From NCBI RefSeq assembly GCF_002307355.1, contig NZ_CP017481.1:1984001-2048000 (forward strand): a stretch of 64,000 nucleotides of DNA, given 5' to 3'. Both the position numbers and the translations under genes were made by a program. The first letter of the stretch is position 1. Each line of letters opens with the position of its first letter. Positions 1 to 64,000 of this stretch are shown here, one piece after another. The stretch comes from Pectobacterium polaris. GTDB lineage: Bacteria > Pseudomonadota > Gammaproteobacteria > Enterobacterales > Enterobacteriaceae. Below the pieces are notes generated by a model, which was not told the origin of the DNA, searched no databases, and worked only from the letters and a program-made list of their open reading frames with translations.

Positions 1-2
1 AT

Positions 3-977
3 CTGGTGGTGGCGAAATCCCGTCTGGCGGCGCTGATGAACCTGCCGCCGTCGAGCAAATACGATGTCGTCGTGCCGAGCGAAAGCAGTTTGGTCGCACC
101 GAAGATGGCCTACTCGCTCGACGATCTGGAAAACTTCTCGATGGTTAAACGTCCAGAAGTGCGCGAAGAGAGCTATCTGGCACGCAATAGCGTACTGGAA
201 ACCCGGAAATCACTGCTGCGTCTGCTACCGGGCGTGTCGCTGTTTGCCGGTATCAACGGCGACAGCAACAGCTATCTGGTCAATCACCAGTGGGCGAACG
301 CGGGCGTTCAGGTCAGCGGCAACCTGCTGAACGTGCTGTCGTGGTCATCGGTGAAACGCGCCGGACAGGCGAATGAAGATCTGGCGGAAGTTCGTCGTCA
401 GGCGCTGCGCATGGCGGTGCTGACGCAGGTGAACGTCGCCTGGCAGGAATATCAGCAGAGTACGCAGATGTTTGGCCGCTATCAGGAACTTGCGCGGATT
501 CAGCGTGGCATCCTCAACCAGACCACACTTAGCGTACAGCATCGTGCTGAAACGCAGATGGAACAGGTGCGCGTCAGCACGGAAACCATTCTGACGACCC
601 GCGCGCGCGACCGCAGCTTTGCCGATGTACAGAACGCGCTCGGCGCGGTGTATCAGGCTGCCGGGTTGGATGTGCTGCCGGATAACGTGAACGATGTCAG
701 TCTGGCGGCGCTGAGCAGCTCGATTGCTCGCACCACGGGTAACCTTGAGAAAGGTGGCGTTGCGGTACCGCGCTTGTCTCTGGCAACACCGGCTACGCCT
801 GCCACCACGACGGCGTCGGCTAAAACAGTCTCTACTCCATCCTCTGCGCCAGTCGCGAAGCCGATTGCCTCGTCGTCGACGACTACATCGTCGGCTAGCG
901 CGGGTAAGCCTTATCGCGTGGTGAACACGGATATGTGGGATAACCTGCAATCCCTACAGGCGGGAGGTTCGCGTTAA
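3..977 (+). CDS. TolC-family outer membrane channel protein, 3' part
   Basis: This reading frame is open to the left edge, so the start and N-terminal part lie outside the window. About 325 residues are visible. They have the helical, Gln/Ala/Arg-rich pattern of the C-terminal half of TolC/outer-membrane efflux proteins (for example LNVLSWSSVKRAGQANED and NVAWQEYQQS), which form the trans-periplasmic channel of type I secretion and efflux systems. The last 70 residues are an unusual Ala/Ser/Thr/Pro-rich low-complexity tail ending in a short ordered segment. Its stop codon overlaps the ATG of the next adaptor gene by one base, so it is translationally coupled to the adaptor operon. Family assignment is from sequence pattern and neighbours; the substrate is unknown. 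Confidence 0.75.
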   Translation: MVVAKSRLAALMNLPPSSKYDVVVPSESSLVAPKMAYSLDDLENFSMVKRPEVREESYLARNSVLETRKSLLRLLPGVSLFAGINGDSNSYLVNHQWANAGVQVSGNLLNVLSWSSVKRAGQANEDLAEVRRQALRMAVLTQVNVAWQEYQQSTQMFGRYQELARIQRGILNQTTLSVQHRAETQMEQVRVSTETILTTRARDRSFADVQNALGAVYQAAGLDVLPDNVNDVSLAALSSSIARTTGNLEKGGVAVPRLSLATPATPATTTASAKTVSTPSSAPVAKPIASSSTTTSSASAGKPYRVVNTDMWDNLQSLQAGGSR

Positions 978-1732
978 TGGCTTTCGGCATGATGCGTCCG
1001 CTATTGCTGGTCAGTGCGTTAGGTCTGCCCCTGTTGGGGCAGGCTGCGACGACGGGAGACATTCGCGTACAGCTTAGCGCGCAGCGCTATACCGTGTTAT
1101 CCAGCGAAATTGCCGGAAAAGTGACGGATATTGCGGTGAAAGAGGGCGAACACTTCAAACAGGGCGATACGCTGGTGACGTTTGACTGCACCGTGCTGCG
1201 CGAAAAGCTGAACTACTCAAACGCCGCAGAGAATGCCGCACGTAAGAAACTGGCGATTGCCGATCGACTGGATAAGCTCAATTCGATCAGCCTGTCGGAT
1301 GTCGATCAGGCGCGATCGTCGGTGTCGATGGCGCAGGCCGAAAGCGGCGTCAATCGCGCCATGCTGCAACGCTGTATGATTAAAGCGCCGTTCTCCGGTC
1401 GCGTAACGGAAACCAAAGTGAAACGTTGGGAATCCGTGCCGGAAGGCAAAGAGCTGTTAGCGATTTATGATGACAGCGCGTTCGAGCTGGAAATGATCGT
1501 GCCGTCGCGCTGGCTGGTGTGGCTAAAACAGGGCAGCGCCTTTCAGGTCGTGCTGGATGAAACCGGTCTGAGCTATCCGGCGGAAATCAGCCGCCTTTCT
1601 TCGGCGATCGATCCGGTTAGTCAGTCGGTAAAAGTCTTTGGCCGCATTACCCAGTCTACCGCTGGATTGCTGCCGGGCATGAGCGGCGTGGCACAAATCG
1701 TACCGCCTGATGCGGGTAGCGTATCGCCATGA
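977..1732 (+). CDS. HlyD-family periplasmic adaptor (small)
   Basis: The 251-residue product has an N-terminal signal peptide (to about residue 23, ending GQAA). A split biotinyl-lipoyl-like domain follows (SSEIAGKVTDIAVKEGEHF and, after a short helical hairpin, IKAPFSGRVTETKVKRWE), then a beta-barrel domain ending near PGMSGVAQI. This is the layout of a minimal membrane-fusion protein that links an inner membrane component to a TolC-like channel. It overlaps the preceding TolC-like gene by 1 base and the next gene by 4 bases (ATGA), so one operon is very likely. The helical hairpin is short compared with classical HlyD. Substrate unknown. Confidence 0.82.
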   Translation: MAFGMMRPLLLVSALGLPLLGQAATTGDIRVQLSAQRYTVLSSEIAGKVTDIAVKEGEHFKQGDTLVTFDCTVLREKLNYSNAAENAARKKLAIADRLDKLNSISLSDVDQARSSVSMAQAESGVNRAMLQRCMIKAPFSGRVTETKVKRWESVPEGKELLAIYDDSAFELEMIVPSRWLVWLKQGSAFQVVLDETGLSYPAEISRLSSAIDPVSQSVKVFGRITQSTAGLLPGMSGVAQIVPPDAGSVSP

Positions 1733-3084
1733 TCGAACGGAACACGACGGCAGCACAAACGGAGCAGGATACCCGGCTGGCTTTGCTGGCCGAACTGTTG
1801 CAGCTGCAAAGCCGTGCCAGAGCGCGTGAAACGCTGGAGGAGCTGGCGTTTTTTATCGTCAACGAGACGCACAATTTAGTGAAGTATCGGCAGGCGCTGC
1901 TGTGGGACTGCGATAAACAGCGCTTGCAGGCGGCTTCCGGGCTGGCCTCGCTCGATCACAACGCGCCGTTTTGTACCGAATTTAGCCGCCTGTGCCGCCA
2001 GTGGCAGGAAGAAGGGCGTCAAACGCAGGCGCTGCAATGCCGCGAGCTGCCTGACGATGACCAGATTTTGTGGCAGGAGCATCTGCCAGAATTTTTACTC
2101 TGGCTACCGCTGCGTTTACCGCAGGGCGATACGCCACTGGTGTTGGTGCTAGCGCGGGACAGCGCGTGGCTGCCGGCCGAGATCGTGCTGCTGGAAAAAC
2201 TGGCGGATGCCTACGCACACGCCTGGTCGAGCCTGTGCAAGGTACGCCGTCGCCCGTCGAAAACGCCGCCTGCCAGACGCCGTTTGATCGTTGCTGCGAT
2301 CGTGGCGCTGGTGCTGATCTTGTTGATCCCGGTTCGCCAGTCGGTGCTAGCGCCGGCAGAGATTGTTGCCCATCGTCCGGTGATGGTGCGCGCCCCTGTG
2401 GCGGGCGTGGTGGATGACATACTGGTTCGCCCTAATCAGACTGTCAGCGCTAATCAACCGCTGGTGCGACTGGACGTGCGCGAATTGGAAAATCGCTTGG
2501 AATCGGCCCGACAGGCTTTTGCCACCGCCGATGCGCAGTATCGTCAGGCACAGCAGCAGGCGCTGTTCGATGCTAACAGCAAAGCCAGTCTGGCCGTGCT
2601 GCAAAGCCGTCGCGAACAGGCGCAGAGCGACATGGATTTTCTGCAACGCCAGCAGGAACGCATGCAGCTTGTTTCCCCGCGTGACGGCGTGGCGATTTTT
2701 GACGACAGCAGTGACTGGATTGGGCGCTCGGTGGCGGTGGGGGAACGCATCATGATGATCGCCGATCCGCACGATGTTGAGCTGGAGATCCAGTTGCCTG
2801 CGGCGGATGCGATTGCGCTGGAAAACGGTGCAGATGTACGCCTGTTCCTCAACGTTGCACCGAATTCGGCACAGGAAGCGCGGCTTGAACAGATTGGCTA
2901 TCGCGCCGCGCCGACGCCGGATAATGTGATGGCCTATCGGCTACGAGCCCGCTTTACGCAGGATGACCCGCAGCTGCGCGTGGGTCTGAAGGGGACAGCC
3001 AAATTGTACGGTAAACGCACGGTGCTGTTCGTTTACCTGCTGCGTAAACCGCTGGCCTCCTTGCGCGTCTGGCTGGGTGTCTAA
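1729..3084 (+). CDS. membrane-anchored HlyD-like adaptor with GAF-like N-terminal domain
   Basis: The 451-residue protein starts at an ATGA overlap. Residues 1 to about 170 resemble a GAF-type sensory fold (ALLAELLQLQSRARARETLEELAFFIVNE, then a hydrophobic strand near LPLRLPQGDTPLVLVLARD). A basic linker and a single membrane helix follow at about 184-205. The periplasmic part has a lipoyl-like half-motif (VRAPVAGVVDDILVRPNQTV), a coiled-coil hairpin rich in Gln/Arg (about 240-300), the second half-motif (LVSPRDGVAIFDDSSDW) and a beta domain. The product would therefore span the inner membrane with a cytoplasmic GAF-like domain. It lies between a small adaptor and an M50-like membrane protein. 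The GAF call is by pattern only. Confidence 0.75.
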   Translation: MIERNTTAAQTEQDTRLALLAELLQLQSRARARETLEELAFFIVNETHNLVKYRQALLWDCDKQRLQAASGLASLDHNAPFCTEFSRLCRQWQEEGRQTQALQCRELPDDDQILWQEHLPEFLLWLPLRLPQGDTPLVLVLARDSAWLPAEIVLLEKLADAYAHAWSSLCKVRRRPSKTPPARRRLIVAAIVALVLILLIPVRQSVLAPAEIVAHRPVMVRAPVAGVVDDILVRPNQTVSANQPLVRLDVRELENRLESARQAFATADAQYRQAQQQALFDANSKASLAVLQSRREQAQSDMDFLQRQQERMQLVSPRDGVAIFDDSSDWIGRSVAVGERIMMIADPHDVELEIQLPAADAIALENGADVRLFLNVAPNSAQEARLEQIGYRAAPTPDNVMAYRLRARFTQDDPQLRVGLKGTAKLYGKRTVLFVYLLRKPLASLRVWLGV

Positions 3085-3086
3085 CG

Positions 3087-5216
3087 ATGGCCGGAGGCGC
3101 AACGCCAGCGGCCGGGCTTAGCCCGCTGCGCGATGAACTGATCCTGCATGCCGGACCAGCTAACCGCGACGGATCGCCCAGTTGGACGCTAGAAGATCCG
3201 CTGCGCGGTCTCTATTTTCGTATCGGCTGGGCAGAAATGGCGATGCTATCGCGCTGGTCGATGGGGAACGCCGCGCAGATCGTGGCTGAGGTTAACCAGA
3301 TTTCTGCGCTGACGCTCGATGACAGCGATGTGCAGTACTTCAACCGCTTCTTGCAGGCCAACAGCCTGACGCGCGTTTCCGGCGATGACGCGCTGGCACA
3401 GTTTTCTCGTCAGGTGGAACAGTCACGCGTTTCGATTTGGCGCAAATTGCTGAAGAACTATTTGTTTTTTCGCATCCCCTTATGGCACCCCGATCGCTTT
3501 CTGGGCGCGACCCTGCCGTGGGTAGAACCGTTTTTCAGCCGGACTTTCCTCAAACTGACGCTGCTGGTGGCCGTGCTGGGGCTCTTCCTCGCCGGACGCC
3601 AGTGGGAAACCTTCAAGCATACGTTCCTGCACTTCTTCACGCTGGAGGGCGCGGCGCTGGCGGGGCTGACGCTGTGCTTTACCAAAATTCTGCATGAGTT
3701 CGGCCACGCCTACACCTGCAAGCGTTTTGGTGCGCGGGTTGCCACCATGGGCGTCGCCTTTCTGGTGATGATGCCGGTGCTGTACACCGATACGTCCGGC
3801 TCGTGGAAACTCACCCGCCGTCGGCAGAGGATGGCGATTGGCGCAGCGGGCATGATGACCGAACTGGTACTGGCGGCGTGGGCGACGCTGGCGTGGAGCT
3901 TCTTGCCGGACGGCATGCTGCGCAGCGCTGCGTTTATGCTGGCGACGACGACCTGGATCATGACGCTGGCGATTAACCTCAGCCCGCTGATGCGCTTCGA
4001 TGGCTATTTCCTGCTGTCCGATGGGTTACAGATGCCGAACCTGCAAAACCGGGGCTTCGCTATCGGCCGCTGGCAGATGCGGGAATGGCTGTTCGGCTTG
4101 GGGGATGCGCCACCGGAGCATTTTCCGCGCTGGCTGCAACGCACGCTGGTCGGCTATGCCTTCGCGGTGTGGATATACCGTTTCTTCCTGTTTACCGGTA
4201 TCGCGATTCTGGTTTACCACATGACGTTCAAACTGCTGGGGATGCTGCTTTTTGCGATTGAAATCGGCTACTTCGTGGTGATGCCTGTAGTAAATGAAGT
4301 GCGCGAATGGAGTAAACGCCGTAAGGATTACCGTATGAACCGTAATATGACGACAACGCTGGCCGTGAGCGCCGTGGTTCTGCTCTTGCTGATGATTCCC
4401 TGGCAGCGTGGTGTGTATGCACCGGCGCTGCTGCGGGCGGAACAGCAAAGCAGCCTGTATATGCCCGTGCCCGCGATGATTCAGCGCATTGACGTGAAGG
4501 TCGGCCAGCCTGTGCAAGCGGGACAAACGCTGTTTACGCTGTCGTCTGACGCGCTGACGCACGAACGGCAACAGCTGGAGCGACAAATCGCTACGCTGAA
4601 CTGGCAAAGCACCTTTCAGGTATTCAACAAGGAAGCGGCTGGCGATCACCAGCGGGTGAAACAGGAGCATGAAGCGGCGCTGCAAAAGTTACAGGTCTTG
4701 CAGCGTCAGTCCGAACAGCTGACGGTGCGTGCACCGATAGACGGCGTGGTGGCAGACATGACTACGCCGCTGGAAACCGGCGAGTGGCTGGGACAGGGCG
4801 AATGGCTGGCTGTCGTCACCAAGCCAACCGGCGGACTGGTGGAAGCGTTCGTATCGGAAAAAGACTGGCAGCGGCTTCGCACGGGGGCAAAGGGGACGTT
4901 TTATTTACAGGATGTGAGCCGCTCGTCGTTGCCGCTCACCATTGTGGAGATTGCCAGCACGGCAACCCGCGATCTAAACGCTGCGCCGGAATTGGCATCA
5001 ATTTATGGCGGCGATATTGCCACGCTGAGCGATGCACAGCGCAAGCTGCATCCTGAACAGGCCGTTTATCGCGTGCTGCTCAGTCTGCCTGACGATTATC
5101 GTGCTCAGCCGCAGGTGCTGCGCGGCACGGTAGTGATGGACGGTGAGGCGCAAAGCCTATTGATTCGCGGCTGGAAAGTGGTGTCCGCCGTACTGATTCG
5201 CGAGCTGTCATTCTGA
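3087..5216 (+). CDS. M50-type membrane metallopeptidase fused to HlyD-like adaptor domain
   Basis: The 709-residue membrane protein begins 2 bases after the previous stop. Residues about 33-95 (EDPLRGLYFRIGWAEMAML, then a helical segment) look like a PqqD-like or winged-helix domain. A multi-helix membrane region follows, with the site-2 protease signature HEFGH at residues 203-207 and a second conserved site LSPLMRFDGYF with Asp305, so both zinc-ligand motifs of the M50 family appear intact. After the last membrane helices (about 420-440) comes a periplasmic adaptor half with split lipoyl motifs (MPVPAMIQRIDVKVGQPVQ and VRAPIDGVVADMTTPLE) around a coiled coil. Similar M50/HlyD fusions occur next to TolC and HlyD genes in other bacteria, but their function is not established to my knowledge. 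It ends the visible operon. Confidence 0.82.
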   Translation: MAGGATPAAGLSPLRDELILHAGPANRDGSPSWTLEDPLRGLYFRIGWAEMAMLSRWSMGNAAQIVAEVNQISALTLDDSDVQYFNRFLQANSLTRVSGDDALAQFSRQVEQSRVSIWRKLLKNYLFFRIPLWHPDRFLGATLPWVEPFFSRTFLKLTLLVAVLGLFLAGRQWETFKHTFLHFFTLEGAALAGLTLCFTKILHEFGHAYTCKRFGARVATMGVAFLVMMPVLYTDTSGSWKLTRRRQRMAIGAAGMMTELVLAAWATLAWSFLPDGMLRSAAFMLATTTWIMTLAINLSPLMRFDGYFLLSDGLQMPNLQNRGFAIGRWQMREWLFGLGDAPPEHFPRWLQRTLVGYAFAVWIYRFFLFTGIAILVYHMTFKLLGMLLFAIEIGYFVVMPVVNEVREWSKRRKDYRMNRNMTTTLAVSAVVLLLLMIPWQRGVYAPALLRAEQQSSLYMPVPAMIQRIDVKVGQPVQAGQTLFTLSSDALTHERQQLERQIATLNWQSTFQVFNKEAAGDHQRVKQEHEAALQKLQVLQRQSEQLTVRAPIDGVVADMTTPLETGEWLGQGEWLAVVTKPTGGLVEAFVSEKDWQRLRTGAKGTFYLQDVSRSSLPLTIVEIASTATRDLNAAPELASIYGGDIATLSDAQRKLHPEQAVYRVLLSLPDDYRAQPQVLRGTVVMDGEAQSLLIRGWKVVSAVLIRELSF

Positions 5217-5340
5217 TCAGTTTTGATTTCTGCGATGTCGATCCTGACTTTCTTCCCGCTATTGCCAGATTCTTGTTTGTGCTGGCAGTGGCGTGAAGGA
5301 GGGCGCTTATCTCTCTCGATTATGCTGTTCCCATCACGGC

Positions 5341-5466
<126 letters not shown>

Positions 5467-5526
5467 CTATTTAAAATAGCGGGAATTTTTTTTGATATCT
5501 CAGGCTACACCCAATGCTGGATATTA

Positions 5527-5580
5527 GGGGAAGCACGGTGATGAGGTTCCCGCAGGGACACCTCGCACCGTGGTAGCCCC
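5527..5580. other. long imperfect hairpin between the M50 gene and rhiE
   Basis: A GC-rich dyad: GGGG...CACGGTG..GAGGT.CCC pairs around a GCA loop with GGG.CACCTC.CACCGTG...CCCC. A smaller dyad, GTAGTGG-CCATCA-CCACTG, follows at about 5601-5622. Together with the ERIC element these explain most of the 449-base gap between 5216 and 5666. There is no T-run directly after the stem, so it is not a clear terminator. It may be another dispersed intergenic repeat or a structured leader of rhiE. Confidence 0.55.
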
Positions 5581-5665
5581 GAGTATCTCGATATTGAAGC
5601 GGTAGTGGCCATCACCACTGTGATGAAAATTCTCGTTTAACCGACTGAACACAAGAGGGCTGACT

Positions 5666-7408
5666 GTGATGCGATCTGTCTTGTTGTTGGTAGGGGCCAT
5701 GCTGGCTCCCTATAGCTATAGCGCGCAGAATAATGCGGTGTCGCTATCCGTTTCTGGTTTGAATACCGTTCTGGATAATGGCTTGCTAAAAGTCGCGTTC
5801 GGGGAGGACGGCAGCGCGACGAGCATGGTGACGGGAGGCAAGAATATCGTCACCAACCTGTCCGGCGCAGCGCGCGATCCGAGTAAAACGCGTAGCGCTT
5901 ATCTCGATTACTATATTAATAATGACCGTATTAACGATGCTCATGCTAAAGGCGTCAAAGATTTTGTCCCCGAGCGGGTAGAGGTGCTGCGCAATGATCG
6001 TGATATGGCGCATGTCGCCTATATCGACGATCGGGACGGGCTGTTACGGCTTGAATATCACCTGATTATGCGGCGCGGCGTTAGCGGGATTTATAGCTAT
6101 GTCGTCGCTGAGAATAGCGGAAATCAGGACGTTAAAGTCAGCGAACTGCGTAACGTCTATCGCTTCGATCCTGTCCGATTAGACCATCTCTACAATGGCG
6201 ATCGTCAGGGTAAACCGCTGCTCTACAGCCAGCTTGAAGCGTCGCCGAAGGTGCAGGATGAAACCTGGCGACTGCCGGATGGCAGCATTTATTCCAAATA
6301 TGACTTTGCCGGTTATATGCGTGCCGCGCCTTTCTGGGGCGTTTTCGGTAATGGCGTGGGCGCGTGGCTGATTCATGGCAATCGAGAGTATTTCTCCGGC
6401 GATGCGCTCAAGCAGGATTTGCTGGTGCATCAGGATGCGATCATCCTGAACTACATGACGGGCTCGCACTTTGGCACGCCGGATATGGTGGCCCCACCGG
6501 GCTGGAAAAAATTCTACGGTCCGTGGCTGCTGTATATCAATCAGGGCGATACCGGACACATGCTGGCGGATGCTCAGCGTCAGGCGCTGACGGAAACTGT
6601 CAGTTGGCCGTACAACTGGGTGGGCGATTCCCGCTATGCGCGCGATCGCACGCAGGTGAGCGGACGCGTTGCCAGCCAGCAGCCGGTGACCATTGTGCTT
6701 TCGTCATCGCTGGATGAACCGTTTGATGTGCAAACCCGTGGCTATTCGTATCAGGCAACCACGGACATGGGGAATTTTGCCATTCCCCATGTCCGTCCGG
6801 GCAATTACCATCTGGCGGTATACGCCAACAGTGGTACGCAGCCAGGGATATTGGCAGAACAAACGCTGTCCGTTTCTGGTAATAAGCAAGTGCTGCCTGT
6901 GATAACGCTGCCCAAAGCTGAATCGGTTGTTTGGGCTATTGGACAGGCCAATCGGCAGGCGAGTGAATTCCGCTTTGGCAATGAAGCCCGCAATACCCGC
7001 TGGCAGCATGAGGTTCCGGCAAATCTGACGTTCGATATTGGCCGTAGCGACTATCGGCGTGACTGGTATTACGCGCAGACCAAACCGGGAAAATGGGACA
7101 TCCGTTTTGCCCTGCAACCTGAGAAGAAAACCTATTTCCTGAACATCGCACTGGCAGCAGCGAGCAACAGCGGTATGAGTGAACCGACCATGCCACAGCT
7201 GGCGGTAGCGGTAAACGGCAGCACGCTGGAAACGCTGACTTACGAAAACGACAAAACTATTTATCGCGGTGCGCTACAGAGCGGTCGCTATCACATTGCC
7301 CGTATCCCTGTGTCATCCCGCTTTCTGAAAAACGGCAACAATACGATCACGCTACAATTAAAAGGCGGCAGCGTGATGTATGACGTGGTGACATTAAGCG
7401 AGGAATAA
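5666..7408 (+). CDS. rhiE: rhamnogalacturonate lyase, PL4 family
   Basis: The 580-residue protein has a signal peptide (MMRSVLLLVGAMLAPYSYSA). The N-terminal beta-sandwich region (LDNGLLKVAFGEDGSATSMV, SAYLDYYINN) is typical of polysaccharide lyase family 4. It is followed by an FnIII-like segment (GRVASQQPVTIVLSSS) and a C-terminal carbohydrate-binding-like beta domain (FDIGRSDYRRDWYYAQTKPG). PL4 enzymes cleave the rhamnose-galacturonate backbone of pectin rhamnogalacturonan I by beta-elimination. In Dickeya the homologue RhiE is exported by the Out type II secretion system (family knowledge). The gene stands alone on the plus strand and has no KdgR-like box that I could see in its leader. 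Confidence 0.9.
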   Translation: MMRSVLLLVGAMLAPYSYSAQNNAVSLSVSGLNTVLDNGLLKVAFGEDGSATSMVTGGKNIVTNLSGAARDPSKTRSAYLDYYINNDRINDAHAKGVKDFVPERVEVLRNDRDMAHVAYIDDRDGLLRLEYHLIMRRGVSGIYSYVVAENSGNQDVKVSELRNVYRFDPVRLDHLYNGDRQGKPLLYSQLEASPKVQDETWRLPDGSIYSKYDFAGYMRAAPFWGVFGNGVGAWLIHGNREYFSGDALKQDLLVHQDAIILNYMTGSHFGTPDMVAPPGWKKFYGPWLLYINQGDTGHMLADAQRQALTETVSWPYNWVGDSRYARDRTQVSGRVASQQPVTIVLSSSLDEPFDVQTRGYSYQATTDMGNFAIPHVRPGNYHLAVYANSGTQPGILAEQTLSVSGNKQVLPVITLPKAESVVWAIGQANRQASEFRFGNEARNTRWQHEVPANLTFDIGRSDYRRDWYYAQTKPGKWDIRFALQPEKKTYFLNIALAAASNSGMSEPTMPQLAVAVNGSTLETLTYENDKTIYRGALQSGRYHIARIPVSSRFLKNGNNTITLQLKGGSVMYDVVTLSEE

Positions 7409-7447
7409 ATCCCGTTTAACAAGGTGAAGCGCTGGATTTCGCAGAGC

Positions 7448-7468
7448 CGTGGGCAGGGATAGCCCACG
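7448..7468. terminator. inverted repeat between rhiE and the rpn gene
   Basis: The stem CGTGGGC / GCCCACG with a 7-base loop lies between the convergent genes. The sequence after it on the plus strand is A-rich rather than T-rich, so any terminator role is weak. Shown mainly as the only structure in this short gap. Confidence 0.4.
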
Positions 7469-7476
7469 ATAAAAAA

Positions 7477-8385
7477 TTATTTCTGCTCGCTGCGGAGCAG
7501 TTGCGCCATCTCTTCATCGGACAGTTGGGTCACACGCTGAACTAATTCCAGTTCCATCTCGTTTTGCAGCAGTTGGCGGGCGATGTTTAGTGCGCTAGAT
7601 TTCATCCCTTCTTGCATACCTTCCTGCATCCCCTGCTCAAATCCCCTTTGATGTAATTGCTGTGCAATGGTCATTGTGTCCTCCTTATGCGTTGACAGGG
7701 GCTCAGCCACTGAATCAATGAACCTGTCTATGTCAGATGTATTACCCACTTTTGCGACGTACAGTAATAACGCGTGCCGCAGTGGTAAAGACAGGTTCCA
7801 GTGTTCAAATAATAGCCCGATGTCGTGTGCCAATTCCAGCATATCCCGTGTTCGAATATGTTTTTGCACGAGCTCCAGCAGTGCGGCACGACGGTGCGTT
7901 TTGATCTCTTCATCTGGGATCACGGTCAGGTCTATCAGCGGAAAGGCATGATGGTAAACCTGTGCTGCCAGCGGTGGATCGGTGAAATGGTCCAGCCACT
8001 GCATACTATACGGATAAGGACTACGTTTGCCGTGATAGAACAGGAGTGGAATAACCACGGGTAACGACTGATGACCTTGTGATAAATGCTGCTGCATTGC
8101 ATCAAGGCAATAGCGTAATAACCGGAAAGCCATGAGCTTGTCGGGGCGGCTTTGATGCTCTATGACGCAATAGATATATCCAGAACCAGAGCGAGTTTGC
8201 AGTGAGTACAGCATGTCTGACAGACGCGAACGTAATGTATTTTCGATAAACGATGCAGATTCCAATTGCAACGTACTGAAATCGCACTGCTGCTGAATAG
8301 CGGGGGGTAAATGGGCCGCAAGAAAGTCTCTGGCGATATCAATATCACTCAAAAACTGTTTGAAGATGGCATCGTGAGGCTGCAT
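7477..8385 (-). CDS. Rpn-family recombination-promoting nuclease / putative transposase
   Basis: I place the start at the ATG at 8385, preceded by AAAGGA, giving 302 residues (MQPHDAIFKQFLSDIDIARD). The longer open frame to 8478 lacks family similarity. The N-terminal domain shows the Rpn pattern: a PD-(D/E)XK-type nuclease core with the IEHQSRPDKLMAFRLLRY block, then PVVIPLLFYHG. Rpn proteins (RpnA-E in E. coli, once called YhgA-like transposases) are DNA endonucleases linked to RecA-independent recombination. The C-terminal part has a short in-frame repeat GMQEGMQEGM before a helical tail. It is convergent with rhiE and separate from the acetate operon. Confidence 0.85.
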   Translation of the reverse strand: MQPHDAIFKQFLSDIDIARDFLAAHLPPAIQQQCDFSTLQLESASFIENTLRSRLSDMLYSLQTRSGSGYIYCVIEHQSRPDKLMAFRLLRYCLDAMQQHLSQGHQSLPVVIPLLFYHGKRSPYPYSMQWLDHFTDPPLAAQVYHHAFPLIDLTVIPDEEIKTHRRAALLELVQKHIRTRDMLELAHDIGLLFEHWNLSLPLRHALLLYVAKVGNTSDIDRFIDSVAEPLSTHKEDTMTIAQQLHQRGFEQGMQEGMQEGMKSSALNIARQLLQNEMELELVQRVTQLSDEEMAQLLRSEQK

Positions 8386-8520
8386 CGCATCCTTTCCCTG
8401 TGATGTGTATGCAGACACCCTAGCGGAACGTTCAGGGAAGAACAGAAGGTCGATAACTATCGTGAAGCCGCCCCGCAAAAATCTTTCAATAGTGCGACGC
8501 GCTGGATTGCAAAGAAGAGC

Positions 8521-8541
8521 TGGCCCGCATTTCGCGGGCCA
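8521..8541 (-). terminator. terminator of the acs-yjcH-actP operon
   Basis: A perfect 8-bp stem TGGCCCGC / GCGGGCCA with a 5-base loop sits 13 bases past the actP stop. On the minus strand it is followed by the T-rich GCTCTTCTTTGC. Consistent with a rho-independent terminator. Confidence 0.65.
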
Positions 8542-8553
8542 GTGGGAGGAATA

Positions 8554-10212
8554 TTAGTGGGAACTGCCTTTTGATGCGCCGACGCCGGTTTGTGAGCGGA
8601 CAAACTGTGCATGGAAGCGTGCGCGTTCCTGCTGTCCGGCTTCGGAACGATCGGTGATGGAGAAGAACCAGATACCGATAAACGCAACCAGCATCGAGAA
8701 CAGCGCTGGATAATCGTAAGGATAAATAGGCGCAGAATGACCGAGGATTTTCACCCAGATCGTCGGCCCCAGCACCATCAAAATGACAGCCGTCAACAGA
8801 CCTGCCCAACCGCCAATCATCGCACCGCGTGTGGTTAGCTTCGACCAATACATGGAGATGATAATAATCGGGAAGTTACAGCTCGCGGCGATGGAGAACG
8901 CCAGCCCGACCATGAAGGCGATGTTCTGGTTTTCAAACAGGATACCGAGCGAAATAGCCACCACACCCAGCACCAGTACAGTGATTTTCGAGACTTTCAG
9001 CTCATCACGCTCCGTCGCTTTCCCTTTCTTGATCACGTTAGAGTAGAGATCGTGGGATACGGCAGAAGCACCTGCTAGCGTCAGACCGGCGACGACGGCC
9101 AAAATGGTGGCAAAGGCCACGGCGGAGATAAAGCCGAGGAAGAAGTTGCCGCCGACCGCATCAGCCAGATGCACCGCCGCCATGTTATTCCCACCGATGA
9201 GCGCGCCTGTTGCGTCTTTAAACGCAGGGTTAGCGCTGACCAACAGGATGGCACCAAAACCGATGATGAAGGTCAGGAAGTAGAAATAGCCCATGAAGCC
9301 TGTGGCGTAGAACACGCTTTTTCGTGCTTCTTTCGCATCGCTGACGGTGAAGAAACGCATCAGAATGTGTGGAAGACCAGCCGTACCGAACATCAGTCCT
9401 AACCCGAGAGATAACGCGGATATCGGATCAGAAACCAGTCCGCCGGGACTCATGATAGCCGCCCCTTTCGGGTGAACCGCCATCGCCTGTTTGAACAGCG
9501 CATCAAAGCTGAAACCCACGGATTTCATGACCATAATGGCCATGAAGGTGGCACCAAATAGTAGCAGGACGGCTTTAATAATCTGTACCCATGTGGTGGC
9601 GAGCATGCCGCCAAACATCACGTACATCACCATCAGAATACCGACCAGCACCACCGCCACATGGTAGTTGAGGCCGAACAGCAGTTCGATGAGTTTCCCC
9701 GCGCCCACCATCTGTGCGATGAGGTACAGGGCCACAACCACCAGCGAACCACAGGCGGAAAGGCTACGGATCGGGCGCTGTTGCAAACGGTAGGATGCGA
9801 CGTCAGCAAAGGTATAACGCCCGAGGTTGCGCAGCCGCTCTGCGATCAGAAACAGAATAATTGGCCAGCCGACCAAAAAGCCGAGTGAGTAAATCAATCC
9901 GTCGTAGCCGGAGGTATAGACCAGCGCAGAAATACCGAGGAAGGATGCAGCGGACATGTAGTCGCCCGCAATCGCCAGCCCGTTCTGGAAGCCAGTGATG
10001 TTGCCGCCCGCCGTATAGTAATCACTACGCGAACGCGTTTTCTTCGACGCCCAGTAGGTGATATACAGCGTGCCGCCGACGAACAGCAGAAACATCACGA
10101 TGGCCTGAATATTCAACGGCTGGCGCTGGATATCCCCCGTGAGGGCATCCGCTGCCCACGCAAGCACGGGCAGCGTCAAAAGCCCGAACAGCATCATAAA
10201 GCGTATTTTCAT
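8554..10212 (-). CDS. actP: cation/acetate symporter ActP
   Basis: The 552-residue product belongs to the sodium:solute symporter family. It has an N-terminal cleavable signal-like segment ([12 protein letters not shown]) as in E. coli ActP, then about 13 hydrophobic helices and conserved blocks such as [20 protein letters not shown] and [18 protein letters not shown]. It takes up acetate and glycolate under low external concentrations. Its ATG overlaps the yjcH stop by 4 bases, and it is the last gene of acs-yjcH-actP. Confidence 0.95.
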
Positions 10213-10520
10213 TGCTTTACCTCATCCAGTAACTGCTTGGTCAGACGATCAAATTCACCGTTAGCGCGATACACATAAACGCCGGTCAGAATGAAGGAAA
10301 TCGCAATCAATCCCACACCAATCGGAATGCCGCGGGTAATGCTGGAACCTGGAGCGATCGGCGTTCCCAGCCAGCCAGGTGCAAAGGCGATCAACAGAAT
10401 AAAGCCGACATAAAGCACCAGCATGATGAGTGAAAGGAAAGCGGCAAAACGCTGTCGCTTGTTGACCAGTTCTCTGAATAAGGGGTGACTTTCAATCCGT
10501 TGATAAATGGCATCATTCAT
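10209..10520 (-). CDS. yjcH: DUF485 inner membrane protein YjcH
   Basis: The start is set at the ATG at 10520, with GGAGA upstream, giving 103 residues, close to the E. coli protein. The sequence ([19 protein letters not shown], then two membrane helices [20 protein letters not shown] and [20 protein letters not shown]) is typical DUF485. It is always coupled to actP; the exact role is unknown, probably a helper of the symporter. Confidence 0.92.
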
Positions 10521-10589
10521 CGTAAGTCTCCAGTAATCTGTAGGGTTGAGTGCTACCGCGACGTCACCCTCTGATTTATCGCCACCCAC

Positions 10590-10622
10590 ATTCCCGCAAG
10601 CCACATCATGGCTTACGGGAAT
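10590..10622. other. intercistronic inverted repeat between acs and yjcH
   Basis: The arms ATTCCCGcaAGCC and GGCTtaCGGGAAT surround a 7-base loop in the gap between the acs stop and the yjcH start. There is no strong T-run. It may stabilise the acs part of the mRNA or act as a partial terminator. Confidence 0.55.
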
Positions 10623-10645
10623 GAAGAGAGTGGTGGGTCAGGGGG

Positions 10646-12607
10646 TTATTGAGAGGCGGTACTCATAGCCTGCTTTTCTTCGAGCAGTTTTTCGACGACG
10701 CCAGGATCGGCCAGCGTTGAGGTATCCCCCAGATTGCTGGTGTCACCGGCGGCGATCTTACGCAAAATACGACGCATGATTTTGCCGGACCGCGTTTTTG
10801 GTAAAGAGTCAGTCCAGTGCAGGATGTCCGGTGTAGCAATCGGACCGATTTCCTTACGCACCCAGTTGCGGACTTCCGTATACAGCTCGCTGGACGGCTC
10901 TTCGCCGTGGTTCAGCGTGATGTAAGCGTAAATAGCCTGCCCTTTCATATGGTGCGGGATGCCGACCACGGCGGCTTCGGCAATCTTGGGGTGTGCAACG
11001 AGCGCTGATTCGATTTCCGCTGTCCCCAGACGGTGCCCGGAAACGTTCAGCACGTCGTCAACGCGACCCGTGATCCAGTAATAGCCATCTTCGTCACGGC
11101 GCGCGCCGTCACCGCTGAAGTACATGCCTTTAAAGGTAGAGAAATAGGTTTGCTCGAAGCGATCGTGATCGCCAAACAGGGTTCTTGCCTGACCCGGCCA
11201 GGAATCCACGATGACCAGATTGCCTTCAGCGGTGCCTTCTTGCGGGTTGCCGAGGTTATCGACGAGCGCAGGCTGTACACCGAAGAACGGACGCGTCGCG
11301 GAACCGGCTTTCGGCTCAATCGCGCCCGGCAGCGGGGTGATCATGAAGCCGCCCGTCTCTGTCTGCCACCAGGTATCGACGATGGGGCATTTACTATTGC
11401 CGATTTTTTTGAAATACCACTCCCAGGCTTCTGGGTTGATTGGCTCACCGACGGAACCCATGATCCTGAGGGATTCACGCGATGTGCCCTCGATCGCTTT
11501 ATCACCTTCCGCCATCAGTGCGCGGATCGCAGTTGGAGCGGTATAAAGGATGTTGACCTTATGCTTATCGACTACTTGCGCCATGCGGCTGGCGTCCGGC
11601 CAGGTTGGTACACCTTCGAACATCAGCGTAATCGCACCGCATGCCAGCGGGCCATAAAGCAGGTAACTGTGCCCCGTGACCCAGCCAACGTCCGCCGTAC
11701 ACCAGTAAATGTCGCCGGGATGGTAGTCGAAGACATATTTGAAGGTCAGCGCGGCATAAACCAGATAGCCGCCAGTAGTGTGCAGTACGCCTTTGGGTTT
11801 CCCCGTCGAACCTGACGTATAAAGGATAAAGAGCGGGTCTTCCGCGTTCATCTCTTCTGGCGGGCAATGGTCGTCTGCTTTTTCAACCAGATCGTGCCAC
11901 CACAGATCGCGTCCTTCCTGCCATTCATTGATCTTACCCGTACGACGGAAAACGATAACGCTGGAAATGGTGGTGACGTTCGGGTTCTTTAACGCTTCAT
12001 CAATATTCTTCTTCAGCGGAATCACGCGTCCGGCGCGTACGCCTTCATCGGCAGTGATGACCAGCTTGGCATTGGAATCGATGATACGCCCGGAAATCGC
12101 TTCGGGAGAGAAGCCCCCGAAGATCACCGAATGAATCGCCCCGATTCTGGCGCAGGCCAGCATTGCCACAGCCGCTTCCGGCACCATCGGCATATAAATG
12201 GCAACAACATCGCCTTTTTTGACGCCCTGCGACTTCAGCACATTGGCGAAGCGGCACACGGACTGATGCAGTTCGCGGTAGGTGACTTTTTTACTTTCTG
12301 TCGCGTCATCCCCTTCCCAGATAATGGCGGTTTGATCGCCACGCTCGGCCAGATGGCGATCCAGGCAGTTTGCTGCCACATTTAATGTACCGTCTTCAAA
12401 CCAGCGAATGCGGATGTGGCCGGGATCGAATGAGGTGTTCTTGATCGTTTCATAGGGTTTGATCCAATCGACGATCTTTCCCTGCTCACCCCAAAAGGCG
12501 GCGGGATCGTCAACGGACAGCCGATACATATTTTTGTATTGCTGGGCATTTATCAGTGCATTTTCCGCAATGGCGGCGGGAATGGCGTGTTTATTATGTT
12601 GTGTCAT
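10646..12607 (-). CDS. acs: acetyl-CoA synthetase (AMP-forming)
   Basis: The 653-residue adenylate-forming enzyme converts acetate, ATP and CoA to acetyl-CoA. The phosphate-binding loop [12 protein letters not shown], the WWQTETGG core and the C-terminal [11 protein letters not shown] motif are intact. Lys609 in that last motif is the catalytic lysine known to be acetylated in this family. First gene of the acetate-scavenging operon with yjcH and actP. A CRP-like site lies about 190 bases upstream, consistent with the known cAMP-CRP control of acs. Confidence 0.97.
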
Positions 12608-13508
12608 AGCGCTTCTCCTTAAACATGTTAATGCTATGTCAAATAATGGTTAATTCTAGTTAACCAGTTATCTTTGTTTCTTTTTTGCGCGATTGATCAC
12701 GCAATGCAGGAAAAGCAGCGGGGCATTACTTAAAAGATAGTCTTTCGGCTCAGAAAACAGGCAAGTTTTTCGTGGTAGCCAAAATGCAGTAAGTGATGTA
12801 TGTCACAATATGACTGCCAGCAGAATTATCAGGGCTGTTATAATGTCATAAACGATCAATTCATTGTTTTCAATAGATTATATCTATTGTTATCAAGTTT
12901 TTGATCGCCCTTTACGATCAAAAGGCATAAAGATCCCGCTTATTCAGCCGATAGTAAAAATCCTGTTCAGAGTATATTCCTACGTAGGCCAGCTATTTAG
13001 CGCGTTCAACTATGATTGATGTGTTGAATTTTTGTTCCAGTTGTTAATTATATGTAGGCTATTAATGAAATAGATTTATCTGATTATCAACGGGCAGATA
13101 AGTGTGAATAATCTACACTTTAGGTGGGTTCCACAGCACAGATGTGAGCTTTCTTAAAAAGCGTAAAGATGTCGTGTGCTAGCCGCTAAAAAAAGAAAAA
13201 TTAAGTGTTATTTTTTGTGTCTGATTCAGAAATATCCGGTTTCCAAAAATAAATAACAGAGATATACCCAACATCACTGACGCTGAGTAAGGCGGCAGAT
13301 GTTTGAGCCCCGGTAGCATGAGAACGTGTAAACGGTTCCGGTTAGCGAAATTCACTATTTTCACTAGGTGATTTTCTGGGGTGGGGAAGAACACGATTAG
13401 TCCGGAAACCTTTTAAATTCCGGTAGGTTGATTGCTTATCAATGGTGCGCCGTGGCGTCATGGCGCGCTGTGAGATATCTTTTTACATAGCATGATGCAG
13501 AGGAAACA
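12608..13508. other. 901-base AT-rich non-coding region between acs and the PAS-like gene
   Basis: Apart from the CRP-like site I see no gene in this divergent gap. A 71-codon minus-strand frame at 13179-13394 has no recognisable similarity and no convincing ribosome site. The right end holds the ribosome site AGAGGAAACA directly before the ATG at 13509. The length suggests complex control of acs and the small downstream gene. Confidence 0.5.
12792..12807. promoter_or_regulatory. CRP-like site upstream of acs
   Basis: AGTGA-TGTATG-TCACA matches 9 of 10 core positions of the CRP consensus TGTGA-N6-TCACA. It lies 185-200 bases before the acs start, a distance suited to a far-upstream acs promoter as in E. 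coli. Operator call by eye only. Confidence 0.65.
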
Positions 13509-13901
13509 ATGAGTCTGATATTTGGCCGGAATGAGATTTTAGGCATGCTTTCTCAACCAGTTCAGAATGATAGACGTGCAGTGGCGGTGATTGACGAGAA
13601 ATGTAAGGTCGTCTGTGCGAATTCTGCCTTCAACGCCCATTTTGGATTGCGTGCTGAAATGAATACGCCCGTCTCAATTGATGATGTACTCCCTATCAAC
13701 GTGAAGTTTGCCTATCACGATTTTATGACGAATTCCAACATGTTGAGTACGCGTGTGGTCTCGGATTTGTTGTCTGATGGCTTTACCAAAAAGCAGCTAA
13801 GTACGCTGTCTTTTTCGAAGCTGAACGTTGAAAATCGAGTGCTTTCTCTGCTGATCCTAAACCAGGATGCGGTTGAGCCTTCGACAAATCTGGCATCGTA
13901 A
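13509..13901 (+). CDS. small PAS-like protein, unknown function
   Basis: The 130-residue protein is preceded by a good ribosome site (AGAGGAAACA). Residues about 22-45 (DRRAVAVIDEKCKVVCANSAF, then NAHFGL) match the start of a PAS domain. The rest has alternating beta strands (ENRVLSLLILNQDA) without an output domain, so it would be a free PAS-like sensor or adaptor. No conserved partner is adjacent: 901 non-coding bases lie upstream and 631 downstream. The PAS call is by pattern and is moderate. Confidence 0.6.
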   Translation: MSLIFGRNEILGMLSQPVQNDRRAVAVIDEKCKVVCANSAFNAHFGLRAEMNTPVSIDDVLPINVKFAYHDFMTNSNMLSTRVVSDLLSDGFTKKQLSTLSFSKLNVENRVLSLLILNQDAVEPSTNLAS

Positions 13902-14105
13902 GCTTGAATCATCGGAGATTATCTGGCCGGAAGACTCGAGGTGTGTATTGATATCCGCTGACGGCCAGCAGAACGATAAAGCAACACGTAGCTTTTGTGG
14001 ATGGAGAATAAAAAGCGTTCTTTATTAACCGGAATGATGTGAAAAATTAATAAAAATAGACGGTTAACTATTTTATTGCATATATTATGCTTGTTTAAAA
14101 TAATC

Positions 14106-14121
14106 AGCGAAACGTTTCGCT
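14106..14121. promoter_or_regulatory. perfect 16-bp palindrome of LacI/PurR-operator type
   Basis: AGCGAAACGTTTCGCT is a perfect palindrome centred on CG, like operators of the LacI/GalR family (PurR sites have the same AAACGTTT core). It sits in the 631-base gap between the PAS-like gene and the TonB receptor. No LacI-family gene is adjacent, so a global regulator such as PurR is the likeliest reader. Confidence 0.5.
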
Positions 14122-14422
14122 CTTATCCAGCCCTGCCTCTTGCCTATTCATCACTTTCCTCTTCCTGCTCGTAAATTACTCCTTTTAAACATCATGGTTT
14201 ATTAAACGCTGGCAATAAGCTCTGTAAATTTTCTTTATTTTTAGCGTGTTGAATCCGAAAGGATGACGAATAAATAAGTAGACTGTCGTCTAATTATGGA
14301 TATGGTTGAGCCTATATAGCGTTTATCGCCATATAGCACGTTTTGATAAAGATGACGTCAGTTTTTTATTAGTCACCGTATAGGTTTACCAATAGCGGCA
14401 ACGTATTTTCCCTAATAGTTCT

Positions 14423-14441
14423 GATTGATAACGATTACTTT
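14423..14441. promoter_or_regulatory. weak Fur-like site upstream of the TonB receptor
   Basis: ATTGATAACGATTAC matches about 11 of 15 positions of the Fur consensus core. It lies about 95 bases before the receptor start, where iron control is expected. The rest of the 13902-14532 gap is AT-rich with no gene visible. Confidence 0.4.
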
Positions 14442-14532
14442 AATTATTTTTCGATTTCTGGTTCCCCTTTTTACTCTTTCAATTGGCATAGCTTCTGAAA
14501 ACAAGTCTTTCTTATGCGATAGGGGATAAGTC

Positions 14533-16902
14533 ATGGTTAAATTCCGTACCCACCTATTGGCGCGTACTTTACGTGCCGGGGTACTTGGGGCATCGTTTGC
14601 CTCAGTGCTGCCAATGGCGGCGGTTTATGCCGCGTCAGCGGCACCTGTCCAGCAATACGCGGTGTCGTCTGGCCCGCTCAATCAGGTGCTCAATCAATTT
14701 GCCCAACAGGCTGGTGTATTACTGTCTTATGATCCGGCAGCCGTGGCGGGTAAGCGCGGTACGGGGTTGCAGGGGAACTATAGCGTTGAGCAGGGTTTCC
14801 AGCAGATTCTCAGCAACAGCGGCCTGAGCGCACAATACAGTGCCGATGGCAGCGTGACGCTAGTGCAGCGCACGGCGAGTGAGCCTGTTTCCGTTTCAGC
14901 TCCTGTTACCGCTAAAAACGATCGGATCGTCGTCACCGCTCCACCGAATACGGCAATGAAGCTGGATGTGCCGATTTCAGAGACGCCACGTGCGGTTGCT
15001 GTTGTGACGGAGAAGCAGATCGAAGAGCGCGGCGCGCAGAAGATCGATCAGGCGCTGCGCTATAGCAGCGGTATTCTCGCGACGCCATACGGGCCGGACA
15101 ATAAAGCCGAATGGGTGACTATTCGTGGATTTAGCGATCAGTCCCGGTTCCAAAATGGCCTGGCGACGCTGAATGAAGATGGATTCTACGGCCAGCAGAT
15201 TGAGCCGTTCGGCGTCGAGCGTATTGAAGTCCTGAAAGGCCCAGCCTCCGTGCTGTACGGGCAAAACCCGCCGGGCGGTCTGGTTAACGTCATCTCCAAA
15301 CGACCAACGCGTTTGCCGCAGGGGAAAGTCGAGCTGGAATATGGCTCTAATGATTATCGCCATCTGGCTGTCGATAGCGCAGGTCCGTTAAATGATGATG
15401 GCTCAGTGCTGTATCGGGTTGTTGCGCTAGCGCGTGATACCTCGGGCGAGATGGATTTCTCGAAGAGTAAGCGCCTTTATCTGGCACCGAGCGTCACGTT
15501 CCTCGGAGAAGACACGGAACTGACCGTATTAGCCAGCTACATGGATACGAAATCCGACACGACCAACGGCTTTAAGCTGCCATACGGTACACTACAGGGC
15601 ACACCGTTTGGCAAAGTCGGCTATAAAACGTCGCTGGGCGAACCGGGTATGAACCGCCACGATACCCGGCAGTTCACTCTGGGCTATGAATTCACGCATC
15701 ATCTGAACGACACCTGGACGTTCCACCAGAATGTGAATTACACCTATCTGAATTTGGATCTGCGCAATGCTTATGCGCTGAGTATGGCTAATGATCGTCA
15801 GGCTAACCGTGGGCTGACCTACCGTGACGGCTTTGCGCAAAACTGGGCTACCGATAACCGTTTAGTGGGTGAATGGCAGTGGGAAGACATTGAAAATACC
15901 CTGCTGCTTGGGTTCGACTACCGCCGTGCTAATACACAAAGCCGCGATGGAAACCTGTACGCCTTTGGTAGCCCTATCGACATCTTTAATCCGGTTTACG
16001 GCAACTATACGTCGCCGGACAGCCAACTGTTTGCTCACCGCTCTGGCCGCCATCAGACCGGGTATTATGTTCAGAACCAGATTAAGTATGACGAGCGTCT
16101 GATCTTCTTGCTGGGTGGACGTTACGACGTGGCGAAGTCTCGCGACCGTAATTTTTCATCAGGCGCGGATACTCGCACCGACGATACCAAATTTACCAAG
16201 ACTGCTGGGGTAATGTACCTGTTTGATAACGGTATTTCCCCTTACGTCAGCTACTCGGAATCGTTCTTGCCAGTGTCGGGTCGTGATGGTTACGAACGTC
16301 CTTATGTGCCGGAAGAAGGCCAGCAGACGGAAGTTGGCGTGAAATATACGCCGGAAGGCTTTAACGGCTATGCTTCTGCTGCCCTGTTTAATCTGGAACA
16401 GAAAAACGTTAAAACGACGGATCCTAAAAACCCAAGCCTGACTATTCAGGCGGGTGAAGCGCGTTCACGCGGCCTTGAATTAGAACTGAGCGGTGAGGTG
16501 TATACCGGTCTGACGCTGACGGCAAACTACACATACAACGAAGTGGAGACGACCAAGTCAGGTACCGTCGGTGAAGTGGGTAAACGCCTACCGGGCCTGC
16601 CTGAACAGATCGTGTCTGGCTGGGCGACTTATGCCTTTAACGGCAAACTGGAAGGATTAAGTATCGGCAGCGGTGTGCGTTATGTTGGCAGCTCTTACGG
16701 TGACATTGCCAATTCGGCGGACATGAAGGTTCCGGCTTATACGCTGTGGGATGCAATGATTGCCTATGATTTCAGCAAAGACTGGCGGTTGCAGGTTAAT
16801 GCAACCAACCTGACAAATCGTGAGTATGTCAGCGCCTGTAACTACTGGTGCTACTACGGTGAAGGCCGTAACGTTAGCGCGAATGTCAGCTATCGCTGGT
16901 AA
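14533..16902 (+). CDS. TonB-dependent ferric siderophore receptor with STN domain
   Basis: The 789-residue outer membrane protein has a signal peptide (to about residue 38, ending AVYAASA). A secretin/TonB short N-terminal domain follows (YAVSSGPLNQVLNQFAQQAG to about residue 115), as in FecA/FpvA/FoxA-type receptors that signal to a FecR partner. Then come the TonB box region (NDRIVVTAP), the plug (GAQKIDQALRYSSGI, LYGQNPPGGLVNVISKRP) and a 22-strand-type barrel ending in the aromatic SYRW. The likely ligand is a hydroxamate-type ferric siderophore, but this cannot be read from the sequence. The adjacent sigma/anti-sigma pair fits surface signalling through the N-terminal domain. Confidence 0.92.
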   Translation: MVKFRTHLLARTLRAGVLGASFASVLPMAAVYAASAAPVQQYAVSSGPLNQVLNQFAQQAGVLLSYDPAAVAGKRGTGLQGNYSVEQGFQQILSNSGLSAQYSADGSVTLVQRTASEPVSVSAPVTAKNDRIVVTAPPNTAMKLDVPISETPRAVAVVTEKQIEERGAQKIDQALRYSSGILATPYGPDNKAEWVTIRGFSDQSRFQNGLATLNEDGFYGQQIEPFGVERIEVLKGPASVLYGQNPPGGLVNVISKRPTRLPQGKVELEYGSNDYRHLAVDSAGPLNDDGSVLYRVVALARDTSGEMDFSKSKRLYLAPSVTFLGEDTELTVLASYMDTKSDTTNGFKLPYGTLQGTPFGKVGYKTSLGEPGMNRHDTRQFTLGYEFTHHLNDTWTFHQNVNYTYLNLDLRNAYALSMANDRQANRGLTYRDGFAQNWATDNRLVGEWQWEDIENTLLLGFDYRRANTQSRDGNLYAFGSPIDIFNPVYGNYTSPDSQLFAHRSGRHQTGYYVQNQIKYDERLIFLLGGRYDVAKSRDRNFSSGADTRTDDTKFTKTAGVMYLFDNGISPYVSYSESFLPVSGRDGYERPYVPEEGQQTEVGVKYTPEGFNGYASAALFNLEQKNVKTTDPKNPSLTIQAGEARSRGLELELSGEVYTGLTLTANYTYNEVETTKSGTVGEVGKRLPGLPEQIVSGWATYAFNGKLEGLSIGSGVRYVGSSYGDIANSADMKVPAYTLWDAMIAYDFSKDWRLQVNATNLTNREYVSACNYWCYYGEGRNVSANVSYRW

Positions 16903-16923
16903 TCCTCCTTCTCGACTCTCACT

Positions 16924-16952
16924 GAAAGAAGCCCTCGGGCTTCTTTCTTTTT
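16924..16952 (+). terminator. rho-independent terminator of the receptor gene
   Basis: GAAAGAAGCCC-TC-GGGCTTCTTTC forms an 11-bp stem followed by TTTTT on the plus strand, 21 bases after the receptor stop. The downstream sigma gene therefore needs its own promoter. Confidence 0.88.
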
Positions 16953-17031
16953 CCATGCAATCCCTACAACGCCCTCCTTTTTCGCGTAATCGGCATGATA
17001 AACGCGAATAGTCGTTGACTTTGCTTTTAAT

Positions 17032-17050
17032 GATAATGAAAATCATTTCA
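17032..17050. promoter_or_regulatory. Fur box upstream of the FecI-type sigma gene
   Basis: GATAATGAAAATCATTTCA matches 15 of 19 positions of the Fur consensus GATAATGATAATCATTATC. It lies 25-43 bases before the sigma start, so iron would repress the fecI-fecR pair. Confidence 0.75.
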
Positions 17051-17074
17051 TTGCTGTCACATTGAGCGAATACC

Positions 17075-17599
17075 GTGAAGAGTCCCGCCGCTGCCTGCCT
17101 CCATCAGCCTGAAACCTTAAACGTTCAGCAGATTTATCATGACCATCATGCTTGGTTACAGGCGTGGCTGCGTCGGCGTTTGGGGTGTTCTCAGCAGGCC
17201 GCAGATCTGGCTCAGGATACGTTTCTGCGTTTGATTTGCCAGCATCAGGCCGATCGCATCCGTGAACCACGTGCCTGGCTGACGACAGTTGCCCACGGGC
17301 TGGTGGTGAATCACTGGCGACGTAAAGACATCGAGAATGCCTATCTTCAAGTGCTGGCAGAGCAAGAGTTTACTTTTTCTCCCTCGCTGGAACAGCAGGC
17401 GATGGTGGTTGATGCGCTGATGGCCATCGACCAAATGCTGGCGACGCTACCGGGCAAAGTGCGTCAGGCATTCTTGCTTGTGCATCTCGATGGCCTGACC
17501 TATCGGCAGGTTGCTGAACAATTAGCCGTTTCCGAGCGGATGGTGAAAAAATATATGGCACAGGCAATGCTGAATTGTCTATTGTGTCAGGACTTATGA
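17075..17599 (+). CDS. FecI-type ECF sigma factor
   Basis: The 174-residue ECF sigma factor starts at GTG. Region 2 is recognisable (QIYHDHHAWLQAWLRRRLGC, DLAQDTFLRL, then REPRAWLTTVAHGLVVNHW) and region 4 (LPGKVRQAFLLVHLDGLTYRQVA, then the helix-turn-helix AEQLAVSERMVKKYMAQA) is intact. This is the iron-starvation FecI subgroup, which transcribes a siderophore receptor when the receptor is occupied. The Fur box in front and the overlapping fecR-like gene behind fit. The regulated receptor is presumably the adjacent upstream one. Confidence 0.9.
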   Translation: MKSPAAACLHQPETLNVQQIYHDHHAWLQAWLRRRLGCSQQAADLAQDTFLRLICQHQADRIREPRAWLTTVAHGLVVNHWRRKDIENAYLQVLAEQEFTFSPSLEQQAMVVDALMAIDQMLATLPGKVRQAFLLVHLDGLTYRQVAEQLAVSERMVKKYMAQAMLNCLLCQDL

Positions 17600-18543
17600 T
17601 TTCCTCTATTACTTCTTCTATTCCGAAAGATGTTCTTCATGCCGCCTCTGAGTGGTATGCCACGCTGTATGACGAAGACTGCTCCGAACACGAGCGTCAG
17701 GCATGGCAGCGATGGTTACATCAGGATGACACTCACCAGCTTGCCTGGCAGCAGGTTGAGCAGATTCACGCCCGTTTCCATGCGGTAGACAGCCAATTAG
17801 CCTCTTCGGTGCTGAGCAAGCGGGGTGGGGAACGTCGGCGCATGCTCAAACTGTTGGCGATTGCCAGCCTTACCGGAGGCGTGGGCTTTAGTCTGCCGTG
17901 GGAAAGCTATGCGGCCGATTACCACACGGGAACGGGCGAAACGCGTGAGCTCAACATCGAAACGGGGATGACCGTCTGGCTCAATACGGATTCGGCATTA
18001 AATCAGCAGGGCGATCCCGCGTTGGCTCAGCCGCTGACGTTTCAATTGCTCAAAGGTGAATTGATGTTGGATAACCGAACGGCTCACGCTGCCCGGTTGA
18101 CCACGCCCCATGGCGATCTCGCGGCTTCTGCGTATTCTTGCCAATTAGCGCTGCGCTATACGTCCGCCCACAGCGTCCTCTCCGTTTTTAGCGGTGAGGT
18201 CTTGCTACAAACGGCAGTACCCGCCGCGCAGCGCGTGACGGCAGGGCAACAGGTGATCTTTACCCGTGACAGGAGCAGCGAACCTGCGCCCGTTGAGAAT
18301 TTCCGCCAGAGCTGGCGCAAAGGACAACTGGTTGCGGATAACATGCCGCTAGGTCAGTTCGTTACTGAAATTGCCCGCTATCACAATGGTTATTTTCATG
18401 TTGATTCCGCAGTGACGATGCTACGGATTTCGGGCGTTTTTCCGCTACATGAAACCGATCGCCTGCTTGACGCCGTTGCACGGACGTTGCCAGTGAAGGT
18501 GACTCGGCGTTTTGCCTGGTGGGTGGATATCCGTCCGAGCTAA
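17596..18543 (+). CDS. FecR-type transmembrane sigma regulator
   Basis: I choose the ATG at 17596, which overlaps the sigma stop as ATGA, giving 315 residues; the longer frame from 17575 begins with a TTG inside the sigma gene. The N-terminal cytoplasmic domain carries the FecR pattern (SEWYATLYDEDCSEHERQAW, QRWLHQDDTHQLAWQQVE). A weak membrane segment follows (LLAIASLTGGVGFSLPW, about 85-102), then the periplasmic FecR domain (YHTGTGETRELNIETGM) and the C-terminal STN-binding region. It would relay the receptor signal to the sigma factor. Confidence 0.9.
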   Translation: MISSITSSIPKDVLHAASEWYATLYDEDCSEHERQAWQRWLHQDDTHQLAWQQVEQIHARFHAVDSQLASSVLSKRGGERRRMLKLLAIASLTGGVGFSLPWESYAADYHTGTGETRELNIETGMTVWLNTDSALNQQGDPALAQPLTFQLLKGELMLDNRTAHAARLTTPHGDLAASAYSCQLALRYTSAHSVLSVFSGEVLLQTAVPAAQRVTAGQQVIFTRDRSSEPAPVENFRQSWRKGQLVADNMPLGQFVTEIARYHNGYFHVDSAVTMLRISGVFPLHETDRLLDAVARTLPVKVTRRFAWWVDIRPS

Positions 18544-18713
18544 AACACGGCTGGTATTTCGCGGGTAAAACACCAAAAATATCCCTCGTTTGTTATCACT
18601 CGCAGAATAGACGTAAATCTGGCGCATATATATCAATCTGTTGGTACCGAAAAAGGCGTAACATACTCCACAAAGAGTACCCTCAGCGTTGCCTCTTCAT
18701 ACGGGATGTCATC

Positions 18714-19724
18714 ATGCAGTTACTGAATCTGAAACAAGCTCGCCTGTTGAGCTTTTTCTTTATTATGGGTGGCCTGCTTATATTGCTGCCTTTACGCCTG
18801 CTGACCTGCTTTATTGCTGGTTTTTTGGTGTATGAAATTGTGAATTTACTGACGCCCTATTTTCAACGGGTCATCAGCGGTAAGCGTGCTCGCTGGATTG
18901 TAGTCGCGGTGATCAGCACGCTGGTCGTCAGCCTGCTGAGTCTATTGTTTGGTAGCCTGGTCGGGATGTTGATGCAGGAAATGAAGGATACCGCCGCGTT
19001 TAATGTGCGCATTGGCTACATCCTCAATGACATCCAGCAGCAGATTATCCACTACTTACCGGGGTATTTGCCGGTCAGTATTGAAGAGCTCCAGCACGAG
19101 CTGTTGCAATGGGTTCAGGCGCATATTGTGATGTTGCAGAACATGGGGAAAAGTTTTCTGCATGGCTTTGTGACGATGCTAATCGGTATGGTGCTTGGCG
19201 CGATTGTCTCGCTTTATAACGTCGATAAAGACACGGAAAAACCATTACTGAAAGCGGAGTTACTGCGTCGGGTTTCGCTGCTGTCGGCCTCGTTCCGCAA
19301 CATCGTTTTCGCTCAGGTGAAAATCTCTGCGGTTAACACGGTGCTGTCTGCCATTTTCATTCTTGGTGCTCTGCCGCTGTGTGGTATCCATCTGCCGTTT
19401 GCTAAAACGCTGGTGGTGCTCACCTTCGTTTTCGGCCTGCTGCCGGTGATTGGTAACCTGATCTCCAATTCGATCGTTTTCCTGTCTGGTTTATCGCTTT
19501 CGTTGCCGATTGCGCTGGTCGCGCTGGTGTATTTGATGCTGATTCACAAGTTTGAGTATTTCCTGAATGCACAAATCGTTGGGACGAGGATCAAAGCGCA
19601 CGCGTGGGAAATTCTGCTGGCGATGTTGGTGTTTGAAGCAGCGTTTGGCTTGTCCGGTGTGATTGCTGCCCCGATATATTACGCTTACCTGAAAAGCGAA
19701 TTGAAAGAAGCCTCGTTGATTTAA
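18714..19724 (+). CDS. AI-2E family transporter
   Basis: I place the start at the ATG at 18714 (336 residues, MQLLNLKQARLLSFF); the upstream in-frame extension to 18519 is not protein-like and overlaps fecR. The product has about seven membrane segments and the family blocks (FRNIVFAQVKISAVNTVLSA, LGALPLCGIHLPFAKTLVVL, IVGTRIKAHAWEILLAM). The family includes TqsA and PerM and also exporters of ions. The name does not prove autoinducer transport. It stands alone, with two terminator-like stems downstream. Confidence 0.85.
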   Translation: MQLLNLKQARLLSFFFIMGGLLILLPLRLLTCFIAGFLVYEIVNLLTPYFQRVISGKRARWIVVAVISTLVVSLLSLLFGSLVGMLMQEMKDTAAFNVRIGYILNDIQQQIIHYLPGYLPVSIEELQHELLQWVQAHIVMLQNMGKSFLHGFVTMLIGMVLGAIVSLYNVDKDTEKPLLKAELLRRVSLLSASFRNIVFAQVKISAVNTVLSAIFILGALPLCGIHLPFAKTLVVLTFVFGLLPVIGNLISNSIVFLSGLSLSLPIALVALVYLMLIHKFEYFLNAQIVGTRIKAHAWEILLAMLVFEAAFGLSGVIAAPIYYAYLKSELKEASLI

Positions 19725-19734
19725 TCCTGCATGT

Positions 19735-19763
19735 TGGCAGGCGATTGATGCGATCGCCTGCCA
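19735..19763. terminator. inverted repeat after the AI-2E gene
   Basis: TGGCAGGCGAT and ATCGCCTGCCA form an 11-bp perfect stem with a 7-base loop, 11 bases past the stop. No T-run follows on either strand. Confidence 0.6.
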
Positions 19764-19805
19764 TATCCTACCTGTTCTGTTAATCAGCAAACGCAGGCCT
19801 AAATG

Positions 19806-19840
19806 AATCAGCCCAATACGAGATTGGGCTGATTGTTTTT
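19806..19840 (+). terminator. rho-independent terminator of the AI-2E gene
   Basis: AATCAGCCCAAT-ACGAG-ATTGGGCTGATT forms a perfect 12-bp stem followed by GTTTTT on the plus strand. It also separates the gene from the convergent transporter gene. Confidence 0.85.
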
Positions 19841-19893
19841 CGTTGATGACAGCTTTTAATTGATGCCTGTTTTCAATAAACGAACGTCTTCAA

Positions 19894-21420
19894 TTAATGC
19901 TGTGCAGTAGCAACCTGCGGTTTAGACTCTTCTGACTGAACGCCTAACGGGTTGTTGCCCCAGCACTTCTCATATTCCCAGCCTGTCAGCTCTTCTGCGA
20001 CAGCACGAGCATGAGCTGGTACATCGGCAATGGCACCGCCCGCTTTGATACGTGCAATTTCTTCCAGCAGAATGGCGTGGTTTTTACGATCCAGCTTCAT
20101 CTGAGTGGTGTAGTAAATCGCAATCAGCGCAAGACCGATAACACCTAGCGAGAACACGCCAACAATCGCCTGTACGGCAGATTCTGGTTGCACTGACTGC
20201 CCGGAGACAAAGCCGAATTGACTCAGCGTCCAGCCCATCGCGAAGACAATCACAGAGCGAACCATTTTACCGGCAAACGTCATCGCACCGGCGTAAATTC
20301 CTTCACGACGACGCCCGGTCAGGACTTCATCCACATCGGCCAGGAAGGTATAAACCGTCCACGGAATGTAGTAGATACCGCCCGTACTCAGGCCAAATAC
20401 GGCCGTAATGGCGAACAGAACAAAGATGGTCATGTCTTCTGACCAGTTAGCGAAATAGAGCGCGGCATAGGCTATCACGCTGACGATCACCACCATCAGT
20501 GCCAGACGGAACGGTCGTGCAAAGCCCATTTTGACGCAGATACCGATGAAGGCTGCGGTAGAAATGAGCTGCATAATCGAGCTGAAGCTATTGAGGTGTG
20601 ATACCAGCGCGGTGTTCTGCTTCAGACCAAACACGATGAAGTAGGTGAACGCGGAAGCGAAAAGCCACTCAGCGCCGAAGCCAAACAGGTACATCCCCAG
20701 ATGCTTACGGAAAATACGCAGACGGAAGGTAGAAACCATATCCACGCTCAGCTTTTTCATCGCTTGCCACAGGCTGGAGGTGCTTTCACGGACGATTTCG
20801 TTGACCGGACGTTCCCAGGATGTCATGTACAGCGCGATCATCGCCCCACACATAATGGCGCCGTAGACCAGGCCAGTGTAGAAGAATGGCGTTGCGGAAT
20901 CTTTACCGTAGATAGCAATAAACTGCCCAGGAATGAATGCCGCCAGGAAGTTGGCGATTTTACCGAAAATGGCTTTAGAACCTGTCAGCTTAGAGCGCAG
21001 TTTAAAGTCAGAGGTCATTTCGGTAGCCAGCGTCTCATACGGCACCATGATCGAGGTGTAAATCAGCTCGAACAGCACGTACGTCGCCAGATAGTACCAG
21101 AAGCCAAAGCCTTCAACCCATAGCATGGGGTAGACCAGAACCAGCGGGACACCCAGCAAAATAAAGAAGCGGCGGCGGCCAAATCGGCGGCCAACTCGGG
21201 TGTTGTAGAAGTTATCGCTGATGTACCCCATGATGGGGTTACTGATCGCATCGATGATGCTGGCAACGGAGAAAATAGCAGCAGCCTGAACCAATGTTAA
21301 CCCACAGAATGTGGTGTAGAAGTACATCAGCCATGCGCCGCTGATAGCAAGCGCGCCACTGCCAAGCAGGTTTGCGCTGCCGTAGCAGAACGTATGTTTA
21401 AAAGAGATTGGTTTATTCAT
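19894..21420 (-). CDS. GPH-family sugar:cation symporter, probable oligogalacturonide or uronide transporter
   Basis: The 508-residue MFS protein of the glycoside-pentoside-hexuronide type has 12 helices, with family blocks such as GYISDNFYNTRVGRRFGRRR, MVPYETLATEMTSDFKLRSK and a long cytoplasmic C-terminal tail. GPH members import melibiose, xylosides and, in soft-rot bacteria, oligogalacturonides and rhamnogalacturonides (TogT and RhiT). The substrate cannot be read directly. A strong KdgR-type operator 19-37 bases before the start and a fructuronate-reductase-like gene nearby point to pectin or hexuronate breakdown products. Confidence 0.85.
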   Translation of the reverse strand: MNKPISFKHTFCYGSANLLGSGALAISGAWLMYFYTTFCGLTLVQAAAIFSVASIIDAISNPIMGYISDNFYNTRVGRRFGRRRFFILLGVPLVLVYPMLWVEGFGFWYYLATYVLFELIYTSIMVPYETLATEMTSDFKLRSKLTGSKAIFGKIANFLAAFIPGQFIAIYGKDSATPFFYTGLVYGAIMCGAMIALYMTSWERPVNEIVRESTSSLWQAMKKLSVDMVSTFRLRIFRKHLGMYLFGFGAEWLFASAFTYFIVFGLKQNTALVSHLNSFSSIMQLISTAAFIGICVKMGFARPFRLALMVVIVSVIAYAALYFANWSEDMTIFVLFAITAVFGLSTGGIYYIPWTVYTFLADVDEVLTGRRREGIYAGAMTFAGKMVRSVIVFAMGWTLSQFGFVSGQSVQPESAVQAIVGVFSLGVIGLALIAIYYTTQMKLDRKNHAILLEEIARIKAGGAIADVPAHARAVAEELTGWEYEKCWGNNPLGVQSEESKPQVATAQH

Positions 21421-21438
21421 GATCAGCCTAATTACAAA

Positions 21439-21457
21439 GATGAAACAATATTTCAGT
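21439..21457. promoter_or_regulatory. KdgR-like operator upstream of the GPH transporter
   Basis: GATGAAACAATATTTCAGT agrees with 17 of 19 positions of the soft-rot KdgR consensus AATRAAAYRNYRTTTYATT. It lies just before the transporter start, overlapping the expected promoter. A weaker KdgR-like stretch (ATGAAATAAGATATTTTAA) lies at about 21559-21577. KdgR represses pectinolysis genes until 2-keto-3-deoxygluconate accumulates. Confidence 0.75.
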
Positions 21458-21541
21458 TCTATTGAACTATCATTTCTTTATCATTTGCCCTATTGAAAAG
21501 AAAGTAAACTGACGATCACGATTTAGGGGGCTTTTAATGAC

Positions 21542-21558
21542 GATCTGTCAGACAGATC
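21542..21558. promoter_or_regulatory. perfect palindrome in the divergent promoter region
   Basis: GATCTGTC-A-GACAGATC is a perfect 17-bp palindrome in the 383-base gap between the transporter and the small membrane protein gene. The shape fits an operator for a GntR/FCD-type or similar dimeric regulator; the reader is unknown. Confidence 0.5.
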
Positions 21559-21803
21559 ATGAAATAAGATATTTTAATTTGCTTTTTATAATTCTTTGAT
21601 CGTGTCTTTGTGTTCTTAACTTACAAAGTATGTAAATTTATTACGGGAAAGCATTATACGGGCAGATTGGCGGCGAGGCGATAGTGGGCGCTGCCCCACA
21701 AATCGATAGCATGGTATGAAATAACGCATTGACCGCAGAGAGGAAATGTCGTCATCATCCCGCCCAGTTTACTTTATCGTATTCCCTCATCAGGAGCCGT
21801 AAC

Positions 21804-22178
21804 GTGGGTCATTTGCTGGTCTATGCCATTATTTATGTGATTTTTATTGCTGTGATTGGGTTGTTTGCTTTTCAGGCCTGGTTGCCGTCTTCCGCACCGC
21901 GTGGGTTGAGAGATCGTGCAGGTATTTTGGTCGGGGTATTGCGCTGCGTGACGCTGTTTCTCGTCGTTTCCGCACTGCAAATTTTGTTTCCCAATTCGCT
22001 GCTGGATAAATTCGTCTGGCTGGTTGCTGCGGCGATGTTGTTGATCGCGGTCATCGGTGGGGGAATGAGTTGGTCATCGCTGCAGTGGCTGGATGAAACA
22101 AAGGGGAAAAGTCGCACTCTGTCACTGAGTGTCCAAAGTGCGTTATACCTTGCGCTGCTTGGGTTTATCGTTATTTAA
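21804..22178 (+). CDS. small hydrophobic membrane protein, unknown
   Basis: I choose the GTG at 21804 because AGGAG lies 7 bases upstream, giving 124 residues (GHLLVYAIIYVIFIAVIGLF); the frame from 21729 has a non-hydrophobic, unlikely extension. Four probable membrane helices fill the protein: about 4-22, 42-62, 68-88 and 108-124. The 3' end overlaps the convergent fructuronate-reductase-like gene by 8 bases. I do not recognise the family. Confidence 0.7.
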   Translation: MGHLLVYAIIYVIFIAVIGLFAFQAWLPSSAPRGLRDRAGILVGVLRCVTLFLVVSALQILFPNSLLDKFVWLVAAAMLLIAVIGGGMSWSSLQWLDETKGKSRTLSLSVQSALYLALLGFIVI

Positions 22179-23658
22179 AGTCTTGTACCAGTGCGGCCAC
22201 GGTGTTCTTTGCGCCGTGATCGCGCAGCTTCAGATAAGCCTGTGCGATAGCGTTGAACACATCGTGGTTTGCTGACAGATCCTCACCAAAAATAGAACGA
22301 ATATTGAGAAACGCACTGACCCGCTCGGCGTTATCTGATGTTTCCGCAACGACCTGTCTGAGTTTTTCAGCCAGCGGATCGCGGATCTCTATAGGGTTGC
22401 CTGCATCATCTTTTCCGCTGACATAACGCATCCAGCCAGCGACCCCTAATGCCAGACAGCGATAGTCTCCGCCATTACGCACATGCCAGCGTAGCGATTC
22501 CAGCATGCGCTGGGGCAGTTTTTGTGAACCATCCATCGCGATTTGCCAGGTTCGATGCTTGAGCGCTGGGTTGGAAAAACGGGTAAGCAGCTGAACGGCA
22601 TAGTCTTTCAGGTCGATATCCACCACGCTGAGCGTCGGTGCCTGCTCCAGCAGCATGAGATGAGATACCGCTCGGCGATAGTTCTCGTCATTCATACAAT
22701 CGCTGACGTGATCGTAACCGGCGAGATAGCCCAGATAGGCTAAAAACGAGTGGCTGCCGTTCAGCATGCGCAGTTTCATTTCTTCAAACGGCAGGACGTC
22801 ATGCACCAATTGCACGCCCGCTTTTTCCCACTCAGGGCGTCCGGCAGTGAAATGATCTTCGATCACCCATTGAATAAAGGGCTCACAGGCTATCGCACAG
22901 GGATCGGCGACGCCGAGGTGATCGGCAATTTCCTGCAACGCTTCCGGCGTCGCGGCAGGGACAATGCGATCCACCATCGTATTCGGGAAAGAAACCTTAG
23001 CCTCGATCCAATCGATCAGACTCTGATCGTTAAGCCCCGCAGATTCGAGCACGGCAGCTTTGGCTGTTTTGCCATTTTCCGGCACGTTATCACATGAGAG
23101 GATGGTGAATGGCGCAATCCCGCGTTCGTGACGTAAGCGTAGCGCTTCCGCCAGCAATCCCGGTACTGAAGCAGGATGACGAGGATCGCTGAGATCCTGC
23201 TGAATCAGCTTATTGGTCCGATCCAGCTTGCCGCTCGTCCCGTCCATGCAATAGCCTTTTTCGGTAATCGTCAGGGAAACGATGGCGGTCTCTGGTGCGG
23301 CGAGTTTCTCAATAATGGCACTAATGCCTTCTATTTTGGCATGTAACGATTCGCACACGGCACCAACCACAATTGGCTGATTTTCAGTCGCCGCTTTTTC
23401 CAACACGGTAAACAGATGATCCTGCTGGCGCAGCGCAGTGATCATGGTGTCGTCGCTGAACAGCACGACTTCACAAATTCCCCAGTCTCCTCCCACCATA
23501 TTCAGCACGCGATCGGTGAGCAGTGCCTGATGAGCGCGATGAAAAGCACCAAAACCGATATGGACGATGCGCGGCTTCAGCGCCTTACGATCGTAGTGGG
23601 GAAATTGGACGCTGGCAGGCAGTTCGCAAGTAGCGATATTTTTTATTGTATCAGTCAT
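22171..23658 (-). CDS. mannitol dehydrogenase family oxidoreductase, fructuronate reductase-like
   Basis: The 495-residue NAD-dependent long-chain polyol dehydrogenase has the N-terminal nucleotide-binding segment RIVHIGFGAFHRAHQALL and the catalytic region (MVDRIVPAATPE, then VQLVHDVLPFEEMKLRMLNGSHSFLAYLGYLAG with the conserved Lys and Asn-Gly-Ser-His). This group covers fructuronate reductase (UxuB), tagaturonate-like and mannitol/arabinitol enzymes. Full length matches UxuB. The nearby KdgR-box transporter supports a hexuronate role, but the exact substrate is inference. Confidence 0.82.
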   Translation of the reverse strand: MTDTIKNIATCELPASVQFPHYDRKALKPRIVHIGFGAFHRAHQALLTDRVLNMVGGDWGICEVVLFSDDTMITALRQQDHLFTVLEKAATENQPIVVGAVCESLHAKIEGISAIIEKLAAPETAIVSLTITEKGYCMDGTSGKLDRTNKLIQQDLSDPRHPASVPGLLAEALRLRHERGIAPFTILSCDNVPENGKTAKAAVLESAGLNDQSLIDWIEAKVSFPNTMVDRIVPAATPEALQEIADHLGVADPCAIACEPFIQWVIEDHFTAGRPEWEKAGVQLVHDVLPFEEMKLRMLNGSHSFLAYLGYLAGYDHVSDCMNDENYRRAVSHLMLLEQAPTLSVVDIDLKDYAVQLLTRFSNPALKHRTWQIAMDGSQKLPQRMLESLRWHVRNGGDYRCLALGVAGWMRYVSGKDDAGNPIEIRDPLAEKLRQVVAETSDNAERVSAFLNIRSIFGEDLSANHDVFNAIAQAYLKLRDHGAKNTVAALVQDFK

Positions 23659-23978
23659 TTATTGCGCTTCGGGTGGGGGATTTATAACGTTAAAAGTAGC
23701 TGTGATTTGCAGGCGGTGCAATACGTGACGCGCAGATAGGTTACGGTGCGCACGTTTTTTTCTCTGCGCAAATTTTATCGTTTTTTCAGATTCGTTTCAG
23801 CGGAGGATCACGGTTTTGTGAAGGCGCTTCAGTGTAATAATGTAACGCTGAAATTTAGTCTTGTTTTTACTAACTTATCTCCATTTCTTCTACATCATCA
23901 AGTGCTTTTCCCGATCGCTGTCTGCTATTTTGTCTGGATATTTTCCTCACTCCAACGATCAACAAAAAGGCCCGTAAG
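23659..23978. other. 320-base divergent gap between the fructuronate-reductase-like gene and metY
   Basis: AT-rich promoter region. I see no gene, no riboswitch-like fold and no clear MetJ box (AGACGTCT repeats) despite the methionine-related gene on the right. Confidence 0.4.
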
Positions 23979-25259
23979 ATGAAACTTGAATCCCTCGCGC
24001 TACATCATGGTTATGAATCTGAAGCGACAACGAAGTCCGCAGCCGTGCCGATTTACCAGACGACCTCTTACACATTTGACGACACGCAGCACGGTGCCGA
24101 TCTGTTTGATCTGAAGGTGGCGGGCAATATCTATAGCCGCATCATGAACCCGACGAATGCGGTGCTGGAACAGCGGCTGGCGGCCATTGAGGGCGGTATC
24201 GGCGCGTTGGTGCTTTCCTCCGGTATGGCGGCAATAACGTATTCGCTTCAGGCGCTCACGCAGGTTGGGGACAATATCGTCAGCACCAGCCAGCTGTATG
24301 GCGGCACCTATAACCTGTTTGCCCACACTCTGCCGCGTCAGGGTGTCGAAGTGCGGATGGCCTCTTTCGATGATTTTACGACGCTGGAATCGCTGATTGA
24401 TGAACGCACTCGCGCCGTTTTTTGTGAATCTATCGGGAATCCAGCGGGAAATATCGTCGATATTGCCAAAATCGCGGAAATTGCGCATCGCCACGGCGTC
24501 CCGGTGATTGTTGATAACACGGTGGCGACGCCCGTACTGTGCCGACCTTTTGAGCACGGCGCAGATATCGTCGTCCATTCACTGACCAAATATATCGGCG
24601 GTCATGGCACCACGATTGGCGGTGCGATTATCGATTCCGGTAAGTTTGACTGGGTTGCGAATAAAGCGCGTTTCCCGTTACTGAATGAGCCCGATCCGTC
24701 TTACCACGGCGTGGTGTATACCGACGCTTTCGGTCCGGCTGCTTATATTGGGCGCTGCCGCGTGGTACCGCTGCGCAATACTGGCGCGGCGCTTTCTCCG
24801 CACAGCACGTTCTTACTATTGCAGGGGCTGGAAACCCTCAGTCTGCGCATCGAACGTCATTGCAGCAATGCGGAAGCGCTGGCTGGCTACCTGAATGAGC
24901 ATCCGTTGGTTACCTGGGTGAACTATGGCGCGTTGCCGGATAGCCCCTATAAAGCAAACTGCGACAAAATTACCTCGGGTAAGGCGTCTGGAATTATCAG
25001 CTTTGGCATTAAAGGCGGGAAAGCATCAGGGGGGCATTTTATTGATGCGCTGAAGATGATTTTACGACTGGTGAATATTGGCGATGCCAAATCGCTTGCG
25101 TGCCATCCTGCAAGTACCACGCACCGGCAGTTGAATGCGGAAGAGCTGGCGAAAGCAGGCGTGAGTGAGGATCTGGTCAGAATTTCGGTCGGCATTGAGC
25201 ACATTGACGACATCATCGCTGATGTGGCGCAGGCGCTGGAAGCTTCACAGAAAAAGTAA
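23979..25259 (+). CDS. O-acetylhomoserine sulfhydrylase / cystathionine gamma-synthase family enzyme
   Basis: The 426-residue PLP enzyme belongs to the Cys/Met metabolism family. Length and sequence (YQTTSYTFDDTQHGADLFDL, YSRIMNPTNAVLEQRLAAIE, PLP lysine in HSLTKYIGGHGT, C-terminal SLACHPASTTHRQL) fit O-acetylhomoserine aminocarboxypropyltransferase (MetY), which makes homocysteine from O-acetylhomoserine and sulfide. Enterobacteria normally use O-succinylhomoserine, so this may be an alternative route or act on other thiols. It stands alone, with a strong terminator after it. Confidence 0.87.
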   Translation: MKLESLALHHGYESEATTKSAAVPIYQTTSYTFDDTQHGADLFDLKVAGNIYSRIMNPTNAVLEQRLAAIEGGIGALVLSSGMAAITYSLQALTQVGDNIVSTSQLYGGTYNLFAHTLPRQGVEVRMASFDDFTTLESLIDERTRAVFCESIGNPAGNIVDIAKIAEIAHRHGVPVIVDNTVATPVLCRPFEHGADIVVHSLTKYIGGHGTTIGGAIIDSGKFDWVANKARFPLLNEPDPSYHGVVYTDAFGPAAYIGRCRVVPLRNTGAALSPHSTFLLLQGLETLSLRIERHCSNAEALAGYLNEHPLVTWVNYGALPDSPYKANCDKITSGKASGIISFGIKGGKASGGHFIDALKMILRLVNIGDAKSLACHPASTTHRQLNAEELAKAGVSEDLVRISVGIEHIDDIIADVAQALEASQKK

Positions 25260-25280
25260 ACGGTAGGGATATTAGAGAAA

Positions 25281-25312
25281 CGCGTTGGAAACCTGAATCG
25301 GTTTCCAACGCG
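25281..25312. terminator. bidirectional inverted repeat between metY-like and L,D-transpeptidase genes
   Basis: A perfect 13-bp stem, CGCGTTGGAAACC / GGTTTCCAACGCG with a 6-base loop, lies between convergent genes. No strong T-run follows on either strand. Confidence 0.7.
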
Positions 25313-25322
25313 TCATAGACGA

Positions 25323-26396
25323 TTACGAACGGTTAGCGTCGGCTGCGGTCGTTGTCTGTGCTTCAACGGGTGCGGTATTTTGCACGGCATTGAGGCTATC
25401 TTGCGGCTGTGCTTCTGGTGCGACAGGTGCAGCAACAGATTCAACCGGAATGGCTGGCGTGGCTTGTTCGATCAGACCATTGATTTTGGTCGGCATACCA
25501 GAACGTCTCTGGATTGCCTGATCGACTTCGCTGGTGTTCACGCTTGCGTCGGCCAGAACTTTGCTCACTTTTGGCGTCATGCTGATCGGTGCAGGAGAAT
25601 CAGAATGGAATTCTTCTACCGTGCGAGACAGCGGATTGTGAACTTCAACATAGCGTGAACCATCTGGCTCAACGGTGGCTTTCACTGGCTCATTGATGAA
25701 CTGAACGCGAGTACCGACCGGCACGTTGTTGAATAGATACTTGATATCATCAGCACGCAGACGGACGCAGCCGTGGCTGACGCGCAGACCAATACCGAAG
25801 TTGGCGTTGGTACCGTGAATCGCGTACAGGTTCCCGATGTACAGCGCATACAGCCCCATTGGGTTATCTGGGCCAGCTGGGAAAACTTTTTGCAGGGTTT
25901 CACCGCGTGCCGCATATTCTGCATGCATCTTCGCGGTTGGTGTCCAGGTTGGGCCCGCTTTCTTGCGCTGAACAGACGTTGTCCAGTTAATCGGCGTATC
26001 TTTACCTAACTCACCAATGCCGATTGGCAGCACGACCACGGTCTTGGAGCCTTTCGGGTAGTAGTACAGACGCATTTCTGCGCTGTTGATGACAATGCCT
26101 TCACGTGGTGCATCCGGCAGAATCAACTGATGAGGAATCACCATTTTGCTGCCGGGAATGGGCAGGTAAACGTCCGCATCTGGGTTGGCTTCCATCAGGT
26201 TGCTCAGACCCATTTGGAACTGTGCTGCAAAATGTTCCAACGGCTGTGTGCTGTCTTCCGGTACGGTGATGTCGATATTCTCGCCTATCAGTCGGCTGTT
26301 AGCCGCAGGCAGAGGATAAACAACGGCAAAAGCGGCCTGGCTGAATGCGGCTGCTGCAAGAACTAAAGTCAAGATCGCGCGAATACTCATTTTCAT
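25323..26396 (-). CDS. L,D-transpeptidase (ErfK/YbiS/YcfS family)
   Basis: The 357-residue periplasmic enzyme has a signal peptide (to about residue 24), a LysM-like segment (about 38-90), and a YkuD catalytic domain with IHGT (193-196) and SHGCVRL, where His208 and Cys210 are the catalytic residues. Family members attach Braun lipoprotein to peptidoglycan or form 3-3 crosslinks. The C-terminal extension, rich in Pro, Ala, Gln and Thr after residue 300, is longer than in E. coli YbiS (about 306 residues). Single gene. Confidence 0.92.
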
Positions 26397-26573
26397 TTCT
26401 TATTTGAGTGGTGAATGCACCCCCCGAATCAGGAGGCTGGTCTGCTAGGGTCGCCATGACGACCGGATGCGCATTATATGTGCAGAACGGCCTCAGAGGG
26501 AAACAACATGTGTAACTAATCACACTTTTTGGCGCACGAGTGGGAAAGAAAACCTCTTAGGGTGAATCTCGAC

Positions 26574-27371
26574 TCAGTTTTCCTCTTCCAACGTGGGTGT
26601 GCTAAAGCGGCGATTAGCCAGTACCGGAAGAATCTGACGGGCATACGCCAGTCGTTCTGGGTCAATGTCGGCATAGATGAGAGCCGGTGTTTCCGGTGCC
26701 TGAACCACGACAACGCCTAAAGGATCGACCACCATGCTGTTGCCGATATTCTTGACGCCGCACTCGCCAACGGCGACGAGATAAGTGGTGTTTTCCAGTG
26801 CCCTGGCGCGCACCAATAATTCCCAATGTGTTTCTTTCAGCGGCCCCTTAATCCAGGCGGAGGGAAGAACGAGTACGTCTGCGCCGTCCAGCACCAAACG
26901 GCGTGCAAGCTCAGGGAAGCGGATGTCATAGCAGGTCATCAGCCCGACGTTCAACCCGGCGATGGTTAACAGCGGCGGAACCTCTTCGCCTGCCAGTACG
27001 TTTTCCGATTCCTGTACGGAAAACGCATCGTACAGATGCAGCTTCCGGTATTGAGCGACGATCTCACCGTTGCGCAGCGCCAGCAGCGTGTTCCAGACTT
27101 TCCCTTCGCCATTCGGGATATGTACACACAGCATGGTCGTCAGGTCGCTGCCTTTGCTGGCTTCCAGCAGATGCGAGATAAACGGGCCATCAAGCGGTTG
27201 GGCGGCGGTGAGCACCATGTTGGGATTGGTAATATCGCGAGCCAGCACGCCTTCGGGCAGCACCAGCAGGTCGGCACCGTTTTGCTGTGCTGACAACATA
27301 AACTCAGTGATGGTCGTGGCGTTTTGCTGCCACTCGCGGTCAACGGCGAATTGTCCCAGTGCGACTTTCAT
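26574..27371 (-). CDS. carbon-nitrogen hydrolase, deaminated glutathione amidase-like (YbeM/Nit1)
   Basis: The 265-residue nitrilase-superfamily enzyme has the catalytic triad in place: Glu40 (LVLPEG), Lys110 (YRKLHLYDAF) and Cys147 (MTCYDIRFPE). The YRKLHLYDAF block is typical of the Nit1/YbeM group, which hydrolyses deaminated glutathione to alpha-ketoglutarate and cysteinylglycine, a metabolite-repair reaction. It lies next to a cytochrome b561 gene on the same strand, 21 bases from the longer b561 frame. Confidence 0.9.
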   Translation of the reverse strand: MKVALGQFAVDREWQQNATTITEFMLSAQQNGADLLVLPEGVLARDITNPNMVLTAAQPLDGPFISHLLEASKGSDLTTMLCVHIPNGEGKVWNTLLALRNGEIVAQYRKLHLYDAFSVQESENVLAGEEVPPLLTIAGLNVGLMTCYDIRFPELARRLVLDGADVLVLPSAWIKGPLKETHWELLVRARALENTTYLVAVGECGVKNIGNSMVVDPLGVVVVQAPETPALIYADIDPERLAYARQILPVLANRRFSTPTLEEEN

Positions 27372-27392
27372 GCTTGCTCCTTCGTTGCCCGA

Positions 27393-27929
27393 TTAATCGC
27401 GCTTGGCTGGCATCATGCGCAGCAGCGTATTGTCTTTCATAACATAGTGGTGGAACAGGGCAGCGGCGGTATGCAGGGCAATGAGCCAGTATCCTAACGG
27501 TGCCAGTGTTTCATGCCAGCCGATCAGCGTTTCAGCCAGATCGAAATTTGGTGTCGCGGCTGTTGGCATGCCGATACCAAAAAGCATCCAGTCCCGACCG
27601 CTGTAATAGCGCGAGGCAACGCCCAGTATCGGCAGCGTGATAAACAGCAGGTAAATCACGGCGTGGGTAAGCGAACCCAGAGCACTTTGCCAACGAGAGG
27701 GCGCTGGCGTAATGGCGGGTGAGGTATGCCGATGACGCAAGAATAGGCGAGCCAGCATGAGAACCAGTATGGCTACGCCGCAGCTAAAGTGCGTCACCAT
27801 CATCACGGTGCGCAGCAGCGAACCGCGTTCAGCAAATCCGCGCAGCTCGATGGTGGCATAAGTCACAACGAGCAACAGAAAAACCAGCCAGTGCAATGCA
27901 ATCTGCGATGGTGCGAACTTTCCTTTCAT
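27393..27929 (-). CDS. cytochrome b561
   Basis: The start is at the ATG at 27929 with AGAGGA upstream (178 residues, MKGKFAPSQIALHWLVFLLL). Four membrane helices carry the heme-ligand histidines expected for CybB-type cytochromes: the IALHW His, the THFSCG His, and LIGWHETLAPLGYW with LIALHTAAALFHHYV. Such proteins pass electrons from quinol, for example to superoxide. The gene lies directly upstream of the nitrilase-family amidase. Confidence 0.9.
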   Translation of the reverse strand: MKGKFAPSQIALHWLVFLLLVVTYATIELRGFAERGSLLRTVMMVTHFSCGVAILVLMLARLFLRHRHTSPAITPAPSRWQSALGSLTHAVIYLLFITLPILGVASRYYSGRDWMLFGIGMPTAATPNFDLAETLIGWHETLAPLGYWLIALHTAAALFHHYVMKDNTLLRMMPAKRD

Positions 27930-28098
27930 GTTTCGTCCTCTGCGACGTTGAGAGCGGTTTGACACCGTAACGAGCGAATAATCTCATAAAGTATAAGGTA
28001 ACTTGCGTCTTGTCAGCCCCTCTTTACCATGCCTGACAAACTGGGCTATCGGCGCTGGATTCTTCGGTATTCAACCTAGTTTGGATGAGGAAAACCGC

Positions 28099-28293
28099 AA
28101 CGACTCGCAAGGGGGCGGTCAGGGATGGCACGCCATAAAAAGTTTCCGGGAGAAATTTTTAACGTTGCATCAGCAACGGCCCGCAAGGGTGGCGGTCAGG
28201 GATGGCACGCCATAAAAAGTTTCCGGGAGAAATTTTTAACGTTGCATCAGCAACGGCCCGTAAGGGTGGCGGCCAGGGATGGCACGCCATAAA
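28099..28293. repeat. 77-bp tandem repeat, about 2.5 copies
   Basis: The motif GATGGCACGCCATAAAAA starts at 28124, 28201 and 28278, an exact 77-base period. The unit carries a GTTGC-ATCA-GCAAC dyad and a GGCGGTCAGGGATGGC segment, and copies differ by only a few bases. A shorter partial copy (CAACGACTCGCAAGG) begins the array. The array lies in the 397-base gap before the nifJ terminator. Apparent reading frames through it are repeat artefacts. Confidence 0.9.
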
Positions 28294-28314
28294 AAAACCG
28301 GCCGAAGCCGGTTT
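28290..28314 (-). terminator. rho-independent terminator of nifJ
   Basis: On the minus strand AAACCGGC-TTCG-GCCGGTTT is followed directly by a T-run (TTTTT), 12 bases after the nifJ stop. A tetraloop hairpin of classical form. Confidence 0.93.
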
Positions 28315-28326
28315 GGAGCGGAACGA

Positions 28327-31300
28327 TTATTCCTGCGGGTTTTTCTCCGCCTTGCCTGCCATCATCGTCAGGAAGTCAAAGCGGCGGCGCAGATCCAGTT
28401 CTGCTTCTTCATAGAGCTGCGCGGTTTCTTCCGGCATCATGTTATTCAGTCGGCGGAAGCGTTGCTCTTTCAGCAGCGTTTCACTCAGGCTGCTGGATGG
28501 CGGACGAGAATCCGTCACCAGTGCTGGTTTACCTTCCTCGGCGCGACGTGGATCGAAGCGGTAGAGCGGCCAGAAGCCGGTTGCCGTCAATTGACGCATC
28601 TGATCGTGGCTGAATGCCAGATCGTAGCCATGCTCTTCGCATGGGCTGTACGCGATAATCAGCGATGGGCCCGGCCAGGCTTCGGCTTCCTGAATCGCTT
28701 TCACCGTCTGGTTCAGCTGTGCGCCCAGTGAGATCTGCGCGACATACACGTGACCGTACATCATGACGTTGATGCCGAGATCTTTACGCGCTTTGCGTTT
28801 GCCTTTCTCACCAAATTTGGTCACTGCGCCCAGCGGTGTCGCTTTGGACTGCTGTCCACCAGTGTTGGAGTAGCACTGCGTATCCAGCACCAGCACGTTG
28901 ACGTTTTCGCTCAGGCTCATGACGTGATCCAGCCCGCCGTAGCCGATATCGTACGCCCAGCCGTCGCCGCCGATAAGCCAGATAGATTTATCGACAAAGT
29001 GGTCGGCTTCGCTCGCCAGCACCTTGGCATCGTTATCATTGATAGCTGCCAGCAATCCACGTAGCTGTTCAATCTGCTGACGGCGCAGGTCAGGCACAAT
29101 GGACTCTTCCTGCAACGCGTTAACCAGATCCGGCGGCAGCTGCGGTGCCAGTTTATTGAGCAGACGGACGGCTCGCTGACGGTGCTGATCGACGCTCAGG
29201 CGGAAGCCCAGACCGAATTCGGCGTTATCCTCGAACAGCGAGTTGGCCCAAGCCGGACCGCGACCGTTGGCATCAGTCGTCCACGGCGTAGTAGGCAGGT
29301 TACCGCCATAAATAGATGAACAGCCCGTCGCATTCGCGACCAGCAGACGATCGCCATAGAGCTGCGTTAGCAGTTTGATGTACGGCGTTTCGCCACAGCC
29401 GGAACAGGCACCGGAATACTCGAACAGTGGCGAAATCAGCTGAGAAGTACGGATATCGATACGTTCCAGCGTAGATTTGTCGATTTCCGGCAATTGCAGG
29501 AAGAAATCGTAGTTCTCTTTCTCCGCCGTCAGATTATCCAGACGGGATTCCATATTGATAGCTTTGATTTCTGGGTTCTGACGGTCTTTGGCCGGACAAA
29601 CTTCCACGCAGAGGTTACAGCCAGTGCAGTCTTCCGGGGCGACCTGCAACACGTATTTCTGGCCGCGCATGTCGCGGGCTTTCACATCCAGCGATTGCAG
29701 TGAAGCGGGTGCATTTTCCATTGCATCAGGCTGAACGACTTTGGCACGAATAGCCGAGTGCGGGCAGGCGGCGACGCAGTGGTTACACTGCGTACAAAGC
29801 TGCGGCTGCCACAGCGGAATCTCTTCCGCGATATTACGTTTTTCCCACTTGGTGGTGCCGGTCGGCCAGGTGCCATCGGGCGGCAGGGCGGAAACGGGCA
29901 GCGTATCGCCCAGACCCGCCAGCATCGCGGCCGTGACAGTCTTGACGAAATCGGGCGCGGCGTCGGAAACCACTGGCGGGCGCTGCGGGCTGTCTGGGTT
30001 GACGGCTTCCCGCGGCACTTCTGCCAGCGCTTCCAATGTGGCGCTCAGCGCCTGCCAGTTACGTTCAACCAGCTCCTGACCTTTACTGCCGTAGCTCTTG
30101 GCGATGGCGCTACGCAGTTTTTCCACCGCTACATCGGCTGGCAGAATCTGTGACAGGTGGAAGAACGCCATCTGCATGACGGTGTTGATGCGCGCACCCA
30201 GATGGCACTCGCGGGCAATCTTGGCGGCGTTGATGCAGTACACGCGGGCATTGCGCTGATTCAGCCCTGCCTGCACTTCCTGCGGCAAACGGTGCCACAG
30301 ATCGTCGCTGCTATACGGCGAGTTGATCAGGAAAACGCCGCCGGGCTTCAGCCGTTCGACCATGCTGTACTTGTCGATAAACTGCCACTGATGACAGGCG
30401 ACGAAATCGGCCTGATCGATCAGGTAGGCGGAGTTGATCGGGTGCGGGCCCACACGCATGTGGGAAACGGTCAGGCTACCGGCTTTCTTCGAGTCATAGA
30501 CAAAGTAGCCCTGCACAAACATCGGCGTGGTTTCACCGACGATTTTGATGGCGTTCTTGGTCGCAGAAACGGTGCCGTCACTGCCCAGACCGTAGAACAG
30601 GGCTTCGAGCGATGCGCCGCTGGGAAAATGCTGTTCCGGCAGTGGCAGAGACAGATTGGTGACGTCGTCATAAATCCCAACAGTAAAGCGCGGTCTTGGG
30701 TTAGCAAGCGCTAACTCATTAAAGATCGCCTGTATGCACTGCGGGGTAAATTCTTTGGAAGACAGGCCATAACGTCCACCAATCACGCGTGGCATGAGTG
30801 AACGCTCACCTACGGAAAACGCCTCAGCCAGCGCGGTCATCACATCGAGATACAGCGGTTCTGCCAGCGCACCCGGCTCTTTTGTGCGGTCCAGTACTGC
30901 GATGCTCTTCGCTGTTTGCGGAATGACGGCCAGCAGATGCTTGGCGGAGAACGGGCGATACAGGCGGATTTTCACCACGCCGACTTTCTCGCCGCGTGTC
31001 AGCAGCGTATCGATCACTTCTTCGCAGGTACCGACGCCAGAGCCCATCAGGACGACGATTTTGGTCGCTTCCGGGTGGCCATAGTATTCAAACGGCTGAT
31101 ACTGGCGTCCTGTCGCGGCGGCGAAATCGTTCATCGCCTGCTCAACGTGCTCATAAGCTGCGTCATACCAGCGATTGGTTGCTTCGCGCGCCTGGAAGAA
31201 GGTATCCGGGTTAGAGGCGGTACCACGAATTACCGGACGTTCCGGTGTGAGCGCTCGCTCACGGTGTGCATCAATGGATTTCTGCGGCAGAAGTTGGCGA

Positions 31301-31860
31301 ATCACGTCATCGCTCAGCGGCTCAATCTTATTGATTTCGTGTGAGGTACGGAAACCGTCGAAGAAATGGATAAACGGCAGGCGGCTGTTCAGGCTGGCGA
31401 TTTGCGAAATCAGCGCAAAGTCCTGCGCTTCCTGCACATTGCTGGCGCACAGCATGGCACAACCCGTCTGGCGCACGGCCATGACATCTGAGTGATCGCA
31501 AAAGATAGAAAGCGCATGCGTCGCAACCGTACGGGCAGCGACGTGCAAGACGAACGGGGTTAGCTCACCAGCCAGCTTATACAGCGTGGGGATCATCAGC
31601 AGCAGACCCTGCGATGAGGTGAACGTAGTAGCGAGTGTGCCCGTCTGCAATGCGCCGTGGACGGTAGCGATCGCGCCGCCTTCCGATTGCATTTCAACAA
31701 CGCGGGGCGTATCTCCCCATATATTCAGCCCGCCGTCGCTCGACCAGGCGGCCGCGTGTTCAGCCATGCTGGAACTGGGAGTGATGGGGTAGATGGCGAT
31801 GACTTCATTAGTTCGCCAGGCCACGGAGGCGACTGCGTTATTACCGTCGGTGGTGATCAT
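28327..31860 (-). CDS. nifJ: pyruvate:flavodoxin (ferredoxin) oxidoreductase
   Basis: The 1177-residue single-chain enzyme oxidises pyruvate with CoA to acetyl-CoA and CO2, passing electrons to flavodoxin or ferredoxin. Domains in order: pyrimidine-binding N-terminus (DGNNAVASVAWRTNEVIAIY), gamma domain, two 4Fe-4S clusters (CTQCNHCVAACP and CTGCNLCVEVCP), the extra cluster cysteine region SGACSGCGETP, and a C-terminal TPP site (GGDGWAYDIGYGG, LDTQCYSNTGGQ). This is the YdbK/NifJ enzyme of enterobacteria; no nif genes are nearby, so a role in anaerobiosis or redox stress is more likely than nitrogen fixation. Confidence 0.96.
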   Translation of the reverse strand: MITTDGNNAVASVAWRTNEVIAIYPITPSSSMAEHAAAWSSDGGLNIWGDTPRVVEMQSEGGAIATVHGALQTGTLATTFTSSQGLLLMIPTLYKLAGELTPFVLHVAARTVATHALSIFCDHSDVMAVRQTGCAMLCASNVQEAQDFALISQIASLNSRLPFIHFFDGFRTSHEINKIEPLSDDVIRQLLPQKSIDAHRERALTPERPVIRGTASNPDTFFQAREATNRWYDAAYEHVEQAMNDFAAATGRQYQPFEYYGHPEATKIVVLMGSGVGTCEEVIDTLLTRGEKVGVVKIRLYRPFSAKHLLAVIPQTAKSIAVLDRTKEPGALAEPLYLDVMTALAEAFSVGERSLMPRVIGGRYGLSSKEFTPQCIQAIFNELALANPRPRFTVGIYDDVTNLSLPLPEQHFPSGASLEALFYGLGSDGTVSATKNAIKIVGETTPMFVQGYFVYDSKKAGSLTVSHMRVGPHPINSAYLIDQADFVACHQWQFIDKYSMVERLKPGGVFLINSPYSSDDLWHRLPQEVQAGLNQRNARVYCINAAKIARECHLGARINTVMQMAFFHLSQILPADVAVEKLRSAIAKSYGSKGQELVERNWQALSATLEALAEVPREAVNPDSPQRPPVVSDAAPDFVKTVTAAMLAGLGDTLPVSALPPDGTWPTGTTKWEKRNIAEEIPLWQPQLCTQCNHCVAACPHSAIRAKVVQPDAMENAPASLQSLDVKARDMRGQKYVLQVAPEDCTGCNLCVEVCPAKDRQNPEIKAINMESRLDNLTAEKENYDFFLQLPEIDKSTLERIDIRTSQLISPLFEYSGACSGCGETPYIKLLTQLYGDRLLVANATGCSSIYGGNLPTTPWTTDANGRGPAWANSLFEDNAEFGLGFRLSVDQHRQRAVRLLNKLAPQLPPDLVNALQEESIVPDLRRQQIEQLRGLLAAINDNDAKVLASEADHFVDKSIWLIGGDGWAYDIGYGGLDHVMSLSENVNVLVLDTQCYSNTGGQQSKATPLGAVTKFGEKGKRKARKDLGINVMMYGHVYVAQISLGAQLNQTVKAIQEAEAWPGPSLIIAYSPCEEHGYDLAFSHDQMRQLTATGFWPLYRFDPRRAEEGKPALVTDSRPPSSSLSETLLKEQRFRRLNNMMPEETAQLYEEAELDLRRRFDFLTMMAGKAEKNPQE

Positions 31861-32024
31861 GACTTATAGCCTTCTTGCTCACTAAGCCTTTCATTTTACA
31901 TGGTCTTTTCGGACGATGAAAATGACTGGGCATAAACGAAAATACGATTTTTATCGGGTGATTATCGCATTTCAGGAAAAAAGAGGGTGGAACGATGTAT
32001 GCGGAGTTGTATCAAACTGTGTTT

Positions 32025-32061
32025 TATCCCCGTCATACTTCAAGCCGCATGTGCGTTGGCT
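32025..32061. repeat. truncated ERIC element
   Basis: Only the first arm is kept (TATCCCCGTCATACTTCAAG, then CGCATGTGCGTTGGCT); the remainder has diverged. It is the only identifiable object in the 412-base gap 31861-32272 apart from the start signals of the next gene. Confidence 0.8.
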
Positions 32062-32272
32062 TTCTATTCTATCTATATCTACGCGCAGCTCTGGCTTTAG
32101 GAGGTCTGCGTTTCCTAAAGTTGGGCATATCATACACCTCAGCGCGGATTGATGTCTTTTTGTACCCATTGAAGGGTATCGCCGCATGATTTTATTTGCT
32201 CATTACTGCCATGACAGGTAGCGTGCTTATACTAAAATAACATCTGTAATCAATGTATGAAGGAACCGAACG

Positions 32273-32698
32273 ATGGCAAATGATGAAATAAAAAATAAAT
32301 TGGTTTCCGTACTGGCTTCACAACAGGCGCAGGGAAAAACGCCAGAACAGGCTGTCGAACACATCCTTCAGGCATTGGGTGGACGAGCTAATGAGGTGTC
32401 CCGTATTTCGATTTTGACGTCGACATTAATTGCCGATGTGCTTTATACCGTGTATCAGGAGACGATCACACACCAGCAGATTGCGGTTATTTTACGCAAA
32501 CTGTGTTACGCCGCCCGTGACATTGCCACTGCATTACACGCCATTTATCCCCAACTCACCGCCCATGAAATCGGCCAGCTTTTGCAGAGTCCGGAAATTT
32601 ATCCGACGATCGATCGCGCCGCATTGCTTGATGCGCTGACCTACGCCAACTTTTCCAAAGCGGAAAGTGAGCAGGTTGCTGACGCTCTCGGCATTTAA
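32273..32698 (+). CDS. hypothetical protein, helical, unknown
   Basis: The 141-residue protein is preceded by GAAGGAACCGAACG. It is mostly alpha-helical and soluble, with a repeated theme of short helices (EQAVEHILQALGG, EIGQLLQSPEIYPT, LLDALTYANFSKAESEQ). There is no signal peptide, membrane helix or recognisable motif. It stands alone between nifJ and a LysR regulator. I do not recognise the family. Confidence 0.7.
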   Translation: MANDEIKNKLVSVLASQQAQGKTPEQAVEHILQALGGRANEVSRISILTSTLIADVLYTVYQETITHQQIAVILRKLCYAARDIATALHAIYPQLTAHEIGQLLQSPEIYPTIDRAALLDALTYANFSKAESEQVADALGI

Positions 32699-32779
32699 TA
32701 TCAGAACACTTTGCTACCGGATTGCTACCGGAACAGAACCGACAATCAGACAGCCAGGCTTGTGATTTTCCTATCGCCG

Positions 32780-33718
32780 CTATCCGTTCGTTATGGGATG
32801 TGTCACCAGCCTGTGTAACAGGTTTTTAATCCACTGGCTGGCTTCCGAACGGCTATTGCGGCGATGGCTGTATATCTTCACGCGATAAGGTGGCACGCTG
32901 AAAGGCAAGGCGTGAATCCGTAACGGCAGGAATTGCTCAAAGATTGTCGCGACGTTGCGTGGTAATGCCATGATCAGCGTTGAATCGGCAATGATAAACG
33001 GCGCACTCATCATGGATGGCGTTTTTAGTGCGATATGACGTTTCTTGTTGAGCTTATCCAGCTCGTAGTCAATCACCCCGCGTGATTCATTCCAGGGCGT
33101 CACGACAAGGTGGCGGGCGGCGAGGTAATCATCCAGCGTAAGCGCCTCGCCTGACGGATAATCAGCGGCGGTGATGATGACATAGCTGTCTTCAATCCAG
33201 TCTATCTCCTCAATTTCCCTGTTCTCCGATTGCGTCATATCGGTGAACCCTAAAGCAAAGTCGATTTTCCCTGCCAGCAAATCCGTAAGCGCGACCTTCT
33301 GCGGTGAATAAACCAGATTGAATTTGATATGGGGTGCCAGCTTTTCCATGTGCGCCATCAGGGTTGGAAACACCGAGAACGCGGTGTAATCGGTGATGGA
33401 AAAGGTGAAACTTTCCGTGCTGCGGGCGGGATTAAAGCGTGGGCGCGGCGTCAGACCTTGCGTCAACAGCGCCAGACTTTCCGCGATCGGCTCTGCAATA
33501 TCGTCTGCCACTACGGTCGGATGCATGGTGTTGCCAACCCGAAAAAATAGCTCATCGGAAAACGTATTGCGCAAGCGCGTCAGCGCGTGGCTGACCGCCG
33601 ATGCGCTCATCGCCAGCTCTTTTGCCGCTGCGGCGACGGATCGATGCTGGTACACGCTGTTAAATACCACCAGTAAATTTAAATCGATGCGCCGTAAATC
33701 CAGATGCATGATGTTCAT
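32780..33718 (-). CDS. LysR-family transcriptional regulator
   Basis: The start is placed at the ATG at 33718 (312 residues); an ATG at 33709 is equally possible and the frame open to 33808 lacks similarity. The N-terminal winged helix-turn-helix (LRRIDLNLLVVFNSVYQHRS, AKELAMSASAVSHALTRLR) is followed by the effector domain (YTAFSVFPTLMAHMEKLAP, GKIDFALGFTD). It resembles the NodD/LeuO-like subgroup by the DLNLL start. It is divergent from the GNAT gene across about 107 bases, which may be its target. Confidence 0.9.
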   Translation of the reverse strand: MNIMHLDLRRIDLNLLVVFNSVYQHRSVAAAAKELAMSASAVSHALTRLRNTFSDELFFRVGNTMHPTVVADDIAEPIAESLALLTQGLTPRPRFNPARSTESFTFSITDYTAFSVFPTLMAHMEKLAPHIKFNLVYSPQKVALTDLLAGKIDFALGFTDMTQSENREIEEIDWIEDSYVIITAADYPSGEALTLDDYLAARHLVVTPWNESRGVIDYELDKLNKKRHIALKTPSMMSAPFIIADSTLIMALPRNVATIFEQFLPLRIHALPFSVPPYRVKIYSHRRNSRSEASQWIKNLLHRLVTHPITNG

Positions 33719-33825
33719 CAGTCGCTGTAGAGAATGCAGTTCATACAGTATTTTTAATCCGGTAGCATGGCAAGCCTTGGTCATGGTTAGCATTGGCAAA
33801 ATTAGCACCGGAGAAGAGAGACGTT

Positions 33826-34338
33826 ATGAACCCAGCCCCTATGGAGCCAGCCTTTATGGATATAGCCATCCGCCCCGCGCAGAAATCAGATGCGAGCGTG
33901 ATTCTGGATTTAATTATCGAGCTTGCCGTGTATGAGAAGGCACGCCACGAAGTGCTGGCCTCGCTTGAGGATATTGAGCGCTCGCTATTTGGCGAAGGAG
34001 CGACGGCTGAAACGCTGATTTGCGAGATTGATGGCAAGCCCGTCGGCTATGCGATTTTCTTCATGAGCTATTCAACCTGGTTGGGGAAATATGGCATCTA
34101 TCTGGAAGATCTCTACATCGCGCAGGCGTATCGTAATGCGGGTGCGGGCAAAGCGCTGCTGAAACAGGTTGCGCGTCTTGCACAAGAAAGGCAGTGCGGA
34201 CGGCTGGAATGGAGCGTGCTGGACTGGAACCAACCCGCGATCGATTTCTATAAGAGCATTGGTGCGAAGCCGCAGGATGAGTGGGTTCGCTATCGGATGG
34301 ACGAGAAGGGCATCGCTGATTTTGTCACGGCATCGTAA
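33826..34338 (+). CDS. GNAT-family N-acetyltransferase
   Basis: The ATG at 33826 is preceded by the purine-rich GGAGAAGAGAGACGTT, giving 170 residues. The acetyl-CoA binding motif (LEDLYIAQAYRNAGAGKALL), the preceding strand motif and the C-terminal motif B (LEWSVLDWNQPAIDFYKSIGA) match the diamine/thialysine (SSAT-like) GNAT branch. Substrate is probably a small amine, by inference. Divergent from the LysR gene. Confidence 0.9.
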   Translation: MNPAPMEPAFMDIAIRPAQKSDASVILDLIIELAVYEKARHEVLASLEDIERSLFGEGATAETLICEIDGKPVGYAIFFMSYSTWLGKYGIYLEDLYIAQAYRNAGAGKALLKQVARLAQERQCGRLEWSVLDWNQPAIDFYKSIGAKPQDEWVRYRMDEKGIADFVTAS

Positions 34339-34345
34339 CGGTGTC

Positions 34346-34374
34346 GCTCCTGCCAGCCTGAAGGCAGCAGGAGC
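34346..34374. terminator. inverted repeat between the GNAT and LysE genes
   Basis: GCTCCTGC...GCAGGAGC arms (with an alternative inner CTGCC/GGCAG pairing) lie in the 43-base gap between convergent genes. No T-run, so termination strength is uncertain. Confidence 0.55.
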
Positions 34375-34381
34375 CAGTCAA

Positions 34382-35008
34382 TTAACGCGTTGACGCCGCC
34401 AACGTGGTGCCTGCGAGAATAAAGATCCCGCCCGTCGAGCGGTTAAACAGCTTGATGCGGCGCGGGTTGGAGAAAAGGCCCGATAAACGACGGCCGGTGC
34501 AGGCATAGATGAACATGATGCTGAAATCGAAGACTGCCCAGGTCACAGCGAGAATGATGAGCTGTAGGGCGTGCGGGGCGCTGGTATCGATAAAATTGGG
34601 GAAGAGCGCGGCGAAAAATAGCAGATCTTTCGGATTACTGATCCCGACCAGAAAGCCTTTGCGGAATAGTGGGAACCAGCCCGGAGCCGAGGCTTCCTGC
34701 ACGTCCTGCTCTGTGGTGCTCATATCCTTGGAACGCCATGATGCGATGCCCAACCAGATGAGATAAACCGCACCAATAATTTTTAATACGATAAACGCGG
34801 TGGTTGACGCAGCGAGGATGGCACCTAATCCTAATGCTGAACAGGACATCAATATCATTGCCGCGCTGACGCCACCGAGTACGGTTGCGGTCGCGCGTGA
34901 AGCGCCGTAGCGTAAACCGTGCGACATGCTGATTAAGGCGGATGGGCCCGGAATGGCAATCAGGGCGATGATGATGCCTGTATAAGCCAGCCAGAGGTGA
35001 AGGCTCAT
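34382..35008 (-). CDS. LysE/RhtB-family amino acid exporter
   Basis: The 208-residue inner membrane protein has six predicted helices and the family signatures PGPSALISMSHGLRYG near residue 21 and KGFLVGISNPKDLLFF near residue 120. CAGGAG precedes the ATG. Members export amino acids or homoserine lactone-like compounds. The substrate is not determinable here. Confidence 0.92.
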   Translation of the reverse strand: MSLHLWLAYTGIIIALIAIPGPSALISMSHGLRYGASRATATVLGGVSAAMILMSCSALGLGAILAASTTAFIVLKIIGAVYLIWLGIASWRSKDMSTTEQDVQEASAPGWFPLFRKGFLVGISNPKDLLFFAALFPNFIDTSAPHALQLIILAVTWAVFDFSIMFIYACTGRRLSGLFSNPRRIKLFNRSTGGIFILAGTTLAASTR

Positions 35009-35276
35009 GATTTCTCCTGCGTGTAGTTCACTGTAATAGCGACATTGAGAGCGGTGATGTGAAGCGATATATATTCACATACCTATCGCTATTTTCCAAC
35101 GCGCGATAGTAACAGAAAAGGGGCCGATAGCGCTCGCCCTCTTTATCAAGATTCTGTTGCTGACGCTGGTGCGGAGCACAATGATAAACGGGGCATTTCT
35201 ACGAAATCTCCCCGGCCTTCTGATAGGTCAGGGAGAACTGTTGAGCATGAAAATAATCAGTAAACTGCGCCTGATA

Positions 35277-36059
35277 TTATTCCTTCACGCTTAAATCGAT
35301 ATCACCAAAATAGCGTTTCTGTATTTTTGCATATATGCCTTTTTGAACGATATCTTTCAGCCCCTGATTGATGAGCTGTTTTGTTTCCGTATCGTCTTTG
35401 CGTATACCGTATGCAGAGCCGAGGCTAAATAAATCCGCATCGGTCACTTCCGGGCCTTTTAGCTCAAAATCTTTACCCTGTGAGGTTTTTAAAAATCCAA
35501 ACGCGACGGCAACCGACGGACACAGTGCGCCTTCCACTCTTCCTGACTGTAAATCCTCATAAATGGCTTCCTGATCGGGATAGCTTTTAACCATCACCCC
35601 GGCGGGTAGCCAATATTTATTGGCGTAGGCTTCCTGAATGGTGCCTTGCTGTACCGCGATATTTTTCCCGCGCAGTAGCTCAGCTTGGGGAAGAAGATTG
35701 GAGTCTTTCCTTGCGACAAGTTTGGTGGGAACGTGGAAAACATAGTCACTGAAATCTATCGATTCCTTTCGCTTACGTGTCACGCCAAGCGGCGCAATGA
35801 CGTCTATTTTTTTTGCGAGAAGGGCGGGAATCTGGGAATCGAACGTATTCACGATATAGTCACACTTTGCATTTACCGATTTACAGATAGCATCAGTTAC
35901 CTCGATTTCAAATCCCGATGGATTACCATTTTTATCCATGCTCTGAAAAGGGGGATATGTTAAATCGACGCCGATACGCAGTATGTCCGATTTGGCAAAT
36001 GCAAAGGGAGAAATAGCAAAAATGACAACGATCTTCATGAGAGATAATTTTCTGAACAT
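35277..36059 (-). CDS. periplasmic amino-acid-type solute-binding protein (orphan)
   Basis: The 260-residue protein has a signal peptide (MKIVVIFAISPFAFA within the first 23 residues) and the family 3 solute-binding pattern (LRIGVDLTYPPFQSMDKNGN, PSGFEIEVTDAICKSVNAKC, FSDYVFHVPTKLVARKD). It resembles lysine/arginine/ornithine or histidine-type binding proteins. No permease or ATPase gene is adjacent, so it must share a transporter or be a remnant of one. Nothing recognisable is seen in the 369 AT-rich bases upstream (36060-36428). Confidence 0.88.
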   Translation of the reverse strand: MFRKLSLMKIVVIFAISPFAFAKSDILRIGVDLTYPPFQSMDKNGNPSGFEIEVTDAICKSVNAKCDYIVNTFDSQIPALLAKKIDVIAPLGVTRKRKESIDFSDYVFHVPTKLVARKDSNLLPQAELLRGKNIAVQQGTIQEAYANKYWLPAGVMVKSYPDQEAIYEDLQSGRVEGALCPSVAVAFGFLKTSQGKDFELKGPEVTDADLFSLGSAYGIRKDDTETKQLINQGLKDIVQKGIYAKIQKRYFGDIDLSVKE

Positions 36060-36428
36060 AGCAGTAACACCTCTTTTTAGTCGTATAAAATGAATATCAA
36101 CATTCCGGTATTCGTATTATCACCAGTGATAGGACGTAAATTGGATCGCGAATCATCATCCAGCCCACGTTTGAAAAACTGACGTTAATTTACACTTGAA
36201 ATTATAACAAATTGTTATTATTTGCTTTCGTGATGTAAAATTGCGCTATCGGTGATGTCTAAACGTGTAAACAGGAAATACATCCCAGTGGATGATTTCA
36301 TCTTGGCGGGGGTGCTGATGTTCATTGCATACCGAAAACCGACCTGAGCGAGTTTCCGGTATTTTAATCTATTAACCTTACTAAATGTGCCAATAATACG
36401 GTGGAATTGGCGACTTTGAAGGTGAGCG

Positions 36429-37007
36429 CTACTTGTAGGTAAAGTGATAATCGACAATATACGTGCCGAGTTCATTGACTCGCGCGGTGATCCATAACGC
36501 ATCCATTCCTTGCCTTCTTTTTTTAAAAAGCATTTCTCTGTTGGTACATAACTGTTTAAATTGCCCAGTATGGACATCTTTAACCCATATGCCAGCTTCG
36601 CAACGACTACTTTTCCCTGTGGATGGCCCAGGAAAAACAATCTCATAATCGGATGTGTAATTAATCACGTCATCGGGAAACAGATAAACGTACACGTCAA
36701 AAATATTCACGATGGAAAGAAATCCCAACACAAAGCCATACAGGAACATTTCGAGCATATGCTTGAGTTTCTTCTTTACCGCTCGAGAGTAGAGCCCACG
36801 GCCAGCAAAGATAAACCCCAAAACGATCCCAAAGGTAAGGTAGATAGTAAAGTCAGGGAGTGTCTCGATCAGTATCGTGCGGCGCGACAGCTGCGAGGCC
36901 CAAAGCATGTACCAGAAAATAGATAGCATGATGGATAAGACGAGAAGAGTAACGAGAAAACTCTTCGACAATAAATAAGTTATCGCTTTTTTATAAAGAC
37001 GGCGCAT
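36429..37007 (-). CDS. membrane protein, unknown
   Basis: The 192-residue protein has three hydrophobic helices (about 18-36, 52-70 and 84-110: LVLSIMLSIFWYMLWA, IYLTFGIVLGFIFAG, FLYGFVLGFLSIVNIFDVYV), then a polar C-terminal domain with Cys residues (SSRCEAGIWVKDVHTG, QLCTNREMLF). AT-rich and unlike its core neighbours, it may mark the left part of the island. I do not recognise the family. Confidence 0.65.
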   Translation of the reverse strand: MRRLYKKAITYLLSKSFLVTLLVLSIMLSIFWYMLWASQLSRRTILIETLPDFTIYLTFGIVLGFIFAGRGLYSRAVKKKLKHMLEMFLYGFVLGFLSIVNIFDVYVYLFPDDVINYTSDYEIVFPGPSTGKSSRCEAGIWVKDVHTGQFKQLCTNREMLFKKRRQGMDALWITARVNELGTYIVDYHFTYK

Positions 37008-37186
37008 CTATCCATGACCTGCATCAACAGCGTGTTTTGTTGGTATTTTACCTGACTTGATGGCTTAAAGAATCAACTCTGTTGCTTGTTATGGTCCGGG
37101 GATTTGGACTGGTTAGATTGACTTGACCAATTTTTTGGTGGCTAATTATGGTTGAAATATATACAAGAAATAAATGGGAGGACGTT

Positions 37187-37432
37187 ATGGAAAAGGTCAA
37201 CATCTACGAAGCAAAAACGAATCTTTCCAAACGACTTAATGGTGTGATGAAAACGGGAGAGCCATTCCTGATTACGCGTAATGGTAATACGTTGATAAAG
37301 GTTGTGGCCTACACAGAAGAGAAGCCAAAGCGTAAACTGAATTTTATAAAGGCTAAAGGAACGGTTCCGGATAACGTTGATGAGTTTAACAGCACAGAAA
37401 TTCAGGGTATGTTTGAAGGGGGGTATGAATAA
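37187..37432 (+). CDS. Phd/YefM-like antitoxin (partner toxin broken)
   Basis: The ATG at 37187 follows GGGAGG, giving 81 residues (MEKVNIYEAKTNLSKRLNGV). The N-terminal Phd/YefM DNA-binding fold is clear (EAKTNLSKRLNGVMKTGEPF, LITRNGNTLIKVV), followed by a short acidic C-terminal toxin-binding tail. The stop codon lies within ATGAATAA, which would start the toxin gene in the usual overlapping VapBC-type arrangement. That toxin frame is destroyed, so this is an orphan antitoxin. Confidence 0.85.
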   Translation: MEKVNIYEAKTNLSKRLNGVMKTGEPFLITRNGNTLIKVVAYTEEKPKRKLNFIKAKGTVPDNVDEFNSTEIQGMFEGGYE

Positions 37433-37710
37433 TTTATTGACTCGATGCTAATATTTTTATCTTTCTTCGCTATCGTTCAAAATACCTAACGGAATAGGTA
37501 AAAACATTATTAAAAACACCGATAATGAGCTTCAATTCAGTTCTACTAGTATTTGAGAAGTTTCTATCAATTTTCTTTAAATAAACCTGATTTTAATATT
37601 GACCCTGATACACTAAGGCAAAGGGGTTTTTGATAAAATACTTATTTCGCAAGCAAATTATGAAGGTTTTATCTGCATCACATCAGATAATAAAATAATC
37701 GAATTATCCT
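37425..37710 (+). pseudogene. decayed PIN-domain (VapC-type) toxin
   Basis: No open frame exists here, but translating across breaks recovers a PIN toxin. MNNLL comes from the overlapping ATG at 37425. From about 37525, ELQFSSTSI-stop-EVSINF aligns with the VapC block SSxSIWEVAIK, with TGG to TGA. In another frame from about 37581, KPDFNIDPDTLRQRGF aligns with the PDF.VDP..LR segment. From about 37630, FDKILISQANYEGFICITSD aligns with the DPFDRLLIAQA.EG..L.TSD active-site region. At least one nonsense change, frame changes and a deletion are present. The alignment is by eye from family memory. Confidence 0.75.
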
Positions 37711-37796
37711 CTACGTTTGTATCAATTACACCTAATCGATAATGTCATATTGGTGAGCTTGCTGCTGTTGCATAAACGATTGGAGCCTGTTTTGTC

Positions 37797-37835
37797 GTTT
37801 CTGGTTTTCTATTTTGCCGACTCACATTTTGGCAG
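37797..37835 (+). repeat. left copy of a 39-bp imperfect direct repeat
   Basis: GTTTCTGGTTTTCTATTTTG followed by CCGACTCACATTTTGGCAG matches the copy at 43384-43421 at about 30 of 39 positions, with its last 19 bases nearly identical (one difference). The two copies bracket the KTSC/HerA/SIR2/integrase-remnant block. Confidence 0.6.
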
Positions 37836-38047
37836 GAACTCTAGTACATTACTGGGTCAGGATTTCCGTGCTCGACTACGTCGTAAAGCGGATCTTGTAT
37901 CTTTCAGAGTGGTAAATATACAGGCAATAGGGCGCTAAGGATCGGCATTCCTCAATCTTCGCTGATTCTCATCGCCGCTGGCATCACTACAGCTTTTTTG
38001 TGTCCACATTATGCCATTTGAAAGTTTTTCTTTTTGGCAAGTCTGTT

Positions 38048-38183
38048 TGCAAAGCATAGCGTATGCATAGGTGTATGAAACTGCATGCAAAGCTATGCGC
38101 TTATAGGATCCCCCAAGCCATATGAGGCACTGTTCTGGGGCTTTATGCACCGGTATGAAAAGCGATGCATAAAGCATGCAGGC
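38048..38183. repeat. cluster of short imperfect repeats rich in AAGC and ATGC
   Basis: TGCAAAGCATAGCG (38048) and TGCAAAGCTATGCG (38086) are near copies. GTATGAAA occurs at 38073 and 38153, each followed by GCATGC- or GATGCAT-type and AAAGC elements. A CCCCCAAGCC/GGGGCTT dyad lies between. The block is non-coding, 33 bases past the KTSC gene. It may include a terminator or an old protein-binding or attachment region. Confidence 0.45.
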
Positions 38184-38215
38184 GAGGGGGATAGTATTGC
38201 GTAAGAGCTCTGATA

Positions 38216-38425
38216 TTAAATTTTTTGCGTAGGATAGCTGTTTCTAATATTATGGCTAAAATAAGAACCAACAGAGCCTGCATTTAACAAATCAGTATAA
38301 ATATTTTCTGGAACACTATAATACTGATAGATTCCTCCATTATTAAACTCTATTTCAAGAGTTAAAGAATCACTATCATAGCCAACTGATGCTATATTTG
38401 AAGAGCTAACAGCTATTCTTTCCAT
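38216..38425 (-). CDS. KTSC-domain protein
   Basis: The 69-residue protein is almost entirely one KTSC domain (SSNIASVGYDSDSLTLEIEF, then NNGGIYQYYSVPENIYTDLL and GSYFSHNIRNSYPT). The domain is known from the C-terminus of some lysyl-tRNA synthetases and from phage and stand-alone proteins; its function is not settled. It begins 1 base after the HerA stop on the same strand, so it is very likely co-transcribed with the SIR2-HerA cassette. Confidence 0.85.
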   Translation of the reverse strand: MERIAVSSSNIASVGYDSDSLTLEIEFNNGGIYQYYSVPENIYTDLLNAGSVGSYFSHNIRNSYPTQKI

Positions 38426-38426
38426 T

Positions 38427-40214
38427 TCACTTATCCTCTTTTATTGGTTTACTTAAACGCCATGCTTCTATTAACTTGGAGTAATCTCTATCGGGGTCTC
38501 TAGGTTTAGCCCAAGCTTTACTAACTTCAGGGTCTTGACTATCTGGATAGAATCCTTGAGGTGGTAGTTTAAACTTGCACCTTGAGGGGAGCTTAACAGC
38601 TTCTCCAATAATAATTGCTTCTCCTGTTCTTAGGATAGGCAATGAATCGATTAGCGAACTGAGTCCATCTGACATAGCTGCTTTGACTTTAGAGCGATCA
38701 TTTGCATTCGTCAGTCTCAGTGCAAAGAGAGTCCCACATTGAGATAAAATGGTATCATCAATTTCAGATGGTCTTTGGCTGATAATCATAAGACCTACAC
38801 CAAATTTCCTGCCTTCTTTAGCTATTCGTTGAACTAAATTATTAGTTAAACCATCATCTCTGCTAGAAAGATATCTATGAGCTTCTTCTAGAACGAATAA
38901 AACAGGGTTTTTCTTTAGTCCTGATTTTAAATTTCTACCCCATAGAGAGGCTTCAAATATAATGCTCATTATTGAACTCAGGAGCATATCTAATTGAGTA
39001 GATGGCATACCGGATAAATCTAGTATAGAAATAGGTTTGTCATGATTCAACCATTCACTTAGAAGGTCATCTAAGTCTTTTTCTATCACTCCGTTTTCAT
39101 CAGGAGTGTAGCTCTCAGGTGAAAGAAAAAAAGAATACTGACTATCAAGTAATCTCGATTTCATTAAATTTAATTGTTTTGTTAATACATTGTTTCCTTT
39201 CTTGAAGGGCGGTGTACTAGATGTTCCAGGAGGTCTAAATTTAGGAGGGGTTAGTGATTTAGCATCACCAGAAATTTCATCTTTGAAAGCAGGAGTTGTG
39301 AAGTCTTTTTCTAAATATGTTGCTGTATCATCAAATATAGAGCTATACCATAATTTTTTAAGGTCGAATGGTAGTGGAGTAAATGAAGTTACTTTGCTTT
39401 CATCAATGTAATTTATTTTGTTTTCACTGATTGATTTCTTTTTCTCTTCAGTTATGAACTCAATCATAGAATTTTTGCTTAGTTCGTTAATATTTCCGCA
39501 AAGAAAATCAATCAATTTATCCGTAGGAAGAGCCCAATAGGGAATATTTAGTTTACTCTCATCTTGAGATGGGTCAACAGAGAAAACTTTAGCTATATCT
39601 TTGAGGGCTGTTGAATACTCGCCATGTATATCAACTAATAGGATTCTTGAAGAACTTTCTTCCTTATCACTAAATATACAAATTGAGCGAAGCAAGCCAG
39701 ATACGCTGGTTGATTTTCCCGATCCTGTAGAGCCTACGATTGCAGAATGCCTTGTTACTAATTTATCAATATCTAAATTAACATCTATGCTTTCTGAACT
39801 AGCTAATTTTCCGACATTGATCAGATTTTCACTTTCTGAACCATATACAAGTTTCAAATCTGAATCCAGTACCATGTGAACATCATCACCAACTGATGGA
39901 TATTGACTTATTCCTCTATCGAAAAATCCACAAGAACTTTCACCGATGAGTTCAACAATCATAACTCTGTTATCGGAGGACACGTTATCGTCTTTATCAA
40001 TGATTGAGCTTTCATTACTTGAGGCAACTACACCATAAAGATCATTATAACCTTGTGGTATCCTAACAAAACTTCCAACTTGTCCTACTTTATGAGTCCT
40101 ACCTTCAACAACAAGTAAACCTGAAATTACTTTCGGCGAAAGTTTAATTGTGACGGAAGAACTAGATATTGAAGATATGATTCCAATAGAGGTCGATTTC
40201 AATTTATTGTTCAT
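38427..40214 (-). CDS. HerA-like ATPase of a SIR2-HerA defence system
   Basis: I set the start at the ATG at 40214 (595 residues), preceded by GAGGTTG and overlapping the SIR2 stop by 11 bases; the open frame to 40277 is less likely. An N-terminal HAS-barrel-like region (VGQVGSFVRIPQGYNDLYGV) precedes Walker A GSTGSGKST (residues 161-169), Walker B LFVLEEAH (439-446) and the HerA/FtsK core (RIAKEGRKFGVGLMIISQRP). HerA hexamers translocate on DNA. Paired with SIR2 they form the described anti-phage NADase system. AT-rich, and lies in the ssrA-linked island. Confidence 0.9.
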   Translation of the reverse strand: MNNKLKSTSIGIISSISSSSVTIKLSPKVISGLLVVEGRTHKVGQVGSFVRIPQGYNDLYGVVASSNESSIIDKDDNVSSDNRVMIVELIGESSCGFFDRGISQYPSVGDDVHMVLDSDLKLVYGSESENLINVGKLASSESIDVNLDIDKLVTRHSAIVGSTGSGKSTSVSGLLRSICIFSDKEESSSRILLVDIHGEYSTALKDIAKVFSVDPSQDESKLNIPYWALPTDKLIDFLCGNINELSKNSMIEFITEEKKKSISENKINYIDESKVTSFTPLPFDLKKLWYSSIFDDTATYLEKDFTTPAFKDEISGDAKSLTPPKFRPPGTSSTPPFKKGNNVLTKQLNLMKSRLLDSQYSFFLSPESYTPDENGVIEKDLDDLLSEWLNHDKPISILDLSGMPSTQLDMLLSSIMSIIFEASLWGRNLKSGLKKNPVLFVLEEAHRYLSSRDDGLTNNLVQRIAKEGRKFGVGLMIISQRPSEIDDTILSQCGTLFALRLTNANDRSKVKAAMSDGLSSLIDSLPILRTGEAIIIGEAVKLPSRCKFKLPPQGFYPDSQDPEVSKAWAKPRDPDRDYSKLIEAWRLSKPIKEDK

Positions 40215-41391
40215 TTTTTTCAACCTCAAGAGGTAATTCATGCGGCTCTGATGAAGTTGCAACCTCACCACCAGCAATCGCTAGAAATCTTGCTAGTAAT
40301 TTAAAATCACCTAAAGTAAATTCTTTATCTTCGTTTAAATACTCTTTTCGAACTAACTCCCAATTTTTACTTGGAAGTTCTCCAGTTTTCCAAATTGCAT
40401 TAATTGTGTTTATAACTGCACCATCTTTGCAGTAAATGCTAAGGTTAGGATTTCTTTTGGCTAAATCGACGGCGTACGATTCTTCTTCTAATTTTTTGTA
40501 TTGAAAAGCTATTACTGCACTTGTTGGATTCGCCGATAAGCATTCGCTAATTTTTGATGAAATGTGTGCATCTGCAAAAGAAAAACCGGTTGTAATTAGT
40601 AAGGAGTCAGGTTCCATCAAAAAATTTTTTAAACGCTCAAATAATGCAGAAAAGGGAGCTGCTTGTGTTTGAGAATATTTTATATGCGAAGGATAAACCA
40701 TATTAGATACTTCACATTCGGGGAGCCTTGTTACCTGTCCATTATCTCGCATCATCCAACCTATTGAACCATGTAACTTCCATAGCCTTACCCATCTAGG
40801 AGGTAGATCATTTGTTGAAATACTGGCAGGATCAAAAAAAGCGAATCTTGAACCAGTAAACCCATCAAAGAAAGGTGTTTGAGAACGTTCTAATGCATCC
40901 TCACATAATAAATCGTAATTTGTGGTGAATATCTCCACACCGTGACTTCGGTTAATTCCATTTACCCAAGAAATTAACTCGCTGTACGGATTATCCTTTT
41001 CTGGTAAAGATTTGCTAACTACATCTTTTATTTTAGAGCAAATGGCTAATTCTAGTTCTCTATATTTATTGGCATTTGCACCATGAACTTCATGGTCTCC
41101 AATGATGTCAGCTAATGTCCTCACATCAGATAATATTTTTTCTAAGTTATTTTTTATATTACCTTCAAGATTTTCAAATATTTTAAGAAGATCATCACTC
41201 AAAGATTTTTTAACATGGCTAGTAAGTCCATCAATGTTTGGGATTAATGGTTCATAATCACCATTATGCCCTACATTAATGCTCACTGGGGCGCCAGCTC
41301 CAATTAATATTCCTATTTTTTTTCTTCCATTTGTTACTATTTGTCTAAAATCAAACATATACGTATCGGGGTTGTGAATAGATGCAATCAT
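40204..41391 (-). CDS. SIR2-like NADase of a SIR2-HerA defence system
   Basis: The chosen start is the ATG at 41391 (395 residues); a TTG at 41412, inside the integrase remnant, is possible. Neither has a strong ribosome site. SIR2 features are intact: NAD-binding ILIGAGAPVS (GAG at 31-33), FTTNYD with Asn158, WKLHGSIGW with catalytic His207, and TTGFSFADAHISS. Defence-type SIR2 domains cleave NAD+ to stop infection. It lies upstream of and overlaps herA. Confidence 0.9.
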   Translation of the reverse strand: MIASIHNPDTYMFDFRQIVTNGRKKIGILIGAGAPVSINVGHNGDYEPLIPNIDGLTSHVKKSLSDDLLKIFENLEGNIKNNLEKILSDVRTLADIIGDHEVHGANANKYRELELAICSKIKDVVSKSLPEKDNPYSELISWVNGINRSHGVEIFTTNYDLLCEDALERSQTPFFDGFTGSRFAFFDPASISTNDLPPRWVRLWKLHGSIGWMMRDNGQVTRLPECEVSNMVYPSHIKYSQTQAAPFSALFERLKNFLMEPDSLLITTGFSFADAHISSKISECLSANPTSAVIAFQYKKLEEESYAVDLAKRNPNLSIYCKDGAVINTINAIWKTGELPSKNWELVRKEYLNEDKEFTLGDFKLLARFLAIAGGEVATSSEPHELPLEVEKNEQ

Positions 41392-41408
41392 AGATTTTCC
41401 ATTAATTT

Positions 41409-41645
41409 TCAATTAAAGGTACGAGACATATAATTTTCCAACCAACCCATAAAATAGATCCGTTGCGTAAGATAAAGTGAGCGATTATATACTCTACGGA
41501 CATCATTTTTTTCTGAGTGAACCAAGGCGGAAACTATGAATGACATCAGGGTTTAATCTAGCTTCATTCATGGCAACGCTGGTTATTGAGCGTAGACCAT
41601 GTTTCCCCAGCTTTCCACTATAAAGGTGTATTTGCGTTTTAGTTG
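41409..41645 (-). pseudogene. C-terminal remnant of a P4-type tyrosine recombinase (integrase)
   Basis: The minus strand reads GKLGKHGLRSITSVAMNEA, then RLNPDVIHSF; after a one-base shift at an A7 run (41516-41522) it continues KNDVRRVYNRSLYLTQRIYF, then MGWLENYM and a stop. This is the conserved end of P4-like integrases (HG.RS.AS..NE, the LAH..KN.VRRAYNR block with the catalytic Tyr, then a W-rich tail). The N-terminal two thirds are gone. The remnant points the same way as ssrA and ends next to the SIR2 start. Confidence 0.85.
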
Positions 41646-41728
41646 TTCATAGACTTTTTCTAGGAAGGTGAAAGGTGAGAAGAGCATGTTTATGGTTTTC
41701 ACCGAGCAGGTCGGCGTTAGCAGCCTTT

Positions 41729-41861
41729 ATACCAATACTCTCTGGATTCAGGCGAACATTGTCAGACCGATACGGACACAAAAAACCATAGGGTTTGTGC
41801 TGTGCGAGCTTTCTGGATTTCACCCGACGTACCCGGATCATAATGGCTGGGGGAATCTGAA
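41729..41861. repeat. degenerate duplicate of the ssrA 3' end and its flank
   Basis: It begins TATACCAATACTCTCTGGAT and matches 43491-43548 at about 86 percent over 58 bases (up to CGGACACAAAAAA). It then continues as a diverged copy of the ssrA terminator (AGGGTTTGTGC, TGTGCGAGCTTT) and ends with GCTGGGGGAATCTGAA, matching the ssrA 3' end GCTGGGGGGATTTGAA. This is what a decayed attachment site of an ssrA-targeting element would look like, and it lies beside the integrase remnant. Confidence 0.75.
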
Positions 41862-41974
41862 TATTCAACGTAACGTGATGATATTTATGTTTTAAGTGTA
41901 AATTCAGACTTTATTCATAGGCCTAAACGTGAGCCTACGAAAAGTGACGATGAGTATGTGAGATAAAAATGAGG

Positions 41975-42151
41975 TCAATTTTCACTCAATTCTTTACGCC
42001 TTTTGATCGCAGAGAGTAATGCTGGTGAAATTGGCACTTCGGATAGTAGGGTAGTTGCGAATTGATGTTGTTCTTCAATCTCTAGCTTAAGCAACATTGC
42101 CTCTTCGTTTTTTGGCGAACGCTTTTCTTCACATTTTAATTTATAACTCAT
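41975..42151 (-). pseudogene. probable truncated toxin frame after the antitoxin
   Basis: The 58-codon frame starts at an ATG that overlaps the antitoxin stop (ATGAGTTATAA), the usual arrangement of RelE/StbE-type toxins. Only the first residues (MSYKLK) resemble such toxins. The rest (EEQHQFATTLLSEVPISPAL and a basic tail) has no RelE features. It may be a toxin start fused to unrelated sequence by deletion, or a small unrelated gene. Confidence 0.4.
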
Positions 42152-42392
42152 CCAGATCGACCCTAACGCGTTTCCCTTTCATCCGGGAACGGGCGATTTT
42201 GGCAAGTTCGATATCTTCCTGATAGTCAGCCAGCGCTTCCCATGTTTCTGGGGAAACATAGTAGCCAGAGATGCGGCCATTGGTTAACACAGCTACAGGC
42301 TCGCCGTTAGCTTCTTTCAGCGCGGCATTGGGCGATTTTTTAAAGTCGCTGATACTCACGGCTGCATTGGCAAGGATTGGTTGTACGGACAT
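42141..42392 (-). CDS. Phd/YefM (StbD-like) antitoxin
   Basis: The 83-residue protein has a clear Phd/YefM-type fold (ANAAVSISDFKKSPNAALKE, then EPVAVLTNGRISGYYVSPET) and a helical toxin-binding tail (DIELAKIARSRMKGK). StbD-like antitoxins normally precede a RelE-family StbE toxin, but only a short, mostly unrelated frame follows here. A second antitoxin without an intact toxin in the same island. Confidence 0.88.
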   Translation of the reverse strand: MSVQPILANAAVSISDFKKSPNAALKEANGEPVAVLTNGRISGYYVSPETWEALADYQEDIELAKIARSRMKGKRVRVDLDEL

Positions 42393-42521
42393 AATCAGCC
42401 TCTTTTAAGTATGATATTTGATACTGAATTTAGCACTCAATCAAGAAAGCAGCACAATCACGGTATAAATGTGACACCAAATAAAATAATATTGAAAATA
42501 CATTAAAAACAGGGAGGTTTA

Positions 42522-42992
42522 ATGGATACTACTGAGGAACTCAATAATACATATTATTATCATGGGCATGGAAATTTAACTGCTGGTGAGTTATTTAACC
42601 TGATCTTTCTTGAAAATTTTTCTTCTCGCACCGGTTTAGAGATTACAGCGGCGGTGCTGATCCTCTCAGGGCAACCCTATCTGAAGGTATCAGGGAAACT
42701 ATCCGCCGCCACTGCGACGCCCGGAACCAGTGTTGCTTCCAGAGTATCACGAGCTTTGCTAAGAGATTTACGCTTCCCTTATGGGTTAAGGCCGCTCACG
42801 CCTATGGGAAAAAACCTCGCGACATTGAAGATGGTTCCTACGAATAAGATTGCCTCTTTTGTTGGTCGTTATATTCCATGGATAGGCTACGTCCAATTGA
42901 TAGCTATAATGCAATCGGTAGCAAGGGACACCCGTCGACAGTATAACCTGATCGCTAGGCCAAAAGACCGTATTGAATGGACGTATTTCTGA
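42522..42992 (+). CDS. STM2901-like protein
   Basis: The 156-residue protein is preceded by GGGAGG. The pattern (TYYYHGHGNLTAGELFNLIF, AAVLILSGQPYL, ASRVSRALLRDLRFPYG, ASFVGRYIPWIGYVQLI, ending near IARPKDRIEW) matches, from memory, a small family seen in Salmonella and other enterobacteria next to DUF1493 genes. One or two hydrophobic segments suggest membrane contact. Function unknown. It overlaps the DUF1493 gene by one base. Confidence 0.7.
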   Translation: MDTTEELNNTYYYHGHGNLTAGELFNLIFLENFSSRTGLEITAAVLILSGQPYLKVSGKLSAATATPGTSVASRVSRALLRDLRFPYGLRPLTPMGKNLATLKMVPTNKIASFVGRYIPWIGYVQLIAIMQSVARDTRRQYNLIARPKDRIEWTYF

Positions 42993-43321
42993 TGAGCAAA
43001 AGAGATATCGAAAATGAGGTTATTCAATACCTCATGGAACGTTACCCGATTAGGAAACATTGGTTTAAATCCGGTATTAGGCAAGTCACTAAAGACTGGA
43101 CGTTACAGGATGATTACCAGTTTCTGCCGGAAGATGCTCACGATTTTCTTCTCGATGTATTCGGACATTTTAATATTGATTATTCAAACTTCGAAGGAAG
43201 AAATTATTTTGAATATGAGTATCCAATCTGGCAAAAGAAACCACTATCGAAAGCGTTACAACCGCTCACTGTCGGGATGATTATTGAGTCAGCTAAAGCA
43301 GGGAAATGGTTATACGATTAG
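42992..43321 (+). CDS. DUF1493 family protein
   Basis: I choose the ATG at 42992 in a TGATG overlap (109 residues); an in-frame ATG at 42977 is also possible. The DUF1493 core is evident (TLQDDYQFLPEDAHDFLLDV, then FNIDYSNFEGRNYFEYEYP), with an acyl-carrier-like helical layout (DDxxxxPEDA). It commonly pairs with STM2901-like proteins in islands and prophages. Function unknown. Confidence 0.8.
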   Translation: MSKRDIENEVIQYLMERYPIRKHWFKSGIRQVTKDWTLQDDYQFLPEDAHDFLLDVFGHFNIDYSNFEGRNYFEYEYPIWQKKPLSKALQPLTVGMIIESAKAGKWLYD

Positions 43322-43383
43322 AGGCATCTAATTATTGATGCCGTATTGATGTGTTTGTGTGACGTAAAAAACCTGCTGGGGTA

Positions 43384-43421
43384 GTTTCTGGTGTCTACCT
43401 CACCGGCTCACATTTTGGCAG
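43384..43421 (+). repeat. right copy of the 39-bp imperfect direct repeat
   Basis: GTTTCTGGTGTCTACCTCAC followed by CGGCTCACATTTTGGCAG corresponds to 37797-37835. It lies about 200 bases left of the ssrA 3' end. Confidence 0.6.
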
Positions 43422-43490
43422 CCAGTCAGCATCTGATTCATCTTTCAGCTCAAGATTAGCCTGTATTCTCAGTTTGCGTATACCTAAACG

Positions 43491-43643
43491 TATGCCAATA
43501 ATCTCTGGATTCAGGCGAATATTGTCGGACAATGACGGACACAAAAAAGCCCGCAGGGCTTGCGCCATGCGGGCTTTTCGTACTTCATCGGACTTATCTG
43601 GTAATAACCGATGTCTAAATTGGTGGAGCTGGGGGGATTTGAA
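43491..43643. repeat. ssrA-proximal copy of the duplicated flank
   Basis: This is the intact counterpart of 41729-41861. It includes TATGCCAATAATCTCTGGAT, the ssrA terminator and the last bases of ssrA (GCTGGGGGGATTTGAA), the usual attachment core of ssrA-targeting integrases. Confidence 0.75.
43547..43580 (-). terminator. rho-independent terminator of ssrA
   Basis: On the minus strand, AGCCCGC...GCGGGC encloses a 14-base loop and is followed by TTTTTT, about 40 bases after the mature tmRNA 3' end. Confidence 0.85.
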
Positions 43644-43983
43644 CCCCCGTCCGGAACTACTCTACCGTCGGTACTACATGCTTAGTCTATCTTTACATTC
43701 GCTTGCCAGCTGCGAATAGACACGCCACTAACAAACTAGCCTGATTAGATTTAGTGCTTCAACCCCAGGCAAGGCATCCACACGATCTCTTTTGGGTTTG
43801 ACCTCTCTTGATCCCCGTCCTAAGAGCGGAGGCTAGGGAGAGAGGGCTATAAGCAGGTTATTAAGCTGCTAAAGCGTAGTTTTCGTCGTTTGCGACTATT
43901 TTTTTGCGGCTTTTTACGAGGCAAACCGCCCCTCGGCATGCACCTTGGGCTTTGCAAATCCCGTCGAATCCAGAATCAGCCCC
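43621..43983 (-). ncRNA. ssrA: transfer-messenger RNA (tmRNA)
   Basis: The 363-base RNA matches the E. coli length. The 5' end GGGGCTGATTCTGGATTCGA and the 3' end (GGTTCAAATCCCCCCAGCTC, then CACCA) form the tRNA-like part. The internal frame encodes the tag ANDENYALAA and stops at 43861. tmRNA rescues stalled ribosomes with SmpB, encoded just upstream. Its 3' end is a common integration site, as the adjoining island shows. Confidence 0.97.
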
Positions 43984-43998
43984 CAAGAAACTGTCGCC

Positions 43999-44004
43999 AG
44001 TATA
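43999..44004 (-). promoter_or_regulatory. ssrA promoter -10 element
   Basis: On the minus strand TGGTATACT is an extended -10 element (TGN plus TATACT) 15 bases before the mature 5' end. No good -35 hexamer at 17-base spacing is seen, which fits an extended -10 promoter. Confidence 0.65.
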
Positions 44005-44033
44005 CCAGAACTTACCGTTGTTAAGCCAGTGGC

Positions 44034-44516
44034 TTAGCGATTGGCGTTCTTCATGATACGGGCTTTGTCTAACTTCCATTCACGTTCTTTGATGTCATCA
44101 CGCTTGTCGTGATCTTTTTTACCTTTCGCCACGCCGATTTTGACTTTGCTCCAGGCATTTTTCCAATACATGGACAGCGCGACGACCGTGTAGCCTTCAC
44201 GACTGACGCGGCCGAACAGTGAATCTAGCTCGCGTTTGTTGAGCAGGAGTTTGCGCGTGCGTATGGGATCGCACACGACGTGTGATGAAGCCACATTCAG
44301 CGGCGTGATCGTTGCGCCAAACAGGTAAGCTTCACCGTTCATGAAGGTGACATAGCTATCGCTGAGGTTTGCTTTACCTGCGCGCAGTGATTTGACTTCC
44401 CATCCTTGCAGCGCAAGGCCAGCCTCAAATTCTTCCTCAATGGAGTATTCGTGACGGGCGCGCTTGTTCTGCGCAATGGTGGCGGAACCGGGTTTGTATG
44501 CTTTTTTCTTTGTCAT
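44034..44516 (-). CDS. smpB: SsrA-binding protein SmpB
   Basis: The 160-residue protein has the family sequence ([40 protein letters not shown], and the basic C-terminal tail [20 protein letters not shown]). It binds tmRNA and brings it to stalled ribosomes. It ends 51 bases before ssrA on the same strand. Confidence 0.98.
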
Positions 44517-44671
44517 AGTGCCGTCATTATACTGGATGTCATTGGGAATGAAATCCCCGCCGTGCGTCCGTGTCGTGGTTAATGATATCGTGCGATAAGC
44601 TTCGCAGAATTTTTGTCTGTCGGGCTATCAGTGCTATTATTTTGCGCGTTTTATGAATCACGGAAAATAGT

Positions 44672-45118
44672 ATGCCAAAGATAAGTCGTTCCGCACTGGT
44701 GCCGTTCAGCGCTGAACAGATGTACAAGCTGGTGAATGATGTCGCTTCCTACTCCGCGTTTTTACCGGGCTGTACGGGGAGCCGTGTGCTCTCTTCCTCA
44801 GAAGGGGAGATGACCGCCGCAGTGGACGTTTCCAAAGCTGGTATCAGCAAGACCTTTACCACACATAATACGCTGACACACAACCAGAATATCAATATGC
44901 AACTGGTCGATGGCCCGTTCCGTCAGTTGGGTGGCGACTGGCATTTTACGCCGCTGAGCGCTGATGCCTGTAAAGTCGAGCTGCATCTGGAATTTGAATT
45001 CACCAATGCCTTGATTGAACTCGCTTTTGGCAAAGTATTCAAGGAGCTGGCAGGAAATATGGTGCAGGCTTTCACGCAGCGAGCAAAAGAGGTCTACAGT
45101 GTCCGCAATGCAGGTTGA
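44672..45118 (+). CDS. ratA: ribosome association toxin RatA
   Basis: The 148-residue START/polyketide-cyclase-like protein ([60 protein letters not shown]). E. coli RatA blocks 70S formation by binding 50S subunits; the fold is also that of COQ10, so a ubiquinone role is an alternative. Divergent from smpB; overlaps ratB. Confidence 0.93.
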
Positions 45119-45389
45119 TGTGGTCTACGCGTTGCCGGAACGCCAGTATCTACGCACGGTGAAGCTGGAAGAGGGCAGTACGGTTGAGCAGGCGATTGTG
45201 GCATCGGGCCTGCTGGAACTGCGCCATGATATCGATTTACAGGTGAATAAAGTCGGTATTTACAGCCGTGCAGCGAAGCTGGCCGATGTGTTGCAGGATG
45301 GTGACCGTGTGGAAATTTATCGTCCGCTGATTGCCGATCCGAAAGAACTACGTCGTCAGCGCGCAGAGCGTGCTAAGAGCAAATCCTGA
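45099..45389 (+). CDS. ratB: RnfH-like protein RatB
   Basis: I choose the GTG at 45099 because AGAGG lies 6 bases upstream, giving 96 residues; the ATG at 45108 is the alternative. The protein ([60 protein letters not shown]) is a beta-grasp RnfH/UPF0125 member. The start lies 20 bases inside ratA, so translation is coupled. Despite the name, an antitoxin function is doubtful. Confidence 0.9.
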
Positions 45390-45457
45390 TCGATGTTATT
45401 AAGCGACACATGACGTTTTACTGAGCATCCTTATCGAAATGCCCTTACAAAAAAACA

Positions 45458-45488
45458 CAGGCAAACCTGAAGCGTTCAGATTTGCCTG
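45458..45488 (-). terminator. terminator between ratB and bamE
   Basis: CAGGCAAACCTGAA-GCG-TTCAGATTTGCCTG is a 14-base-arm hairpin with one mismatch. On the minus strand it is followed by GTTTTTTT, so it mainly serves bamE, but it can also stop ratB transcripts. Confidence 0.8.
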
Positions 45489-45492
45489 CTGT

Positions 45493-45532
45493 TATACCCG
45501 TCATACATCAAACCGCGTGTGCGTTGGCTTCC
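45493..45532. repeat. truncated ERIC element
   Basis: TATACCCGTCATACATCAAA followed by CGCGTGTGCGTTGGCTTCC matches the first arm of the ERIC elements; the rest is absent or diverged. Confidence 0.8.
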
Positions 45533-45627
45533 TTCAAGTACTCTGCCCATTGTGGGCTTCGTCTTAACGTGCCGCCTCTGGCTGCCAGAAGTGTTCATCC
45601 TGATTCAGCCGAACGGCATCGAAAGCA

Positions 45628-45963
45628 TTAATTCAGTGCAGGTTTGTTGTTGATGTTGGTTAACACGCCACTGCCGCTAAAGGTCAGCGTCAATGTCTGC
45701 TGTTTTACCGATTCATGGCCAGGCTGCTGGCGGAAGACGTAAAACCAGGTATCGCTGCCAAACGGATCCTGCATCATAGGAGTACCCAGCGTATAAGCGA
45801 CCTGTTGTTTGGTCATGCCGGTGTGAATTTTCGCAACGTCAGCCGGTGCCAGATAGTTTCCCTGATTGATGTCCGGCCGATAGACCACCTTTTCCAGTGT
45901 GGAACAACCGGCAGTCAGCATAACAACCACCGCGGCGACGACAGTCAGCGTTTTACAGCGCAT
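45628..45963 (-). CDS. bamE: outer membrane assembly lipoprotein BamE
   Basis: The start is at the ATG at 45963 (111 residues). The lipoprotein signal ends in LTAGC, with Cys at about residue 19. The SmpA/OmlA domain follows ([40 protein letters not shown]). BamE is part of the BAM complex that inserts beta-barrel proteins. It lies after recN on the same strand with a hairpin between. Confidence 0.96.
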
Positions 45964-46054
45964 AGTGATTACATTCCTTAAGGGCATAGGTTGCCGATGA
46001 TAATAGACCTTGCAGGACTTGGAAACCTGCAAGGCGATTGTATGACCTCAGGAA

Positions 46055-46079
46055 GGTAAAAAAGTTGAGCTTTTTTACC
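46055..46079 (-). terminator. terminator after recN
   Basis: GGTAAAAAAG-TTGAG-CTTTTTTACC is a symmetric hairpin containing its own T-run, 38 bases past the recN stop. Confidence 0.8.
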
Positions 46080-46116
46080 CGTGATGCACCTTTCTCGCCC
46101 TTGTCGGCTGTGGATT

Positions 46117-47778
46117 TTAGGCTGCCAACAGTTCTTTGGCATTTGCCAGCGTATTTTTGGTGACGGCGCTGCCGCCCAAGAGACGTGCCAATTCTTGTAG
46201 CCGAGCACGTTTATCCAACGGCTGCATCAGCGTTTCCGTTTCTGCACCGTCCGTTTGTTTGCTCACGAAGAAGTGCTGGTGACCGCAGCCCGCGACCTGC
46301 GGCAGGTGCGTCACGCACATCACCTGCGTAGATTCGCCGAGCTGGCGCAGCATTCTGCCGACGATGGCGGCGGTTGCTCCGCTGATACCCACATCGACCT
46401 CATCGAAGATCATCGCTGGCGTATCCATTTTCTGTGCAGTGATCACCTGAATAATCAGTGCGATACGTGATAGCTCACCGCCCGAGGCCACTTTTGCCAG
46501 CGTCTGATGCGGCTGGCCCGGGTTCGTGGTCACGCGGAATTCGATACTGTCGGCACCGGTGGCTGTCAGGTTGTCTGGCGTAAATTTCACATCAATGGTG
46601 AAGTGACCGTGTGGCATTGCCAGCTCACGCATATTAGTGGTGATGAGCAGTGCCAGTTCGCTGGCGTGGTGCTGACGGCGCACGTGCAGCTGTTCTGCAA
46701 GGTGCAACGCCTGCTGATGATATTCACCGACGGAAGCGCTAAGCGCGTCATGATCGCTTTCCTGCTGCTCTAGCTGTTGCTGTTCTTCCAATAGCTGCTG
46801 ATGGAACGCTGGGAGCGCTTCTGGAGCAACATGGTGTTTGCGTGCCATCGCGAGCTGACGCGACAGACGTTGTTCCAGTTCATACAGACGAATCGGGTCG
46901 AGATCCATTTGTTCGCTGTAGTGGCGCAGTTCATCGCTGGCTTCACTAAGTTGAATGCCTGCTTCTTCGAGCATGGACAGCACGCCGGACAGTTTGTCAT
47001 CCATGCTGATAAGTTCGCCAAGCTGATGTTTTACGCTGTGCAGCATGCTGATGATGTTTTGCTCTTCGTCTTCGCTCAGCAGTTGCATAGCCTGTTGGCT
47101 CATTGTCAGTAGTTGGCCGCTATTCGCCAGACGCTTATATTCAACGTCAATCTGTTCGTATTCGCCGGGCTGTGGGGCGAATTCGTTTAGCTCTTTTAAT
47201 TGGTATTGCAGCAGTTCCCGGCGAGCCTCGCGCTCAATGGCCGCCTGTTGCAGCTGCGCCAGCGCGCGACAGCTTTGATGCCACTGATGCCAAACCTGCT
47301 GCATAGCAACCAGCAGCTTCGGTTCATCGGCATAGGCATCCAGCAGGTGTTTTTGATGGTCGGGGCGCAGCAGGAGCTGATGAGCATGCTGACCATGTAC
47401 CTGAATCAGGTGTTGGCCGAGTTCACGCAGCTGAGACAGCGGCACGGCGGTGCCGTTAATAAAGCCGCGTGAGCGACCATCTGCGCTAATGACGCGGCGT
47501 AGCAGACACTCGTTGCTGTCATCCAGTTGGTTTTCTTCCAGCCACTGACGTGCCGTCGGGGTATCTGCCAGCGCAAAGCGGGCGCAAATGTCGGCGCGGG
47601 CAGCGCCCGGTCTGACCATGCTGGCGTCAGAACGATTTCCCAGACATAAACCGAGGGCATCAATCGCAATCGATTTCCCCGCACCGGTTTCTCCGGTGAT
47701 TACGCTCATTCCTGACTGAAAATCGATTTCTAATTCGCGCACGATGGCGAAGTTACTGATAGTGAGTTGCGCCAGCAT
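46117..47778 (-). CDS. recN: DNA repair protein RecN
   Basis: The 553-residue SMC-like ATPase has Walker A GETGAGKS near residue 30, a long coiled coil in the middle, and the C-terminal ABC signature [11 protein letters not shown] with Walker [15 protein letters not shown]. It acts in double-strand break repair. The start region carries SOS boxes identical or close to those of E. coli recN, so LexA control is very likely. Downstream lies bamE; upstream is nadK. Confidence 0.97.
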
Positions 47779-47785
47779 GATAAAC

Positions 47786-47841
47786 CCCTGTATGTAATCA
47801 CATGTGATTGCATACAGTATAAACTGGTTTTATATACAGTA
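47786..47841 (-). promoter_or_regulatory. LexA boxes of recN (three)
   Basis: On the minus strand TACTGTATATAAAACCAGTT (47822-47841) is, from memory, the same as E. coli recN box 1. TACTGTATGCAATCACATGT (47800-47819) and a third, weaker inverted box ending CATACAGGG (about 47786-47805) follow. They lie within 65 bases of the recN start. Confidence 0.9.
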
Positions 47842-47859
47842 AAGTAGCTGGATAAAATT

Positions 47860-48738
47860 TTAGAATAATTTTTTTGACCAACCGAGCTTTGAGCTTAGTG
47901 TGTTGAAATAGCTGTAATTTTTCGGATGAATCAGATTCAGGTAATGTTCGCTGCGGCGAATGAGGACTTCTTCACCTTCCTGTACCGGTAACGCAATCTG
48001 GCTGTCGCAGCTGATTTCCAGGTCATTGGTAATGCAGGAAAATTTCAGCCGAATCGTGCTGCTGCTGTTGATGACCAGCGGGCGGGCAGACAGCGTGTGT
48101 GGGAACATGGGCACCAGCGCAATCGCATCCAGCGACGGTGTCAGAATCGGGCCACCAGCGGAAAGTGAATAGGCGGTTGAGCCGGTAGGCGTGGCGATAA
48201 TCAGGCCGTCTGAACGCTGGGAAAAGGCGAATTTGTCGTCAATATAAACTTCAAATTCAATCATATGTGCGACTTTCCCGGGGTGCAGCACCACTTCGTT
48301 AATGGCGGTACTGATGCTGTCCTGCTGGTTTGCGCGGCAAACGTGCGCTTCCAGCATGAAGCGCTGTTCGCTCAAATAATGGCCGTCGAGAACGTCAGAA
48401 AGCTGCTGCTGCGCCTGATCAGGATCGAGATCGGTCAGGAAACCGAGGTTGCCACGGTTCACACCGATCACCTTGATGTCATAGCGCGACAGCACGCGCG
48501 CCGCGCCGAGCATGTTGCCGTCACCGCCAACAACAACAGCTAAATCTGCCTGCTGGCCGATGTCGGCAAGGCTCGCTGTCGGTGCGTCTTTCAGATTCAG
48601 TTCGCGGGCGATCTGTTGCTCGATCAGAACCGAGTAACCTTTGTCGGTGAGCCAGTGATAAAGCATCTCATGCGTGGCTAGCGCCGTTGGGTGGCGCGGA
48701 TGGCCGACAATGCCAATACAATTAAACGGCCTGTTCAT
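47860..48738 (-). CDS. nadK: NAD kinase
   Basis: The start at the ATG at 48738 gives 292 residues, as in E. coli; an ATG at 48756 with GAGGA upstream would add six residues. Conserved motifs: [20 protein letters not shown], the [13 protein letters not shown] phosphate-binding loop, and the [16 protein letters not shown] region. It phosphorylates NAD to NADP with ATP. Divergent from grpE. Confidence 0.96.
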
Positions 48739-48818
48739 TGTAAGCGGTGTGTTCATTGCTGTTTTTGTCCTCAGCGTGGTGTATCGGCAGCGGCTGGAAC
48801 CAATATATGACTGGTTCA

Positions 48819-48846
48819 CTTGAATCCCCGATTTTGATCCCCATAA
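48819..48846 (+). promoter_or_regulatory. sigma-32 heat-shock promoter of grpE
   Basis: CTTGAA and CCCCATAA are separated by 14 bases, matching the RpoH consensus (CTTGAA, N13-15, CCCCAT). It lies 42 bases before the grpE start. Confidence 0.85.
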
Positions 48847-48887
48847 TAAGCAACTAGCGAGATTAATGCTAAACCGCGGAGAATTTC

Positions 48888-49475
48888 ATGAGTAGTAAAG
48901 AACAGAAAACGCCTGACGAGCAAGTCCTGGATCAAAAGGAAGCAGCAAAAGGGCAGCAAGCGGATGCCGCGCCAGAGACGGCAGACGTAGCTGACCCGCG
49001 TGATGCGCGCATCGCCGAGCTGGAAGCCCAGTTGAGCGAACTGCAACAGCGTGAACGTGACAATATGCTTCGCGTCCGTGCTGAAGCCGATAACATTCGC
49101 CGCCGTGCGGAAATGGATGTTGAGAAAGCGCACAAATTTGCGGTGGAGAAATTTGCCAGCGAAATGCTGCCAGTGATCGATAACCTGGAACGTGCGCTGG
49201 ATACGGCGGACAAATCCAACGAATCGCTGGCCGCGATGATTGAAGGTGTTGAACTGACGCTGAAATCGTTGCTGGATGCTGTACGCAAGTTTGGCATCGA
49301 AGTTGTGGGTGATGTAGGCGTACCGTTTAACCCAGAAGTGCATCAGGCAATGACGATGCTACCTTCGGCCGATCACCAGCCGAACCATGTCATGATGGTC
49401 ATGCAAAAAGGCTATACGCTGAACGGTCGTTTGCTACGTCCGGCGATGGTCGCGGTATCAAAAGCACAAGACTGA
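48888..49475 (+). CDS. grpE: nucleotide exchange factor GrpE
   Basis: The 195-residue co-chaperone of DnaK has a long N-terminal coiled coil ([40 protein letters not shown]) and a C-terminal beta domain ([33 protein letters not shown]). It promotes ADP release from DnaK. Heat-shock promoter in front and a clear terminator behind; single-gene unit. Confidence 0.97.
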
Positions 49476-49540
49476 TTCTTTCTGCTTTTACGCACTATTT
49501 GCTTTCTACGCACCATCATGTGCAACGTATCTTCATTCCA

Positions 49541-49569
49541 AACCCCGTGCCTACCGCATGGGGTTTTTT
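49541..49569 (+). terminator. rho-independent terminator of grpE
   Basis: AACCCCGTGC-CTACC-GCATGGGGTT is followed by a T-run (TTTT) on the plus strand, 66 bases past the grpE stop. Confidence 0.88.
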
Positions 49570-49672
49570 GTTTATATCTTGTTAAGATTTGTTTGATAAA
49601 AAAGATGTTTTTTAGGTTTTGAATGACTCATCATCATTAGCTATCAAAAGAATTGGTATTACCACTCTAAAT

Positions 49673-49691
49673 GCACTTGATAATCATTATC
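49673..49691. promoter_or_regulatory. Fur box upstream of mntH
   Basis: The last 13 bases, GATAATCATTATC, match the Fur consensus exactly. It lies 46-64 bases before the start. E. coli mntH is likewise controlled by Fur, MntR and OxyR; I did not find a clear MntR site. Confidence 0.75.
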
Positions 49692-49736
49692 GTTTTTGTG
49701 AGAGTAATATAACACCAGTGTTAGAAGGGTCATACT

Positions 49737-50975
49737 ATGCCGGGTAGCCGTGCTATTGAGTCAACAAGCCGCACATCAAGAAAGGTCAAACTTTCTCTGA
49801 TGGGGCCGGCGTTTATCGCGGCGATTGGTTATATCGATCCGGGTAACTTTGCCACTAACATCCAGTCCGGCGCGGCCTATGGTTATACGCTGCTGTGGGT
49901 GGTGGTGTGGGCGAACCTGATGGCGATGCTGATTCAATTGCTGTCCGCCAAATTGGGGATCGCAACGGGTAAGAATCTAGCTGAACACATCCGCGATCGC
50001 TTTCCGCGTCCGGCCGTTTGGGCGTATTGGGTACAGGCCGAAATTATTGCGATGGCGACCGATCTGGCCGAGTTTATCGGCGCGGCGATTGGTTTCAAAC
50101 TGCTTCTGGGCGTGTCGCTGTTGGAAGGCGCGATCCTCACCGCCATTGCAACCTTCCTGATTTTAATGCTGCAACAACGCGGGCAGAAGCCACTGGAGAT
50201 GGTCATCGGCGGTCTGCTGCTGTTTGTTGCAGCGGCATATATTGTCGAGTTGGTCTTCTCTCAGCCTGAGCTGTCCGCGTTAGCCAAAGGCATGGCGATT
50301 CCGAGTCTGCCAACCTCCGATGCCGTGCTGCTGGCAGCCGGTGTGTTGGGGGCGACCATTATGCCGCATGTGATTTACCTGCACTCTTCCCTGACACAGC
50401 ATGAAGGTAGCCATACCCGTGCCGAGCGTTATTCGGCGACGAAAGTCGATGTCGCGATTGCGATGACCATCGCTGGATTCGTCAATCTGGCCATGATGGC
50501 GACGGCAGCGGCGGCGTTCCATTTCAGTGGTAATCAGGATATTGCCGATCTGGATAAAGCCTACCTCACGCTGGAGCCGTTATTAGGTAAAGCCGCTGCG
50601 GTCATTTTCGGTCTGAGTTTGGTGGCTGCTGGCTTGTCTTCTACCGTCGTTGGCACGCTGGCGGGCCAAGTGGTGATGCAGGGGTTCGTGCGCTTCCATA
50701 TCCCACTTTGGGTGCGCCGCACTGTGACGATGCTGCCGTCGTTTATCGTGATTCTGTCCGGTATGGATCCGACGCGGGTGCTGGTGCTGAGTCAGGTGGT
50801 GCTGAGCTTCGGGATTGCGCTGGCGCTGGTTCCCTTGCTGTCTTTCACCGGAAACCGTGAACTGATGGGGACGATGGTCAACGGAAAATGGGTTCAGCGC
50901 ATCGGACAACTGATTGTCGTGCTGGTGGTTTCTCTCAATATGTATCTGCTGATTGATACGATGTTGGGGATATAA
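49737..50975 (+). CDS. mntH: Nramp-type Mn(II)/H+ symporter MntH
   Basis: The 412-residue transporter has 11 helices. Metal-binding DPGN in helix 1 ([11 protein letters not shown]) and the MPHVIYLHS motif of helix 6 are intact. It imports manganese, and some iron, for oxidative stress defence. The Fur box upstream fits. Confidence 0.97.
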
Positions 50976-51014
50976 AACGGGTGCGCACTACTCACTATCT
51001 GTGGCTGCGTCATG

Positions 51015-51320
51015 TTATTGAACTATTGTGACTTTACCAACGTAGTGTGGCCCTTCCCATAGCGTCCATTCGCCAATGCGAGAGAGTGTTTCAAGTTGTT
51101 CTGGGGATGAGATAACGGTAACGCTGGCTGAGATCGTTTCTCCCGGGGCGATCTCATCGTCAAAATGGAATTGCCCCATAAAAAATGCTCCGCTAACCGG
51201 ATCTTTATGGTTAGGCCGATAGCCAGAGCGGCAGGGTGTACGTCTCGCTGATTCAGCGCTTAAACATAGCCGTACCTGAAACACAGCAGTTTCATGTTTG
51301 TTCATCACGTCTGATACCAC
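51015..51320 (-). CDS. stand-alone protein resembling EF-Tu domain III
   Basis: The GTG start has AGGAG seven bases upstream (101 residues). The sequence follows the layout of the last beta-barrel domain of elongation factor Tu: VFQVRLCLSAESARRTPCRS, GYRPNH, an IAPGETISASVTVI strand pair, and WTLWEGPHYVGKVTIV, like the EF-Tu end FAIREGGRTVGAG. GTPase and domain II are absent. Function unknown; it might mimic EF-Tu or bind its partners. It lies 46 bases after an unknown gene on the same strand. Confidence 0.7.
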   Translation of the reverse strand: MVSDVMNKHETAVFQVRLCLSAESARRTPCRSGYRPNHKDPVSGAFFMGQFHFDDEIAPGETISASVTVISSPEQLETLSRIGEWTLWEGPHYVGKVTIVQ

Positions 51321-51366
51321 CGTGAATCTCCTGTAACTCGTTCATTAATGATTGTCTCATGAGTAT

Positions 51367-52032
51367 TCAATATGGGGTTTCTTCATTGTTTGCTGGTGTT
51401 TCAGCATCGGGAAAGGTTTCTTGTAATTCCACCCGCTTGCAGATGACAAATCCAGAATCAAACAGCAATGCTTTAACGTCACTTTTCATTTCAACGGATG
51501 GAACGAAGCGGGTTGTAAGTACGCTGGATAACGCTTCTTGATAAGCATCCAGTAAGGGTTTAGGCCCCTGCGCGAGTAATCCATTGCCATTATTGCCGAA
51601 TGTCGGCTCGTCCTGATGCCGATAAGCGTTGATATAGCGGCTCATCGGGCGCCAGTCGTTGAGAATACGTGTGTGAACACTCCAGACTCGCCCAAGTAGT
51701 TCGTAGCTTGATGCTGTTGCTGCGGTGGAATAGTACAAGCCACCTCTCGGCGCGTTGTAGTCCCACAATAGTGGATGCTGATCGGTAAAGGTCAGCTCGC
51801 CTGAACTAGCAGGTTGAATGTCATGTTCGACAACGCCATAACAGCAAATAGTGAAATGGCGCAGATAAGATTCATGTGGCTCGCAGTATACGGAGTAATT
51901 GTGTTGCTCGTCATAACGCCAGTTATCGCAGCAAAAATGAATCGTTAGCGTGTTTGCGTTGGTATACTGTACGCTGGAAATATAGCCGTTTAAATCGTCG
52001 TATAGCGCATCGGCTAGCTGCTCAATATCCAT
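51367..52032 (-). CDS. hypothetical protein, unknown
   Basis: The 221-residue soluble protein has AAAGGA 7 bases before the ATG. It is rich in aromatics and Cys (VQYTNANTLTIHFCCDNWRY, HFTICCYGVVEHDIQP, HPLLWDYNAPRGGLYYSTAA). No signal peptide or known motif seen. The same-strand EF-Tu-III-like gene follows, so they may form a pair, possibly an effector/immunity or accessory cassette. That is speculation. Confidence 0.7.
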   Translation of the reverse strand: MDIEQLADALYDDLNGYISSVQYTNANTLTIHFCCDNWRYDEQHNYSVYCEPHESYLRHFTICCYGVVEHDIQPASSGELTFTDQHPLLWDYNAPRGGLYYSTAATASSYELLGRVWSVHTRILNDWRPMSRYINAYRHQDEPTFGNNGNGLLAQGPKPLLDAYQEALSSVLTTRFVPSVEMKSDVKALLFDSGFVICKRVELQETFPDAETPANNEETPY

Positions 52033-52135
52033 ATTTTTATCCTTTAAGCTGCGGACTCCCAGAAGAAGTGCAGGTATTCCTGTTCATATTCGGCAAATAC
52101 GGATACCAGCATAAACGCACCGCGGTTAAACATAG

Positions 52136-52366
52136 TTAATCTGTATCAGATTTCTCGGAAGGTTTCCCTGCGACCTTCCTCAACTCCGTCACCGGCACGC
52201 CGCCGATTCCCCAGTTGTCCGTTTCGACCTCATCAATTACCACCACGGTGGTTTTGGGGTTTTTGTTTAGCACATCGACCAGTAGCTGGGTCACGCCCTC
52301 AATCAACTGACGCTTCTGTTCAGCGGTGACGCCTTCATTGGTGATTTTGATGTTGACGTATGGCAT
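52136..52366 (-). CDS. tautomerase family protein (4-oxalocrotonate tautomerase-like)
   Basis: The 76-residue protein has the catalytic N-terminal proline after Met (MPYVNIKITNEGVTAEQKRQ) and the family body LIEGVTQLLVDVLNKNPKTT, VVVIDEVETDNWGIGG. Small 4-OT enzymes tautomerise dienols; the natural substrate here is unknown. It lies 13 bases after the MFS transporter gene on the same strand, likely co-transcribed. Confidence 0.9.
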   Translation of the reverse strand: MPYVNIKITNEGVTAEQKRQLIEGVTQLLVDVLNKNPKTTVVVIDEVETDNWGIGGVPVTELRKVAGKPSEKSDTD

Positions 52367-52379
52367 GGGTTCTCCGGGA

Positions 52380-53546
52380 TTAGGGTAATGAACGACGGTA
52401 GGGAAAACAGAGCCCTGCCGCGATGAAAAGTGCTGCTGCGCTACACAGGATTGCTGGCGCGACAGCGTTGGTATTCGTTAGGGCGCTGGTGAGCAGTGGG
52501 CCGAGAATCTGACCGATGCCGTAAGTGAGCGTCACCAGCCCAAGCAGGTTGATGCCATGTGGCGCGCGTAGCCGCTTGGCTAATGGCATCACCAGCGAGG
52601 TCGTTCCCATAAAAGTAGCACCAAAGCCGATACAGCTGAATATCAATGCCGTGGGAGAGTGGCTGAATAGCGTCATCAGGACGCAGCTTCCCTGAATGAG
52701 CAGGTTTGCCGTCAGGCAGGGTAACGTTCCCCAGCAGTTGGCAGCCCATAGCCAGAAAAAACAGCCAGGAATCACCGCCAGCCCAACCAGCGACCATAAA
52801 TGCAGGGATAAACTCGGCATGTCCAGTGCAGTTACCATCAACGGCAGATAGGTGGCGATGATGATGTATCCGAAGCCCGCGAGGCCGTACAGCAGCGCAA
52901 GCCGTCGCCAGCCAAGCTGAGGCGGTTCATCAGCATTGACCATCGGCTGCTGTGCGACGGTGGATTTATGTGGTGAAAGAATGAGTAAGGCGAGCAGGAG
53001 TAGCACGGCGATCAAAGCCGCACCCCACCACAATGGCTCGGCGGTGAGGGCGTAATGCCGCCCGATGATGATGTATTCATTGCCCAACACGATTCCCACG
53101 CCAACCCCGGCATAGAGCGAGGCGATAACGCGAGCATGCTTTGTGTAGTGCAAAATAGTCAAAGAGCCGAAGATCATCATCGCCGCGCTGGCGATCCCGG
53201 CGAGGAAGCGAACGATCATGACCAGCGTCGTATCGGTGGTCAGAGCCATTGCGAAGAGCAAAACGCCGGTTGCGGCTGCTGCGGCAAACAGCAAGAACAC
53301 CGGTTGAGCGGTTGAGGCGCGACGGCTGAAAGAGAAAAACAGGCTACCGAACAGATAACCGGCGTAGTTCGCGCTGGCAATATAGGACAGTTGGCCGAAG
53401 GTGAAGCGACCTTCCTCCAGCATCACAGGCAGCATCGGCGTATACAAAAAGCGCCCAAGCCCCATTCCTAACGCCAGCACGATCGTCCCGAAAAGAGCAA
53501 GAATCAGCGTATCCGATAGGGCGATGAGGCGAGGATGTTCCGTCAT
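52380..53546 (-). CDS. YbfB/YjiJ family MFS transporter
   Basis: The 388-residue protein has 12 membrane helices and the family blocks (ALGMGLGRFLYTPMLPVMLE, SYIASANYAGYLFGSLFFSF, GLAGFGYIIIATYLPLMV). Substrates of the family are poorly known. First gene of a probable two-gene unit with the tautomerase. Confidence 0.88.
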   Translation of the reverse strand: MTEHPRLIALSDTLILALFGTIVLALGMGLGRFLYTPMLPVMLEEGRFTFGQLSYIASANYAGYLFGSLFFSFSRRASTAQPVFLLFAAAAATGVLLFAMALTTDTTLVMIVRFLAGIASAAMMIFGSLTILHYTKHARVIASLYAGVGVGIVLGNEYIIIGRHYALTAEPLWWGAALIAVLLLLALLILSPHKSTVAQQPMVNADEPPQLGWRRLALLYGLAGFGYIIIATYLPLMVTALDMPSLSLHLWSLVGLAVIPGCFFWLWAANCWGTLPCLTANLLIQGSCVLMTLFSHSPTALIFSCIGFGATFMGTTSLVMPLAKRLRAPHGINLLGLVTLTYGIGQILGPLLTSALTNTNAVAPAILCSAAALFIAAGLCFPYRRSLP

Positions 53547-53694
53547 TCGATGGCTCAGAGTTGAGAGAATATGTCGTTATCCTGCCCATTTTCTCGTCAA
53601 ATGAAAGTGAATAGTAATGAGTAGGTTGGTGACGCAGAGAGAACGCTTTTGGCAGGAAAACGACGGAGGAGATGCGCGCATCGGATATATCGAA

Positions 53695-53735
53695 CCCGAC
53701 TCCACTGGACCGATCTTGCGGGAGTCGGGCTTTTT
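53695..53735 (+). terminator. inverted repeat after gldA, T-run on the plus strand
   Basis: CCCGACTCC and GGAGTCGGG arms with a 17-base loop are followed by CTTTTT on the plus strand. The neighbouring gldA is on the minus strand, where the T-run after the stem is weak, so the orientation is unexpected. Confidence 0.5.
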
Positions 53736-53748
53736 ACCGCGACTGCGG

Positions 53749-54846
53749 TTAAGCGATGGTTTTACTGAACGCGTCGACGGCAACGATCGCGTGGGCGACG
53801 TCTTCGGCCGTTAACTTACTGTCCAGGTTTTTCAACGTATCGGCGTCGCTGCACGCCAGCTCACCCACTTTGATCAGATTCTCGAACGGCTCATTTTCCA
53901 GATGCAGATCTTTTAGCAGAGTCGGCATGTTGATGGCGCGGTAGAAGCGGATGTAGTGGGCGATTTCCTCATCAGGCCGCTGCTCCAGCACCATATGCGT
54001 TAACGTGCCGTAGGCAACTTTTTCCCCGTGCGTGAGGTGGTGGATATCGCCTTTGATCGCGGTAAAGCCGTTGTGGATGGCGTGAGCGCCCGCCAGCCCG
54101 CCGTTCTCAAAGCCCAGACCGGAAAGCAGCGTGTTGGCTTCAACCACGGATTCTACCGCCGGTGTGACCACGCCTTTTTCCACAGCTTTATAGGCGCTGT
54201 AGCCGTAGGTTAGCAGCGTTGTTTCGCAGGTTTCGGCAATCGCCATGCCCGCCAGCGTAGGTTTACCGCCCACCATGGAGAGAGCGTGAGAGCGCTGAAC
54301 GGCCTGTGCTTCGACAAACGTGGCCAGTCCATCGGCAATGCCGGAGGCGAACAGACGCGCGGGTGCCTGCGCACACACGGCGGTATCGACTAGCACCAGA
54401 TCGGGGTTCTTATTGTAAAAACGGTAGGATTCAAACACGCCGTCATCGGTATAGATGACGGACAGCGCGCTGCACGGTGCATCCGTTGAGGCCACGGTCG
54501 GGACGATAGCGACGTTGTGTTTTAGCTCATCGGCAACGGCTTTTGCCGTATCCAGTGTTTTACCGCCACCTAATCCGACGACGATATTCGTTCCTGCGTC
54601 ACGCGCCAGCTTGGCAAGACGGGTGATTTCGTTGCTGGAAGCCTCACCGTTAAAACGCTCGTAATGGTGGCCGATGCTCGCCTGTTTGAGTGAGGCATCG
54701 ACGCGCTGGCCGATGATGTCCCACACCGTGCTGTCCGCCATCAGAAAGGCTTTCGTCCCCAGCGGTTTAAGTTGCTCGCCTAGCTCATCCAGCACGCCGC
54801 GACCCTGAACATATTTTCTAGGTGAAGAGAAAATGAAATGACTCAT
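53749..54846 (-). CDS. gldA: glycerol dehydrogenase
   Basis: The start is at the ATG at 54846 (365 residues, MSHFIFSSPRKYVQGRGVLD). Iron-type alcohol dehydrogenase family: NAD-binding GLGGGKTLDTAKAVAD, APCSALSVIYTDDG, and the metal ligands in GLATFVEA, GLAGAHAIHNGFTA and HLTHGEKVAYG. It oxidises glycerol to dihydroxyacetone. The 400-base divergent gap to nudK (54847-55246) shows nothing further that I can name. Confidence 0.95.
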   Translation of the reverse strand: MSHFIFSSPRKYVQGRGVLDELGEQLKPLGTKAFLMADSTVWDIIGQRVDASLKQASIGHHYERFNGEASSNEITRLAKLARDAGTNIVVGLGGGKTLDTAKAVADELKHNVAIVPTVASTDAPCSALSVIYTDDGVFESYRFYNKNPDLVLVDTAVCAQAPARLFASGIADGLATFVEAQAVQRSHALSMVGGKPTLAGMAIAETCETTLLTYGYSAYKAVEKGVVTPAVESVVEANTLLSGLGFENGGLAGAHAIHNGFTAIKGDIHHLTHGEKVAYGTLTHMVLEQRPDEEIAHYIRFYRAINMPTLLKDLHLENEPFENLIKVGELACSDADTLKNLDSKLTAEDVAHAIVAVDAFSKTIA

Positions 54847-55246
54847 GTTATCTACCTCGATGATGTTGTTGGAGAAATGATGCGGTATTGAATCCGCGTG
54901 AATCATGGAAGGCGGTTGCGATAAGCGCGTTATGACGAATTGACGGTGGTTATAGGGCGACGAAAACGCAGCGACTTCCCGGAACGTGAGTTACTGAAGA
55001 TTCAGTATAGACGATGCACGCATGCCGGATGAAAGGGGCGGTCGGATTGCCGAGGATTTCACGTTATATAAATCATGTGGTTAGCGTTTATTGAACGAGA
55101 TGTTTCCGTTTGGCTTACGTTGCACTGCCCGTTTATGCAGGGGCTAAAAGGGGATATGATGAATCTGCACCGTTATAATGAAAACGATTGTAACGAAGCG
55201 TTGTCACCGAAAAATCCCTTCAGTCATCGAGCATCGAGGTGTTTGC

Positions 55247-55828
55247 ATGTCGTCTCCCATTGATATCGTCGAAAAGAAGCTGCTATCTGATAATTGGTAT
55301 ATTCTGAACAAATATACATTTGATTTAAAAAGAAATAATGGCGGCGTCGTTCGCCAGGTTCGTGAGGTTTATGACCGTGGTGATGGCGCGACGATTCTGC
55401 TGTACAACCGGGCGAAAGGCACGGTGATTCTGACACGACAATTTCGTATTCCCACCTACGTCAACGGCAACGAAAGCGGCATGCTGCTGGAAACCTGCGC
55501 GGGTTTGCTGGACGACCATTCGCCCGAAGAATGTATCCGTAACGAAGCAATCGAAGAAACCGGCTATGCGATCGGCGATGTGGAAAAGCTGTTCTATGCC
55601 TACATGTCGCCGGGCAGCGTGACGGAACGCGTGTACTTTTTCGCCGCTGAATACGATGAGTCGCTGCGGGATAATGAGGGCGGCGGTGTGGACGATGAAG
55701 ATATCGAGGTGCTGGAGCTGCCGTTCAGCGAAGCCGTTGCGATGATGAACGATGGCCGGATTAAAGACGGTAAGACCATTATGCTGCTACAGCACGCAAT
55801 CATCCGCGGCTGGTTTGCCAAGGCATAG
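55247..55828 (+). CDS. nudK: GDP-mannose pyrophosphatase NudK
   Basis: The start is at the ATG at 55247 (193 residues, [20 protein letters not shown]); the open frame to 55178 is not conserved. The Nudix box [20 protein letters not shown] and the [14 protein letters not shown] segment match E. coli NudK, which hydrolyses GDP-mannose to GMP and mannose-1-phosphate. Confidence 0.93.
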
Positions 55829-55876
55829 ACAGGTTTTGCGGCACACGGGTATCCCCATGTGCCGCTTGATTTTGTG

Positions 55877-55890
55877 TGGTAACGCTTTCA
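55877..55890. promoter_or_regulatory. LacI-type operator-like site upstream of the galactan operon
   Basis: TGGTAACGCTTTCA has the CG-centred imperfect dyad of LacI/GalR-family operators and lies 320 bases before the operon. A candidate for the LacI-family regulator encoded at 62251-63288. Confidence 0.45.
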
Positions 55891-56104
55891 TTTTTGCGTA
55901 ATTCCACGGTGAAGGTGTGATTATGGTTAATATGAGCTGATTAACCTTTTTGAAGTGTCATTTTTTGTTTTATTTTCAATAAATTATGATGATTTTTGTT
56001 TTTGTTTTTATCATTTTTATTGGCTGGAATGGGCTTTATGGGAGGAAAATTTTCCTAAATTTTTTGTATTTAGATCGAATATTTCGTCATTTTTCTCCCT
56101 GTTG

Positions 56105-56120
56105 TGTGACCCGTATCACC
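56105..56120. promoter_or_regulatory. CRP-like site of the galactan operon
   Basis: TGTGA-CCCGTA-TCACC matches 9 of 10 core CRP positions, about 91-106 bases before the binding-protein start. Suggests catabolite control of galactan uptake. Confidence 0.7.
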
Positions 56121-56210
56121 GGATGAAAGAATGTAAGCGGTGTAACTCGTTGCTTCATTATGCAGTAACTCATATTCTCTCTTTACAAAAAGTAAAGAAG
56201 GACTGCTCTG

Positions 56211-57476
56211 ATGAAGATCAAGAATAAAGTATCTACCCTATTTGCAGTTTCATTCCTCACGCTGGGCTTATCGAGTCACAGCCTGGCTGCTGAAGTCACC
56301 GTGTGGGCCTGGGATCCTAACTTCAATGTCGCGGCAATGCATGAGGCATCGTCGATATATAAAAAAGCCGATCCAAGTTTTAGTCTGAAAGTGATCGACT
56401 CAGGTAAAGAAGATATTGAGCAGAAATTAAATACCATGTTGGCTTCAGGGGTTAAAAACTCGCTTCCTGATATTGTGCTTATTGAAGATTATAACGCTCA
56501 GAAATATCTTCAGGCTTATCCTGATTCGTTTATCCCGTTACAAGACGCCATCGATTATAGCCAGTTTGCACCTTATAAAACGAAAGTGATGACGGTAGGG
56601 GATAAGGTATACGGCGTTCCTTTTGATTCCGGCGTGGCAGGAATGTTCTATCGACTCGATTATCTGGAAGCTGCCGGATATAAAGAGAGCGATATGGTGA
56701 ATATTACCTGGGATAAATATATTGAGATCGGCAAGCAGGTAAAAGCGAAAACCGGTGTTGATATGCTGACCTACGATATGAACGATGTGGTTCTTCCCCA
56801 TATTATGATGCAGTCCGGCGGAGAATGGTTCTTCGATAATCAAGGACAACTTAATCTCACTAAAAACGATGCGCTGAAAGAAACGTTAAAAACGATTAAA
56901 GCGATTAACGACGCGAAAATTGTGCGACCTATCTCTGGCTGGTCGAGTTTTGTGGGGAGTTTTAATGCCGGAAAATCGGCGAGTGTAGTTTCTGGTGTAT
57001 GGGTGATTGGCTCAATTAAAAGTGCTGAAGATCAGAAAGGAAAATGGCGTGTTGCGCCGATCCCACGGCTGAACCTCGATAAAGCGGTACATGCTTCCAA
57101 TCAGGGAGGATCGAGCTGGTATGTCTTAAAAGGTGGCAAAAATACTAAACAGGCGATTGAATTTTTGCAGAAAACCTTTGCGGCAGATAGCAATATGTAT
57201 CAAACCCTTTTGGTTGATCGCGGTGCGCTTGCGACCTTCCTTCCCGCCACGTCCGGCCCTGCTTATGCAGTAAAGGATCCGTTCTTTGGTGGTCAGCCCG
57301 TGTTTGCTGATTTCTCTAAATGGGTGACTGAAATTCCACAGGTTTCCTACGGTATGTATACCCAGGAAGTTGATAACGCCATTGCTGCTGAAATACCTGC
57401 ATTACTGAAAGGCGATTCTGTTGATGACGTTTTAAAACGCGCCGAAGCCACATTAAAAAATCAGATTATGCAGTAG
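56211..57476 (+). CDS. ganE: galacto-oligosaccharide ABC transporter, binding protein
   Basis: The 421-residue periplasmic solute-binding protein of the MalE type has a signal peptide (to about residue 26, SHSLAAEVTVW) and family-1 patterns (DPNFNVAAMHEASSIYKKAD, INKDGK-like LPDIVLIEDYNAQKYL, GVPFDSGVAGMFYRLDYLEA). First gene of the operon, with a CRP-like site upstream. The galactan substrate is inferred from the GH53 enzyme gene at the operon end and from the related gan locus of Dickeya. Confidence 0.85.
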   Translation: MKIKNKVSTLFAVSFLTLGLSSHSLAAEVTVWAWDPNFNVAAMHEASSIYKKADPSFSLKVIDSGKEDIEQKLNTMLASGVKNSLPDIVLIEDYNAQKYLQAYPDSFIPLQDAIDYSQFAPYKTKVMTVGDKVYGVPFDSGVAGMFYRLDYLEAAGYKESDMVNITWDKYIEIGKQVKAKTGVDMLTYDMNDVVLPHIMMQSGGEWFFDNQGQLNLTKNDALKETLKTIKAINDAKIVRPISGWSSFVGSFNAGKSASVVSGVWVIGSIKSAEDQKGKWRVAPIPRLNLDKAVHASNQGGSSWYVLKGGKNTKQAIEFLQKTFAADSNMYQTLLVDRGALATFLPATSGPAYAVKDPFFGGQPVFADFSKWVTEIPQVSYGMYTQEVDNAIAAEIPALLKGDSVDDVLKRAEATLKNQIMQ

Positions 57477-57485
57477 CGAGTGTGA

Positions 57486-57510
57486 GCTTGAGGGCGGTAA
57501 GTCCTCAAGC
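57486..57510 (+). other. intercistronic hairpin between ganE and ganF
   Basis: GCTTGAGG and CCTCAAGC form a perfect 8-bp stem 10 bases past the ganE stop without a T-run. Such hairpins after binding-protein genes usually stabilise the upstream mRNA and lower permease expression. Confidence 0.65.
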
Positions 57511-57539
57511 ACTTCTCTCCAGAAATCGATGGTGTGATA

Positions 57540-58421
57540 ATGATGTATAAACCTAAAATGAATAGGCTTTATAACATCAACGGCTGGGCTTTTGTCGCTA
57601 CGGCTGTTGGGTTGATTGCCTTAATGACGATATACCCTATTTTCAAATCACTTTGGCTCTCTTTTCAGTCTGGCCGTGGTGTGGTGACACAATTTGTTGG
57701 CCTGGGAAATATCATTCGTTTATTCAGCGATCCTATGTTCAAAACGGCGCTTTGGAACACATTAACCTTTTTGGTTATCCAGGTGCCTATTATGATTTTT
57801 CTCTCATTAGCGATTTCTTCTTGCCTGAATTCATCTCAGCTTAAATATCGCCAATGGTTCAGAATTGCCATCTTTTTGCCTTGTGTGACCTCACTGGTGG
57901 CCTACTCTATTCTCTTTAAGAGTATGTTTGAACTGGATGGTGTCATTAACTCATTCTTGATGTTTATTCATGTCATTGACGATCCCATTCCGTGGCTATC
58001 CGATCCTTTCTGGGCCAAGGTGACGGTTATTATTGCAATCACCTGGCGTTGGACGGGATATAACATGATATTTTATCTTTCTGCTATGCAGAATATTGAT
58101 AAATCAATTTATGAGGCGGCCCGAGTTGATGGCGTCAGCCCAATTAAGCAGTTTTTCTTCATCACAATACCCTTATTGAAACCGGTTATTCTTTTTACCA
58201 GTGTGACATCAACTATTGGCACATTACAGCTGTTTGATGAAGTCATGAATATCACGAATGGTGGTCCGGCAAATGCGACGCTGACGTTATCGCTTTATAT
58301 TTATAATTTGTCATTCAAGTTTGTGCCGAACTTTGGCTATGCGGCAACGGTTTCATACGTGATTGTTGTTTTTTCAGCAATACTTGCGCTGATTCAGTTT
58401 AAAGCAGCACGGAAGGGATAA
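57540..58421 (+). CDS. ganF: galacto-oligosaccharide ABC transporter permease
   Basis: The MalF-type permease of about 293 residues starts at one of two adjacent ATGs (57540 or 57543), without a strong ribosome site. Six membrane helices. The EAA loop is intact (YEAARVDGVSPIKQFFFITI), where the ATPase docks. Spacing to the next permease gene is one base. Confidence 0.85.
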   Translation: MMYKPKMNRLYNINGWAFVATAVGLIALMTIYPIFKSLWLSFQSGRGVVTQFVGLGNIIRLFSDPMFKTALWNTLTFLVIQVPIMIFLSLAISSCLNSSQLKYRQWFRIAIFLPCVTSLVAYSILFKSMFELDGVINSFLMFIHVIDDPIPWLSDPFWAKVTVIIAITWRWTGYNMIFYLSAMQNIDKSIYEAARVDGVSPIKQFFFITIPLLKPVILFTSVTSTIGTLQLFDEVMNITNGGPANATLTLSLYIYNLSFKFVPNFGYAATVSYVIVVFSAILALIQFKAARKG

Positions 58422-58422
58422 T

Positions 58423-59235
58423 ATGAGAAAAAGTAAAATTAACAGCATACTGATGCATATTTTTCTTGTGCTGATGAGCATTTTCTCGCTTTTCCCATTC
58501 TATTGGATGGTGGTATCGAGCACGAATAGCACCAGCCAAATCAACATGGGTAAATTCACGTTTGGCGATCAGCTATTGGTCAACTTTACCAATCTGACGA
58601 GTCAGGTGGATCTGGCATTGGTATTTTGGAATACCTCAAAAATTGCGTTGATCAGCACGGTATCGACGCTGGTGGTGTGCTCTATCGCGGGTTATGCCTT
58701 TGAGATTTATTCCAGTAAGAATCGTGAGCGTGTCTATGTTGCGCTATTAACGACGATGATGATCCCGTTTGCGGCATTAATGATCCCGCTTTTCACCATG
58801 TTTGGTAAGGCTGGCTTACTGGATACGCATTTTGCCGTTGTCATGCCGACGGTGGCAGGCGCATTTATTATTTTCTACTTTAGGCAATGTACGAAAACGT
58901 TTCCGAGAGAGTTGATCGACGCTGCGCGCGTGGAAAGCGTCGCGGAGTGGAAAATTTTTCTATATGTCTACGTGCCGATTATGCGAGCCAGCTATTCCGC
59001 TGCGTTTATCATTGTGTTTATGACGTCATGGAATGCTTTTCTCTGGCCGCTTATTGTCCTTCAGTCTAATGAATTAAAGACGATTAATCTGGTGTTATCC
59101 AGCTTTGCTTCTGCCTATTCTCCAGACTTCGGGCTTATTATGGTAGGAACAGTCATCTCTACTCTTCCTAGCTTACTTATCTTCTTCGCCATGCAAAAGC
59201 AATTTATCGCAAGTATGACGGGCGCAGTGAAGTAA
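58423..59235 (+). CDS. ganG: galacto-oligosaccharide ABC transporter permease
   Basis: The 270-residue MalG-type permease has six helices. The EAA-type loop is IDAARVESVAEWKIFLYVYV, preceded by YFRQCTKTFPRE. The start follows the ganF stop as TAATATG. Confidence 0.85.
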   Translation: MRKSKINSILMHIFLVLMSIFSLFPFYWMVVSSTNSTSQINMGKFTFGDQLLVNFTNLTSQVDLALVFWNTSKIALISTVSTLVVCSIAGYAFEIYSSKNRERVYVALLTTMMIPFAALMIPLFTMFGKAGLLDTHFAVVMPTVAGAFIIFYFRQCTKTFPRELIDAARVESVAEWKIFLYVYVPIMRASYSAAFIIVFMTSWNAFLWPLIVLQSNELKTINLVLSSFASAYSPDFGLIMVGTVISTLPSLLIFFAMQKQFIASMTGAVK

Positions 59236-59271
59236 TGCGCGCGCAATGGCAAATTAAGTTTGAGGTTCAAC

Positions 59272-60357
59272 ATGGCTGATATTTTATTAAAAAATATAGT
59301 GAAGCGTTACGATAAGACTGAAACAATCCATCGTATTAATCTTGAGATTAATTCAGGCGAATTTGTTGTCTTTGTCGGCCCGTCGGGGTGTGGTAAATCG
59401 ACGTTGCTGAGAATGATCGCTGGATTGGAAGAGATCACGGATGGCGAAATTCATATTGATAACCGTTTAGTTAACCATTTTGATCCCGCAGAGCGGGGGA
59501 TTGCGATGGTGTTCCAGTCTTACGCGCTGTACCCGCATATGACGGTGGCTGAAAATATGGGATTTGGGTTGAGAATGAACGGGCACCCCAAAGCTGAAGT
59601 CGAAAAAATGGTGCGCAAGGCCGCGATGACGCTCCAGCTAGAAGCCTTGTTAGACCGCACACCGAAACAGCTGTCTGGCGGTCAGCGGCAGCGCGTTGCG
59701 ATTGGGCGGGCAATTGTGCGCGATCCTAAAGTGTTCTTATTCGATGAGCCCTTATCGAACCTCGATGCCGAATTACGCGTGGAAATGCGTTTACAGATTG
59801 CCCGGCTTCATCAGGAAATGCGTAACACCATGGTTTATGTGACGCACGATCAAGTAGAAGCGATGACGCTGGCGGATAAAATTGTGGTGTTAAACAAGGG
59901 ATATATTGAACAGGTTGGGACACCGATGGCGCTCTACCATAAGCCAGAAAATCTTTTTGTCGCTGGTTTTATCGGTTCGCCGAATATGAACTTTTTACCT
60001 GGCGAAGTGCTACAGGTTGAAGGGAATAACGTGAGTATCCTGATCAATAAGCTCAATACACTTTCCGTTAATCTTGCTAACCACGGATTGCACACCGATC
60101 AGAAAATTACCGTGGGTATTCGCCCTGAACACCTGAGTATTGACCCGAATGGCGGGGACGTCAGCTTGTCGATCAATAGTGAGGTCACTGAAAGGTTGGG
60201 TAATGCGACCTATATTTTTGGTGCGTATTCTGGCGTTAATAATTTTAAGGTTCACTTATCGGGTGACAATAGTATTGTGCCTTACTCCACGATTCCGCTG
60301 ACGTGCCGTAGTGAACATCTGCATTTTTTTGATGAAAATGGAAAGCGGATTGATTAA
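59272..60357 (+). CDS. ganK: sugar ABC transporter ATP-binding protein (MsmX/UgpC/MalK type)
   Basis: The ATG at 59272 has GAGG seven bases before it; the frame from 59260 starts at a TTG within that ribosome site. The 361-residue ATPase has Walker [10 protein letters not shown], signature [15 protein letters not shown], Walker [14 protein letters not shown] and a C-terminal OB/TOBE domain ([20 protein letters not shown]). It powers uptake through the two permeases. A stem (AGCAGCC/GGCTGCT) lies at about 60394-60421, between it and the galactanase gene. Confidence 0.9.
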
Positions 60358-60531
60358 CAACGAATAAAATAGAAAAAGTAAGAGAGTTAATTGAGCAGCC
60401 TGTCATATTCATGTTGGCTGCTTATTCTATTAAACGATATTCACTTTTATAAATAGTGCCTTGTTTTTTATTCTGTCCCAGATCGTTACGTGATAAATAC
60501 CATTTAAGAGCATCGCCTCAAGGAGAAATGA

Positions 60532-62055
60532 ATGAAAAAGAATAATTATTCAGGAATCATCTCTGTATTGTTAATGCTGTTTATAGGGTTTATGTCAGCC
60601 AATCTGGCGAAAGCGGCGCAGCCGTTTGCTTATGGCGCGGATATTGGCTGGGTAAAGCAATTGGAAGATCGAGGGGTAACCTGGCGTGATGATGCAGGAA
60701 CGCCGCGCGATGTATTACAGATATTGCGCGATCACGGCATAAACGCTGTACGGTTACGCATTTTCGTTAATCCCGACCCCAGTGCGCTATGGCATAAAGA
60801 TAATACGACCTGGACGATGCTTGGCTATACGGATAAAACCCGCGTGGTGGATGCCGCGCAGCGCGCCAAAGCGATGGGAATGCGCGTCATGGTGGATTTC
60901 CACTACAGTGATGTTTTCGCGGATCCGGGTCATCAAATAAAGCCAGCTGCGTGGGCGAACTACAATCTGAGCCAATTAACGACGGCCGTTTATAATCACA
61001 CTCATGAGGTGATGACTGCGTTGATATCCGCAGGCGTGACGCCGGAATGGGTGCAGGTTGGTAACGAAATGAACCCGGGAATTTTACTCCCGGAAGGCAG
61101 TACCAGCCGGTTTGCCAATTTAACGCAGCTACTGAATGCGGGTTATGATGCGGTTAAAGCGGTCAGCCCTTCTTCTAAGGTGATCAGCCATCTGGCGCAT
61201 GGGAATAATAATTCAAACGCTCGCTGGTTTTTTGACAATTTCCTCACCACGCACGGTGGGAAAACCGATGTGATTGGCTTTTCATTCTATCCCTACTGGG
61301 AAGGAAAAAACTATTGGGAGCTCACTGGCGCACTGGCGAGCAACCTCAATGATATGGCGAGCCGATATGGTAAGGAAGTCATGGTCGTTGAAGTCGGCGG
61401 TTTGGAAACTAACCCAACAGACAGTTACTGGACGATTAGGGATACGATTAATCTTGTTAAAGCAGTGCCGGGAAATAAAGGGATCGGGGTTTTTTATTGG
61501 GAACCTGCGGGTAATGCAAAGGTGTTACCGGATGGCTACGCGTTAGGCGCGACAACGCAAGTTTCAACCAATGTATTGCAATTTACCCGAGCACTGGACG
61601 CGTTTGCCGAATCACAAATCAATTTTATTAACGGAACCCGCTATAAGATCGCTAATCGACAGAGTGGTAAGTCACTGAATGTCGTGAGCGGTTCACGCGA
61701 AGATGGCGCATGGATTGAACAATACACTGACGGCAACTGGGACAGTCAGCGTTTTTATTTTAACGCGATTGGCAATGGTTACTTCAATCTGGTGAATGTG
61801 AATAGCGGAAAATACATTGATGTTAATTTCAGTGCCAATGAGGATGGTGCGCAAATTCTCCAAATGTATAACACCGGCCATTTTAGCCAGCAATGGCTGA
61901 TTTTGGATGCTGGCGATGGCTATTATAAAATCATGAATAGGAACAGTGGGAAGCTCTTGGATGTTAACAGCCGTTCAATAGAGAACGGGGCATCCGGTAT
62001 TCAATGGCATGATAATGGGGGATGGAATCAGCTGTGGAAAATAACCGCTAATTGA
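60532..62055 (+). CDS. secreted endo-beta-1,4-galactanase (GH53) with C-terminal ricin-type module
   Basis: The 507-residue enzyme has a signal peptide (to about residue 29) and AAGGAG before the start. The GH53 domain covers about residues 30-355. Acid/base Glu179 is in VQVGNEMNPG and nucleophile Glu287 in VMVVEVGG; FAYGADIGWVKQLEDRG is the typical start. Residues about 366-507 form a ricin-B-like beta-trefoil with three repeats (IANRQSGKSLNVVSGS, LVNVNSGKYIDVNFS, IMNRNSGKLLDVNSRS), probably carbohydrate binding. It splits pectic galactan into oligosaccharides for the upstream transporter. Naming differs between Dickeya and Bacillus, so no symbol is given. Confidence 0.92.
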   Translation: MKKNNYSGIISVLLMLFIGFMSANLAKAAQPFAYGADIGWVKQLEDRGVTWRDDAGTPRDVLQILRDHGINAVRLRIFVNPDPSALWHKDNTTWTMLGYTDKTRVVDAAQRAKAMGMRVMVDFHYSDVFADPGHQIKPAAWANYNLSQLTTAVYNHTHEVMTALISAGVTPEWVQVGNEMNPGILLPEGSTSRFANLTQLLNAGYDAVKAVSPSSKVISHLAHGNNNSNARWFFDNFLTTHGGKTDVIGFSFYPYWEGKNYWELTGALASNLNDMASRYGKEVMVVEVGGLETNPTDSYWTIRDTINLVKAVPGNKGIGVFYWEPAGNAKVLPDGYALGATTQVSTNVLQFTRALDAFAESQINFINGTRYKIANRQSGKSLNVVSGSREDGAWIEQYTDGNWDSQRFYFNAIGNGYFNLVNVNSGKYIDVNFSANEDGAQILQMYNTGHFSQQWLILDAGDGYYKIMNRNSGKLLDVNSRSIENGASGIQWHDNGGWNQLWKITAN

Positions 62056-62092
62056 TGCTCTCTGGCCGCGTAGCTTGCTTACGTGGCCGCTT

Positions 62093-62219
62093 TATACCCG
62101 TCATACTTCAAGCTGCTTGTGCGTTGGCTGCCCTTACTCACCCCAGTCACTTACTTGTGTAAGCTCCTGGGGATTCGCTCGGTTGCCGCCTTCACGCAAC
62201 TCGAATTATTTAGGGTATA
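62093..62219. repeat. ERIC element (complete)
   Basis: A full 127-bp element begins TATACCCGTCATACTTCAAG and includes the core arms CTCACCCCAGTCACTTACTT and AAGCTCCTGGGGATTCGCTC, close to the ERIC consensus. It lies between the galactanase and regulator genes and probably forms the shared 3' end structure. Confidence 0.92.
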
Positions 62220-62250
62220 TTTGTAAGGGTAGGGAAGATAAGGGAACGTA

Positions 62251-63288
62251 TTATAGAAGGGCATCGTTGAGCGTGAAGCTTTCGCGCCACACCATCTCAT
62301 AACCAATCTGTACGTGTTTCTTATAATAGCGTCCTGCCACCAGCTCTAAAAACAGATCGACGGCGGCTTCGCCCATTTCAGTGGGGTAAAGTCGCATTGT
62401 GGTCAAACTGGGATTGAGATGTTGTGCTGTGGGGATGTCATTCATCCCAATCACTTTTATTTGCCTCGGAATGGAAATACCTTTCTCTTGAATCGCCCGG
62501 TACACGCCAATAGCGATAATGTCTGTCGCCGCGAACACCACATCAGGCCACTCTTTTTGTTGCAGCAACTCATTCATCGCCTGATAGCCGGACTCAATAC
62601 AGAATAACTGACTGACCTTGCATCGCGACTCGTCATAGATACCGTGTTTTTGCGTTATCTCCTGAAAGACATGCAATCGGCTCTCATTGTTTCCTATAAA
62701 TGCGGGGCGCTGAGCACCGCTATTCACAATGTAATGTAATACTTCGCGCGCAGCCGCTTCCCGATCAAAAAGCACGGCGTCACATTGTTTATCGAGGGGG
62801 GCAGAATCGATAAAAATCAGGTTTTTATTTAATGAAGAGATTAAGGCGATATCGTTATCGCTAAAGTGACCTACGCAAATGATCGCCTGCGCCTGAGATA
62901 AAGTATGGCTATTGGATGATAAATTTGTGGTGAATAGATTGCGTAACGAAATATTAAAATGGTGGCAGCGGTTTTCAATGCCAATACGCATTGCGGTGAA
63001 ATAAGGGTCGTTGAGTTCTTCTGAGGGCGTAAGAAAGTGGACGACGGCGAGATTTAATAAATTGTCATTATCCATTTTGAAATGAGAGCGGACAACGAGC
63101 GAGTTCTCTAACTTTTTTTTCTGCTGCTTACGTTGTGTCGGCGATAAATATGCCAGCTCATGGGCAATTTTCTTGATGAGTTGGCGCTTTTCTTTGGTTA
63201 TGGACAGACTGGGGTCGTTATTAAGTACGCGAGAAACGGTTGAGGCTGCCACACCGGCTTTTTGAGCGATATCTGTAATCGTGGCCAC
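62251..63288 (-). CDS. ganR: LacI-family regulator, probable galactan operon repressor
   Basis: The 345-residue regulator has the LacI helix-turn-helix (ITDIAQKAGVAASTVSRVLN), a hinge region and a periplasmic-binding-like effector domain (FAATDIIAIGVYRAIQEKGI, PRQIKVIGMNDIPTAQHLNP). It is convergent with the galactan operon and in the position of GanR in related loci. Target and inducer are inferred. Confidence 0.8.
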   Translation of the reverse strand: MATITDIAQKAGVAASTVSRVLNNDPSLSITKEKRQLIKKIAHELAYLSPTQRKQQKKKLENSLVVRSHFKMDNDNLLNLAVVHFLTPSEELNDPYFTAMRIGIENRCHHFNISLRNLFTTNLSSNSHTLSQAQAIICVGHFSDNDIALISSLNKNLIFIDSAPLDKQCDAVLFDREAAAREVLHYIVNSGAQRPAFIGNNESRLHVFQEITQKHGIYDESRCKVSQLFCIESGYQAMNELLQQKEWPDVVFAATDIIAIGVYRAIQEKGISIPRQIKVIGMNDIPTAQHLNPSLTTMRLYPTEMGEAAVDLFLELVAGRYYKKHVQIGYEMVWRESFTLNDALL

Positions 63289-63438
63289 AAAAAATTTTCC
63301 AAAACTTTTCTATGAGACTGATATTAGCTAATGATTAATTCATTTAAAATACACACTATTCAAAAATACGATGAAGCCTTCAGAAATGCGACGGGTTCAC
63401 TAACCCGACGCGATATAACTGACGGCACCTACGCTCGA

Positions 63439-64000
63439 TCACAACACCGTTGAGAAAAAGGCCTGCGTGCGGCGGTTTTGCGGTGCGTCCAGAACCTGTC
63501 TGGCTGGGCCGGTTTCGATAATTCTACCGTTTTCCATAAATACGATGTTATCGGCGATCTCACGAGCGAAGCCGATCTCGTGTGTGACGATGACCATCGT
63601 GATACCTGAATGTGCCAACTTTTTGATCACCTGAAGTACTTCTCCCACCAGCTCAGGGTCTAGCGCGGAAGTGGGTTCATCAAAGAGCATCACCTGCGGG
63701 TTCATGGCGAGGGCGCGGGCAATCGCCACGCGCTGCTGTTGGCCGCCGGAAAGCTGATGCGGCCAATCTTCGGCTTTTTCCACCAGCCCAACCTGTCGCA
63801 GCAGCGAATATGCCTGATCGATCACCTCCTGCCGAGGGCGTTTTTTGACGCGCAGCGGGGCATCACTCACGTTTTGCAGCACAGTGCGGTGAGGGAACAG
63901 GTTAAAGTGCTGAAATACCATCCCCATTTTGCTGCGCTGGGCAGCGATCTGTTTATCACTCAATTCATAGAGTCGCAGGCCTTTCTGCCGATACCCGACC
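63439..64000 (-). CDS. amino acid ABC transporter ATP-binding protein, C-terminal part
   Basis: The frame runs off the right edge; about 187 C-terminal residues are present. Q-loop region MGMVFQHFNLFPHRTVLQNV, signature LSGGQQQRVAIARALAM, Walker B VMLFDEPTSALDPE and the H-loop TMVIVTHEIGFAREIAD fit the polar amino acid (GlnQ/HisP-like) group. Walker A lies outside the window. Confidence 0.9.
   Translation of the reverse strand, partial: VGYRQKGLRLYELSDKQIAAQRSKMGMVFQHFNLFPHRTVLQNVSDAPLRVKKRPRQEVIDQAYSLLRQVGLVEKAEDWPHQLSGGQQQRVAIARALAMNPQVMLFDEPTSALDPELVGEVLQVIKKLAHSGITMVIVTHEIGFAREIADNIVFMENGRIIETGPARQVLDAPQNRRTQAFFSTVL

Follow-up and report, generated by a model that had tools for sequence, protein, structure and literature searches.

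A KTSC gene as the probable third component of a SIR2-HerA defence cassette in Pectobacterium polaris

SIR2-HerA is described as a two-gene antiphage system. In a stretch of 64,000 nt from Pectobacterium polaris (contig NZ_CP017481.1, positions 1,984,001 to 2,048,000; hereafter the window), herA is followed directly by a third, very small gene encoding a KTSC-domain protein. Does this gene belong to the system, and if so, what might its product do there?

A three-gene cassette beside ssrA

The cassette occupies positions 38216-41391 of the minus strand, from the KTSC stop codon to the sir2 ATG, with sir2, herA and the KTSC gene all co-directional. The sir2 gene (40204-41391) encodes a putative SIR2-family NADase-like effector; its ATG is located at 41391 and an alternative TTG start 21 nt upstream, at 41412. 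Its stop codon (TAA, 40204-40206) lies beyond the herA ATG at 40214, giving an 11-nt overlap. The herA gene (38427-40214) encodes a predicted HerA-type ATPase/translocase of 595 aa from the ATG. The KTSC gene (38216-38425) starts with an ATG at 38425, one base from the herA stop (TGA, 38427-38429), has AGAGGA upstream of this ATG, and ends with TAA at 38216-38218; its product of 69 aa and net charge -4 is the counterpart of the C-terminal KTSC domain in fused HerA. The G+C content of sir2, herA and the KTSC gene is 34.7%, 35.3% and 30.0%, respectively, versus 50.1% for the whole window. The three genes form one tight AT-rich operon; the one-base spacing behind herA, the length of 69 residues and the shared AT-rich composition reported in the original prediction are all borne out.

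Pfam and PADLOC matches and catalytic motifs agree on the SIR2-HerA identity that had been proposed for the first two genes. The sir2 product matches SIR2_2 (PF13289, 1.8e-16) and the PADLOC SIR2 model PDLC04094 (1.3e-166), and the herA product matches DUF87/HerA (PF01935, 1.1e-33) and the PADLOC HerA model PDLC04105 (2.3e-149), each PADLOC model being far ahead of the others. The SIR2 protein bears the N-Y-D plus H catalytic signature (TTNYD at 163 and LHGS at 213, counting from the TTG start); a passage of PMC11263360 gives N, Y, D and H as key residues common to DSR2 and SIR2-HerA. HerA has a Walker A motif, GSTGSGKS, at 161 and an EEAH motif. The curated cut-offs of the NCBIfam models NF042942 (SIR2_antiphage, 64.2 of 500 bits) and NF042944 (HerA_antiphage_2, 247.1 of 850 bits) were not reached; these named models fit a different subtype. 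On sequence grounds, the cassette would be assigned to the SIR2-HerA subtype of PDB 8WLD and PADLOC PDLC04094+PDLC04105, as it has a SIR2, an adjacent HerA and a HerA-linked KTSC, the last of these being a clade feature found in this analysis and represented here by a separate gene instead of a fused domain.

The cassette is flanked by ssrA (tmRNA)/smpB on one side and by LysE / solute-binding-protein genes on the other. All 11 congeneric genomes compared contain the ssrA-smpB stretch at 95-98% identity, and the 9-10 kb stretches taken there from all 11 congeners gave no alignment to 38216-41391 at E 1e-10. Two congeners (G482 and G593) had no HerA match in the 398-genome HerA search described below, and the flanks in congener G658 (locus L186) are about 240 bp apart versus about 6.5 kb in the window. 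The cassette site is a variable insertion region adjoining ssrA. Fragments between sir2 and a 58-nt repeat (41409-41640) resemble, by eye, a degraded tyrosine integrase end; a 45-aa ORF within them had no Pfam match. The direct repeats themselves (41728-41785 and 43491-43548, 86% identical), near the 3' end of the tmRNA gene, are possible remnants of insertion events. Two Phd/YefM-like antitoxin ORFs, at 37148-37432 (plus strand) and 42141-42392 (minus strand), scored 32.5 and 29.0 bits against PF02604 (cut-off 29.8), and no toxin was identified beside either of them in the window; the latter is followed by a 58-aa ORF that matched no family. An STM2901-family gene and then a DUF1493 gene (42522-43321) are further cargo of the ssrA-side region, and parts of this gene pair align in three congener stretches (L183, L185 and L188).

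KTSC behind herA in one HerA clade

Loci were sampled by HerA first and KTSC was then sought behind herA, using two genome sets that both include the window's genome. Among 398 Pseudomonadota genomes, 10 had a HerA match with an E value no higher than 1e-80; KTSC was present directly behind herA in all eight scoring above 700 bits and in neither of the two loci at about 370 bits, while 51 of the 398 genomes carried any KTSC. The wide PADLOC HerA model produced 15 matches at E 1e-60 among 274 gammaproteobacterial genomes. All four clade members among them had KTSC, as a separate gene in the window, G044 and G218 and fused to HerA in G026. KTSC was absent behind herA in the remaining 11; the tree puts 10 of these outside the clade, and the eleventh (G262, with herA split in two pieces) is unplaced.

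A viral-contig search yielded 79 loci from the best 80 of 88 matches. Thirteen of these scored above 600 bits, two of their HerA sequences repeating others, and KTSC was found in 12 (11 separate and 1 fused); the thirteenth, L101, is truncated by the end of its contig. The other 66 loci from these best 80 matches, none above 411 bits, had no KTSC next to herA. An unlinked KTSC ORF was seen in one viral-contig HerA locus outside the clade (L141:347-634, minus strand), more than 3 kb from herA and on the opposite strand. KTSC was also present in 4/4 loci of a species-genome collection. Sixteen plasmid loci were examined: SIR2, HerA and KTSC occurred in that order in all 15 with HerA of at least 36% identity, and no such cassette was found in the one with HerA at 28%. 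Over the lower-scoring HerA loci, KTSC was found within 600 bp behind herA in 0 of 76 (79 tested, 3 cut). The profile used for this search was built from both HerA-linked and stand-alone KTSC, and three divergent KTSC proteins left out of it to serve as a control scored 1e-9 to 1e-11.

The KTSC-HerA association is real and steady in one HerA clade and not due to chance, and the survey of other SIR2-HerA loci suggested in the original prediction showed it to recur widely. The order SIR2-HerA-KTSC on one strand was kept in 27/27 separate-gene loci besides the window, with a median herA-KTSC gap of 3 nt (range -11 to 26). KTSC and HerA distances correlated with r 0.80 (25 of 28 loci) and SIR2 and HerA distances more highly, with 0.90; the former shows co-inheritance, not contact. 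In Agrobacterium pusense (L018:11920-22815), one of the 15 plasmid loci above, a transposon bearing transposase, recombinase and phosphonate genes has split herA, and KTSC still lies behind the second herA piece.

Fused KTSC domains and solved structures

On a HerA tree of 90 rows, built by a quick method and containing several long branches, a branch with SH-aLRT 99 split the 34 rows without KTSC from the KTSC-bearing rows (39 separate, 16 fused and 1 cut by a contig end). Fused rows appeared in three places, each amid separate-gene relatives: 14 of them form one clade, and the other two are L097, from a viral contig, and the PDB 8wiv HerA. Starred branches on the tree force at least three fusion changes. 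The KTSC side of the tree reaches Bacteroidota (L004), Ignavibacteriota (L003) and a haloarchaeal plasmid (L015). Database searches matched 165 fused-KTSC proteins, and the 120 listed among them share one architecture: the HerA core is present as far as model position 588-591 of 593, its end, then come 15-19 linker residues (17 residues in 97 proteins), and a KTSC domain closes the chain, flush in 119 of the 120. The fused HerA of G026 (L045) is missing its N-terminal part, and its 7-kb stretch yielded no SIR2.

The nearest solved SIR2 chain is that of 8w9l (3.8e-76), a sequence also present in 8wld and 8wof, and the nearest solved HerA chain is 8wiv_A (2.2e-143, residues 7-589). The window KTSC sequence matches residues 630-694 of the 696-residue 8wiv HerA chain. 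Its predicted structure matches a resolved domain of 8wld and 8wof (residues 614-696) at 53-54% identity. 8WIV is HerA alone, and the titles of 8wld and 8wof give a cryo-EM structure of a SIR2/HerA antiphage complex, which we take to be that of Paenibacillus sp. 453MF in Liao et al. (2024, NAR, gkae750). This complex therefore has the nearest SIR2, the nearest HerA and the same KTSC domain as the window, but its KTSC forms the C-terminus of a HerA of 696 residues, whereas that of the window is a separate 69-aa protein. The abstract of the Liao work reportedly describes a HerA hexamer stabilised by a unique C-terminal extension. Since 8wld and 8wof show the KTSC domain as a fused and resolved part of HerA, the described system already contains it. 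The overall interpretation in the original prediction is accordingly divided: a tightly coupled, recurring KTSC gene stands, but KTSC is no extra foreign to the described system, being the HerA C-terminus of a solved complex and joined to HerA in 120/120 listed fusions of the 165.

SIR2-HerA systems of other clades, represented by 8j4u/8su9 and 8yho/8yhx (presumably from E. coli and Staphylococcus) and by loci L104 and L113, likewise combine a SIR2 effector with a HerA ATPase, but their HerA is distant from that of the window (8j4u, 9.2e-33; 8yho, 7.1e-25). A KTSC search of the chains of these four structures found no match at E up to 10. L104 and L113 also differ in having no KTSC behind herA and a SIR2 that best matches PADLOC PDLC04088. 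DUF4297-HerA is similar in pairing an effector with a HerA ring and in having a C-terminal HerA element, a hook that, in a passage of PMC11291478, docks on the adjacent subunit and reinforces the ring; it differs in its nuclease effector and in having the hook where the window system has KTSC. A passage of PMC12198126, citing Liao et al., states that a hook of this kind was not seen in their SIR2-HerA. Stand-alone KTSC structures (7X8C from Methanolobus vulcani and 4RGI, YPO2434) are separate small proteins, of a kind whose sampled copies are mostly basic.

The window KTSC protein matches PF13619 across positions 1-58 of 58 (6.9e-27; 93.4 bits versus a gathering cut-off of 25), and the PADLOC models searched gave it no match at E 0.01. 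Its gene is under purifying selection, with rough dN/dS values of about 0.10 and 0.03 against two relatives (dS 1.6 and 5.0). Comparison of the AlphaFold2 model (mean pLDDT 95.6) with solved folds placed only KTSC proteins above background. Since the model matches only KTSC folds among solved structures, a role as accessory effector, one of those originally suggested, looks least likely.

Role of the third gene

We consider it probable, with moderate confidence, that the locus encodes a three-gene SIR2-HerA defence in which KTSC is a detached HerA C-terminal domain serving as a structural subunit of the SIR2-HerA assembly. By analogy with published work on relatives, SIR2 would be the NADase effector, and HerA an ATPase ring that joins it in the assembly and switches it on. 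The three proteins would be translated from one mRNA, and KTSC would then most likely take a structural place on the HerA ring, where it may support the HerA oligomer or the SIR2-HerA assembly in the manner of the fused domain in the solved complex. The observations behind this proposal are the gene order, the clade-wide association, the repeated fusion, the homology to one of the resolved domains of the complex and the acidic composition. Docking on HerA is likely; clamping of the ring is an informed guess that draws on the fused structure and on the analogy to DUF4297-HerA. KTSC could occupy the place of the hook, because that hook strengthens the ring and the SIR2-HerA of Liao et al. is hook-less according to the passage of PMC12198126. 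Against the proposal, KTSC is dispensable for the basic chemistry, as HerA systems outside the clade do without it; the truncated fused HerA of G026, for which no SIR2 was found, also counts against it.

Charge bears on the possibility that KTSC is a DNA or RNA sensor, binding invading nucleic acid and delivering it to HerA, which would switch on SIR2. Such a role would agree with parts of the literature: Iyer et al. 2022 (PMC9503650) call KTSC DNA-binding in one passage and mention, as unpublished observations, HerA + KTSC variants in which an endoDNase replaces the sirtuin, and a passage of PMC7824862, a 2021 paper that they cite for KTSC, describes an RNA-binding domain. It would also suit the 59 stand-alone KTSC copies from the 398-genome search, whose median net charge is +3 (50 positive, 6 zero and 3 negative). 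Separate HerA-linked KTSC instead has a median of -3, with 36 of 37 distinct copies at -1 or below and one at +1 (rank test p about 5e-15, the rows not being independent), and within the host genome the cassette copy at -4 contrasts with +4 and +2 for the other two. These latter genes lie at L048:5838-6131 and L049:5693-5905 (minus strand), one after a DosC-like diguanylate cyclase gene and one between Fe-ADH-like and GST-like genes. Because HerA-linked KTSC is acidic and stand-alone KTSC mostly basic, the sequences argue against DNA binding by the former, and docking on a protein would fit its charge; we regard the sensor as improbable.

The acidic charge, together with the small size, close coupling and last position of the gene, would suit an antitoxin-like regulator that keeps SIR2-HerA inactive before infection and is removed from it by a phage trigger. 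This is unlikely, however: KTSC became permanently joined to HerA on at least three occasions, and a fused domain cannot be freely released; the solved complex, too, includes the KTSC domain. We give very little credence to a KTSC that has an independent function, perhaps one involving RNA as has been guessed for the stand-alone proteins, and only rides along: KTSC genes do occur in 51 of 398 genomes, often away from HerA and beside unrelated genes, but the steady adjacency across bacteria and an archaeon, the repeated fusion and the distinct charge class speak against it. More tentatively, and with considerable doubt, HerA-linked KTSC may be a distinct acidified set that went from a basic nucleic-acid-type module to a dedicated third SIR2-HerA subunit; because the separate-gene form allows its loss or displacement, it could then be a switch or trigger sensor, a role that is hidden in the solved fused form.

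Several loci show KTSC in other company. A 345-aa protein is encoded directly after KTSC in one subclade (L050:5036-6073; L069:2377-3414 and L071:2206-3243, both minus strand; L098:6107-7144), with 72-92% identity among copies; L014 of the same subclade is without it. It had no Pfam match (three copies), no PADLOC match (two copies) and no solved relative. A GDI...IAIECKF stretch was noted by eye, which we take to resemble a PD-(D/E)XK nuclease motif, and the gene is a possible fourth gene of the cassette. In the haloarchaeon Natrinema zhouii (L015:5667-6755), the ORFs behind the cassette carry annotations as pieces of an ADP-ribosylglycohydrolase, the second matching PF03747 (4e-34); these would fit ADP-ribose chemistry. 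In Halorubrum (L056:1181-4213), an E2/UBC-like gene precedes a ThiF-like gene whose end overlaps with a KTSC gene, and two further haloarchaeal plasmid matches have KTSC beside ThiF. KTSC may serve other systems too.

In the literature searched, which excluded the main structure papers, we found no published account of a KTSC gene in SIR2-HerA; a table in the 2025 review PMC12198126 lists SIR2-HerA activation as unclear. One HerA clade keeps KTSC without exception in these samples, as a gene or as a fusion. Because the PADLOC models give KTSC no match, two-gene calls of SIR2-HerA omit a steady part of the system, and separate-gene loci cloned on the basis of these calls may be incomplete. As a separate gene that can be deleted without touching HerA, KTSC offers a removable handle on SIR2-HerA activation.
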